DNA of 38,645 nt from Bacillota bacterium (GTDB lineage: Bacteria; Bacillota; Sulfobacillia; Sulfobacillales; JAIMBI01), in contig JAKATP010000013.1 of assembly GCA_021818685.1 (NCBI GenBank), forward strand, positions 1 to 38,645. Direction: 5' to 3'. A program made the position numbers and the translations under genes. Each line of letters starts with the position of its first letter. Positions within the stretch are counted from its first letter, which is position 1. Shown one piece after another: positions 1-38,645 of this stretch. Below the pieces are notes generated by a model. It was not told where the DNA came from. It worked only from the letters and a program-made list of their open reading frames with translations, and did no database searches.

Positions 1-1025
1 CGATATCCCTTCCGCCGGCGTCGATACTTCCATCCGATCTTCAAAGGTCAAGCCATGAAAATGGAGGGCCGCATCTGCTTTTGCCCCTCGGGCGTGGGCG
101 CGACCCGATGCGGGTGCATCTCCCGGAGGCCATGCCGACCGGGACGATGGTGCAGGCCGAGTTGGGGTATGGTGCGATCTACCTGACCGTCACCCGCGAG
201 AGGCCGGATCCCGTGCCCGTGCCCTCCAGCAAGGCTGGAGGGCACGATATTGGGGTCATTCACCTCGGCATGGTGTCCGACGGTGCCGAGGCATTAGCGA
301 TCTCCGGCCGGGGCCTCCGCTCCGTCAAGCAGGGCCGGGCGAAAGCGGAAGCCAAGCTACGCAAAAAGCGGGCACGCACGACGCCAGGCTCGCGTCGACG
401 TAAGCGCTTGAACCGCGCCCGGCACCGCGCTAGCCAAAAAGTCGAACGGGTGACGCGCAATGCGCTGCATCACGCGGCGAATCAGATCGTGGACTTCTGC
501 GTCACACACCCGATCGCGGTGCTGTATGCGGGGGATCTCGGCACCCTCAATCAGCACAAACGGCATCGCCGATCCCGGCGGACAAACCAAGAGGTGGGGG
601 CGCTGGAGTTCGGGCGGTTGGAACACTACTTGGCATACAAGCTTCGTCGGCATGGCATCCCGCTCGTGAAAATCAGTGAGGCGTACACGTCCCAAACGTG
701 TCCGCACGGCGGCCACCTCACCAAGGTGGCGGGCCGTACCTACCGTTGTCGCGCCTGTAGCTACCGGGCGCACCGCGATGGCGTCGGTGCGGTGAACATC
801 CTCAACAAGGGGATGCATGGGGAGATTCGCCCCGGGGAACTCTTGGTGCCCCCACGGATCACGTATCGCCGTCCCGTCCCTCTCAAAAGGGCGTCAAGGC
901 GTAGTCCGGCTGAACCCCGGCATGTTGCTGGCGGGATAAGCGGTGGCGAGTCAGGAGGGGCACTCCGAGGGTCTCTCGACCCGCGACGCAGCCATGGTGG
1001 TTCCCCCAGAATCTCCGCCCTTTAG
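1..1025 (+). pseudogene. tnpB: IS200/IS605-family TnpB (IS1341-type), 5' truncated by window edge and frameshifted
   Basis: TnpB is an RNA-guided nuclease carried by IS200/IS605 elements. The main frame (from about 81) shows RuvC-I DIGVIHLG (Asp56, counted from 81), a zinc-ribbon-like stretch and RuvC-III HRDGVGAVNI (Asp233). At RuvC-II the usual Glu of the EDL motif is Gly (GDL, 151-153); a Glu lies instead at SEAYTSQTC (Glu200), as in TnpB subgroups with a rearranged catalytic site. The ribbon keeps Cys207, Cys223 and Cys226, but the second Cys of the first pair is Gly (CPHGG). Upstream, frame 1 of bases 1-81 reads RYPFRRRRYFHPIFKGQAMK, which resembles the conserved TnpB N-terminal region, and the homology then moves to frame 3 at the TTTT run near 79-82. 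One missing T would explain this. The 5' part lies outside the window. Probably inactive. Confidence 0.8.
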
Positions 1026-1040
1026 GGCGGGGAGGTTCAA
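1012..1040 (+). repeat. Right-end hairpin of the IS200/IS605 element (probable omegaRNA 3' end)
   Basis: Bases 1012-1020 pair with 1025-1033 (nine pairs, one G-T) around a TTTA loop and are followed by GGTTCAA ending at 1040. A GC hairpin followed by TTCAA is typical of the right end of TnpB-encoding elements, where the guide RNA scaffold ends and the guide is read from the flank. The tnpB stop codon TAG (1023-1025) falls in the loop. The 5' limit of the RNA cannot be set by eye. The hairpin is seen; the RNA role is inferred from the family. Confidence 0.6.
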
Positions 1041-1177
1041 AGCACGCCATGACCGCATCGACGCCGCATGGTTCCCGAAGGCCACCGGCATGGCCAGGGC
1101 TGGATCCACCCGGAAGAGGTTTTAGACGGCGGGGTTCCCATGGACGATGTGCCCTCCGAGGGCGCTTGCCGGCTAGT

Positions 1178-1830
1178 CATGTAGCTGGCGAAGAGGGGCG
1201 CCGCCGTGCTGGGGCCGCCCACCGGTGTCGGCTTCCCGCCCATGACGATGACGGCCACACCCCGTCCATCGCGGACGGGGCGACGCCGGATTGCCAGGCG
1301 GGCTGGGCCACGCACGTCGAGTAACCGCCGTCCGCCATCATGTTTGGGACCTCCCGGAACGGCAGTCGGGGGGCCTTCAAGATCCGTCCGGTAAGCTTGG
1401 ACGGCCGCCGGAGAGATCGCGGCCCCGAGGCCGCCCCCGGCGAGGCTGCCCCGGTTCTGGGCACCGCCACAGGCCCCGCTGTCGCCGCTGCCACCGAAAT
1501 CGTCGTGCGTCGCCCGCGGGTTCCATGTTGGCTGGGGGTGGGTACCCGTCGACGGTTCGAGGACGGAACCCTCGCCATGGCTGAGTCGGAAGACGTGGGC
1601 CGTATCGCGGGTGATGACCGGGTTTAAGGCATCCCCTAGGCGGCCGGATGCGTACACCCGGGACCCGGGTCCCCGGTGCGGCGTCTCCATCATCTGCAGA
1701 TCCAGCTTGAGCTCTCCTTCGATGGCCGAGCTGGTCAGGCCACGAAGATGGGACGACCACCACAGAAGGGAAGCGGGTGAGCGCTTCGGTCGAAATACAA
1801 ATGGGTAGCGGCGCCCATGGGGTGTCCATG
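1178..1830 (-). pseudogene. Decayed sedolisin (peptidase S53, kumamolisin-like) remnant
   Basis: Sedolisins are secreted acid serine-carboxyl proteases. No single frame is open, but landmarks appear on the minus strand in the right order across frames: FPSVVVVP (about 1762-1785), EGELKLDLQMME (about 1697-1723, carrying the catalytic Glu-x-x-x-Asp pair), GGGLGAAISPAAVQ (about 1395-1436, the GGG-S-x-x-F-P-x-P-x-YQ region), REVPNMMAD (about 1330-1358, the VPDVSA region) and GGPSTAAPLFASYM (1178-1219), where GGTSAxxPLFA is expected and the nucleophile Ser is kept. At least three frame changes are needed. The N-terminal prosegment and the C-terminal calcium-binding part are not recognisable. It lies beside the tnpB right end. 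This remnant accounts for most of the otherwise gene-free stretch 1041-1891; I see no other gene there. Confidence 0.72.
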
Positions 1831-1891
1831 AGAGGATGGGACTGATGGAAATCGGGATGAGGGCAGGCAGCCGGATGCCAAGAAAGATTCC

Positions 1892-2704
1892 ATGCCTCCG
1901 CTAGCGGCGGGTCTCGCCATCGTGTCGGCGGTGCTGCACGTCGGGTGGAATGCGGCGCTGCGTGGGGCTTCGGCTACGGTCCGCTTCGTGTGGGTGGAGA
2001 TGCTGGCGGGCGGATTTCTCGGACTGCTGATGGTAGGGGCGACGGGAGACGTGCGCCTGCACGGGGCGCTTTGGTGGGCTGTCCTCACCGTGGGCATCCA
2101 CGCCGTTTACTTTCTAGCCCTCATGCTGGCGTACCGGACGGGAGCCTTGTCGGTGGTGTATCCGGGTTCGCGCGGTCTCGGAGTACTCCTGACGGTGCCC
2201 GCCGCGGCTTGGTTTCTAGCCGAGACGGTGAGGCCGCTCACGGTGGCGGGGATCGTGCTGGTGGGTGCGGGGTTGTTTTTCCTGGTGGTGGGCCGGCGGC
2301 CCGGGCCCATCCGCCAGTATGGGTGGACGGCGCTCGTGGGCATTTGCGTGATGGGCTACTCGCTGGTGGACAGCCATGCCATGCATCTCATGGCGCCCCC
2401 GCTTTACATCACCATCCAGTTTTGGGGCACGGCGCTCTGCCTCACGCCGCTCGCGCTTCGGGAGGCGACGCCGCTCAACGTAAGGACGCCGATCCTGGCG
2501 GGGCTTGCGAGCCTCGCGTCCTACGTCCTCATCCTCTACGCCTACCGCCTGGCTCCGGTGGGGGCAGTACTCGCACTCCGGCAACTGGCCCCGGCGCTGG
2601 CGCCGTTGGCGGCGACACTATGGCTTCGGGAGCGCCCTGCGCGGACGGAGGTGCTGGGAGCGTTAGTGGTGGCGGCGGGGTCTGCTCTCATTATCTTCGG
2701 ATAG
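1892..2704 (+). CDS. EamA/DMT-superfamily membrane transporter
   Basis: A 270-residue integral membrane protein of the drug/metabolite transporter superfamily, with about ten hydrophobic segments in two EamA-like halves (roughly 1-130 and 145-270). The end of each half has the usual family look: an ETVRP stretch near 110 followed by a glycine-rich helix, and a second such element, LRERPARTEVLGALVV, near the C-terminus. Length is normal. The substrate cannot be told; relatives export amino acids, metabolites or drugs. The ATG at 1892 has only a weak purine stretch (AGAAAG) upstream, so the start is moderately sure. It converges on the phosphatase gene with only three bases between the coding regions, and stands alone as a transcription unit. 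Confidence 0.85.
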   Translation: MPPLAAGLAIVSAVLHVGWNAALRGASATVRFVWVEMLAGGFLGLLMVGATGDVRLHGALWWAVLTVGIHAVYFLALMLAYRTGALSVVYPGSRGLGVLLTVPAAAWFLAETVRPLTVAGIVLVGAGLFFLVVGRRPGPIRQYGWTALVGICVMGYSLVDSHAMHLMAPPLYITIQFWGTALCLTPLALREATPLNVRTPILAGLASLASYVLILYAYRLAPVGAVLALRQLAPALAPLAATLWLRERPARTEVLGALVVAAGSALIIFG

Positions 2705-2707
2705 CGC

Positions 2708-3298
2708 TTAGGATAGGGAGCCCGGAAGGCACGCCCCGGCGAACGGTCGCACCAGCTCGCGCTGCGGCAGGTCGATGCGTGCCCAGTCGGGAAACGCCAT
2801 CCGGCTCCAGACGTGGGGAGCGGTTACGCGTTCGACCAGGGTCTCCGCGAGCAGGGCCAAAAGGCGTCCATGCGACACGACCGCCCACGCCCCCGGGGCT
2901 CGGTGGGCGCGGACTGCGGCCAGAGCCCGGGCCATGGCCGCGGCGCGCGGCTCAAAGTCGGCATCGGGCACTCCCGACAGGTAGGCGAGTACCCGCGCCC
3001 GGAATTCCTCCCCGGGCAGGAACCCCGTCGTTAACTGGACCTCTCGAAGTCGGTCATCGACCTGCACGGGAATCCGGAGATGATCCGCGAGGATCTGAGC
3101 CGTCTCCCGGGCCTTGTCCTCCGGGCTTGTCAGAAGATGTGTCCAGGCCGCAAAGCGCGGCTCCTGAGCCAAGCTCCGGACCGCCTCCCGACCTCCGGCG
3201 CTGAGGGGCCAGAAAGCGGCGGCGGTGGCGGCCACGGGCACCACGGGCCCGTGGCGAACCAGGTACAGTTCCATCGCCGGGCACACTCTCGCGCTCAC
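2708..3298 (-). CDS. Histidine phosphatase family protein (phosphoglycerate-mutase-like)
   Basis: A 196-residue cytoplasmic protein of the histidine phosphatase superfamily. The catalytic LVRHG motif is near residues 12-16, followed by TSPEDKARETA near 57-67 (the second conserved region with the phosphate-binding Arg) and VVSHG near 139-143 (the second catalytic His). These support phosphoryl transfer through a phosphohistidine. The substrate is not evident; relatives act on phosphosugars, nucleotides or cofactors. GTG at 3298 is chosen because AGGAGGTGG lies just upstream; an ATG at 3274 would start directly at the MELYLVRHG motif but lacks such a site. It is divergent from the acyl-CoA dehydrogenase operon, with about 230 bases between them. 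Confidence 0.85.
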   Translation of the reverse strand: MSARVCPAMELYLVRHGPVVPVAATAAAFWPLSAGGREAVRSLAQEPRFAAWTHLLTSPEDKARETAQILADHLRIPVQVDDRLREVQLTTGFLPGEEFRARVLAYLSGVPDADFEPRAAAMARALAAVRAHRAPGAWAVVSHGRLLALLAETLVERVTAPHVWSRMAFPDWARIDLPQRELVRPFAGACLPGSLS

Positions 3299-3531
3299 CC
3301 CGCCACCTCCTTATCTTCGCCAGGGTCCGATCTTCGCGTCCCCGCTCCGTTATTCCCCCTCTGCCCGGCGGGACCGTGCCCGGCCCCGCTGACCCCACGG
3401 CCCTTTCGCTGACGCAGGCACGGGCATCGGGGCGCGACGCGATATAGTGAAGGAACCAGCCTTCGGGAGATGCTCGAGGCCCGGGGTGAGCGTGGAATCT
3501 ATCACTGTCAGAGCATGAGAGGAGGCGTCGC

Positions 3532-4662
3532 GTGGACCTCGACCTCAGCCACGAGCAGCGCATGATCCGGGACACGGTGCGGGAATTTGCTCGGGAAGTC
3601 GTGGAACCTGGCGCGTCGAACCGGGACGAAAGTGGGGAGATCCCCCTGGCCATCATGCAGGAGATGGGCCAGATGGGGCTCTTGGGACTGCCGTTTCCGG
3701 AGCAGTGGGGCGGATCCGGCGGCGATACCGTCAGCTACGCGCTGGCGGTGGAGGAGATAAGCCGGGTCGATGCGTCGCTGGGGCTCGGGTTTGCAGCCCA
3801 TGTATCACTCGGATGTTCCCCCTTGTACCTTTTTGGCTCCGACGCGCAGAAGTCCCGCTATCTGACCCGGGCCGCGCGCGGTGAATATCTGGCCGCTTTC
3901 GGGCTCACGGAGCCGGAAGCCGGCTCCGACGCGGGCGGAACCAGTACCCGCGCGCAGGAGACCGCCGATGGGTTTTCGATTACCGGCACCAAGATCTTCA
4001 TCACCAATGCGGGCCACGCCGGCTACATTGTCGTCACGGCGCGGCATGGGGAAGGCATCTCCTCTTTCATTGTGCCCGCAGGGACGCCGGGCCTGTCGGT
4101 GCAGTGCAACTACCGCAAACTGGGCATGCGCTCGTCCGAGACCTGCGAGGTGCGCCTTGACGACGGGCACGTGCCGGCCGACCATATTCTGGGGGAACCG
4201 GGCCACGGATTCCGCCAGTTCCTCGAAATCCTGGACGGTGGGCGCATCAGCATCGGCGCCCTGGGGGTGGGGATTGCGCAGGCCTGTCTTGACGCCACCG
4301 TGGCCTATGCCCACACGCGGCGGCAGTTCGGGCGGACCCTCGATCGGTTTCAGGCCATCCAGTTCAAAGTCGCGGACATGGCGATGGAGGTTGAACTGGC
4401 GCGGAACATGGTGTTGAAGGCGGCCTGGCTGAAAGATCAGCACCGCCCATTTGCCACCGAGGCCGCGATGGCGAAGCTCTTCGCGTCCGAGGCCGCGATG
4501 CGGGCAAGCCTGCAGGCGGTGCAGGTGCACGGCGGCGCCGGCTATATGCGTGACTTTCCGGTGGAGCGGTACATGCGCGATGCGAAGCTGCTCGAGATTG
4601 GGGAAGGCACGTCCGAGATCCAACGTCTGGTCATCAGTCGCGCCGTTTTGGGGGTGCGATAA
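3532..4662 (+). CDS. Acyl-CoA dehydrogenase (isovaleryl/short-chain type)
   Basis: A 376-residue FAD flavoprotein that oxidises acyl-CoA to 2-enoyl-CoA and passes electrons to ETF. It has the full family layout: helical N-domain, beta middle domain with LTEPEAGSDAGG near 125-136 and GTKIFITNA near 150, and the C-domain with RRQFGRTLDRFQAIQ near 264-278. The C-terminal motif IGEGTSEIQR carries Glu358 where short- and medium-chain enzymes place the catalytic base. Start GTG 3532 has GGAGG seven bases upstream. It opens an operon whose later genes (biotin carrier, carboxyltransferase, HMG-CoA lyase, hydratase) point to leucine or isovalerate catabolism, as with Bacillus yngJ. Isovaleryl-CoA as substrate is inferred from context only. 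Confidence 0.92.
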   Translation: MDLDLSHEQRMIRDTVREFAREVVEPGASNRDESGEIPLAIMQEMGQMGLLGLPFPEQWGGSGGDTVSYALAVEEISRVDASLGLGFAAHVSLGCSPLYLFGSDAQKSRYLTRAARGEYLAAFGLTEPEAGSDAGGTSTRAQETADGFSITGTKIFITNAGHAGYIVVTARHGEGISSFIVPAGTPGLSVQCNYRKLGMRSSETCEVRLDDGHVPADHILGEPGHGFRQFLEILDGGRISIGALGVGIAQACLDATVAYAHTRRQFGRTLDRFQAIQFKVADMAMEVELARNMVLKAAWLKDQHRPFATEAAMAKLFASEAAMRASLQAVQVHGGAGYMRDFPVERYMRDAKLLEIGEGTSEIQRLVISRAVLGVR

Positions 4663-4670
4663 CGAGGAGT

Positions 4671-5351
4671 TTGTTGGAGTGGATCGGGGCGGCGGCGCCG
4701 GATCACCCCGCCCGCGCGGCGCTTGCGGCGGCACAGGCGGTGTCCGCCTGCCTCGGCGGGCGGCGGGATCCGGTGCTCGTCAGTGCCGTCGACCCCGTGC
4801 TGTGGCTTGCGTCCTGGACCGCCGGCCGTCCGGTGCTGTGGCACCGGGGGGGCCTGCGTGGCTTGGCAGCGGTGAGAGCGTCCGAGTTCCCGCCCCCTCC
4901 CCCTGCGACCGCGGATCCAGCCGCACCCGCGCTCATATGGGCCAAGGGCCCGACGGCGTGGGTGTATTCCCATGCGGCGGTTTTTGAAGCGATCGCGGAG
5001 ACAGCCGGCCTTTGTGCCTGCGGCACCGGGTTTTCGGGCCCGCCGGCCTTCATCCAGGGGGCCGCGGCCTGGATTCTCGGGCGGCCGTTCGGTGAGGGGC
5101 GTTTCTTCTGGCCACTGCCTGGCGCGACAGGCGTCGTTACCGATGGCGAAAACCGGTTCCGTTGCCTGCCCGAGCTTCTCGGCCCATTTCAGGAGGCCGG
5201 GGAGGATCCGACCGCGACAACCCGTCTGGAGGACCGTGTACGGGTGCGAAGCCGGCGGCTCTTTGACGGCTATTGGACCGGACAGGACGTCGTCCCCGCC
5301 CGTTTTCTGGACGGATGGTATGTGCTTCGATATCCCATAAGTGAGGTGTGA
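4671..5351 (+). CDS. Shrunken AMP-binding (acyl-CoA ligase-like) protein, probably non-catalytic
   Basis: A 226-residue protein with an intact frame. It resembles a heavily shortened adenylate-forming acyl-CoA ligase. PALIWAKGPTAWVYSHAAVF (about 86-105) sits where a ligase has PALI-YTSGTTGxPKG-V-xSH, but the ATP-binding loop TSGTTGxPKG is gone. The end, VRSRRLFDGYWTGQD then FLDGWYVLRYP, matches the VRGPxLFxGYW and FxDGWFRTGD elements, with the catalytic TGD changed to RYP. The C-terminal lid domain is absent; full ligases run to about 500-560 residues. TTG start at 4671 or 4674, with GAGGAG just upstream. In Bacillus yng operons a real ligase (yngI) and a biotin carboxylase (yngH) occupy this position. 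It could be a decaying gene or a repurposed binding protein. Confidence 0.6.
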   Translation: MLEWIGAAAPDHPARAALAAAQAVSACLGGRRDPVLVSAVDPVLWLASWTAGRPVLWHRGGLRGLAAVRASEFPPPPPATADPAAPALIWAKGPTAWVYSHAAVFEAIAETAGLCACGTGFSGPPAFIQGAAAWILGRPFGEGRFFWPLPGATGVVTDGENRFRCLPELLGPFQEAGEDPTATTRLEDRVRVRSRRLFDGYWTGQDVVPARFLDGWYVLRYPISEV

Positions 5352-5355
5352 CAAC

Positions 5356-5577
5356 ATGCAGGCGGTGCAGGCCAGTCTCGCCGGAACCGTGTTCAAGGTC
5401 CTGGTGACCCCCGGTCAGCAGATAGCGGCTGGTCAGGAAGTCGTACGGCTCGAGTCGATGAAGATGGAGATCCCCGTCGAGAGCGAGGTAGCAGGCCGGG
5501 TCATCGAGGTCGTGGTGCAGGAGGGCGCCTTTGTCAACGAGGGCGATCCGCTCGTGATGGTGGAGATGGACGCGTGA
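5356..5577 (+). CDS. Biotin/lipoyl attachment carrier protein (acyl-CoA carboxylase BCCP)
   Basis: A 73-residue single biotinyl domain that carries CO2 on biotin between a biotin carboxylase and a carboxyltransferase. The biotinylation motif ESMKMEIP is clear, with Lys36 as the modified residue; the GTVFKVLVTPGQQIAAGQEV start and the VQEGAFVNEGDPLVMVE end complete the flattened beta-barrel. ATG 5356 is preferred, with GAGGTG upstream; a GTG at 5341 in frame would overlap the previous gene. It lies between the AMP-ligase-like gene and the carboxyltransferase, whose GTG start overlaps its stop. The separate small carrier is the same arrangement as in Bacillus yng operons. Confidence 0.93.
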   Translation: MQAVQASLAGTVFKVLVTPGQQIAAGQEVVRLESMKMEIPVESEVAGRVIEVVVQEGAFVNEGDPLVMVEMDA

Positions 5578-7091
5578 CCGACGAAGAGCTGAAGGCGGCG
5601 CGCGCGCGAGCGCTGGCAGGGGGCCCTGCCCGGTATCACGAGCGCCTGGCGGGAGCCGGCAAGCTTGACGTCCGCACCCGGCTCGATCTGCTCTTGGACC
5701 CTGGATACACGGAGGACGGGCTTTTTGCCAGTGCCCTCGCGGACGACCTCGCCGCCGACGGCGTGGTCACGGTCTCGGGCGCCATTGGCGGTCGGCCGGT
5801 GGTGGTGATGGCGAATGACCCCACCGTGAAGGCGGGTTCGTGGGGCGCCCGCACGGTGGAAAAGATCCTGCGCATTCAAGAGCAGGCGATGCAGCTTGAG
5901 TGCCCGATCTTCTATCTGGTCGACTCGGCCGGAGCCCGCATCACGGATCAGGTACAGATGTTTCCCGGCCGCCGCGGGGCCGGCCGCATCTTCTATAATG
6001 AGGTGCGGCTATCGGGCCGCGTGCCTCAGATCTGCATCCTCTTCGGACCGTCGGCGGCCGGCGGTGCGTACATTCCCGCTTTCTGCGATGTCGTGATCAT
6101 GGTGGAGAAGAATGCGTCCATGTACCTGGGCTCCCCGCGCATGGCCGAGATGGTCATCGGCGAGAAGGTGAGTCTGGAGGAGATGGGCGGAGCCCGCATG
6201 CACTGCACCGTGAGCGGAACCGGGGATCTGCTGGCGCCGGACGAGGAGACGGCCATCCACTGGGCCCAGGACTATTTTGCCTATATGCCCGACAACTGGC
6301 GAACCACGCCTGCCCGGGCCGCGGCGGTCGAGCCCGCCCCCGTCGACCTCGAAACGCTGATTCCGGAGAACCAAAACCTGCCGTTTGACGTGAAGCAGCT
6401 CATCGAAGGACTGGTGGACCGTGATTCCTTCTTCGAGCTGAAACCGCTGTGGGCCGGCGAGATGGTGGTCGGATTCGCCCGGCTCGAGGGGGAGGCCGTC
6501 GGCGTCGTCGCGAATCAGTCCAAAGTCAAGGGCGGGGTGCTGTTTGTCGACTCGTCCGACAAGGCGGCTCGCTTTGTCACCTTGTGTGACGCGTTTAATA
6601 TCCCGCTCCTATTTCTGGCAGACGTGCCAGGCTTCATGATCGGCACCAAGGTGGAGCGGGCCGGGATTATCCGCCATGGGGCCAAGCTCGTGGCGGCGGT
6701 GTCCGAGGCTACGGTGCCCAAGATCTGCGTCGTGGTGCGCAAGGCGTATGGAGCGGGGCTTTATGCCATGGCGGGACCCGCGTTCGGGTCGGACGCGGTC
6801 CTGGCGCTGCCAGGGGCGCAGATCGCGGTCATGGGCCCGGAGGCAGCCGTAAACGCGGTGCATTATAACCATATTCAAGAGCTCGGACCCGCGGAGCGGC
6901 CCGCATTTGTGGCCGCTCGGCAGGCGGAATACCGGGCGGATATCGACATCCTCCGGCTCGCCGCGGAACTGGTGGTCGACGAGCTGGTGGAGGTGGGCCG
7001 CCTGCGCCGGGAGCTGTCACGCCGTTACGCCCATTATCGGACCCGTGAGCGCCGCTTCAGCGAGCGGCGACATCCCGTGTATCCCGTTTAG
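5574..7091 (+). CDS. Acyl-CoA carboxylase carboxyltransferase subunit (methylcrotonyl/propionyl type)
   Basis: A 505-residue biotin-dependent carboxyltransferase that moves CO2 from carboxybiotin to an acyl-CoA. It has two crotonase-fold halves. The N-half holds the conserved GPSAAGGAYIPAFCD stretch near 160-174, and the C-half holds KVKGGVLFVDSSDKAARF and ADVPGFMIGTKVERAG in the middle region, followed by RKAYGAGLYAMAG. Length is normal for AccD/PccB/MccB subunits. With the neighbouring dehydrogenase, HMG-CoA lyase and hydratase, methylcrotonyl-CoA is the likely substrate (compare yngE), but propionyl-CoA cannot be excluded. GTG 5574 overlaps the carrier stop (GTGA), which suggests translational coupling. 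No biotin carboxylase gene accompanies it. Confidence 0.9.
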   Translation: MTDEELKAARARALAGGPARYHERLAGAGKLDVRTRLDLLLDPGYTEDGLFASALADDLAADGVVTVSGAIGGRPVVVMANDPTVKAGSWGARTVEKILRIQEQAMQLECPIFYLVDSAGARITDQVQMFPGRRGAGRIFYNEVRLSGRVPQICILFGPSAAGGAYIPAFCDVVIMVEKNASMYLGSPRMAEMVIGEKVSLEEMGGARMHCTVSGTGDLLAPDEETAIHWAQDYFAYMPDNWRTTPARAAAVEPAPVDLETLIPENQNLPFDVKQLIEGLVDRDSFFELKPLWAGEMVVGFARLEGEAVGVVANQSKVKGGVLFVDSSDKAARFVTLCDAFNIPLLFLADVPGFMIGTKVERAGIIRHGAKLVAAVSEATVPKICVVVRKAYGAGLYAMAGPAFGSDAVLALPGAQIAVMGPEAAVNAVHYNHIQELGPAERPAFVAARQAEYRADIDILRLAAELVVDELVEVGRLRRELSRRYAHYRTRERRFSERRHPVYPV

Positions 7092-7153
7092 GCTGTCGGA
7101 TCCGGCAGATCCGCGGCAGAATCTCCACTCATATGAAGAGAGGACGTGTCGCC

Positions 7154-8092
7154 GTGTCCCTGGAACTGGTCTCTGAGGTCTCCATCCGCGACGTGTCGCC
7201 CCGGGATGGACTGCAGGCGGAACCTAAAATCCTTGACACTCAGGCCAAGCGCGACCTTATCGACGGACTCGCGCTGGCTGGCGTGCCCCGGGTCGAATGC
7301 ACGTCCTTTGTCAATCCGAAGCTGCTGCCGCAGATGGGAGATGCGGAGGCGGTAATGGCGGGCCTGACGCGCCGCTCCCGCACCCATTACTCGGTGCTGG
7401 TTCCGAACGTGATGGGGGCCGAGCGGGCCGTGCTCCAGGATCCCGACGAGATGACGGTGTTCGTCTCGGCCAGCGAGACCCACAACCGGAAGAACGTCCA
7501 TTGCTCGATCGCGGAGTCGCTGGCCCAATTCCAAAAGGTGATGGGGGTGGGCCGCCAGCGTAGCATCCCGGTCGGTGCGTACGTGGTGACCGCCTTTGGC
7601 TGTCCGTACGAAGGAGTGGTGCCGGAGTCGGCGCTGCTGGATTTGACTTACCGCCTGTTTGACCTCGGGATCCGCATGGTGACGCTCGGCGACACGGTGG
7701 GGGTGGCTCATCCTCTCCAAGTGCAGCAGCGCATCCGCACGATTCGCCAGAGTCTTCCCGGCGTGAGCCTGGGTGTGCACTTTCACGACAATCGCGGGAC
7801 GGCGCTCGCCAACATGCTGGCCGCGCTCGATGCCGGCGTCACGTATTTTGACACGGCACTCGGCGGCATCGGCGGCTCGCCCTTCTCGCCAGGAGCGGGC
7901 GGCAACCTCGCGACCGAGGATGCGGTGTACCTGCTGGAGGAGATGGGGGTCGACACCGGCATCGATCTGGACGCGCTGCTCACCCTCGGAGACCGATTGG
8001 CCGACGAGCTCGAACATCCTCTGCCCTCACGAGTCCGGCAGGCGCGGGGGCGGATGGTGCCGGTCGGGCGTGATGGGCAGATCCATGAGTGA
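7154..8092 (+). CDS. HMG-CoA lyase family protein
   Basis: A 312-residue TIM-barrel lyase that would split HMG-CoA into acetoacetate and acetyl-CoA. The VSPRDGLQAEP motif near 11-21 holds the catalytic Arg-Asp, HFHDNRG holds the metal-binding His pair, and GGNLATEDAVYLLEEMG is typical of the family. The flexible-loop motif reads GGIGGSPFSPGA where most family members have GGLGGCPYAxGA, so Ser replaces the catalytic Cys. This may mean lower activity or a different hydroxyacyl-CoA substrate. GTG 7154 is chosen because AAGAGAGGA ends nine bases upstream; an ATG at 7133 lacks a good site. It lies in the leucine-type operon (compare yngG), and its end overlaps the next start by eight bases. Confidence 0.85.
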   Translation: MSLELVSEVSIRDVSPRDGLQAEPKILDTQAKRDLIDGLALAGVPRVECTSFVNPKLLPQMGDAEAVMAGLTRRSRTHYSVLVPNVMGAERAVLQDPDEMTVFVSASETHNRKNVHCSIAESLAQFQKVMGVGRQRSIPVGAYVVTAFGCPYEGVVPESALLDLTYRLFDLGIRMVTLGDTVGVAHPLQVQQRIRTIRQSLPGVSLGVHFHDNRGTALANMLAALDAGVTYFDTALGGIGGSPFSPGAGGNLATEDAVYLLEEMGVDTGIDLDALLTLGDRLADELEHPLPSRVRQARGRMVPVGRDGQIHE

Positions 8093-8891
8093 GAATCGGG
8101 ATGACGCGGTGCTGGTGGAGCGGGGGCGTGTGACGACCGTGCGTCTGAACCGGCCTCAGGCCCGCAACGCCCTTAATGCGGAGGTGATGGATCGCCTGCG
8201 GCAGGTGTTCCAGGAACTGGCGCGCGATCCGGATGTGGCCGTCATCCGGCTCACGGCCACCGGAGAGCAGGCGTTTTCGGCCGGCGCCGACTTGCGGGAA
8301 GTGGAGGCCCTCACGGGCGTGGAGGCGGTGCGCGCCTACTTCGGAGGCATGGCGCTCCTATTGGAGGCCATGTTCTCGTGTCCGAAGCCGATCGTGGCGG
8401 CCGCCTTCGGCTACACCCTGGCGGGGGGAATGGGACTGGCGGCGGGGGCCGACCTTTTGGTAGCGGCTTCTGACACGGTGTTTGGGCTGCCGGAAATCGG
8501 GGTGGGTCTGTTCCCGATGGTGGTGATGGCGGCTATCAGCCGGCATATCGGGCGGCGGCGGACCCTCCAGCTGGCGTTTACAGGGGAACGGATCGATGCC
8601 GCCACCGCGGAGCGGTGGGGGTTTGTGAATCACCTGTGGCCCCAGGCAGAGCTGGAGGCAGAGAGCCTGGCGCTGTGCGAGCGGCTTTCCGAGAAGAGTG
8701 CGGCCATCCTGGCCCTCGGCAAGGAAGCGTACGGTCAGATGGCGGATATGGCCTATCCGGCCCAGCTGCACTATCTGAAGGACATGGTGAGCCTGGTCGC
8801 CCTCTCGGAGGACTCGAAAGAAGGCGTGCGGGCGTTTTGGGAGAGGCGGCCGCCGGTATGGCCGGGTGCGAAGCCGCCGACCTCCGGATAA
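8085..8891 (+). CDS. Enoyl-CoA hydratase/isomerase family protein (putative methylglutaconyl-CoA hydratase)
   Basis: A 268-residue crotonase-fold enzyme. The first oxyanion-hole element is [12 protein letters not shown] near 60-71, and the second is [19 protein letters not shown] near 106-124. [13 protein letters not shown] follows, with a Glu in the region that supplies the catalytic acid/base. Length is normal. As the last gene of the operon, next to carboxyltransferase and HMG-CoA lyase, hydration of 3-methylglutaconyl-CoA is the likely step (compare yngF); general enoyl-CoA hydratase is the alternative. ATG 8085 overlaps the lyase gene by eight bases, so translation is probably coupled. 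The reading frame is open far upstream, but that part is a shadow of the lyase gene. Confidence 0.87.
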
Positions 8892-8915
8892 GATCTCCGA
8901 TCCCAAATCCCGGGG

Positions 8916-8946
8916 TTGCATGACAGGGGGGAGTCTGGTCGATAAT
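8916..8946 (+). promoter_or_regulatory. Predicted promoter of the imuB-dnaE2 operon
   Basis: TTGCAT (8916-8921) and GATAAT (8941-8946) resemble sigma-A -35 and -10 boxes with a long 19-base spacer. They lie just before a LexA box, in the only AT-rich patch of the area. The match is moderate and the spacing is not ideal. Confidence 0.45.
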
Positions 8947-8951
8947 ATATA

Positions 8952-8963
8952 GAACATATGTTC
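8952..8963 (+). promoter_or_regulatory. LexA (SOS) box, Bacillus type
   Basis: GAACATATGTTC is a perfect 12-base inverted repeat. With its flanks it agrees with the Gram-positive LexA consensus CGAACRNRYGTTYC at 13 of 14 positions; only the first C is A. It lies 15 bases before the ATG of the ImuB-like gene and just downstream of the predicted -10, so bound LexA would block transcription. Together with the DNA-polymerase content of the operon, this makes SOS control very likely. Confidence 0.88.
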
Positions 8964-8977
8964 CCATGAGGTGAGCC

Positions 8978-10045
8978 ATGTTTCTGAGTTTTGAGCTCCG
9001 GGCGCTCCAGGGCCGTACGGCTCCGGCCCCATTCGCCGTGATTCGTGACCAGGCCGTGTTTGATGCCAGTCCCGATCTCTGGGAGGCCGGCATCGACTGG
9101 GGGCTTCCAGTGCGGGAGATTGCCTGGCGCTTTCCCGACGCCAGTCTTATCACCCGCGAACCGGCGGAAGACACGGCACTCATACGGGAGCTGGAAGATT
9201 GCCTGGCGCTTTGGGGCAGCCGCTTTTCCATCAGCGATCCGCGATACGGCTGGGTGGAGATCCCGGCCCCGGTACCCGAGGACTGGCTGTACCTGCGGCA
9301 GGCGCTGGTGCCTCACCGGGCGCAGTATATCGGCGGAGGTCTTGCGTTCCATCCCCTGCTGGCCCGGTGGGTGGCCCGCGCCGGTGCGGCCCTCAAACTT
9401 CCACGCTGGGATGCCGGCGGGTGCGGTCTGTTCGTCTGCTCTCCGGCGGAGACGACCCGCGCCTGGGCAAGTCTTCCGTTGAAGGTGGCCCCGGCCCCGG
9501 AATCCGAGCGGCGCCGATGGCGGCAGCTCGGATTAGAGCGTGTGGGCGAGGTGGAGGGACTGGCGGCACGGCTCATGCGGCTTCCGATCAGCGGCCGCAT
9601 CCTGCGTCCCGTGCGGGTGGAGGAGGCGTTTTCGGAGGCGCTTGACACGGGTGTGATGGCCGCTTTGGAGGAAATGGCCTCGCGTCTGGGACGGGCACTC
9701 AGGGAACGGGGCCTCGATGCCTTCAGCCTGAAGCTCATCTGGAGTCCGGAGAGCGGAGAACGTCTGGAGCGGGAGCGGCGGTGGCCAGACGGGTCCTGCG
9801 ACGATCGGATTCTGACCGCCCGCCTCTTTACCCTCCTCCAGCCCTGGCCGTCCTCTCCGCCCACGGCGCTCGCACTGGAGGCACGGGAGACCGGACGTTC
9901 CCGGCCGCAGCAGCTTAGCTGGTGGGAGTCCCGGGTCGAGCGGGAGGCGCCGTCCGGCGAGCGGCATCCGGTTGCCGATCGCGAAGTGCGTTTCAGCTAC
10001 TGGGATCCATGGCGTTATCCCCGACGGCGGGAGGTTCTGCGATGA
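8978..10045 (+). CDS. ImuB-like Y-family polymerase homologue lacking catalytic residues
   Basis: A 355-residue protein related to DinB/ImuB. ImuB is a non-catalytic Y-family relative that links the error-prone polymerase DnaE2 to the sliding clamp. Residues 20-75 follow the ImuB N-terminal pattern (VIRDQAVFDAS, then GLPVREIAWRFPD), about 108-135 the alanine-rich finger region, and about 160-200 the ASLPLK...LGLERVGEVEGLAARL helix-hairpin region. The palm acidic residues of active Y-polymerases (DxD near the start, DE near 100) are not present. QQLSWW at 311-316 looks like a beta-clamp-binding motif. It is shorter than usual ImuB (about 500 residues). GAGGTG precedes ATG 8978; the stop overlaps the next ATG (ATGA). 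Confidence 0.78.
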   Translation: MFLSFELRALQGRTAPAPFAVIRDQAVFDASPDLWEAGIDWGLPVREIAWRFPDASLITREPAEDTALIRELEDCLALWGSRFSISDPRYGWVEIPAPVPEDWLYLRQALVPHRAQYIGGGLAFHPLLARWVARAGAALKLPRWDAGGCGLFVCSPAETTRAWASLPLKVAPAPESERRRWRQLGLERVGEVEGLAARLMRLPISGRILRPVRVEEAFSEALDTGVMAALEEMASRLGRALRERGLDAFSLKLIWSPESGERLERERRWPDGSCDDRILTARLFTLLQPWPSSPPTALALEARETGRSRPQQLSWWESRVEREAPSGERHPVADREVRFSYWDPWRYPRRREVLR

Positions 10046-10320
10046 CTCGCGAGGGACAATCCAGCCCTTCGTCCGATCGCCGCCAGGCCCGGATGGCATG
10101 CAGACTGGCATGGAAGGACGACGAGCCCGTCCGGTTTTTCTGGCGGGGCCGATGGCACCAGGTCCTTCGGGTCCAGGAAGCCTGGCTCGATGCGGGACGC
10201 TGGTGGGCAGGCGAGAAGGCACTCTGGTTTTATCGTGTGGCCACGGCTAACGGGGTGTATGAGCTGGCGGCGGAGGGTGCCGGGGTCGCCGCGGCGCAGG
10301 TTTATCGGGTGTACGACTGA
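10042..10320 (+). CDS. DUF6504-like small protein of the ImuB-DnaE2 operon
   Basis: A 92-residue cytoplasmic protein of unknown activity. The core FFWRGRWHQVLRVQEAW, then GRWWAGEKALWFYRV, then GVYEL and a final VYD, resembles the DUF6504 type found beside ImuB/DnaE2 genes in Gram-positive bacteria (recalled, not searched). It is rich in Trp and Arg and predicted to be mostly beta strand; there is no signal peptide or membrane segment. It overlaps the ImuB-like gene (ATGA) and the polymerase gene (TGATG), so all three are almost surely translated together. A helper role in mutasome assembly is inferred from position only. Confidence 0.65.
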   Translation: MTREGQSSPSSDRRQARMACRLAWKDDEPVRFFWRGRWHQVLRVQEAWLDAGRWWAGEKALWFYRVATANGVYELAAEGAGVAAAQVYRVYD

Positions 10321-13300
10321 TGGGCGGGTCCGGCACGCTCTTTCACGTGCATTCCGCCTTTTCGTTTCTGGATGGCACGAGCCTGCCCGAAAGCCTGGTA
10401 GCGGCAGCCGCGGCCCGAGACATTGGCACCATGGCCTTGACCGACACCCACCGCCTCTCGGGACTGGTGCTGTTCTTGAAGGCTACGGCGGCCGCGGGCA
10501 TCAAGCCGGTGGCCGGTGCGACCGTGAGGCTGGCCGGTGACGGCGGGGTGCTGGTGCTGCTGGTGCCGGGGCCGGATCGCTACGGCCAGCTCACCCGAAT
10601 CCTCACACATGCACACGTGGAGCATGCCCGCGGTGCGCCGGCAGTGGAGCGGGCGGCGCTCGAAGAGTGGGGACCGGGTCTGGTGGCCCTGTCCGGAGGC
10701 CGCCGGGGGGTGCTGGACCGGCTCATCTACGCGGGGCGTCACCAGGCGGCGCTCAGGGAAGCCAGCTGGTTGAAGGGGGTCTTTGGTCCCCGTTTCTTCC
10801 TGGAGGTAGGAGCGGGCTGGCTTCCCGGCGATCGCGCCATCCGCCGGACGCTGCAGGAGCTCTCAGAACACCTCGGCATCCCGCTGGTGGCGACTCCGGA
10901 GGTTCATTATGCCTATCCCGATGACTTCGCCCTCTATGATCTGCTGGTGGCCGTCCGCCACGGTCTACGGGTGGAAGAGCCGCATCCGGACCGGCCGCTC
11001 AATGCCGAAGGCTACGTCAAGTCGGAAGTGGAGACAGCGCGCGCTCTCGGTGATCTGGCGGCTCCCGCCTTGCGGGGGGCGGCCATGCTGGCGGAACAGC
11101 TCGAGCCTCCCGATCTGCTCGGACGGACCCGTGCCCCCCGGTTCGGGGATGACCCGGATGCGGCGCAGAACCGGCTTGCGGCCCTGGCCTGGGCGGGAGC
11201 CCGGCGCCGCTACGGCAGGCACTGGCGGCGGGCGGAGGTCCGGATCCGGCACGAGCTTCGCATTATCACTGATCTGGGATTTCAGGACTATTTTCTGGCG
11301 GTGGAGGATGTGGCCCGTTTTGCCCGGACGGCCGGCATTCGTTTTGCCGGCCGCGGATCGGCGGCCGATTCGGTGGTGGCATACTGTCTTGGCATCACGC
11401 ACGTCGATGCTCTGGCCCGCGATCTGCTGTTTGAGCGCTTTTTGAGTCGCGAGCGGGCGGAGACGCCTGACATCGATCTCGACTTTGATGCCCGGCGGCG
11501 TGACGAGGTGGCCGACTATGTCCGGCAGCGCTACGGCGCCGAGCATGTGGCGGCGGTCGCCACCTACCAGACATTTCGCGCCCGGCTTGCCCTGCGTCAA
11601 ATTGGAAAGGTGCTCGGGTTTCCGGCCAGGGACCTGGACGAAGTGGCCCGCTCGCTCCCGCCCCGCCCCTTGCTGCAGACAGAGGCGGCGTGGGAGGAGG
11701 TGCCGGAGCTGCGAGAGCTCCAGGTGTCGCCGAAAGCTCGTGAGCTCTTGCGCTGGGCGGCGAGGGCTGAAGGCATTCCGCGGCACATCGGGACCCACCT
11801 CGGAGGCCTCGTCATCAGTAGCGAGCCGCTTTTGACGGTCACGCCGTTTGAAACATCCGCCAAAGGGATCCAGCTGGCCCAGTTTGACAAGCGGGATGTG
11901 GAGGATCTGGGCCTCCTGAAGCTCGATCTGCTCTCGCTGCGGACTTTCACCGCTCTCACCGACACCGTGGCCTCTATCCGGCAGGTCGAGCCGGGTTTTG
12001 ACGACGACCGCCTGCCGACGGCTGATCCGGCAGTATACCGTCGGCTGCAGGCGGCGGATACCATCGGCACCTTTCAGTTGGAGAGTCCGGCCCAGCGAGC
12101 TCTCGCCCGGCGGCTAGCGCCGGATCGCTACGAGGACATCGTGGCCAGCCTGGCCCTCATCCGCCCCGGACCCATCAAGGGCAATATGGTGGATCCCTTC
12201 GTCGCCCGGCGGCGCGGGGAGGAGCCAGTCCGTTATCCTCACCCGGAGCTTGAGCCTATCTTGCGAAAGACGTTTGGCGTGGTGCTGTTTCAAGAACAGG
12301 TGATTGCCATCGCGAGTCAACTGGCCGGCTTCAGTCCCGGCGAGGCGGACCAGCTGCGGCGGGTGATGACGCACGCCCGCTCCACGACGGAAATGGAGCG
12401 ACTCGGCACCTCCTTTCGGGAGAAGGCCATCGCGCGCGGCATCGCACCGGAGGTGGCCGGGGAGGTGTTCCAGCAGATGGTGGGGTACGCGAGCTATGGA
12501 TTCAACGAGGCTCACGCGGCCGCCTTCGCGGAAACCGCCTACCGGACGGTCTACCTCCTGGACCGGTATCCGGGACCGTACCTGACGGGACTCTTAAATG
12601 CCGAGCCGATGGGGTTCTACCCGCTGGACGTGCTCATCACCGAAGCCCGCCGTCGGGAAATTGCCATCCTGCCCCTCGACATCGAGCAAAGCGAGGGGCC
12701 GTTCTTTTATGACCATGCCGCCCGCGGGATCCGGATTGGATTATTGGCGGTGAAGGGGCTCGAGGAGAAGGTGGCCACGGCCATTGCGGAGGCTCGAAAG
12801 AATCCGTGGCAAAATCCGCTCCAGATCCTGGAACGGGCGAGGGTGCGCCTCGATCTGGGTGCCCAGCTCATTCGGGTGGGCGCCTTCGATCGTCTGCGGC
12901 CGGATCGCGAGCATCTTCTGAGTGAATGGCTCTTCGCCAATCCCCTGGGGCTTGAGCGGCCGGGCGGGGACCGTCCCTGGAGCCTCGGTGAGCGGCTCCA
13001 CTGGGAATATCAGATCCTGGGGTTCGGGCAGAGCGAGCAGGTCATGGCGCTGTTCCGTCCCGGGCTGAATGCGCGGGGATTCCTTACCGCCGCCGCCGCT
13101 AACCTCAAACCGGACGCGGAGCCCATCCGCGTGGCCGGCGTCCCCATCCGCCCGCACCGGCCTCCCACCCGGAGCGGGCGGCTCATCGTGTTCTTCTCAC
13201 TTTTGGATGAAACCGGTCTCATCGACGCCTCCTTGGCCGAGGAGCGCTATCGCCGCCTCGGCCATTTCCTGTTCTCCGCTCAGCATCGCGGCCCTTTAAG

Positions 13301-13367
13301 CGTTGCCGGACGCATGCGGCAGGGTACGCTCATGGTGACGGCAATGGGGCCCGTCCCCGTGCGCTGA
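10320..13367 (+). CDS. dnaE2: Error-prone DNA polymerase III alpha subunit (DnaE2/ImuC)
   Basis: A 1015-residue C-family polymerase used for translesion synthesis. The N-terminal PHP domain begins LFHVHSAFSFLDGTS (HVHS near residue 9), as in DnaE2. GRGSAADSVVAYCLG follows in the palm, then PDIDLDFD with catalytic Asp386 and Asp388, and KLDLLSLRTFT with Asp536. The finger and clamp-binding regions follow (RPGPIKGNMVDPF, FGVVLFQEQV, FNEAHAAAFA), with an OB-fold-like end. The length suits DnaE2/ImuC (about 1000-1080) rather than replicative DnaE (about 1160). Assignment is supported by the ImuB-like gene and LexA box upstream. ATG 10320 shares its A with the previous stop. No imuA-like gene is present in the window. 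Confidence 0.9.
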   Translation: MGGSGTLFHVHSAFSFLDGTSLPESLVAAAAARDIGTMALTDTHRLSGLVLFLKATAAAGIKPVAGATVRLAGDGGVLVLLVPGPDRYGQLTRILTHAHVEHARGAPAVERAALEEWGPGLVALSGGRRGVLDRLIYAGRHQAALREASWLKGVFGPRFFLEVGAGWLPGDRAIRRTLQELSEHLGIPLVATPEVHYAYPDDFALYDLLVAVRHGLRVEEPHPDRPLNAEGYVKSEVETARALGDLAAPALRGAAMLAEQLEPPDLLGRTRAPRFGDDPDAAQNRLAALAWAGARRRYGRHWRRAEVRIRHELRIITDLGFQDYFLAVEDVARFARTAGIRFAGRGSAADSVVAYCLGITHVDALARDLLFERFLSRERAETPDIDLDFDARRRDEVADYVRQRYGAEHVAAVATYQTFRARLALRQIGKVLGFPARDLDEVARSLPPRPLLQTEAAWEEVPELRELQVSPKARELLRWAARAEGIPRHIGTHLGGLVISSEPLLTVTPFETSAKGIQLAQFDKRDVEDLGLLKLDLLSLRTFTALTDTVASIRQVEPGFDDDRLPTADPAVYRRLQAADTIGTFQLESPAQRALARRLAPDRYEDIVASLALIRPGPIKGNMVDPFVARRRGEEPVRYPHPELEPILRKTFGVVLFQEQVIAIASQLAGFSPGEADQLRRVMTHARSTTEMERLGTSFREKAIARGIAPEVAGEVFQQMVGYASYGFNEAHAAAFAETAYRTVYLLDRYPGPYLTGLLNAEPMGFYPLDVLITEARRREIAILPLDIEQSEGPFFYDHAARGIRIGLLAVKGLEEKVATAIAEARKNPWQNPLQILERARVRLDLGAQLIRVGAFDRLRPDREHLLSEWLFANPLGLERPGGDRPWSLGERLHWEYQILGFGQSEQVMALFRPGLNARGFLTAAAANLKPDAEPIRVAGVPIRPHRPPTRSGRLIVFFSLLDETGLIDASLAEERYRRLGHFLFSAQHRGPLSVAGRMRQGTLMVTAMGPVPVR

Positions 13368-13474
13368 GTCGACGCCATTCGCCGGTTTGCGCAATCTCTC
13401 GCTCCTGTCAGCAGGATTACCTGCCCCCAAAGCGTATTAGTGGGTAGCCTTCGGGCCCAATTTCGGGGGCCGCA

Positions 13475-15469
13475 GTGCCATGGGGAGGCGAGAATACGGG
13501 AGAGCGGCTGACCGCCTGGCGCTCCCTTGAAATCCACCGGATGATCTTCTTCATCCGCTCGGTGGTGTGGGTGGGTTCGGCCCTTTATGCCCTGCAGAGT
13601 CCGCGCGATGGGCTCGTGTGGATCGGGGCTGCGCTGGTCGTTGTCGGCGGCGCCTTCTTCGCCAATCTCAGCAGCTACGCGGTCGTAAACCGGGCCCTCA
13701 TCCTGGTGGACTGGGCCGCTGTGACCGTGGCCATTCACCTCGCCCCGGCCGCGAGTCCCGTCTTCGTCCTCTATGGGGTGGAGTCGATCATCCTCACGGT
13801 CTACGGCGCGATGCGCTACTGCCTGGTGGGCGCCGTCGTCTTTTCCGTGAGTCTTCTCGGCGCCCATTGGCCCCATATCGTCCGCGCCGACAGCTTTGAA
13901 GTCTTTGATCTGCTGGTCGTGCTTCTCTCGGCGGGTCTCATCGGTGAAGCGTTTGCACGCCAACAGCGGGCGCTGGCGCGGAACCGCCGCCAGAACGCCG
14001 AGCTTCGGGGGCTGCAGGCCATCCAGGAAAGTTTGATCCAGGAGCAGCCGTTGGAAGTCCAGATGACGGCGCTCTTAAACCGCAGCCTGGAGATGCTGGC
14101 GCTGGACATGGGCTACGTGGGTCTCATTGATGAGGGGGGTCAGGTGCAGGCCCGGGCCGTGGTGGGATTGCGGGCCGAAATTCAAAGCTGGCGCTGGGAT
14201 CCGGAGTCGGCCCAGCCGACCAGTACCGTGCTTCGCACGCGAAAGCCGCTCGTGATTACCGATCCCGATTACTTGAGTCAGACCGGCCTAGGCCCGGATG
14301 GCGTGCGCACCCTGGTGGTGACAGCCCTGTTTGACCAGGAGCAGCCGCTCGGGGTGCTGGGGCTGGGGTCCCGCCGGACTCGCGCCTTTGGCGAGGAGAT
14401 TCTGCCCGTGGTGGAGACCTTGGGCACGCTCGCCGTGGGCCGTATCCTGTTCGATCGCGAGCGGGCGGTCGCCCGTTCGCGCGCCCGTCTGTTGGCCTCG
14501 CTCGAGCGCGTGGGGCGGGTGCTGAACTCGAATCTTAAGATGGAAGTGCTCTTGCCCACGATTCACTCGTCGGTAGCGGAAGAACTGCAGCCGGACGCTT
14601 TTTTCGTCATGCTGATGATTCCCGACGATCCGAACCATGTCGTGATGCCGTACATGTACGACGAAGGGAAAGTCTACGGGCCGGACATCCTCGACATCAC
14701 CGACGGCCCCACGTCCCAGGTTCTGCGGGACGGGGAGCCGCGTCTGTTCCGCGGGGACGAGCCGGGGTCAAAGCCGGTAGGCTCCGAGCGGTCGCCGCTC
14801 GGATGGATCGTGGCTCCGCTCAAGCATGAAGGCCGCGTGATCGGGGCCATTAGCGCCCAGAGCTACCGGATGTTCTACTCCCAGTCGCACCTCGACTACC
14901 TGGCCTCGATCGCCAATCAGGCGGCGGTCGCGATCGAAAATGCGCGTCTGTATCAGGAGAACGAGATTGTGGCCATGACGGATCCCCTCACGGGCCTCGG
15001 CAACGCCCGGCAGTTTGCGTTCGTGTTAGACCACTACCTGCATCAGGCGATGGAGGAGCAGAACGGGGCGCTCACCCTGTTGATGATTGACTCGGATTCC
15101 TTAAAAAGTATTAACGACCGTCACGGCCATCCGGCCGGAGACCAGCACATCCGTCATCTGGCGAGCGCCATCCGCAGCAACACCCGGGCCGAAGACGTTG
15201 CGTGCCGCTATGCCGGCGATGAGTTTGTCGTGCTGCTGCCCAACACGTCGGTCCGGGCGGCGGAGCAGGTGGCCGAGCGCATCCGCCGCGCGGTGGCCGC
15301 CGGGTTTCGCTGGGATGAAGACACGGTCGAGCAGTCGGTCAGCATCGGCGTGGCGGGCTACGAGCCGCTGATGACGGCCGAAGAGTTTTTTGCGGCAGCG
15401 GACCGCGCCATGTACGTGGCCAAAGAAGCAGGCAAGAACCGGATTCATGTGGCCCGCCGGAGTGCATGA
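13475..15469 (+). CDS. Membrane-anchored GAF-GAF-GGDEF diguanylate cyclase
   Basis: A protein of up to 664 residues that would make cyclic di-GMP. The first 165 residues form a membrane module of about five or six hydrophobic segments; two GAF-type sensory domains follow (roughly 190-330 and 345-495), then a GGDEF domain (about 505-664). The active motif reads RYAGDEF (AGDEF at 580-584), with substrate-binding IDSDSLKSINDRHGH upstream. RAED at 571-574, five residues before the motif, is an RxxD inhibitory site, so product inhibition is likely. No EAL domain follows. The start is uncertain: GTG 13475 is the longest, and ATG 13541 would begin directly before the first membrane segment. It is a single gene just upstream of the tRNA operon. 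Confidence 0.88.
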   Translation: MPWGGENTGERLTAWRSLEIHRMIFFIRSVVWVGSALYALQSPRDGLVWIGAALVVVGGAFFANLSSYAVVNRALILVDWAAVTVAIHLAPAASPVFVLYGVESIILTVYGAMRYCLVGAVVFSVSLLGAHWPHIVRADSFEVFDLLVVLLSAGLIGEAFARQQRALARNRRQNAELRGLQAIQESLIQEQPLEVQMTALLNRSLEMLALDMGYVGLIDEGGQVQARAVVGLRAEIQSWRWDPESAQPTSTVLRTRKPLVITDPDYLSQTGLGPDGVRTLVVTALFDQEQPLGVLGLGSRRTRAFGEEILPVVETLGTLAVGRILFDRERAVARSRARLLASLERVGRVLNSNLKMEVLLPTIHSSVAEELQPDAFFVMLMIPDDPNHVVMPYMYDEGKVYGPDILDITDGPTSQVLRDGEPRLFRGDEPGSKPVGSERSPLGWIVAPLKHEGRVIGAISAQSYRMFYSQSHLDYLASIANQAAVAIENARLYQENEIVAMTDPLTGLGNARQFAFVLDHYLHQAMEEQNGALTLLMIDSDSLKSINDRHGHPAGDQHIRHLASAIRSNTRAEDVACRYAGDEFVVLLPNTSVRAAEQVAERIRRAVAAGFRWDEDTVEQSVSIGVAGYEPLMTAEEFFAAADRAMYVAKEAGKNRIHVARRSA

Positions 15470-15514
15470 TAACGGGTGCGTCACGCCAGAACCGTCCGGC
15501 GGGATCTTGCGCGC

Positions 15515-15544
15515 TTGACCGGTCGATCGCGCCGCCTGTATAAT
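15515..15544 (+). promoter_or_regulatory. Strong sigma-A promoter of the tRNA operon
   Basis: TTGACC (15515-15520) and a perfect TATAAT (15539-15544) are separated by 18 bases, about 30 bases before the first tRNA. This is the best promoter match in the window and suits a stable-RNA operon. Confidence 0.85.
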
Positions 15545-15575
15545 CGAGGAGCCGGGCGACCGGCGCCGTTTTCGT

Positions 15576-15651
<76 letters not shown>

Positions 15652-15659
15652 GTTTATAG

Positions 15660-15735
15660 GGCCCCATGGTCTAGAGGCCTAGGACACCACTCTTTCAAGG
15701 TGGTAACCCGGGTTCGAATCCCGGTGGGGCCACCA
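15660..15735 (+). tRNA. tRNA-Glu (anticodon TTC)
   Basis: A 76-base cloverleaf with CCA encoded. Acceptor GGCCCCA pairs perfectly with TGGGGCC. The anticodon arm is CCACT-CTTTCAA-GGTGG, anticodon TTC. Confidence 0.96.
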
Positions 15736-15743
15736 GTTTTCGG

Positions 15744-15820
15744 GGGCCATTAGCTCAGCTGGTTAGAGCATCCGCCTTTTAAGCGGAGTGTCGAAGGTTC
15801 GAATCCTTCATGGCCCACCA
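15744..15820 (+). tRNA. tRNA-Lys (anticodon TTT)
   Basis: A 77-base cloverleaf with CCA encoded. Acceptor GGGCCAT pairs with ATGGCCC. The anticodon arm is TCCGC-CTTTTAA-GCGGA, anticodon TTT. Confidence 0.96.
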
Positions 15821-15831
15821 AATACGTTTAC

Positions 15832-15907
15832 AGGCCAGTAGCTCCAACGGTAGAGCAGCGGTCTCCAAAACCGCGGGTTGGGGGTTCGAATCCCTCCTGG
15901 CCTGCCA
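15832..15907 (+). tRNA. tRNA-Trp (anticodon CCA)
   Basis: A 76-base cloverleaf with CCA encoded. Acceptor AGGCCAG pairs with CTGGCCT; the discriminator is G, as expected for tryptophan. The anticodon arm is GCGGT-CTCCAAA-ACCGC, anticodon CCA. Confidence 0.96.
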
Positions 15908-15921
15908 TCTTGTTTCTTGAC

Positions 15922-15995
15922 GCGGGTGTAGCTCAATGGCAGAGCCCCAGCCTTCCAAGCTGGTCATGTGGGTTCGATTCCCATCACCCGCTCCA
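15922..15995 (+). tRNA. tRNA-Gly (anticodon TCC)
   Basis: A 74-base cloverleaf with CCA encoded. Acceptor GCGGGTG pairs with CACCCGC; the discriminator is T. The anticodon arm is CCAGC-CTTCCAA-GCTGG, anticodon TCC. Confidence 0.96.
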
Positions 15996-16001
15996 GGTTT
16001 C

Positions 16002-16077
16002 GGGGCGGTAGCTCAGTTGGGAGAGCACCAGATTTGCATTCTGGGGGTCGAGGGTTCGAACCCCTTCCGCTCCACCA
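16002..16077 (+). tRNA. tRNA-Ala (anticodon TGC)
   Basis: A 76-base cloverleaf with CCA encoded. Acceptor GGGGCGG pairs with CCGCTCC and again has the G3-U70 alanine identity pair. The anticodon arm is CCAGA-TTTGCAT-TCTGG, anticodon TGC. With the GGC gene at the front of the operon it covers all four Ala codons. Confidence 0.95.
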
Positions 16078-16107
16078 TCATGTCGGGGTGGCCGGCGAGG
16101 AGGATTC

Positions 16108-16181
16108 TGGGGCGTAGCCAAGCGGTAAGGCAGCGGACTTTGGATCCGCCATCCCAGGTTCGAATCCTGGCGCCCCAGCCA
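16108..16181 (+). tRNA. tRNA-Gln (anticodon TTG)
   Basis: A 74-base cloverleaf with CCA encoded. Acceptor TGGGGCG pairs with CGCCCCA; the discriminator is G. The anticodon arm is GCGGA-CTTTGGA-TCCGC, anticodon TTG. Confidence 0.95.
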
Positions 16182-16187
16182 GTGTCA

Positions 16188-16213
16188 GGCACGGACTTAG
16201 CCGTGCCTTTTTT
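16188..16213 (+). terminator. Rho-independent terminator of the tRNA operon
   Basis: GGCACGG (16188-16194) pairs perfectly with CCGTGCC (16201-16207) across a six-base loop and is followed by six T residues. It lies six bases after the last tRNA. Confidence 0.92.
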
Positions 16214-16248
16214 CTGTCCCGCTCCCGGTGACGCGCCGCGGCCCGCGG

Positions 16249-16285
16249 CTATGTGCTAACATGCTAGCTAGGCTAGCGAGATAGC
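16249..16285 (+). promoter_or_regulatory. Promoter/operator region of the marR-ABC operon
   Basis: An extended -10 (TGC-TAACAT, 16254-16262) is followed directly by GCTAGC (16263-16268) and GCTAGC (16272-16277), each a perfect hexamer palindrome, inside wider GCTAT...ATAGC arms ending at 16285. Repeated palindromes at the start of a marR gene usually bind the MarR protein itself. The sequence is seen; autoregulation is inferred. Confidence 0.5.
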
Positions 16286-16299
16286 GGGGCGATGCGTTC

Positions 16300-16764
16300 A
16301 TGGCGGGAGATGAGGAGAGTCTCGATGCCCTCTGGCTGGAGGCGCAGCGGGTGGTGCGGCACCGCATCCGCCATGCCCTTCAGGATCAGATTCCAGGCGC
16401 GGTAGGCGGGGGCGGCCTTCGCATCCTCGGACACGTCGTGCAGGCCGGGACCCTGTCGCCCGCGGATCTGGTCCACCGGTTTGATATCCGCAGCAGCACC
16501 ATCACAGCCCATCTCGACCGGCTGGAGGCGGCCGGCTGGCTTCGGCGCGAGCCGGCTTTGGGGACACCCTCGCGCATCCAGGTGACGGCCACCGAAGCGG
16601 GTCGGGACACGTACCGCCGCTACCTGGCCATTCGACAGCAGGTGGTCGAGCACTTCTTGGAGCCTCTCGCAGAGACGGAACGGGAGGCGCTCCGGCGCAT
16701 GCTGGCCGAGGTGCTGGAGCCGGCGCGGGCTCCTCTGCGCCACGGCCGGCGGGGAGGGAACTAA
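16300..16764 (+). CDS. MarR-family transcriptional regulator
   Basis: A 154-residue winged-helix repressor-like protein. The DNA-binding part is LSPADLVHRFDIRSSTITAHLDRLEAAGWLRREP (about 52-85), written here as two linked elements: the helix-turn-helix and the start of the wing. The wing continues through SRIQVTATEAGRD. Terminal helices would form the dimer. MarR proteins usually repress an adjacent exporter gene and release on binding a small ligand; an ABC exporter follows two bases after the stop, fitting this model. Palindromic GCTAGC repeats lie upstream. The ATG at 16300 has only a weak ribosome site (GGGGCG). Confidence 0.88.
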   Translation: MAGDEESLDALWLEAQRVVRHRIRHALQDQIPGAVGGGGLRILGHVVQAGTLSPADLVHRFDIRSSTITAHLDRLEAAGWLRREPALGTPSRIQVTATEAGRDTYRRYLAIRQQVVEHFLEPLAETEREALRRMLAEVLEPARAPLRHGRRGGN

Positions 16765-16766
16765 CG

Positions 16767-18632
16767 ATGGGCATGGGCATGGGCGGCGGACTTCACGGCG
16801 TCTGGGAGGGGCGTCGGGCGATGAGCATTCTGGAGACCGGAGCGCGTCCGACCAAAAAGACGCTCCGGCGCCTCGGTCGGGCCCTTCGCCCTCACCGCGC
16901 ATCCATCGCCGGCGTGCTGGGATTCACGGTGCTGGGCGTGCTGCTGGGCCTCGTGCCCCCACTCCTGATGCGGGCCATTATCGACACCGCCATTGCCGGG
17001 CACAACCTCCACCTTTTATGGTGGCTCGCGGCCGGTTTGCTCGCATTTCCGTCCGCCGCGGCGGTCAACTCGGTGGCGCAGAATTACCTGAACCAGGTCG
17101 TGGCCCAGGCCCTCATCCATGACCTGCGCACCGCCATGTATGAACACGGGCAGAAGCTTGGCGTGAGCTTCTACACGAAGACCCCGGGCGGCGAAATCCA
17201 CTCCCGCCTGGTGAATGACCTGAACGCGGTGCAGATGGTACTACGACGCACCCTGACCGGACTCTTTGTGAATGTGCTCACGATGTCGTTCACCCTGGGC
17301 ACCATGTTTGTCATCAACTGGAAGCTGGCCTTGGCTGCGACCCTGGTGCTGCCCGCGTTTGCGCTGCCGGTGATGAGTTTCGGGCGTCGGACTTATGCCG
17401 CCATCAATCTGACGCAAGGAGCCATGTCACGGCTCACGGCGCATCTGGAGGAGACGCTCACCCTGTCAGGCATCATGGTGGTGAAGAGCTTCGGTACGCG
17501 GATGCGGGAGGCGCGCCGCTTTCGCGGCCTGTCCGGCGAGGTGAAGACGTACTCCATCCGGCAGAACATGGTGGGACAGTGGCTCAACATGCTGGTGGGG
17601 GTGCTGTCGGCGCTTGGTCCGGCGGTCCTCTACGGCTACGGCGGCTACCTGGTGATTGACCATAAGGCGGCGCTCGGCACCATCGTCGCCTTTTCCACCT
17701 ATTTGGTGCAGCTTTACAATCCGGCCTCATCGCTCGCGGGCAGCAACACGTCCCTCATCGGCGGTCTAGCCCTGTTCGACCGCATCTTCAGCTTTCTCGA
17801 TATTCCCATCGACGTGCCGGAACCCGAGAAGCCGGCCTCCCTGCAGGGAGCCGGTGGGCTCACGCCGCTCGGCCTGGAGTTCGACGGGGTGCGTTTTGGG
17901 TACAAGCCGGGCGAGGAAGTGCTCCACGGCATTTCGTTTGACGCGCGTCCGGCCGAACTCACCGCCATCGTGGGGCGGAGCGGAGCCGGCAAGAGCACGA
18001 TCCTGTCCTTAGGGGCGCGGTTCTACGACCCGGAAGCGGGCACCGTGCGGCTGCAGGGGATTCCGCTCCCGAAGCTTTCCGAAGAGACCTTCCGGCAGGC
18101 GGTCTCGGTGGTGACCCAGGAACTGTTCTTATTCCACACCACCCTCGAGGACAATATTCGCTACGGCCGTCCGGAGGCCACGGACCGAGAAGTGCGGGAG
18201 GCGGTGGAGGCGGCGCAGCTGCAGGAACTGGTGGACTCGATGCCCGACGGTCTGCACACGGTGGTGGGTGAACGCGGCTACCGACTTTCGGGCGGGGAGA
18301 AGCAGCGGGTGGCGATCGCGCGGGCTATCTTGCGCAACCCATCCGTGCTGCTCTTGGACGAGGCGACCAGCTCCCTTGACAGCCACGCCGAGCGCCTCAT
18401 CCAAGAAGCCTTGCAACGGCTCTTCGAAGGTCGGACGGTGGTCGCGATCGCACACCGGCTGTCCACGATCCTGCGGGCCGATCAGATTCTCGTGATGGAG
18501 GACGGACGACTTCGGGAGCGGGGCCGGCACCAAGAACTCCTCGCTCAAAACGGCCTGTATGCCCGTCTGTTCCATGAGCAGTTCGACCCGGGTCTCGCGA
18601 CGGTGCGGGACGAGGCCGCAGCCGGCGCCTAG
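16767..18632 (+). CDS. ABC exporter, fused membrane and ATPase half-transporter
   Basis: A 621-residue type-I ABC exporter half, expected to work as a dimer in the cytoplasmic membrane. Six hydrophobic segments span about 45-320. The nucleotide-binding domain carries Walker A GRSGAGKST (about 403-411), a Q-loop in VVTQELFLF, signature LSGGEKQRVAIARA (about 507), Walker B VLLLDEATSSLD and switch AHRLST. All key residues are intact. The N-terminus starts MGMGMGGG, coded by three tandem ATGGGC hexamers, with GGGGAGGG eight bases before the ATG. It follows the MarR gene by two bases, suggesting regulated drug or metabolite export (BmrA/LmrA type). The substrate is unknown. The gene ends overlapping the stop of an opposing gene. 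Confidence 0.93.
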   Translation: MGMGMGGGLHGVWEGRRAMSILETGARPTKKTLRRLGRALRPHRASIAGVLGFTVLGVLLGLVPPLLMRAIIDTAIAGHNLHLLWWLAAGLLAFPSAAAVNSVAQNYLNQVVAQALIHDLRTAMYEHGQKLGVSFYTKTPGGEIHSRLVNDLNAVQMVLRRTLTGLFVNVLTMSFTLGTMFVINWKLALAATLVLPAFALPVMSFGRRTYAAINLTQGAMSRLTAHLEETLTLSGIMVVKSFGTRMREARRFRGLSGEVKTYSIRQNMVGQWLNMLVGVLSALGPAVLYGYGGYLVIDHKAALGTIVAFSTYLVQLYNPASSLAGSNTSLIGGLALFDRIFSFLDIPIDVPEPEKPASLQGAGGLTPLGLEFDGVRFGYKPGEEVLHGISFDARPAELTAIVGRSGAGKSTILSLGARFYDPEAGTVRLQGIPLPKLSEETFRQAVSVVTQELFLFHTTLEDNIRYGRPEATDREVREAVEAAQLQELVDSMPDGLHTVVGERGYRLSGGEKQRVAIARAILRNPSVLLLDEATSSLDSHAERLIQEALQRLFEGRTVVAIAHRLSTILRADQILVMEDGRLRERGRHQELLAQNGLYARLFHEQFDPGLATVRDEAAAGA

Positions 18633-18955
18633 TCCTGGAGGGGTCGCCGCGACATCTGCGCCATAAGCCGCTCACGAAAGCGGGGACGGGCGTCGGCGAG
18701 CCGCCCCGTGAGCTTCAAAACCAGGACCTCGAGCAAGTCAAGGTCGTCGGCCGACGACGGGGTGACCAAGTCCGTCACCAGATCCGTGAACAGCTCCGCC
18801 ACCAGGTCACGGCCCTCGTCGGAGGCCAGGAACCGCTCCACCTGATGCTGGATGTGCGGCTCTAAACGCCGTAAGAAGCGGGACGCCAAAAAGCCTTCAA
18901 GGTTCTCGCGGGTCGGGATGGATGCCACCTCCCGGTACTGACCCCATGCTAACAC
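18629..18955 (-). CDS. Hypothetical protein, mostly helical
   Basis: A protein of up to 108 residues that I do not recognise. It is charged and looks alpha-helical throughout (LEGFLASRFLRRLEPHIQH; GRDLVAELFTDLVTDLV; RPRFRERLMAQMSRR), with no membrane segment, signal peptide or Cys motif. The start is unclear: GTG 18955 is the longest, while a good GGGAGGTGG ribosome-site-like sequence lies inside the frame near 18930 and points to a later start, though no standard start codon stands at the right distance. Its stop overlaps the ABC transporter stop in a shared CTAG. Codon use looks like real genes, and nothing else fills this interval. Confidence 0.5.
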   Translation of the reverse strand: MLAWGQYREVASIPTRENLEGFLASRFLRRLEPHIQHQVERFLASDEGRDLVAELFTDLVTDLVTPSSADDLDLLEVLVLKLTGRLADARPRFRERLMAQMSRRPLQD

Positions 18956-18973
18956 AGCGTGGCAGAGGACCGG

Positions 18974-19002
18974 TTGGCGCGGCCCGGGGTGCGTGGTAGA
19001 AT
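18974..19002 (+). promoter_or_regulatory. Promoter of the thiamin-regulated operon
   Basis: TTGGCG (18974-18979) and TAGAAT (18997-19002) are 17 bases apart, with an extended TGG before the -10. Transcription would start around 19009, directly before the TPP riboswitch. Confidence 0.75.
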
Positions 19003-19009
19003 GGGCGCG

Positions 19010-19090
19010 CTAGGGGAGCTCCATACGGGGCTGAGAGGCTCGGCCGACCCTCAACGACCTGATCTGGGTAATACCAGCGAAGGGAAGCAG
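19010..19090 (+). promoter_or_regulatory. TPP (thiamin pyrophosphate) riboswitch, THI element
   Basis: The conserved blocks appear in order: GGGGAGCTCC at the P1/P2 start, GGGCTGAGAGG (the CUGAGA core), GACCCT, ACCTGATCTGGGTAATACCAGC (given in two parts: ACCTGATCTGG and GTAATACCAGC) and GCGAAGGGAA. This is an almost textbook TPP aptamer. It is followed at once by a terminator hairpin, so high thiamin pyrophosphate should stop transcription of the permease and thiazole genes. Confidence 0.96.
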
Positions 19091-19098
19091 GGAATACC

Positions 19099-19121
19099 AC
19101 CACCCTTGCGGGTGGTTTTTT
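19099..19121 (+). terminator. Riboswitch-controlled terminator
   Basis: ACCACCC (19099-19105) pairs with GGGTGGT (19110-19116) around a TTGC loop and runs into T residues up to 19121. It lies eight bases after the TPP aptamer and before the ribosome site of the permease, the expected place for ligand-dependent premature termination. Confidence 0.9.
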
Positions 19122-19168
19122 GCGCCGCGGCCTTGCCCCGGACTAACGGGGGGAGGAAGCAGGAAAGC

Positions 19169-20560
19169 ATGCAACAACCGGTGTCAGATGCCGTCTGGCG
19201 CATCGAGACCAATGGAGGCAATCCGGTCGAGGCCGACCTGCGGCACGGATCGCTCCGTGACCTGTTCTGGGTGTGGTTCGCCGCCAACCTCGCGATTGTC
19301 GGTCTCGTGCTGGGTGCTGCCGTGATGAGCTACGGACTGGCCTTCTGGCAGGGACTGCTGGCCATCTTGGGCGCCTTCTCGTTCGTCCTGATTGGCTACT
19401 TTGCCATCCCCGGGGCGCGCACCGGGGTGCCGACGATGATCTTGTCGCGGGCGACCTTCGGCACCCGCGGCAATCTGCTGCCAAGCCTCGTGTCGTGGCT
19501 AAACCTGGTGGGCTGGGAGACGGTCGTGCTGGTGGTGGCCACGTACGCGCTCGAGGGCGTGTTCCGGCGCCTCTTCGGCCTCGGCGCGTCGGCCGGCACG
19601 CTCACCTTGGCGCTTTTGGTCGTGATGGTGGTGGCGTTTTCGGTGGCCCTTCTCGGCCATGCCACCCTGGTGCGGGTGCAGACCGTCTTCTCCTATATCT
19701 TCGGGGTGCTGACGATCGGGGTCGCCATCTGGCTCGTGCCCCATATCAACTTCGCGCGCACACTTTCGCTGCCGGCCGGTCCTTGGCTGACGGGATTTCT
19801 GCCGGCTCTCTCCATTGTCGTCGCCGGTACCGGCCTCTCGTGGGTGAATACGGCCGCCGACTACACGCGCTACCTGAAGCGCGACACGCCGTCGCGCGGC
19901 ATCGTGGGCGCCACCACCTGGGGTGCCGTCATCCCGGCCGTCTGCCTGATGGTGTTGGGGGCCCTCTTGTACTCAGGGATGCCGGCTTTGGCGACAAGCG
20001 GCAACTACATCGACCTCCTCGAACACGCACTGCCCGCGTGGCTCGCGGTGCCGTACCTGCTGACGGCGGTGGCGAGCATGGTCACGGGCGACATCATGGA
20101 CATCTACTCCTCGGGACTGAGCCTCTTGGCGGCGCGGCTGCGGGTGGCGCGCTATAAGACGGTGGTCGTCGACGCGGTGCTGTCTGGGGCGGCGAGTCTG
20201 TATGTCATCCTGGCCGCGCATAACTTCATCGCGACCTTCAGCGCCTTTTTGACGCTGTTGGCGGCGGTTCTGGCTCCGTGGGCCGCCGTGTTCCTGGTGG
20301 ATCTGAGCACACGCCTGCGCGGCGGCATCAACGTGAGCGGGCTCTATGCGGATCAGGCTGGCCCTTACGCCGGTGTGCGCTGGCCGGCCCTGGTAGCCTG
20401 GCTCTTCGGGCTCCTGCTCGGTCTCTCGCTGACGTCCAGCACATTGTGGAGCGGACCTCTGGCACACGGCGTCTTCCAGGAGTCGAATCTCGGGTATCTG
20501 GTCGGTTTCGTCGTGGCGGCGGCGGTATATGCGGCCCTGGGCGGGGTGAAAGAACGGTGA
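19169..20560 (+). CDS. NCS1-family permease, CytX-like (hydroxymethylpyrimidine uptake)
   Basis: A 463-residue cytoplasmic-membrane permease of the nucleobase:cation symporter-1 family with about twelve hydrophobic segments. Family landmarks include VWFAANLAIVGLVLGA near 32-47, GARTGVPTMILSRATFGTRG near 83-102, and SWVNTAADYTRYLKRDTPS in the middle. The upstream TPP riboswitch and downstream thiazole genes indicate a thiamin-precursor transporter, most likely for hydroxymethylpyrimidine (CytX). Family members without such context move cytosine, allantoin or hydantoins. ATG 19169 follows GGGGGGAGGAAGCAGG. The frame is open upstream through the riboswitch, but that part is non-coding. Confidence 0.88.
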   Translation: MQQPVSDAVWRIETNGGNPVEADLRHGSLRDLFWVWFAANLAIVGLVLGAAVMSYGLAFWQGLLAILGAFSFVLIGYFAIPGARTGVPTMILSRATFGTRGNLLPSLVSWLNLVGWETVVLVVATYALEGVFRRLFGLGASAGTLTLALLVVMVVAFSVALLGHATLVRVQTVFSYIFGVLTIGVAIWLVPHINFARTLSLPAGPWLTGFLPALSIVVAGTGLSWVNTAADYTRYLKRDTPSRGIVGATTWGAVIPAVCLMVLGALLYSGMPALATSGNYIDLLEHALPAWLAVPYLLTAVASMVTGDIMDIYSSGLSLLAARLRVARYKTVVVDAVLSGAASLYVILAAHNFIATFSAFLTLLAAVLAPWAAVFLVDLSTRLRGGINVSGLYADQAGPYAGVRWPALVAWLFGLLLGLSLTSSTLWSGPLAHGVFQESNLGYLVGFVVAAAVYAALGGVKER

Positions 20561-21177
20561 TCGTGGCGCTGGTCGACTACGGGCGGGCGCCCGCCGACTG
20601 GTGGGAGCGGGCGCGGGCGCTGTCGACGGAAGTGGATGCCCTGATTCTTAGGGCGAAACAGGAGAGTGCGGGACGGCAGTGGGAGCTCGCGGTGCAGGCG
20701 GCCGCGCTGTCCTGCCCGGTATGGCTGGCCGATCGGGCCGACGTGGCGCGGGCAGCCGGCCTGGCGGGCGTACATCTGCCGGAGGACGGGTTGCGGCCGG
20801 AGGCTGTCCGGGCCTGGTGGCCGGGAGCGTTCGTGTCTCGCGCGGTGCATGCGGTGCCGGAGACCGCGTTGGTGCGGGGAGCCGACGTGCTCGTATTCGG
20901 GCACCTCTTTGAGACCCGTTCCAAACCCGGACTGCCGCCGCGCGGTGCCGGGGCCGCGCGGGCGGTCGTGGAGGGGGCGCCTTGTCCCGTGCTGGGCATC
21001 GGAGGCGTGCGGGCCGAACGGGTGTCCGCCCTGGCGGGATCGGGTCTCGCCGGGGTGGTGGCGGCCGACGCGCTCTTCCTGGCCGACGATCCCGCCGCAG
21101 CGGCCCGCAGGCTCCGGCAGGCGTGGGCACAGGTGGTGAGAGACCGGGACGGGGAGAGGAGGCCGGAGAGACCATGA
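20557..21177 (+). CDS. tenI: TenI-like thiazole tautomerase (thiamin phosphate synthase fold)
   Basis: A 206-residue TIM-barrel protein of the ThiE/TenI family. The stretch DVLVFGHLFETRSKPGLPPR near 110-130 is the TenI form of the phosphate-loop region (GHxFET-SK-G-PPRG), followed by CPVLGIGGVRAERV. TenI changes the thiazole carboxylate phosphate tautomer made by ThiG, after which ThiE joins the thiazole to the pyrimidine. The position before thiS-thiG-thiF matches the Bacillus tenI-thiO-thiS-thiG-thiF order and favours TenI over ThiE. GTG 20557 overlaps the permease stop; another GTG at 20563 is possible. The end overlaps thiS (ATGA). Confidence 0.78.
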   Translation: MIVALVDYGRAPADWWERARALSTEVDALILRAKQESAGRQWELAVQAAALSCPVWLADRADVARAAGLAGVHLPEDGLRPEAVRAWWPGAFVSRAVHAVPETALVRGADVLVFGHLFETRSKPGLPPRGAGAARAVVEGAPCPVLGIGGVRAERVSALAGSGLAGVVAADALFLADDPAAAARRLRQAWAQVVRDRDGERRPERP

Positions 21178-21374
21178 CCCTGACGGTCAATGGGGAGCGG
21201 CGGGAGGTCCCGGACGTGGCCACGATAGCGGAGCTGTTGGACCACTTCCGGATCCAGCACCAGGCGGTGGGCGTGCTCATCAATGGCGAGGTGGTGGGCC
21301 GCGGCGACTTCGGAACGGCGCCCGTCCGCGAGGGCGACACCCTCGACATCGTCCGGTTTGTGGGCGGCGGCTAG
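21174..21374 (+). CDS. thiS: Sulfur carrier protein ThiS
   Basis: A 66-residue ubiquitin-like protein that delivers sulfur for thiazole synthesis. It starts MTLTVNGERREVPD, has the AVGVLINGEVVGRGDF strand region in the middle, and ends in the required Gly-Gly (FVGGG), which is adenylated by ThiF and converted to thiocarboxylate. Length is typical. ATG 21174 overlaps the TenI stop, with GAGGAGG-type purines upstream. Confidence 0.95.
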   Translation: MTLTVNGERREVPDVATIAELLDHFRIQHQAVGVLINGEVVGRGDFGTAPVREGDTLDIVRFVGGG

Positions 21375-21462
21375 GTGTGGCCGCAAGGCGCGGTTGGTGT
21401 AGGTTGACGGAAGTCGGTATGGGTAAGGCCTTCAGTGGGCGAGTGGGGGAAAGGAGACGGCC

Positions 21463-22254
21463 ATGACAGGAGAAGATCGGGCTCTTCAGATCGGGGAGCG
21501 CAGGTTTGGGTCGCGGCTTTTTGTGGGGACGGGGAAGTACGCCACCTGGGAGCTCATGAAAGAGGCGCTGGCCGCTTCCGGTTCGGAGCTTGTCACGGTG
21601 GCCGTGCGCCGGGTCAACATCGACCGGCCGGAGGAACCGTCGCTCTTGAACTACATTCCGGAGGGGGTGACGCTCCTGCCCAACACCGCCGGGTGCTACA
21701 CGGTGGAGGAGGCGGTCACCACGGCTCGGCTGGCACGGGCGGCTGGGCTCGGCGCGCTGGTCAAGCTCGAGGTGATCGGGGATCAGGAGCTCTTGTGGCC
21801 CGATCCGGTCGGCACCCTGCGGGCCACGGAGCAGCTGGTGCAGGAAGGCTTCACGGTGATGGTGTATACGACTCCGGACCCGGTCCTGGCCGTACACCTC
21901 GAAAAGGCGGGGGCCGCGGCCGTGATGCCGCTCGGGTCTCCTATCGGCTCCGGACAGGGTGTGCTGGACGTGGACGCCGTCATCAAGATTCGCGCCCGGG
22001 TACAGGTGCCGGTCGTGGTTGACGCCGGGATCGGCTCGCCGGCCGACGCGGCGCTCGCGATGGAGCATGGAGCCGATGCGGTCTTGGTCAACACGGCGAT
22101 TGCGGCGGCCGCCGACCCGGTCTTGATGGCGCGGGCGATGAAGAGGGCGGTGGAAGCGGGACGCATGGGGTATCTGGCCGGCCGCATGCCTCGTCGGGGT
22201 GCATCCGCGTCCTCCCCCACCGAGGGGCGGGTGTCCCAGCCGGCCGGGGCATGA
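21463..22254 (+). CDS. thiG: Thiazole synthase ThiG
   Basis: A 263-residue TIM-barrel enzyme that builds the thiamin thiazole from deoxyxylulose phosphate, an imino acid and ThiS thiocarboxylate. SRLFVGTGKY near 18-27, NTAGCYTVEEAV near 71-82 and VKLEVIGD (Schiff-base Lys101) are clear; MPLGSPIGSGQG and VDAGIGSPADAA form the phosphate-binding loops. A non-conserved tail of about 25 residues follows the core. AAAGGAGA precedes the ATG by six bases. An 88-base gap separates it from thiS, and it overlaps thiF by four bases. Confidence 0.96.
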   Translation: MTGEDRALQIGERRFGSRLFVGTGKYATWELMKEALAASGSELVTVAVRRVNIDRPEEPSLLNYIPEGVTLLPNTAGCYTVEEAVTTARLARAAGLGALVKLEVIGDQELLWPDPVGTLRATEQLVQEGFTVMVYTTPDPVLAVHLEKAGAAAVMPLGSPIGSGQGVLDVDAVIKIRARVQVPVVVDAGIGSPADAALAMEHGADAVLVNTAIAAAADPVLMARAMKRAVEAGRMGYLAGRMPRRGASASSPTEGRVSQPAGA

Positions 22255-23060
22255 GCGGCGCGTTTCCCGTTATCCGCGACGCGGACCGCGTGCGCCGGCT
22301 TGCGGCCCTGCCACAGGTGCGGCCGCAGGCCCTTGACCGGCTCAGGCGCGCCGCGGTGGCCGTGGTCGGGGTGGGCGGACTCGGGACCGCCGCGGCGCCT
22401 TACCTGGCGGCGGCCGGCGTCGGCCGTCTCCGCCTCATCGACCCCGACGTAGTGCAGGAGACGGACCTTGGCCGCCAGATTCTTTACGGCCCGGCTGACG
22501 TCGGGCAGCCCAAAGTCAAGGCGGCGGCGGCCGCCTTGACCGCGCAGGCCCCGGCCACGGTCGTGGAGGTGTCGACGGAAGCGCTTGACGCCCATAACGG
22601 GCGGCGCCTGCTTGAGGGGGTCGACGTCATCCTCGATGGACTGGACGAGGGCCGGCCCCGCGACTTTCTCAATGAATACGCCGTCCGGACCGGGACGCCC
22701 GTTGTGTTTGGAGGCGCCCTCGGCTATGAAGGCCAGGTGGTGGTGGTCGCTCCGTCCGGGCCCTGTCTGCACTGTCTGTTCGGGTCGGTGGCCGATGCGG
22801 CCGCCGACTGCGCGCGGGAGGGGATTCTGGGCCCGCTGGTGGGCGTCGTGGGAGCTCTGCAGGCGGCCGAAGCGTTGAAGTGGGTGATGGGGCTCGGGGC
22901 GCCGCTTCGGGGCCGTGTGTTGCAAATCGACTTGTTCGCCGGCGCGACGCGGGTTTTGAGCTTTGCACCGCGCGCACACTGTCCGGTCTGCGGCGGCCAG
23001 GGCGTGCCGGGTGCGAGGCCTGCCGCGACGTCAGAGAGGAATCCCCACTCCCCTTCTTGA
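22251..23060 (+). CDS. thiF: ThiF/MoeB-family adenylyltransferase
   Basis: A 269-residue E1-like enzyme that adenylates the C-terminal glycine of ThiS. The nucleotide loop GVGGLGTAAAPYLAAAGVG is near 42-60, DLGRQILY provides the Arg finger, and two Cys pairs (CLHC at 172-175, CPVC at 244-247) bind zinc. Cys187 in ADCAREGILGPLVGVVG lies at the position of the mobile-loop Cys of this family. Length is normal for a stand-alone ThiF/MoeB without a rhodanese domain. ATG overlaps the thiG stop. MoeB activity towards MoaD is possible, but the thi context favours ThiF. A rhodanese gene lies close by on the other strand. Confidence 0.92.
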   Translation: MSGAFPVIRDADRVRRLAALPQVRPQALDRLRRAAVAVVGVGGLGTAAAPYLAAAGVGRLRLIDPDVVQETDLGRQILYGPADVGQPKVKAAAAALTAQAPATVVEVSTEALDAHNGRRLLEGVDVILDGLDEGRPRDFLNEYAVRTGTPVVFGGALGYEGQVVVVAPSGPCLHCLFGSVADAAADCAREGILGPLVGVVGALQAAEALKWVMGLGAPLRGRVLQIDLFAGATRVLSFAPRAHCPVCGGQGVPGARPAATSERNPHSPS

Positions 23061-23095
23061 ATGCTCCAGGCATCGGAAGCGGATTGCCGGGGGCG

Positions 23096-23827
23096 ATGCA
23101 GGTGAAGGTGAACCTCGGGGTGGAAGTGGACCCCAAAGGGCAGGCCATGGCTTGGGTAGCGGAACTTCCGGGATGCTACGCCCGCGGGCGCACGGCGCGC
23201 GAGGCGCTGGAGAAGATTTCGCTGGCGGTGGACGAGTACTGTGTGTGGCTTCGGGCGCACGGCGAGGAAATGGACCCGCCGGGCGCCGTGGAGGTGGCCG
23301 GGGTTGAGACCGTCCAGGTGGACAGCGACCTCGGGCAGGGCCTCTCGAGCGGCCTTTTCGCGTTTGACCAGGCCCCGGTGGATCCGGGGGTGGCGGCCCT
23401 GGCCCTGCGGGCGGCCTCGTACGCGCGGGCGGATCTCATGAGTCTCGTGGTGGGGCTCGGGCCGACAGCCCCCTCCGAGCCGCTGGAAGGCACCGCCCGA
23501 ACCTTGGCCCAGACGCTCGATCATATGGTGGTGACCGACCTCTGGTACGCGATCCGGCTTCTGCCCCCCAACGCCTTGGAGGAGCGCGCATACCTCCTGT
23601 CCGCCATCCGCGATGCGTGCCTGCCGGCGATGGCGGAGTGGGCCGATGAGTCCGCGCATGTGGAGCCCCATCTGTACCCGAGTCTCACGCTGCCCTCCGA
23701 TGCCGAAGGGGATCCCGCACAGGCCGGCAGTGAGGGCTGGACCGGCTACAAGGTTCTCCGCCGCTACGTGTGGCATGATCGCCTGCACTACCGGGCCTTG
23801 ATGAGGCGGACACGAGCCCAGGCCTAA
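23096..23827 (+). CDS. HicB-like N-terminal domain joined to a DinB-like domain
   Basis: A 243-residue protein. Residues 1-55 (VEVDPKGQAMAWVAELPGC, then ARGRTAREALEKISLAVDEY) fit the HicB/UPF0150 fold. Residues 95-240 fit the DinB/YfiT helical-bundle fold, with HMVVTDLWYAIRLLP near 142-156 and YKVLRRYVWHDRLHYRALMR near the end providing the spaced His residues that bind metal in that family. No HicA toxin partner is adjacent, so this is not an ordinary HicAB pair. Function unknown; a metal-dependent thiol transferase-like role is one possibility. ATG 23096 has GGGGG two bases upstream; earlier in-frame TTG starts exist. The stop shares bases with the opposing rhodanese stop. Confidence 0.6.
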   Translation: MQVKVNLGVEVDPKGQAMAWVAELPGCYARGRTAREALEKISLAVDEYCVWLRAHGEEMDPPGAVEVAGVETVQVDSDLGQGLSSGLFAFDQAPVDPGVAALALRAASYARADLMSLVVGLGPTAPSEPLEGTARTLAQTLDHMVVTDLWYAIRLLPPNALEERAYLLSAIRDACLPAMAEWADESAHVEPHLYPSLTLPSDAEGDPAQAGSEGWTGYKVLRRYVWHDRLHYRALMRRTRAQA

Positions 23828-24699
23828 GTGGACGGTGCTTCCGGATCGGGATGCTCGGGGCCGAGGGCCACCGGCCGCTGGTCGGAATCCACCCAGTCGC
23901 TGTAGCTGCCCGCATAAAGCCGCGGGGAGAGTCCGGCCAGGGTCATGGCCATGATGTTCACCGTGGCGGTCACCCCCGAACCACAGTAGACAACGGGCCT
24001 GCTCGGCAGGCGCGCAAACCGCCGGGCTAGGTCCGCCGCGGGACGAAAGTTACCCCTCTCATCGAGCGCGCGGGTGTACTCGTAAAGCCGCGCGCCCGGT
24101 ATGTGCCCGGCGCGGCGGTCGAGTGGCTCCTGCTCACCCCGGTAACGCGGCCCGGCGCGACTGTCCACCAGCGCTCCTGCCCGGGCAGCCCGCTCCACCT
24201 CCCCATGATCCTGCACCAGGAGATCCGGGCGGGGATGAGGTTCAAAGTGGGCCGGGGCATACCGCGGCACGTCCGAGGTCATCTCGCCGCCGATTTCGGT
24301 CCAGGCCGAGAGGCCGCCGTCCAGAATCTGAACCTGGTCGTGGCCAAAGTAGCGGAGGAGCCACCACAGGCGGCCCGCGTATTCGCCCGCCTGGGCGTCA
24401 TACGCCACGACGAGGCTGTCGTTCCCGATGCCGACCCGGGCCAGAGTGGCCGCGAAACGCTCGGGGTCGGGAAGCGGATGCCGCCCACCGGGTCCCACGG
24501 CGGGCGAGGAAAGGTCTTCTTCGAGGTCCAGATAGACGGCGCCCGGAATATGTCCGGTCAGATAGGCGGCCCGTCCCGCTTTCGGATCGGCGAGACTAAA
24601 GCGGGTGTCGACCACCCGCAGCCGGGGGTCGCCGAGGCGCGCTCGAAGGGTCCGCGCGTCAACCACGGGATGAAGAGTTGAAGGTGCCGTCGGATCCAC
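23824..24699 (-). CDS. Thiosulfate/3-mercaptopyruvate sulfurtransferase (two-domain rhodanese)
   Basis: A 291-residue tandem rhodanese. The N-domain is inactive, with YDAQAGEYAGRLWWLLRYFG where a Cys loop would be. The C-domain carries the active loop YCGSGVTA, with Cys239 as the persulfide-forming residue. CGSGVTA is the form seen in sulfurtransferases that act on mercaptopyruvate or thiosulfate; CRKGVT would be the classical rhodanese form. GHIPGAVYLD and GHIPGARLYEY mark the two domains. GTG 24699 follows GGGGAGGAG at seven bases; the frame is open further upstream without a site. It could feed sulfur to the nearby ThiF-ThiS pathway, but it is on the other strand and not co-transcribed. 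Confidence 0.92.
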   Translation of the reverse strand: MDPTAPSTLHPVVDARTLRARLGDPRLRVVDTRFSLADPKAGRAAYLTGHIPGAVYLDLEEDLSSPAVGPGGRHPLPDPERFAATLARVGIGNDSLVVAYDAQAGEYAGRLWWLLRYFGHDQVQILDGGLSAWTEIGGEMTSDVPRYAPAHFEPHPRPDLLVQDHGEVERAARAGALVDSRAGPRYRGEQEPLDRRAGHIPGARLYEYTRALDERGNFRPAADLARRFARLPSRPVVYCGSGVTATVNIMAMTLAGLSPRLYAGSYSDWVDSDQRPVALGPEHPDPEAPST

Positions 24700-24817
24700 G
24701 TGAATCTCCTCCCCGCGCTCCGCGTTGTCCTTGCCCAACCTGTTGGTCCCTACCTTAGCATGAGACACGGCCTGAGAGCATGAGCAGCGAGCCATGTGCT
24801 CTGAGCTTCGCGTAAGA

Positions 24818-24833
24818 CCTTTCTTAAGAAGGG
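24818..24833. repeat. 16-base palindrome in the divergent intergenic region
   Basis: CCTTTCTTAAGAAGGG is an inverted repeat (eight pairs, one T-G) in an otherwise GC-rich spacer between the sulfurtransferase and a membrane protein. It could be an operator; no regulator can be assigned. The rest of the 279-base spacer 24700-24978 shows no convincing gene. Confidence 0.4.
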
Positions 24834-24978
24834 ATGAGCGGGGACGCGAACCCGGACCGCGCCGCGAACGTATTAGCGAGAGGAATCAAGCAGCGGCTGA
24901 ACCGGCTCCTGCGCCCGACCGGTGCGGAGCCAGGCAAGAGGCCCGCAGGATTCACGCGATTCCGAAGGAGGGTGTCCC

Positions 24979-25632
24979 TTGAGCAGGCCGGAAGAATGGC
25001 AAAACCGCGACGCACGTGTGCTCAATCAAGGGTGGCCGGACGGCCCTCGCTCTTACCCGGAGCGAGACTACGGGGCAGACTCGCCGATATATGCGCCTCC
25101 GGGACGGCCGGAGTCGGAGTCATGGCTCCGCCTCTTTTTTCCGTGGACCCATTTCCTGCTCCGGCCGTGGAATCCCGCCCGCCGCCGCGAGTCCGCAGAT
25201 CATCTGGGCGCGCAGATACTGGTGAACGCCATCTTGGTGGGTTTGGTGGCGGCGGGATGGGTTAGCACCGGCTCCCTTCGCACGGCCGTCCTGGCCGGGG
25301 TCGGATTTGGCGCCTTTGTGGCCGTCTCCGGGTTTTTGGTGCGATTTGTCGCGGGGGAACTGGGCGCCCCCAACATGCCCGACCGCCTCTTTGCAGTCGC
25401 CGTGGATGCGTCCTGCGCCCTCGTCTTGATGCTCTTAGCGTTCCGGTTCGGGTATCTGATCCCGGGCCTCCTCCTGCTCACGCTCTACTTCGTGGCGCTG
25501 GTCAAGGGCGTGCGGCACTGGGCGGGATTCAGCCGTCTGCGCGCGCTCGGCACCGTCTACCTGGCGCTCGAGGTTGGGATGGTGGGCTCGGCGGCGCTCG
25601 TCCTCGGTGCGGTGGTGGTTCTGCACGCCTGA
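24979..25632 (+). CDS. Hypothetical integral membrane protein
   Basis: A 217-residue protein with a soluble N-terminal part of about 70 residues, rich in Pro, Arg and Asp, followed by four or five hydrophobic segments (about 85-105, 108-130, 145-160, 162-180, 195-215). The short FFPWTHFLLRPWNPARR stretch just before the membrane part resembles the beginning of some Yip1-like proteins, but the match is too weak to name a family. TTG 24979 follows GAAGGAGGG at about seven bases; this strong site decides the start over earlier in-frame codons. It is followed by the Old Yellow Enzyme gene with 29 bases between, so they may be co-transcribed. Confidence 0.65.
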   Translation: MSRPEEWQNRDARVLNQGWPDGPRSYPERDYGADSPIYAPPGRPESESWLRLFFPWTHFLLRPWNPARRRESADHLGAQILVNAILVGLVAAGWVSTGSLRTAVLAGVGFGAFVAVSGFLVRFVAGELGAPNMPDRLFAVAVDASCALVLMLLAFRFGYLIPGLLLLTLYFVALVKGVRHWAGFSRLRALGTVYLALEVGMVGSAALVLGAVVVLHA

Positions 25633-25661
25633 GTGGGAGACGGCCGCTTCAGGGTAAAATC

Positions 25662-26714
25662 GTGTCTGAGGTGACATCCCTGGCCACGCTTTTTGAACCG
25701 TTTCAGTTGCAGGATCTGGTGTTAAAGAACCGTATCGTCATGTCCCCCATGTGCCAGTACTCGGTGGATGCCCACGACGGACGTTTGAACGCCTGGCACT
25801 ATGTCCACTACGTAAGCCGCGCCGTCGGCGGCACCGGTCTTATTCTGGTGGAAATGACCGATGTAGAACCGAACGGCCGCATCACGGCTGGCGATTCCGG
25901 CATCTGGGACGACAGTCACATCGAGCCGCTGGCGCGGATTGCCGAACAGGTGCACCGCTACGGCGCCAAGTTCGGAGTGCAGATCGCCCACGCCGGCCGT
26001 AAGGCCACCGATCCCTCGTGGGATGTGGTGGCGCCCTCGGCCATCCGTTTCTCCGAGCGTCTCCCTATGCCGCGTGCGCTGACGACCGACGAGTGCGAGC
26101 GGCTGGTGGAGAAGTTTGCCGCCGCAGCCCGGCGGGTTGTGGCCGCGGGTGGGGACACTATTGAACTGCACGGCGCGCACGGCTATCTGCTGAACCAGTT
26201 CATGTCCCCCGGTTCGAATCACCGGACAGACCGTTATGGCGAACCGACGCGCTTTCCGGTGGAAGTCATCGAGGCCGTCCGTGCCCAACTGCCGGCCGGT
26301 ATGCCGCTCTTTATGCGGGTCTCGGCTGTCGAGTACAGCCCGGAGGGCTATGGGCTTGAGCACCTTGTCGAAATGGCGGGCGCGTTTCATAAGGCCGGCG
26401 TCGATCTCTTTGACGTGTCATCCGGCTCCAACTACCCGACCGGGCCCGACCAGGTGTACCCCGGCTATCAGGTGCCGTTTGCTGACCGCATCAAGCAGGC
26501 GCTGCAGGTACCGGTCATGGCTGTCGGCATGCTGGAGGACCCGCGGCTCGCGGAGGCCGTGATTGCGGAGGGGCGCGCCGATCTGGTCGCCATCGGTCGC
26601 GGGCACCTCGCCCATCCCTACTGGACCAATGCCGCCGCCCTGGAGCTGGGGGCGCCCGTCCAGACCCCTTGGGAATACGACCGGGCCTTCCCCCAGGCGA
26701 ACAAGCGCGCATGA
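25662..26714 (+). CDS. Old Yellow Enzyme family NADPH:flavin oxidoreductase (YqjM/NamA-like)
   Basis: A 350-residue FMN-dependent ene-reductase. MSPMCQYS near 27-34 holds Cys31, the redox-tuning Cys of the YqjM class. HGAHGYLLNQFMSPGSN holds the substrate-binding His170 and His173, and VGMLEDPRLAEAVIAEGRAD with IGRG forms the FMN phosphate site. Such enzymes reduce activated C=C bonds and help detoxify electrophiles. The length of 350 is typical of YqjM homologues (about 340). The start GTG 25662 has only AGGG seven bases upstream; GTG 25671 is an alternative. It overlaps the next gene (ATGA), so it is co-translated with a DNA glycosylase. Confidence 0.92.
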   Translation: MSEVTSLATLFEPFQLQDLVLKNRIVMSPMCQYSVDAHDGRLNAWHYVHYVSRAVGGTGLILVEMTDVEPNGRITAGDSGIWDDSHIEPLARIAEQVHRYGAKFGVQIAHAGRKATDPSWDVVAPSAIRFSERLPMPRALTTDECERLVEKFAAAARRVVAAGGDTIELHGAHGYLLNQFMSPGSNHRTDRYGEPTRFPVEVIEAVRAQLPAGMPLFMRVSAVEYSPEGYGLEHLVEMAGAFHKAGVDLFDVSSGSNYPTGPDQVYPGYQVPFADRIKQALQVPVMAVGMLEDPRLAEAVIAEGRADLVAIGRGHLAHPYWTNAAALELGAPVQTPWEYDRAFPQANKRA

Positions 26715-27868
26715 CGTCGGCACTGCCCGCGCGCCTCATGGCCGAGTCCCTGCGCGCCGTGACCGGTGAGGCGCTCGTGGACACGGTATCCCGGCTGGGC
26801 GCCGTACAGATGGATCCGGTCCAGGTCGTGGCCCCGGCCCACCTGTGGACGCTCTCACTCCGGCGGGGGCCCACGACCAACCCGGATCTCGATGCGGCCC
26901 TAGAAGCCGGCGAGGTGCTCGAAGGATATACGCATGCCCGCTGCTTGTTGGCAGCCGCCGACGGGGCCGCCCTGGTCCAGCGGTGGCGGGAGCGGCGATC
27001 GCGGAACGGGGCTCGCGCCTACGGCGTGACGGACGAGATGCGAGCCGTCATGGCCCGGATCGAAAAGGAGCCCGGTCTGGCGGCACGCGAGCTGTTGTCT
27101 GAGCGTCGGGTGCAGGGGTGGTGGGAGCCGGCGGACCGGAGAACCGCCAAGGCGACGACGATCGCGCTCGATCTCCTCTGGATGGAGGGGCGACTCGTGG
27201 TGTGCGGCCGCGGACCCGAGGGCAAGCGCTACGACCTCCTGGCCCGTCGGCATCCGGACCTGGATGCCATGATTGAGCATCTGCCGGAGAACGACGCACG
27301 GCAGGCGGCCCTTCGCCATACGGCCCGAAGCTGGAAGGTTTACCGCCCGGCCTGGGCCGCGGCGGGCTTCGGACGGGGGGCGCCGGCCGAGCGGCGGCGT
27401 TGGCAGGGGTGGCTCATGGAGACCGGGGAGGTCCATGCGGAGCGCCTGGGCGACCGGGACGTCTTGGTCCACCGCACGCTCCCGCACGACGTGGAGCCCT
27501 TCGTCGGCACATGCCTGCTTGCTCCCCTTGACAACCTGCTCTGGTCGCGCGCCCGGCTTGAGAGCCTGTTCGGCTTTTCGTATCGCTGGGAGGTGTACAC
27601 TCCGGGGGAGCGCCGCCGCATCGGGCCCTACAATATGCCCGTTCTCTGGCAAGGTGCTTTTTGGGGGCAGGCCGATCCGCAGATGGTGAACGGCCGGCTG
27701 TCCGTGCGGTGGCATCCGGACACCGGCCGCCGGGTGCCGGACGCAGTCCGCGCAGCCGGTCGGGAGGCGAGCAAGCTCGCGCGCGCCATCAGGGGGGCGC
27801 CGGCCGCCGGGCGTATACGCTCCAGCCGTCCGCAGGCGGAGGCGGTGCCGGGGCCCGCGCCTCGATGA
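26711..27868 (+). CDS. Winged-helix DNA glycosylase of the AlkX/YcaQ (HTH_42) family
   Basis: A 385-residue DNA repair enzyme. The family remove alkylated bases and unhook interstrand crosslinks. RLGAVQMDPVQVVAPAHL holds the catalytic Q-x-D motif (Gln33-Met34-Asp35), the form found in YcaQ/AlkX; AlkZ enzymes have Q-x-Q. Further landmarks are YTHARCLL near 76-83 and, towards the C-terminus, APLDNLLWSRARLESLFGF then YRWEVYTPGERRR, both strongly conserved. The last 25 residues are Ala/Arg/Pro-rich and overlap the opposing pheA gene by 80 bases. Co-translation with the ene-reductase suggests a joint response to electrophilic or alkylating stress. Confidence 0.85.
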   Translation: MTSALPARLMAESLRAVTGEALVDTVSRLGAVQMDPVQVVAPAHLWTLSLRRGPTTNPDLDAALEAGEVLEGYTHARCLLAAADGAALVQRWRERRSRNGARAYGVTDEMRAVMARIEKEPGLAARELLSERRVQGWWEPADRRTAKATTIALDLLWMEGRLVVCGRGPEGKRYDLLARRHPDLDAMIEHLPENDARQAALRHTARSWKVYRPAWAAAGFGRGAPAERRRWQGWLMETGEVHAERLGDRDVLVHRTLPHDVEPFVGTCLLAPLDNLLWSRARLESLFGFSYRWEVYTPGERRRIGPYNMPVLWQGAFWGQADPQMVNGRLSVRWHPDTGRRVPDAVRAAGREASKLARAIRGAPAAGRIRSSRPQAEAVPGPAPR

Positions 27869-28583
27869 GGACGTGCGCGTCCGGCAGCGGCAGCACGCGC
27901 TCGAGCACCGCCCCCACGGTCGACAGCTCCCGGAGCGCGGCCGATAGAGCCCCCGGATGCGTCGCCCGCACGACCCCGCTCAGCCGCACCGGACCCGTTG
28001 CGGGCGCCGCGGACGCGCGGGCGAGGAGCCAAAAGCGGGTTTCATTGCCGGGAACCGCGGCCACGTCCCGATCCAGGATCACGAGGCCGTATTGTTCCGC
28101 GGCGGCCGGACTGCACAGCGCGGCCCGGGTGACATCACCCTCGGCGGCCACCTCGCGGGCCGCGCTGGCCGTGTTGGAGCGGGCATCCGCGGACAGGCCA
28201 TGCTGCGCCAGATAGGGGGCACACTGGGCGAGCGCTTGCGGGTGGGAGAGGACGCGCCTCACGTTTGGCAGGCGGGCTTGGGGCAGGCCGGCCAGGACGT
28301 GACGCACGGGCAGCCACAGGTCGGCGGTGATGTACGTCCCGGAGCGCCAGAAGCGCTCGGCCTGGCCGGCGACCGGTCCGGCGTAGGTGTTTTCCACCGG
28401 AACCACCCCGTAGAGAAGCTCTCCGTCACGGACGCCCCGAAACACGTCCTCGAAACGTTTGTGCCCCGCCCGGGGGAGTCCGGGCGCGAGGATCGCGCCG
28501 GCCGCCTCTGCATATGCGCCCGGCTCTCCCTGAAATCCCACGGCCCGTTTCGGATCGCGGCGGGGTGTCGCCCTTCGTGCCAT
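27789..28583 (-). CDS. pheA: Prephenate dehydratase with degenerate ACT domain
   Basis: A 264-residue enzyme converting prephenate to phenylpyruvate in phenylalanine synthesis. The catalytic domain covers about 13-190: VGFQGEPGAYAEAA at the start, VVPVENTYAGPV near 60-72 and NETRFWLLA with the hallmark Thr-Arg-Phe at 182-184. A short ACT-like region follows (about 200-242), but the phenylalanine-binding ESRP motif is replaced by ERVLPLP, so feedback control is doubtful. The ATG at 28583 has no ribosome site; a promoter lies so close that the transcript is probably leaderless. The 3' end overlaps the opposing glycosylase gene. Confidence 0.87.
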   Translation of the reverse strand: MARRATPRRDPKRAVGFQGEPGAYAEAAGAILAPGLPRAGHKRFEDVFRGVRDGELLYGVVPVENTYAGPVAGQAERFWRSGTYITADLWLPVRHVLAGLPQARLPNVRRVLSHPQALAQCAPYLAQHGLSADARSNTASAAREVAAEGDVTRAALCSPAAAEQYGLVILDRDVAAVPGNETRFWLLARASAAPATGPVRLSGVVRATHPGALSAALRELSTVGAVLERVLPLPDAHVLIEARAPAPPPPADGWSVYARRPAPP

Positions 28584-28596
28584 ATCGCCGATATGG
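28580..28596. promoter_or_regulatory. Inverted repeat covering the pheA start codon
   Basis: CCATATC-GCC-GATATGG is a perfect seven-base inverted repeat with a three-base spacer. It includes the pheA start codon (complement of CAT, 28581-28583) and overlaps the predicted -10 box, a good place for a repressor. Confidence 0.5.
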
Positions 28597-28621
28597 TAGG
28601 ACAGGGAGAGACTTTGGACAA
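28593..28621 (-). promoter_or_regulatory. Predicted promoter of pheA, leaderless transcript
   Basis: On the minus strand TTGTCC (28621-28616) and TACCAT (28598-28593) are exactly 17 bases apart. Transcription would begin at about the ATG itself, whose first base lies ten bases after the -10. With no ribosome site present, a leaderless mRNA is the simplest reading. Confidence 0.55.
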
Positions 28622-28713
28622 CTGGGGACAGGCGGCCCGTCTTGCCGCATAAGATGTCCGGGGAATCCAAAACCCCTATGGTAATGTGGGTAAGGAGGTG
28701 GGAGGTATTGCCG

Positions 28714-29937
28714 TTGGATGACGGGCATACGCCATCGAACGAGCTTGCCGCCTTCGTTGAGTGGTTGCCGATGCACCACGATGCCACCCTCCAGATGCAG
28801 CCGGACGTCATGATCCTGGCGGCCCGTTACGGGGATGGCCACATGCGGGCCGCCAAGGCCCTGGCGCTGGAGCTGCTCTGGAAGCACCCGCACATCCGGG
28901 TGGGGCTTCTCGACTATTACGGATTCGTGAGTCCCCGGCTCGACTACACCATTCGCTGGGCGTACCTAAGTTCGGTCCAGAAGGCCCCCTGGCTCTGGCG
29001 CTGGTTTTATCTATCGACCCAGCACATCGACCCGGAGTCGACGACTCAGGCGCTTTTGAACCGGATCGGCATTCAGCGCTTTTTCGAGGCCGTGAGTCCC
29101 CATCCGCCGCGGGTGGTCGTCTCCACCTACCCGACGGCGGCCGGCGTGGTGGCTACCCTCAAGCGGCGCGGCCGCCTGGACGTGACCAACTTCGTCGTCA
29201 TGACCGACTACAGCGTGCACTCGCAGTGGATCCACCGTGGCGTCGATCGCTATTTCGTCGGCTGCGAGGACATGGTGGACGAGATGCGCGGACGCGGCAT
29301 CGACCCGAGTAACGTTGAAGTGACCGGGATTCCCGTCGACGGACGTTTCCAGCTGCCGGTGGCCCGGGACGAAGTCCTGCGCCGCATCGGTCTGCGGGAT
29401 CAGCCGACCGTGCTGTACATGGGGGGGTCATACCTGCCTCAGACCAAGTTCGTGCGGGTCTTGCAGGAGCTGGACCGCATCGGCGCGCCGCACAACCTTA
29501 TCATCGGAGCGGGGCGGGAGCCCGCGAGACTCCGGGCCGCCCGCGCCTTTGAGCGCCAGAGCCGCCACCCGACCGCGGCGCTCGGCTATGTCGATAATGT
29601 CCACGAGCTTATGGGCGCATCGGATCTGATGGTCTCGAAGGCGGGAGGCCTCACGGTCACGGAGTCGCTCTGCCGTTCGCTGCCGCTTGTCATCTACCGG
29701 CAAATTCCGGGTCAGGAGGAGGCCAACGCACAGTTCCTGGTTCGGCATGGCGCCGGCGTCATCGCGCATAATCCGCGTGGCGTGGCGGCCGTCGTGAACG
29801 ACCTCCTGCGCCATCCTGGCAAGCTGAAGCGTATGGCCCGTCAGGCGCACGATCTCGGGCGCCCGCAGGCCGCCGCCGCCGTCGCTGACGCGGTCCAGGC
29901 CGCCCTCGAAAGGCCGCGTCTGCATGCGCCTGCTTAA
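28714..29937 (+). CDS. UgtP/MGDG-synthase-like diacylglycerol glycosyltransferase
   Basis: A 407-residue GT28-type glycosyltransferase likely to add hexose to diacylglycerol at the inner membrane face, giving glycolipid. The N-domain has MILAARYGDGHMRAAKALA (Gly40-Asp41-Gly42-His43), the MGDG-synthase signature, and VVSTYPTAAGV. The C-domain has LYMGGSYLPQTKF, then LGYVDNVHELMGASDLMVSK and AGGLTVTESL, which form the nucleotide-sugar site. TTG 28714 is chosen because GGGAGG lies eight bases upstream; the frame extends further without a site. It starts a three-gene operon with an MFS carrier and a NodB-like protein. Sugar and acceptor are inferred from the family. Confidence 0.85.
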   Translation: MDDGHTPSNELAAFVEWLPMHHDATLQMQPDVMILAARYGDGHMRAAKALALELLWKHPHIRVGLLDYYGFVSPRLDYTIRWAYLSSVQKAPWLWRWFYLSTQHIDPESTTQALLNRIGIQRFFEAVSPHPPRVVVSTYPTAAGVVATLKRRGRLDVTNFVVMTDYSVHSQWIHRGVDRYFVGCEDMVDEMRGRGIDPSNVEVTGIPVDGRFQLPVARDEVLRRIGLRDQPTVLYMGGSYLPQTKFVRVLQELDRIGAPHNLIIGAGREPARLRAARAFERQSRHPTAALGYVDNVHELMGASDLMVSKAGGLTVTESLCRSLPLVIYRQIPGQEEANAQFLVRHGAGVIAHNPRGVAAVVNDLLRHPGKLKRMARQAHDLGRPQAAAAVADAVQAALERPRLHAPA

Positions 29938-31126
29938 TCGCTGGTTTCCGTTTGAGGTCAATCCTACCCAATGGACCCTGATCGGCGTGTTGGCCACGGC
30001 CGAGTTTGCCCGCACGGCGCTGTTGGTGACCCTGCTGCCGGCCTTTGTCCAGGGGCCCCTCCGGAGCACGCTCGGCATCGCGGGCGTGGCTATCTCCGCG
30101 CACTATCTCCTCGACACGGCGGGCCGGAGCCCCGCCGGCTGGTTCGTGGACCGATTCGGGCCCCGGATCACGCTCATCATCGGAGTGGCCATCGAGATCG
30201 TGGCCCTGGTCTTGGCCATGCATGCCCACCGTCCGGTGTGGCTTATCGTGTTCCTGGCTCTCATGGGCGTGGGTACGGCATCCCATTGGCCGGCGGTGGT
30301 GACGGGTACAAATCGGATCACGCCCAGCAAGTACCGGGGGGCCATGATGGGCGCGGTGTTTGCCGGCTGGCTGACCGGCTCCGGCCTTGGCCCGGTCGCG
30401 CTCAACTTTGTGATGGGAAACCAGCTCACGGACCGCTTCGCGTTCGAGGTGCTGATCTGGGCCGATCTGGCGGCCTTCGCGCTGGTGCTGCTCCTGAATG
30501 GTCCGCGCCTGCGGGAGTTTTCGTCCGAGCCGCGGGTGCATCACGCCGCCCGCGGCTGGCGCGTCATCTGGCCGCTTCGGGTGGTGCTGCCGGGTATGTT
30601 GGTGCAGACCATGGTTCTCGGCCTCTTGATGCCGGTTCTGCGGCCGCTCACACACCGCGTGCTGCACCTGTCCCAGTGGCAGTTCGCGGCCCTCCTCCTC
30701 GGTGCGGGTGCGCTGACGGTCCTCTTATTGGTGCCGATGGGGCGGCTGGCCGATCACATGGGCCTCAAGGTGCCCCTAGTGGGAGGCTTCTGGTTGGCCG
30801 CCGCCTCCCTGCTGGGGCTGGCCTTTCTCCGCTCCTTCTGGGCGCTCCTCGGGGTGGGGGCTCTCCTGGGCCTCTCCTATTCACTCATCCTGCCCGCCTG
30901 GAACGCGTTTTTGGCGCGGATGATTCCGGCTGAACAGGAAGGACTTTTGTGGGGCCTCTTCATGACCGTGGAGGGCATCGGGCTCACGATCGGTCCGTCG
31001 GTGGGGGCGCGGCTGTTTGAAGTCGCCCCCCAGGCCCCGTTCTTACTGGCGGCCGCCATCTTGGTGGTTATGGGCTTCTTCTACTGGGCGTTTCATCTTC
31101 CCGCCCATGCGCGGGCCATCGTCTGA
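29924..31126 (+). CDS. Major facilitator superfamily transporter (possible glycolipid flippase)
   Basis: A 400-residue membrane protein with about twelve hydrophobic segments. The MFS loop motif appears as GWFVDRFGPRITLI near 73-86 and again in weaker form as GRLADHMGLKVPL in the second half. The start lies inside the end of the glycosyltransferase gene (14-base overlap), so the two are translationally coupled. In Staphylococcus aureus the ugtP homologue ypfP is paired with the MFS flippase ltaA, which moves diglucosyl-diacylglycerol outward; the same pairing here suggests a similar role. Sequence alone shows only MFS, and drug or metabolite export remains possible. Confidence 0.85.
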   Translation: MRLLNRWFPFEVNPTQWTLIGVLATAEFARTALLVTLLPAFVQGPLRSTLGIAGVAISAHYLLDTAGRSPAGWFVDRFGPRITLIIGVAIEIVALVLAMHAHRPVWLIVFLALMGVGTASHWPAVVTGTNRITPSKYRGAMMGAVFAGWLTGSGLGPVALNFVMGNQLTDRFAFEVLIWADLAAFALVLLLNGPRLREFSSEPRVHHAARGWRVIWPLRVVLPGMLVQTMVLGLLMPVLRPLTHRVLHLSQWQFAALLLGAGALTVLLLVPMGRLADHMGLKVPLVGGFWLAAASLLGLAFLRSFWALLGVGALLGLSYSLILPAWNAFLARMIPAEQEGLLWGLFMTVEGIGLTIGPSVGARLFEVAPQAPFLLAAAILVVMGFFYWAFHLPAHARAIV

Positions 31127-31131
31127 TCGCC

Positions 31132-32331
31132 ATGGCGGTGGTGTATGCGGTCGGTGTCCTTCTCCTCCTCTGGTTCCTCCTCTACCCGTGCACGCATCTG
31201 GTGTTTGCCCGCCTGCAGCTCGGATCCCTGGTGGGCGACGGTCGGGACCGGGTCGTGGCGCTCACCTATGACGTCGAAACCCGGCGGGATTGGCTCGGGG
31301 TGCTGGCGGATCTGGATGAGGCCGGGACTCCGGCGGCGCTGTTCGTGACGGCGAGCTTGGCCGCGGACAATCCCGACCTGGCCCGCCGGACGGTGGAGGC
31401 GGGCCAGGTGCTCGGTCTTCGCGGACGGGATGCGGTCTGGCCGTGGACCTCGTGGTCGGCGATTAGCCGTGACCAGGCGAGGCTCGCGGAGGCTGCGGGA
31501 CATCCGGTGGGCTGGTACCGTCCGGGCCGGATCGAGACCTTCCTTTCGGTGCTGGCGGTGCGGAAAGCCGGCCTCCAGCGGGTGTTGGGGCAGGTCCTGA
31601 TTCGGGCCGGCACGCCCGACGCGGCCGCCACGGCGGCGCGCCTGGGCTTTTCCGGGGTGGTGCTGCGGGTGGACGCGGCCGACCTCGCCACGGGATTCAC
31701 CCGGGATCTGACCGAGCGCCTCCAGCGGGTGGGTCTCGCCTGCGGCCCTCTGTCCGTGCTCCAGCCCGAGCGGTCCGTCATCCGGCGGGGTTGGTACTGG
31801 TGGGAGGGGGAATTCACCCGCCAGTACGACGTCGAGACCGTGCCCGCCTCGGACGGGGGACCGCCGGTGTTCCGTCTGTCAGTCGCCCTCTACCGCGGGC
31901 CGCCCCTGACCGAGGGCAGCGTGTGCATCACAAAGGGTACGCCGATGGCGGAGATCCACTTCGTGAACCAGACGCTCGGTCGGGAGAGCGGGGTCCCCAC
32001 CGGGGTCCTCCGGGTGGTGGCCCGCCTGCGCCGGGCCTTCGCCGACACGGCTGTGCGAGTGCGTGACGACCCCCGCTATGCGGACTGCCAGCTGGTGGCG
32101 GGAGTGACGGTGCTGGACGTCGGAGACGCCATCGCCCGGATCGGGCTCTTTCGGACCCCGGCCCGGGGGATCCGGATGTGGTTCATGCGCATTTACCTGG
32201 TGTTTTTGATGGCGGTTTTTCACCGCCAGGGTTTTCGGGTCTTTACCCGCTTTGCCCGCCTGCGGCCCATCTGGGTCTGGCTCCCGCGCGAACAGTTCCT
32301 GGCCCGCTTTGCGCTGGAGGATCGGGTTTAG
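31132..32331 (+). CDS. Catalytically dead NodB-like deacetylase with YkoP-like C-terminal domain
   Basis: A 399-residue protein. An N-terminal membrane segment (about 1-25) is followed by a NodB-fold domain (about 40-225). Motif 1 reads LTYDVETR, with one Asp of the TFDDG pair lost; motif 2, which should hold the metal His pair, reads GLRGRDAVWPWTS with no His; motif 3 keeps YRPGRIE. The metal site is therefore absent and deacetylase activity is unlikely. The C-terminal part (about 245-399), with CITKGTPMAEIHFVN and RIYLVFLMAVFHRQGFRVF, resembles YkoP-type proteins (recalled, not searched). It is five bases after the MFS gene, so it probably works with glycolipid synthesis or export. Possibly a carbohydrate-binding or scaffold protein. 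Confidence 0.65.
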   Translation: MAVVYAVGVLLLLWFLLYPCTHLVFARLQLGSLVGDGRDRVVALTYDVETRRDWLGVLADLDEAGTPAALFVTASLAADNPDLARRTVEAGQVLGLRGRDAVWPWTSWSAISRDQARLAEAAGHPVGWYRPGRIETFLSVLAVRKAGLQRVLGQVLIRAGTPDAAATAARLGFSGVVLRVDAADLATGFTRDLTERLQRVGLACGPLSVLQPERSVIRRGWYWWEGEFTRQYDVETVPASDGGPPVFRLSVALYRGPPLTEGSVCITKGTPMAEIHFVNQTLGRESGVPTGVLRVVARLRRAFADTAVRVRDDPRYADCQLVAGVTVLDVGDAIARIGLFRTPARGIRMWFMRIYLVFLMAVFHRQGFRVFTRFARLRPIWVWLPREQFLARFALEDRV

Positions 32332-32438
32332 GCGGTGAAGAGTAGCGGGCGCCCCGTGCTACCATGAAGCCAGACGCGCCGCCGCTGACGGGGAGCCGCG
32401 GCGGGAATCGTGGAGCCATCTGGAGGAGGTTTTGGCGC

Positions 32439-32891
32439 ATGGAGCTCAAGAACCAGGTCACGCTCAACGCACCCCGTGCCTCCGTGTTCCGGGTCATGAC
32501 CGAGCCCGAGTACCTGTTGAAGACCATGCCGGGCTTAAAGGCGCTCACGCCGACGGAGAACGGGGCCTACGATGCGGTGCTGGAGATCGGGGTGGCCGCG
32601 GTACGCGGGCGGTACCAGGGCACCATGCGGATGGTTGACCGTCATCCCCCCGACGCTTACCGGCTGCAGATGGAGGGCAAGGGGCCGGGGACGTTCGTAA
32701 AGCTCGACCTGGGCGTGAACCTGCAGGAGCCGGAGCCGGGCAAGACCGCGGTGGCGTACCAGGGCGATGCCCAGGTGGGGGGCACGCTCGCCGGGGTGGG
32801 GCAGCGGATGCTGGCCGGGGTGGCCGGCATGATCATGGGACAGTTTCTGAAGGCCGTCGACCGTGAGGCGCGCGAGCTTGGCGGAGACTGA
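32439..32891 (+). CDS. coxG: CoxG-like SRPBCC protein (CO dehydrogenase subunit G family)
   Basis: A 150-residue START/SRPBCC-fold protein. MELKNQVTLNAPRASVFRVM, then PEYLLKTMPGLKALTP, matches the CoxG start; the middle AVRGRYQGTMRM and VGGTLAGVGQRMLAGVAGMI complete the family pattern. CoxG is thought to anchor molybdenum hydroxylases of the CO dehydrogenase type to the membrane or to carry a quinone or lipid; this is not settled. The usual C-terminal membrane extension is short or missing. GGAGGAGG lies ten bases before ATG 32439. XdhC and MocA genes follow, but no large/medium/small hydroxylase subunit genes are in the window. Confidence 0.85.
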   Translation: MELKNQVTLNAPRASVFRVMTEPEYLLKTMPGLKALTPTENGAYDAVLEIGVAAVRGRYQGTMRMVDRHPPDAYRLQMEGKGPGTFVKLDLGVNLQEPEPGKTAVAYQGDAQVGGTLAGVGQRMLAGVAGMIMGQFLKAVDREARELGGD

Positions 32892-32906
32892 CGCGGGGAG
32901 TGGCGT

Positions 32907-33965
32907 ATGCGCTCACATCTGAACGAGGCTCGTGAAATGATGGCCGAGATGGAGAAGGCCTGGGCGCGGGGTGTAAGCACCGCCCTGGCCGAGGTGGTGG
33001 CGGTGGAAGGTTCCGCCTACCGGCGCCCAGGTGCGCTCATGATGATGGCGGCCGACGGCGCCATGCACGGCACGGTCTCCGGCGGCTGTCTGGAGGGCGA
33101 TATTTTTGTCCGCGCCGAGCCGCTGATGCAGGCCGAATCCCAGACCGACGGCCTATCGGAGGCGTTTGGGGCGGCTCTCCTCGACTACGACCTGAACGAA
33201 GATGACATGTGGTCACTGGGACTGGGCTGCAAGGGCCGCATCAAGGTCTGGGTGCGCGCCCTCGGTCCGGAATCGCCCGAAACGGAGTTCATCCGCCGGG
33301 CGCTTCAAAGCGGGGGCGGCGTGCTGGTGACGGAGATTCCCACGGGAACGCCGCGCGGCTGGACGCCGGCGGACGGGGCGATGACGGGGCCCCAGCACCT
33401 GCGGAGCCAGATGGAGGCCGTCTGGGACGGGGGCGAGCCCGTGCTGGAGGGGTCGCTGTACGTTCGTGCCTGGCGGCCCCCTCACACCCTCATCATTGCC
33501 GGCGCCGGCCATGACGCTGAACCCGTGGCGCAAATGGCGCGCGAGGCCGACTTTTCGGTGACGGTATTGGACCCGCGGCCCGCTTTTAACGATGAGCGCC
33601 ACTTTCCGGGCGTGACCCATTGGGTGATGGAGCCGGAGGCGCTCACCTTGGCGGAGCATCCGGAAGCGGCCGGTGCCTTTTGGGTGGTCATGAACCATCA
33701 CAAGGATCGCGACCGCCGCACGCTGGCCGCGGTGAGCCGTCTCGCGCCGCGCTTTGTCGGGGCGCTCGGACCCTGGCGGCGCACGGAGGAGATCCTGGAG
33801 GGAATGGACCCGGACTTTAAAGAGCGGGTCCACGGGCCGCTCGGGCTTGACGTCGGTGGGGATACGCCGTTTGAGGTGGCCATCAGCATCGTCGCCCAAT
33901 TGATGGCGGAAAGCCGCCATCGGAGCGGCGGGAGCCTGAACCGTCGAGATGCGCTCCATGCCTGA
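32907..33965 (+). CDS. XdhC/CoxF-family molybdenum hydroxylase maturation factor
   Basis: A 352-residue protein that in characterised members binds the molybdenum cofactor and helps its sulfuration and insertion into xanthine dehydrogenase-type enzymes. The N-domain has the two hallmark stretches VVAVEGSAYRRPGALMMM (about 32-49) and GTVSGGCLEGDIF (about 57-69); LGCKGRIKVWV follows. The C-domain is a Rossmann-like region, TLIIAGAGHDAEPVAQMAR then VTVLDPRPAF, ending in FVGALGPWRRTEEIL. All are typical of XdhC/CoxI-type proteins. It starts 15 bases after coxG and is followed by mocA at three bases. Confidence 0.92.
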   Translation: MRSHLNEAREMMAEMEKAWARGVSTALAEVVAVEGSAYRRPGALMMMAADGAMHGTVSGGCLEGDIFVRAEPLMQAESQTDGLSEAFGAALLDYDLNEDDMWSLGLGCKGRIKVWVRALGPESPETEFIRRALQSGGGVLVTEIPTGTPRGWTPADGAMTGPQHLRSQMEAVWDGGEPVLEGSLYVRAWRPPHTLIIAGAGHDAEPVAQMAREADFSVTVLDPRPAFNDERHFPGVTHWVMEPEALTLAEHPEAAGAFWVVMNHHKDRDRRTLAAVSRLAPRFVGALGPWRRTEEILEGMDPDFKERVHGPLGLDVGGDTPFEVAISIVAQLMAESRHRSGGSLNRRDALHA

Positions 33966-33968
33966 GTC

Positions 33969-34586
33969 GTGGAGGCGGTAATCCTGGCCGCGGGGCTCTC
34001 CCGGCGACTCGGGGGCGGCGACAAACTCCTTTTGCCCGTCGGCGGGAGGCCGGTACTGGCCCTCACGGTCGCCGCCGTGCGGAAGGAGCTGTCGGGCCTT
34101 CCCTGCACCGTGGTGGTGCCCCCGTCGGGTCCGGTGCGGGAGCTGGCCCAGACGCTCGGGGTGCGCGTGCTGGAGAACCCGGACGCCGCCGAAGGGATGG
34201 CGTCGTCGCTTCGCGTGGCCGTTCGGATGGCGGCGTGTCCGCCTATCCTGCTTTTTTTGGGCGACCAGCCGACCGTGTCGCCGGCCGGCATCGCGGCCAT
34301 GGGGACCGCCTGGCGGACGGAACCCGGCCTCTATATGGCGGCGCCCTGGTACCGGAACGTGCCGGGGCACCCGGTGCTGCTCGGGCCCGGGATCTTTCCG
34401 GCCTTGTTAGGCCTTTCCGGCGACCGGGGGGCCCGGAGCCTCTGGGGAACGCTGCCGGAGGCCGTGCGGAGGCGTGTGGATATCGACGCTGACCCGCCGC
34501 CTGACTTGGACACGATGGACGACTACCGGCGGCTCTTGGCGGCGGCGGACAGCCCGGACGGGCAGGGGGAGAGGCGCGATGGCTGA
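33969..34586 (+). CDS. mocA: MobA-like NTP transferase, molybdenum cofactor cytidylyltransferase (MocA type)
   Basis: A 205-residue nucleotidyltransferase. AVILAAGLSRRLGGGDKLLL at the start is the nucleotide-binding signature (LAAGxSxRxG...K), LFLGDQPTVSP holds the metal-binding DQP motif and NVPGHPVLLG is the product-binding GHP motif. MocA attaches CMP to molybdopterin to give the dinucleotide cofactor used by CO dehydrogenase and xanthine dehydrogenase-type enzymes, which fits its XdhC and CoxG neighbours. GTG 33969 lies three bases after the XdhC stop. The end overlaps the next gene by eight bases. Confidence 0.9.
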   Translation: MEAVILAAGLSRRLGGGDKLLLPVGGRPVLALTVAAVRKELSGLPCTVVVPPSGPVRELAQTLGVRVLENPDAAEGMASSLRVAVRMAACPPILLFLGDQPTVSPAGIAAMGTAWRTEPGLYMAAPWYRNVPGHPVLLGPGIFPALLGLSGDRGARSLWGTLPEAVRRRVDIDADPPPDLDTMDDYRRLLAAADSPDGQGERRDG

Positions 34587-36567
34587 CGGCGGCTTTTCGT
34601 TGGGATCGGCAGAGGTGGCCTTTCGCCCGAGTCCGAAACTCATTCGGCAGGCCAACCTGACTCGCTTTATGGCGGCCTGGGACGTTCAGAGCCTGGATGC
34701 GCTCCGGGCGCGGGCGGCCGCCGATCCGGAGTGGTTCTGGGACGCGGTGGTGAAGGACCTCGGCTGGCATTTTGACACCCCCTACGAGCGGGTGCTGGAC
34801 CTGACGGAGGGCGTGGCGTTTGCGCGCTGGTTCGTCGGGGGGACCACGAACCTGGCCAGCACGCTTCTGGACCGCCATGCGGAGGGCTCGGAGAAGAACC
34901 GTCTCGCCCTCATCTGGGAGGGCGAAGACGGGACCATCGCCAAGTTCAGCTACCGGGAACTCTTTGTCGAGGCCAATCGCATGGCGCACGCGCTGGAGGC
35001 GCTGGGCGTGCAGATGGGGGATGTCGTCGGTCTTTACCTGCCGATGATCCCGCAGGCCGTGATTGCAAGCCTGGCGGTGGCGAAGCTCGGCGCGATCTAT
35101 GTGCCGATGTTCTCCGGGTACGGTGCCGAGGCGGTGCGCACGCGGCTCGTGGACGCAGGCGTAAAGGTGCTGATCACGGCCGACGGGTTCTACCGACGAG
35201 GGCGTCCGGTCGCGATGAAGCAGGTGGCGGATGAGGCCGTCCGGGGGGCGCCCTCCGTGCAATCGGTGGTGGTCGTGCGCCGGCCGGGATCCGACGGTCC
35301 GGTCCCGGTTCCGGTGACCATGGAGCCCGGCCGTGACGTGGAGTGGCAGGTGATCCGCGACCGGGCCCCGGACTCACCGCTCACGCGGTCGGTGCCGAGC
35401 GAGCATCCGTTTCTCATCATGTACACGTCCGGCACGACCGGGCGTCCCAAGGGTGCCGTGCACACCCACACCGGGTTTCCGCTAAAAGCGGCGCAGGATC
35501 TCGAACACGCCTTTGACCTGAAGGCGGAGGATGTTCTCTTCTGGTTTACCGACATGGGCTGGATGATGGGGCCCTGGGCCGTGCTGGGCGGGATGGCAGC
35601 CGGGTCCACCGTGCTCATCTATGACGGGAGCCCCGACTACCCGGCGCCGGACCGTCTATGGCAGATGGTGGACCGGCATGGCGTGAGCGTGTTGGGCATC
35701 GCCCCCACCGCCATCCGGGGACTCATGGCGCACGGGTCGGACCCGGTGAAGCGGCATGATTTATCGAGCCTTCGCATCCTCGGATCGAGCGGCGAGCCCT
35801 GGAACCCCGAACCCTGGGCGTGGTTTTTCAAGGAGGTGGGACAGGGGCGCTGCCCGATTGTCAATTACTCGGGAGGGACGGAGATTTCGGGGGGGATCCT
35901 GGCGGCCTTTGCCATTGAGCCGCAAAAGCCGTGTGCGTTCTCCGGACCGATTCCGGGCATGGCGGCGGATGTGTTTGACGACGACGGGAAGCCGGCACCC
36001 CCAGGGGCGGTGGGCGAGCTCGTGCTAAAGGCCCCGTGGCCGGGTATGACCCAGGGGTTCTGGCACGACCGCGCCCGCTATCTGGACGCGTACTGGATGC
36101 GATGGCCGGATGTGTGGGTGCATGGGGACTTTGTCGTACGGGACGACGACGGATTTTGGTATATTCTCGGCCGGAGCGACGACACGATCAAGGTGGCCGG
36201 CAAGCGTCTGGGACCGGCCGAGGCAGAATCGGCCGCCGGGGCGCATCCGCGCGTGCGCGAATCGGCGGCGGTGGGCGTCCCCCACCCCGTGAAGGGGGAG
36301 GCCCTCGTGGTTCTGGTGGTGGTCGACGGCGAAGCGGATCCAGGTTTGGCGGATGCCATCGCCGACGCCATCGGCCAAAACCTGGGGAAGGCACTGCGCC
36401 CGGAGCGGGTGGTCTTGGTGCCGGCGCTTCCGAAGACCCGCAATGGCAAGATCGTGCGGCGGGCGGCGCGAGCCGCGTATCTCGGCGTGGAGGCGGGCGA
36501 TCTGTCGGCAGTCGAGAACCCCGAGGCGCTGGACGCGATCCGTGCCCGGGGTGTGAGCGGCGCGTGA
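34579..36567 (+). CDS. Acetyl-CoA synthetase-like acyl-CoA ligase
   Basis: A 662-residue adenylate-forming enzyme making acyl-CoA from acid, ATP and CoA. It has the N-terminal ACS domain (about 30-90, WDVQSLDALRARA then WFWDAVVKDLGWHFD), the P-loop-like MYTSGTTGRPKGAVHTHTGF near 278-297, the FTDMGWMMGPW and NYSGGTEISGG elements, WVHGDFVVRDDDGFWYILGR with the ribose-binding Asp, and PKTRNGKIVRR near the end with the catalytic, acetylatable Lys. Length fits Acs (about 650). The motif FTDMGWMMGPW rather than the Acs form TADVGWVTGH suggests an acid other than acetate. ATG 34579 overlaps mocA, so it belongs to the same operon. Confidence 0.9.
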   Translation: MADGGFSLGSAEVAFRPSPKLIRQANLTRFMAAWDVQSLDALRARAAADPEWFWDAVVKDLGWHFDTPYERVLDLTEGVAFARWFVGGTTNLASTLLDRHAEGSEKNRLALIWEGEDGTIAKFSYRELFVEANRMAHALEALGVQMGDVVGLYLPMIPQAVIASLAVAKLGAIYVPMFSGYGAEAVRTRLVDAGVKVLITADGFYRRGRPVAMKQVADEAVRGAPSVQSVVVVRRPGSDGPVPVPVTMEPGRDVEWQVIRDRAPDSPLTRSVPSEHPFLIMYTSGTTGRPKGAVHTHTGFPLKAAQDLEHAFDLKAEDVLFWFTDMGWMMGPWAVLGGMAAGSTVLIYDGSPDYPAPDRLWQMVDRHGVSVLGIAPTAIRGLMAHGSDPVKRHDLSSLRILGSSGEPWNPEPWAWFFKEVGQGRCPIVNYSGGTEISGGILAAFAIEPQKPCAFSGPIPGMAADVFDDDGKPAPPGAVGELVLKAPWPGMTQGFWHDRARYLDAYWMRWPDVWVHGDFVVRDDDGFWYILGRSDDTIKVAGKRLGPAEAESAAGAHPRVRESAAVGVPHPVKGEALVVLVVVDGEADPGLADAIADAIGQNLGKALRPERVVLVPALPKTRNGKIVRRAARAAYLGVEAGDLSAVENPEALDAIRARGVSGA

Positions 36568-36592
36568 TCGGCGCGCGGGTGGGCGGGGTCCT

Positions 36593-37345
36593 GTGAACCG
36601 GGACGAGATGCCGCTCCTCGACCATCTGGAGGAACTCCGGGGCCGGATTTTCAAAGGGCTCTTGGCGCTTGTGGGCGGTTTCGTCATCGGCTACGTGGTG
36701 GCGCGGCCGGTGCTGCGCTACATCATCTTCGTCTCGGGTGTGCAGCACGTGCAGGTGCTGGACGTGGCCGAGGCCTTCTTCGCGATTATCAAACTCGCTC
36801 TCATTATCGGGTTTGTGATTGCGTCGCCGGTGATCTTCTACCAGGCGGCGGCCTTCATCCTGCCCGGACTGCTGCCGCGCGAGCGCCGGATTCTGGCGGT
36901 GGTGTTCATGCCGGGGGTGCTGCTATTTGCGGCCGGCATCGCGGCCGGCTTTTATCTCGTGGTGCCGCCGGTGCTGCATATCATGCTCTCCTTTGCCGGA
37001 CCCGGTATCGCGACCAACATCCGTCTGCAAAGCCTGCTCGCGTTCGTCATCGGATTGTCGTTTCCGCTGGGATTTGTGGCGGAACTGCCGCTCGTGTCGG
37101 GGGTGCTGGCGAACCTGGGGCTCATCACACCGCGCTGGTTTGGACGGCAGCGGCGCTACGCCCTTCTGTTGGCATTTGTGGCGGCGGCCATCATCACCCC
37201 GCCCAACACGGCGCTCGCGATGCTGGCCGTGGGAGCGGCCATATACGCCATCTACGAACTGTCGGCCGTCGTGGTCCGGCTGGCCTGGCGGCCGCGGCGC
37301 GGCGGCGGCTGGGACATGGACGAGCGGGATCCGACCGGTCTGTAA
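36593..37345 (+). CDS. tatC: Sec-independent protein translocase TatC
   Basis: A 250-residue six-span membrane protein, the signal-peptide receptor of the twin-arginine translocase. The N-terminal cytoplasmic motif PLLDHLEELRGRIF is the family signature; PVIFYQAAAFILPGLLPRERR and the FPLGFVAELPLVSGVLANLG stretch hold further conserved residues. The C-terminal tail is short and charged. GTG 36593 is the annotated start with GGGCGGGG upstream; ATG 36608 is possible. No tatA is in the window. The Tat pathway would export molybdo-enzymes and Fe-S proteins, which fits the maturation genes before it. Confidence 0.95.
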   Translation: MNRDEMPLLDHLEELRGRIFKGLLALVGGFVIGYVVARPVLRYIIFVSGVQHVQVLDVAEAFFAIIKLALIIGFVIASPVIFYQAAAFILPGLLPRERRILAVVFMPGVLLFAAGIAAGFYLVVPPVLHIMLSFAGPGIATNIRLQSLLAFVIGLSFPLGFVAELPLVSGVLANLGLITPRWFGRQRRYALLLAFVAAAIITPPNTALAMLAVGAAIYAIYELSAVVVRLAWRPRRGGGWDMDERDPTGL

Positions 37346-37372
37346 TGCCTTCCCCACGAGGGTATAGACCGG
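37335..37372 (+). terminator. Hairpin at the tatC stop codon, possible terminator
   Basis: CCGGTCTGTA (37335-37344) pairs with TATAGACCGG (37363-37372) in ten pairs with one G-T and an 18-base loop; a 12-base palindrome GACCGGCCGGTC (37367-37378) overlaps the right arm. There is no T-tract, so simple rho-independent termination is doubtful. The remaining 37373-37585 spacer holds a predicted promoter, a small CCGCC-GGAC-GGCGG hairpin (37532-37545) and no gene. Confidence 0.35.
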
Positions 37373-37445
37373 CCGGTCGTCCCTGAACCCACCCAATTCT
37401 TCGCAGGGAAGCCAGGAAGACGCCTGATAGAAGGGCCACCGGAGC

Positions 37446-37475
37446 TTGTCACCGGCCGTGATTCAATTCTAGACT
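37446..37475 (+). promoter_or_regulatory. Predicted promoter of the fadF-like gene
   Basis: TTGTCA (37446-37451) and TAGACT (37470-37475) are 18 bases apart, in a locally AT-rich patch about 110 bases before the GTG start. A long leader would follow. Confidence 0.5.
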
Positions 37476-37585
37476 CGAAAGCAGGTACGGGCGACGAGGC
37501 CCGGGGCTGATGGCTGGCCACCGCGGAGAACCCGCCGGACGGCGGAGGCAGGATCGCACCGGCCGTATGCAAGGAGGGCGCATAA

Positions 37586-38645
37586 GTGGGAGTGGAACGG
37601 CTCCTGTTCACGTTAACGGTGGCGTTTGCCTTCCTGTGGTTCGGCATGAGCGTGTATGGGAAGTACTCGCTTGTCATGCTGGGCCGTCCAACGGTGCGCT
37701 GGGACCATCCCGGGGAGCGCCTTTCAGGGTTTGTGGTAAACGTGCTGGGTCAGAAAAAGCTCTTTAAGGACCGAGCGCCCGGCTTCATGCACTTTTTCAT
37801 CTTTTGGGGCTTCGTCGTCCTCACGATCATCAGCATCGACTTTTTGATTCGGGGCCTGTTCCCGGGCACCCTGCCGTTTGTAGGTCCGGTGGCAAGCGTG
37901 CTGGCGACGTTGTCCGACGTGATGACGGTGCTGGTGCTGGCAGCCATCGTCATGGCCGCCATCCGCCGCTGGGTGGTGCGCGTGAAACGGCTGGAGCCGA
38001 ACCTGGACGCGGCCGTGATCCTGACGCTTATCGCCATTGTGGTGCTCTCAGACTTCGGCATCGAGAGCTTCAGCCTGGCCCTGCATCCGCACGCGTTCTT
38101 CGCGCCCCTCGGCGGCCTCGTGGGCCGCCTCCTGGCGAGCCTGCCCGCGGCCACGCTCGCGACCGGTCTCACTGTCGTGAGCTGGGTCAAGCTCATCGAC
38201 CTCATGGGTTTTCTCGTTTTCCTGCCCTACTCCAAGCACTTTCACATGGTGGCCGCGCCGGTCAACGTTTACCTGCGCAATCTGGAGCCCCGGGGAAAGC
38301 TTCCCGCGCTCAACTTTGAGGACGAGAACGCCGAAAGCTTCGGCGCCGGCCAGGTGACGGATCTGACCTGGCACGATCTCCTGGACGCCTACGCCTGTGT
38401 GCAGTGCGGGCGCTGTACGGCACAGTGTCCGGCCAATCAGACAGGCAAGGTCCTGTCGCCGAAGGATATCATCGTGGATCTCCGCCATCAGCTGGAAGCG
38501 GTGGGCCCCATCCTGGCAAAGCCGGTCGATCTGCGCACCCCGGCGGAGCTGGAGGCGCTGTCGGTGCCGCTCGCGGGTGGAGTCGTGAGTCAGGACTCGC
38601 TGTGGGCCTGCACCACCTGCATGGCCTGCGTGGAGGCCTGCCCGG
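37586..38645 (+). CDS. FadF-like membrane (Fe-S) oxidoreductase, 3' truncated by window edge
   Basis: 353 residues are visible. The first 235 hold about five membrane segments and the motif NVLGQKKLFKDRAPGFMHFF, as in Bacillus FadF (YwjF). A ferredoxin-like part follows, with CVQCGRCTAQCP (Cys271, 274, 277, 281) and the start of a second cluster, CTTCMACVEACP, at the window end; heterodisulfide-reductase-type CCG domains are expected beyond. FadF-type proteins are believed to pass electrons from reduced ETF of acyl-CoA oxidation to the quinone pool, which links this gene to the acyl-CoA dehydrogenase at 3532. GTG 37586 has AAGGAGGG about eight bases upstream. The 3' part lies outside. Confidence 0.88.
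   Translation, partial: MGVERLLFTLTVAFAFLWFGMSVYGKYSLVMLGRPTVRWDHPGERLSGFVVNVLGQKKLFKDRAPGFMHFFIFWGFVVLTIISIDFLIRGLFPGTLPFVGPVASVLATLSDVMTVLVLAAIVMAAIRRWVVRVKRLEPNLDAAVILTLIAIVVLSDFGIESFSLALHPHAFFAPLGGLVGRLLASLPAATLATGLTVVSWVKLIDLMGFLVFLPYSKHFHMVAAPVNVYLRNLEPRGKLPALNFEDENAESFGAGQVTDLTWHDLLDAYACVQCGRCTAQCPANQTGKVLSPKDIIVDLRHQLEAVGPILAKPVDLRTPAELEALSVPLAGGVVSQDSLWACTTCMACVEACP

Follow-up and report, generated by a model that had tools for sequence, protein, structure and literature searches.

A maintained, probably ANL-derived and non-catalytic protein in the leucine-type operon of Sulfobacillus and relatives

The locus and its reading frame

We analysed a stretch of 38,645 nucleotides from a Bacillota bacterium of the order Sulfobacillales (contig JAKATP010000013.1, positions 1 to 38,645), referred to below as the window. 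On the forward strand, an uninterrupted frame that opens with TTG and spans 226 codons (4671-5351) is flanked by the genes for an acyl-CoA dehydrogenase and a biotin carrier protein in a leucine-type operon. The protein family that it encodes has no prior name, and we use X as a working name here. The features of the locus are the following:

3532-4662, + strand, acyl-CoA dehydrogenase, first gene of the operon
4659-4662, + strand, ATAA, in which the dehydrogenase stop codon TAA (4660-4662) is overlapped by an in-frame ATA of X
4665-4669, + strand, AGGAG, Shine-Dalgarno-like, 1 and 4 bases upstream of two TTG codons
4671-5351, + strand, X, putative ANL-like pseudoenzyme, 226 amino acids when read from the TTG at 4671 (start codon uncertain)
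4968-4979, + strand, codons of SHAA (X residues 100-103), motif-aligned with the ANL 'xSHRxL' that follows the P-loop
5238-5333, + strand, patch of X residues 190-221 (VRVRSRRLFDGYWTGQDVVPARFLDGWYVLRY), which matches the end of the MenE N-terminal domain
5356-5577, + strand, biotin carrier protein
5574-7091, + strand, carboxyltransferase
7133-8092, + strand, hydroxymethylglutaryl-CoA lyase (HMG-CoA lyase)
8079-8891, + strand, enoyl-CoA hydratase family protein

Three further regions of the window were annotated. Positions 3-1025 hold an open reading frame for a TnpB-type RNA-guided endonuclease, N-terminally incomplete at the window edge, which scores 133 bits (NCBIfam cut-off 100). Downstream of the operon, 8978-13367 encode an unnamed 355-residue protein and an error-prone DnaE-type polymerase; many genomes of the order have this pair near the operon, and one genome that has no operon (G007) has it near X. 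A full ANL enzyme is encoded at 34870-36063 (PF00501, E 1.9e-81).

The X protein of the window matched no Pfam family, even at E = 10, and on its own no NCBIfam model; at the same Pfam threshold, none of the 15 homologues scanned matched a family either. Open and syntenic homologues are nevertheless present in 6/6 genomes of the window's family, with identities from 71% to about 40%, compared with 94% to 76% for the adjoining dehydrogenase. In one genome (G004) X is divided between two contigs. In three loci of the other large family (L100, L104, L105) the X frame is free of stop codons, of which there are 4-11 in each of the five others. A gene on the opposite strand (4542-5396, -) was considered and rejected: the matching antisense frame is closed by stop codons in G001, L032, L100, L104 and L105. 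No disrupted copy of X was seen among the homologues read. The intact 226-residue frame described in the initial annotation is thus confirmed by open homologues in family-mates and by profile matches across the order, and that X is a real, conserved gene is well supported.

X evolves fast and is under purifying selection that is weaker than in its operon neighbours but clear. Over ten pairs its dN/dS ranged from 0.12 to 0.44, with bootstrap upper bounds of 0.17-0.81, all below 1, some of the wider pairs being near saturation at silent sites. Within operons the values were 0.2-0.3 for X versus 0.01-0.09 for the other genes. Since the frame is open across relatives and dN/dS lies well below 1, X is a real protein and no decaying relic. 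The same ratios, below 1 in every pair, bear out the initial view that the gene is not simply decaying, and leave neutral drift unsupported.

The start codon is less certain than the frame; candidates in the window are the ATA at 4659, the TTG codons at 4671 and 4674, and a GTG at 4740. The ATAA at 4659-4662 sits where other genera have GTGA, ATGA, TTGA or TAATG overlaps. In the congener G001 the first ATG, GTG or TTG occurs only at codon 17 of the conserved X frame (position 5183 in L028), and the residues ahead of it (L028 5123-5183) are conserved despite the lack of any of these codons there. A non-canonical AUA start in the window's genus, or an assembly error, would be a possible explanation for G001.

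Distribution and gene context of X

By profile search, 36/42 genomes of the window's order carry X, whereas the genomes sampled outside the order have none; a search of a plasmid collection gave no match. The records that carry X include Sulfobacillus benefaciens, S. acidophilus and several Bacillota metagenome bins. A weak match in G029 was excluded from the count, as it consists of the ANL patch alone within a 507-residue frame. In the rest of the class and in the phylum sample, likewise, only the short patch was matched, in frames of 539-703 residues, and both phylum matches have the ANL P-loop. The homologue in G007 is more divergent, its N-terminal part being unmatched by the X profile, and the tree of X has long branches and weak deep forks. 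One genome (G015) has two leucine-type operons on separate contigs (L087, L207), each with an X of its own. X is a new family specific to this order, well supported as a conserved gene, and the order has probably kept it since its common ancestor.

The genes for the acyl-CoA dehydrogenase and the biotin carrier flank X in 30 genomes; most of these loci were read directly, and G022 and G033 were counted from the coordinates of the carboxyltransferase and X matches. In most of the genomes read, the dehydrogenase stop codon overlaps the X start or lies directly next to it, as GTGA, ATGA, TTGA or TAATG. Because of this arrangement the two proteins are probably translated in step. No genome with the operon and without X was found in the order. 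Nor was a biotin carboxylase gene found within the leucine operon anywhere in the order, and the window's genome encodes only one such enzyme, on another contig (C245). In Bacillus operons the slot is occupied by a YngI-type ligase and a biotin carboxylase. In more distant Bacillota loci (L107, L112, L121) the dehydrogenase gene directly adjoins the carrier gene and X is absent; these operons, too, are without a biotin carboxylase gene. At L105, about 2.4 kb of extra sequence (7240-9699) separates the carboxyltransferase and HMG-CoA lyase genes; it was not seen in the other operons.

Six genomes (G007, G014, G018, G026, G030, G032) have X and lack a close carboxyltransferase. Five of them have divergent panB-galE-galT genes on one side of X and ddl on the other; in G007 X is divergent from panB as well. 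In members of family f3 with the operon, panB and the dehydrogenase gene of the operon are divergently arranged. This is most simply explained by loss of the surrounding leucine genes and retention of X. In the panB tree the five f3 genomes without the operon group as one clade (98/96), and G007 lies outside it on a long branch, which leaves the number of losses unsure: there was at least one, and probably there were two. For G007 the operon may instead have been acquired around X at a later time, a less simple reading than loss. X remains constrained in these surroundings, with dN/dS of 0.28 (interval 0.19-0.39) for the pair G018-G026 and 0.44 (0.26-0.81) for G030-G032. Its retention without the leucine genes implies that a partner or ligand exists outside leucine breakdown, and the role of X is therefore probably not tied to that pathway alone.

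Probable kinship with ANL enzymes and missing catalytic motifs

All sequence matches of X fall within 32-58 residues near its C-terminus, a patch equivalent to the last part of the ANL N-terminal domain, immediately ahead of motif A7. The NCBIfam MenE model matched the homologues at L101 (1.7e-6) and L104 (3.1e-5), a score of 27.2 bits being far below the curated cut-off of 494. A profile of 23 X sequences, searched against all PDB sequences, gave 12 matches up to E = 10, of which 11 were ANL enzymes, with MenE as the best (4e-4). When the X profile was compared by hhalign with the order's own MenE, the score was 48.8 (E 5.8e-6), whereas 30 column-shuffled X profiles scored no higher than 19.4 and the reversed profile scored 16.6. 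Against YngI the score was 22.7 (E 0.04), and against other ANL groups 22.6. Against a mixed, mostly YngI-like ANL set, the same patch was returned with a probability of only 5%; the signal became clear only against the MenE-only profile. A global hhalign alignment of X was meaningless and was discarded. MenE is thus, with moderate support, the nearest ANL relative of X.

Structure models point to the same fold. The AlphaFold model of the homologue at L105, built on only 10 sequences, is of medium confidence (pLDDT 72, pTM 0.73). VIA-align superimposed it on MenE (6nj0, 56-347) with Z 11.0 over 173 residues at 4.0 Å, and nearly all of the 50 rows returned were ANL proteins. Foldseek also placed MenE at the top (probability 0.98, E 1.4e-3), with no E-value below 1e-3. 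The model of the X protein of the window has low confidence (pLDDT 54), yet mostly ANL chains were returned for it. In the structure prediction called for at the outset, both models rank ANL enzymes first, and that of L105 matches MenE best. The overall fold of X would be that of the ANL N-terminal domain, an assignment that outside the patch rests on the medium-confidence model of the homologue.

The catalytic motifs, in contrast, are missing. Neither the A3 phosphate-binding loop, (T/S)SG(S/T)TGxPKG, nor the A5 motif, (Y/F/W)GxTE, occurs in any of the 23 X homologues, and the homologues examined lack the A7 TGD, the A8 hinge and the A10 lysine domain. X ends about 0-25 residues past the GW that precedes TGD in ANL enzymes. 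In the L105 model, a short turn that joins predicted strands 67-70 and 76-79 takes the place of the P-loop. S100 and A103 of X, within SHAA, are nearly invariant; the correspondence of SHAA to the ANL 'xSHRxL' was drawn by eye. The initial description of an ANL-like protein that lacks the ATP loop, the TGD motif and the C-terminal lid is borne out by profiles, models and the 23 homologues. Because the P-loop, A5, A7 and the C-terminal domain are missing, X is not expected to adenylate and, judged from this loss of motifs, would be catalytically dead.

Proposed role and related systems

On balance we lean towards X being a maintained ANL-derived, most likely MenE-like, pseudoenzyme with a non-catalytic binding role. 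Its ancestor would have been an ANL adenylating enzyme, whose N-terminal domain was reduced to about 210-240 residues. With the phosphate-binding loop, A5, A7 and the whole C-terminal domain lost, neither adenylation nor thioesterification would be expected; purifying selection has kept the protein in the order, probably from the common ancestor onwards. Overlapping or abutting start and stop codons probably couple its synthesis to that of the dehydrogenase and the carboxylase in most genomes, and, as a small accessory or scaffold protein, it would bind an acyl-CoA enzyme or a CoA ester. This accessory role rests on gene order and on the loss of catalytic motifs. The overlapping codons suggest a role near the dehydrogenase and the carboxylase; the retention of X where both are gone suggests that such a role is not the whole story. 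A broader and less likely version would make X an assembly or control subunit of general use to biotin-dependent carboxylases, or to other acyl-CoA enzymes that share one biotin carboxylase; it would have been recruited first in or near the leucine operon and later kept as a gene of its own.

Two narrower assignments of a partner are both unlikely, the one to MenE ranking ahead of the other. X might regulate an active ANL enzyme as the inactive partner of MenE or another ligase, its place in the operon being mainly historical. MenE is its nearest relative by profile, a bona fide MenE scores above the cut-off in 38/42 genomes, the two genes are 14-63 kb apart in the ten genomes that have them on one contig, and X outlasts the leucine operon. 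However, this proximity may reflect only shared ancestry of gene order, it is the acyl-CoA dehydrogenase and not MenE with which X shares start and stop codons, and four genomes in which the search did not find X (G016, G027, G029, G036) have MenE all the same. Alternatively, X could be a dedicated accessory subunit of methylcrotonyl-CoA carboxylase which, for example, docks the genome's only biotin carboxylase. Such a function would fit the position of X between the dehydrogenase and the carrier in operon-bearing genomes, none of which was found without X, and an operon devoid of biotin carboxylase in a genome with only one. It fits poorly with the six operon-less genomes in which X is kept, at dN/dS 0.28-0.44 in two pairs of them, and with L107, L112 and L121, where the same operon has neither a biotin carboxylase gene nor X.

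Very improbably, in our judgement, X is no ANL protein at all, and the GYW..GW patch is a chance or convergent likeness around an unrelated fold. The shortness of the matched patch and the outcome with the mixed ANL set would agree with this, but NCBIfam, the PDB profile search and the comparison with the MenE profile all rank ANL enzymes first, as do two separate structure models. We give still less credence to the idea, raised in the initial annotation, of a relic of yngI, that is, a decaying remnant of a ligase once present in the operon as in Bacillus. The YngI-type ligase does occupy the corresponding place there, X resembles the ANL core, and it evolves faster than its neighbours. The idea is not borne out by the profiles, which favour MenE (48.8, E 6e-6) over YngI (22.7, E 0.04), and is contradicted by the age of X, its spread through the order and its survival of operon loss. 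Moreover, the homologues read are all open, dN/dS is below 1 in every pair, and the truncated length is comparable throughout the order.

The pseudoenzyme reading that we prefer gives a first assignment to proteins of Sulfobacillus and its relatives that match no Pfam family; a literature search on ANL pseudoenzymes and on leucine breakdown in Sulfobacillus returned nothing on point. X would be a bacterial pseudoenzyme derived from an adenylating enzyme, and it comes with a natural experiment in which the operon was apparently lost around it and X stayed. Probably it has a previously undescribed non-enzymatic job, and the family, through its profile, model and gene context, lets one ask of what use an ATP-incompetent ligase core can be.

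Among known systems, MenE (o-succinylbenzoate-CoA ligase; NF006539, TIGR01923; PDB 6nj0, 5c5h) is the best match of X in both profile and fold. The two have the patch VRGxxVxxGYWxx...FxxGWL in common, but X is about half as long and is without the P-loop, A5, A7 and the C-terminal domain. The YngI-type AMP ligase of the Bacillus leucine operon resembles X in belonging to the ANL superfamily and in its comparable place after the acyl-CoA dehydrogenase; it differs in being full length (about 540 residues), and X matches it no better than other ANL groups. The third system is the ANL-like chain of the Euglena respiratory supercomplex (PDB 8iuf, chain E1), which matched the X model with Z 9.1. This is a eukaryotic mitochondrial complex, and the fold match is a hint that proteins with an ANL-like fold may be built into large assemblies.
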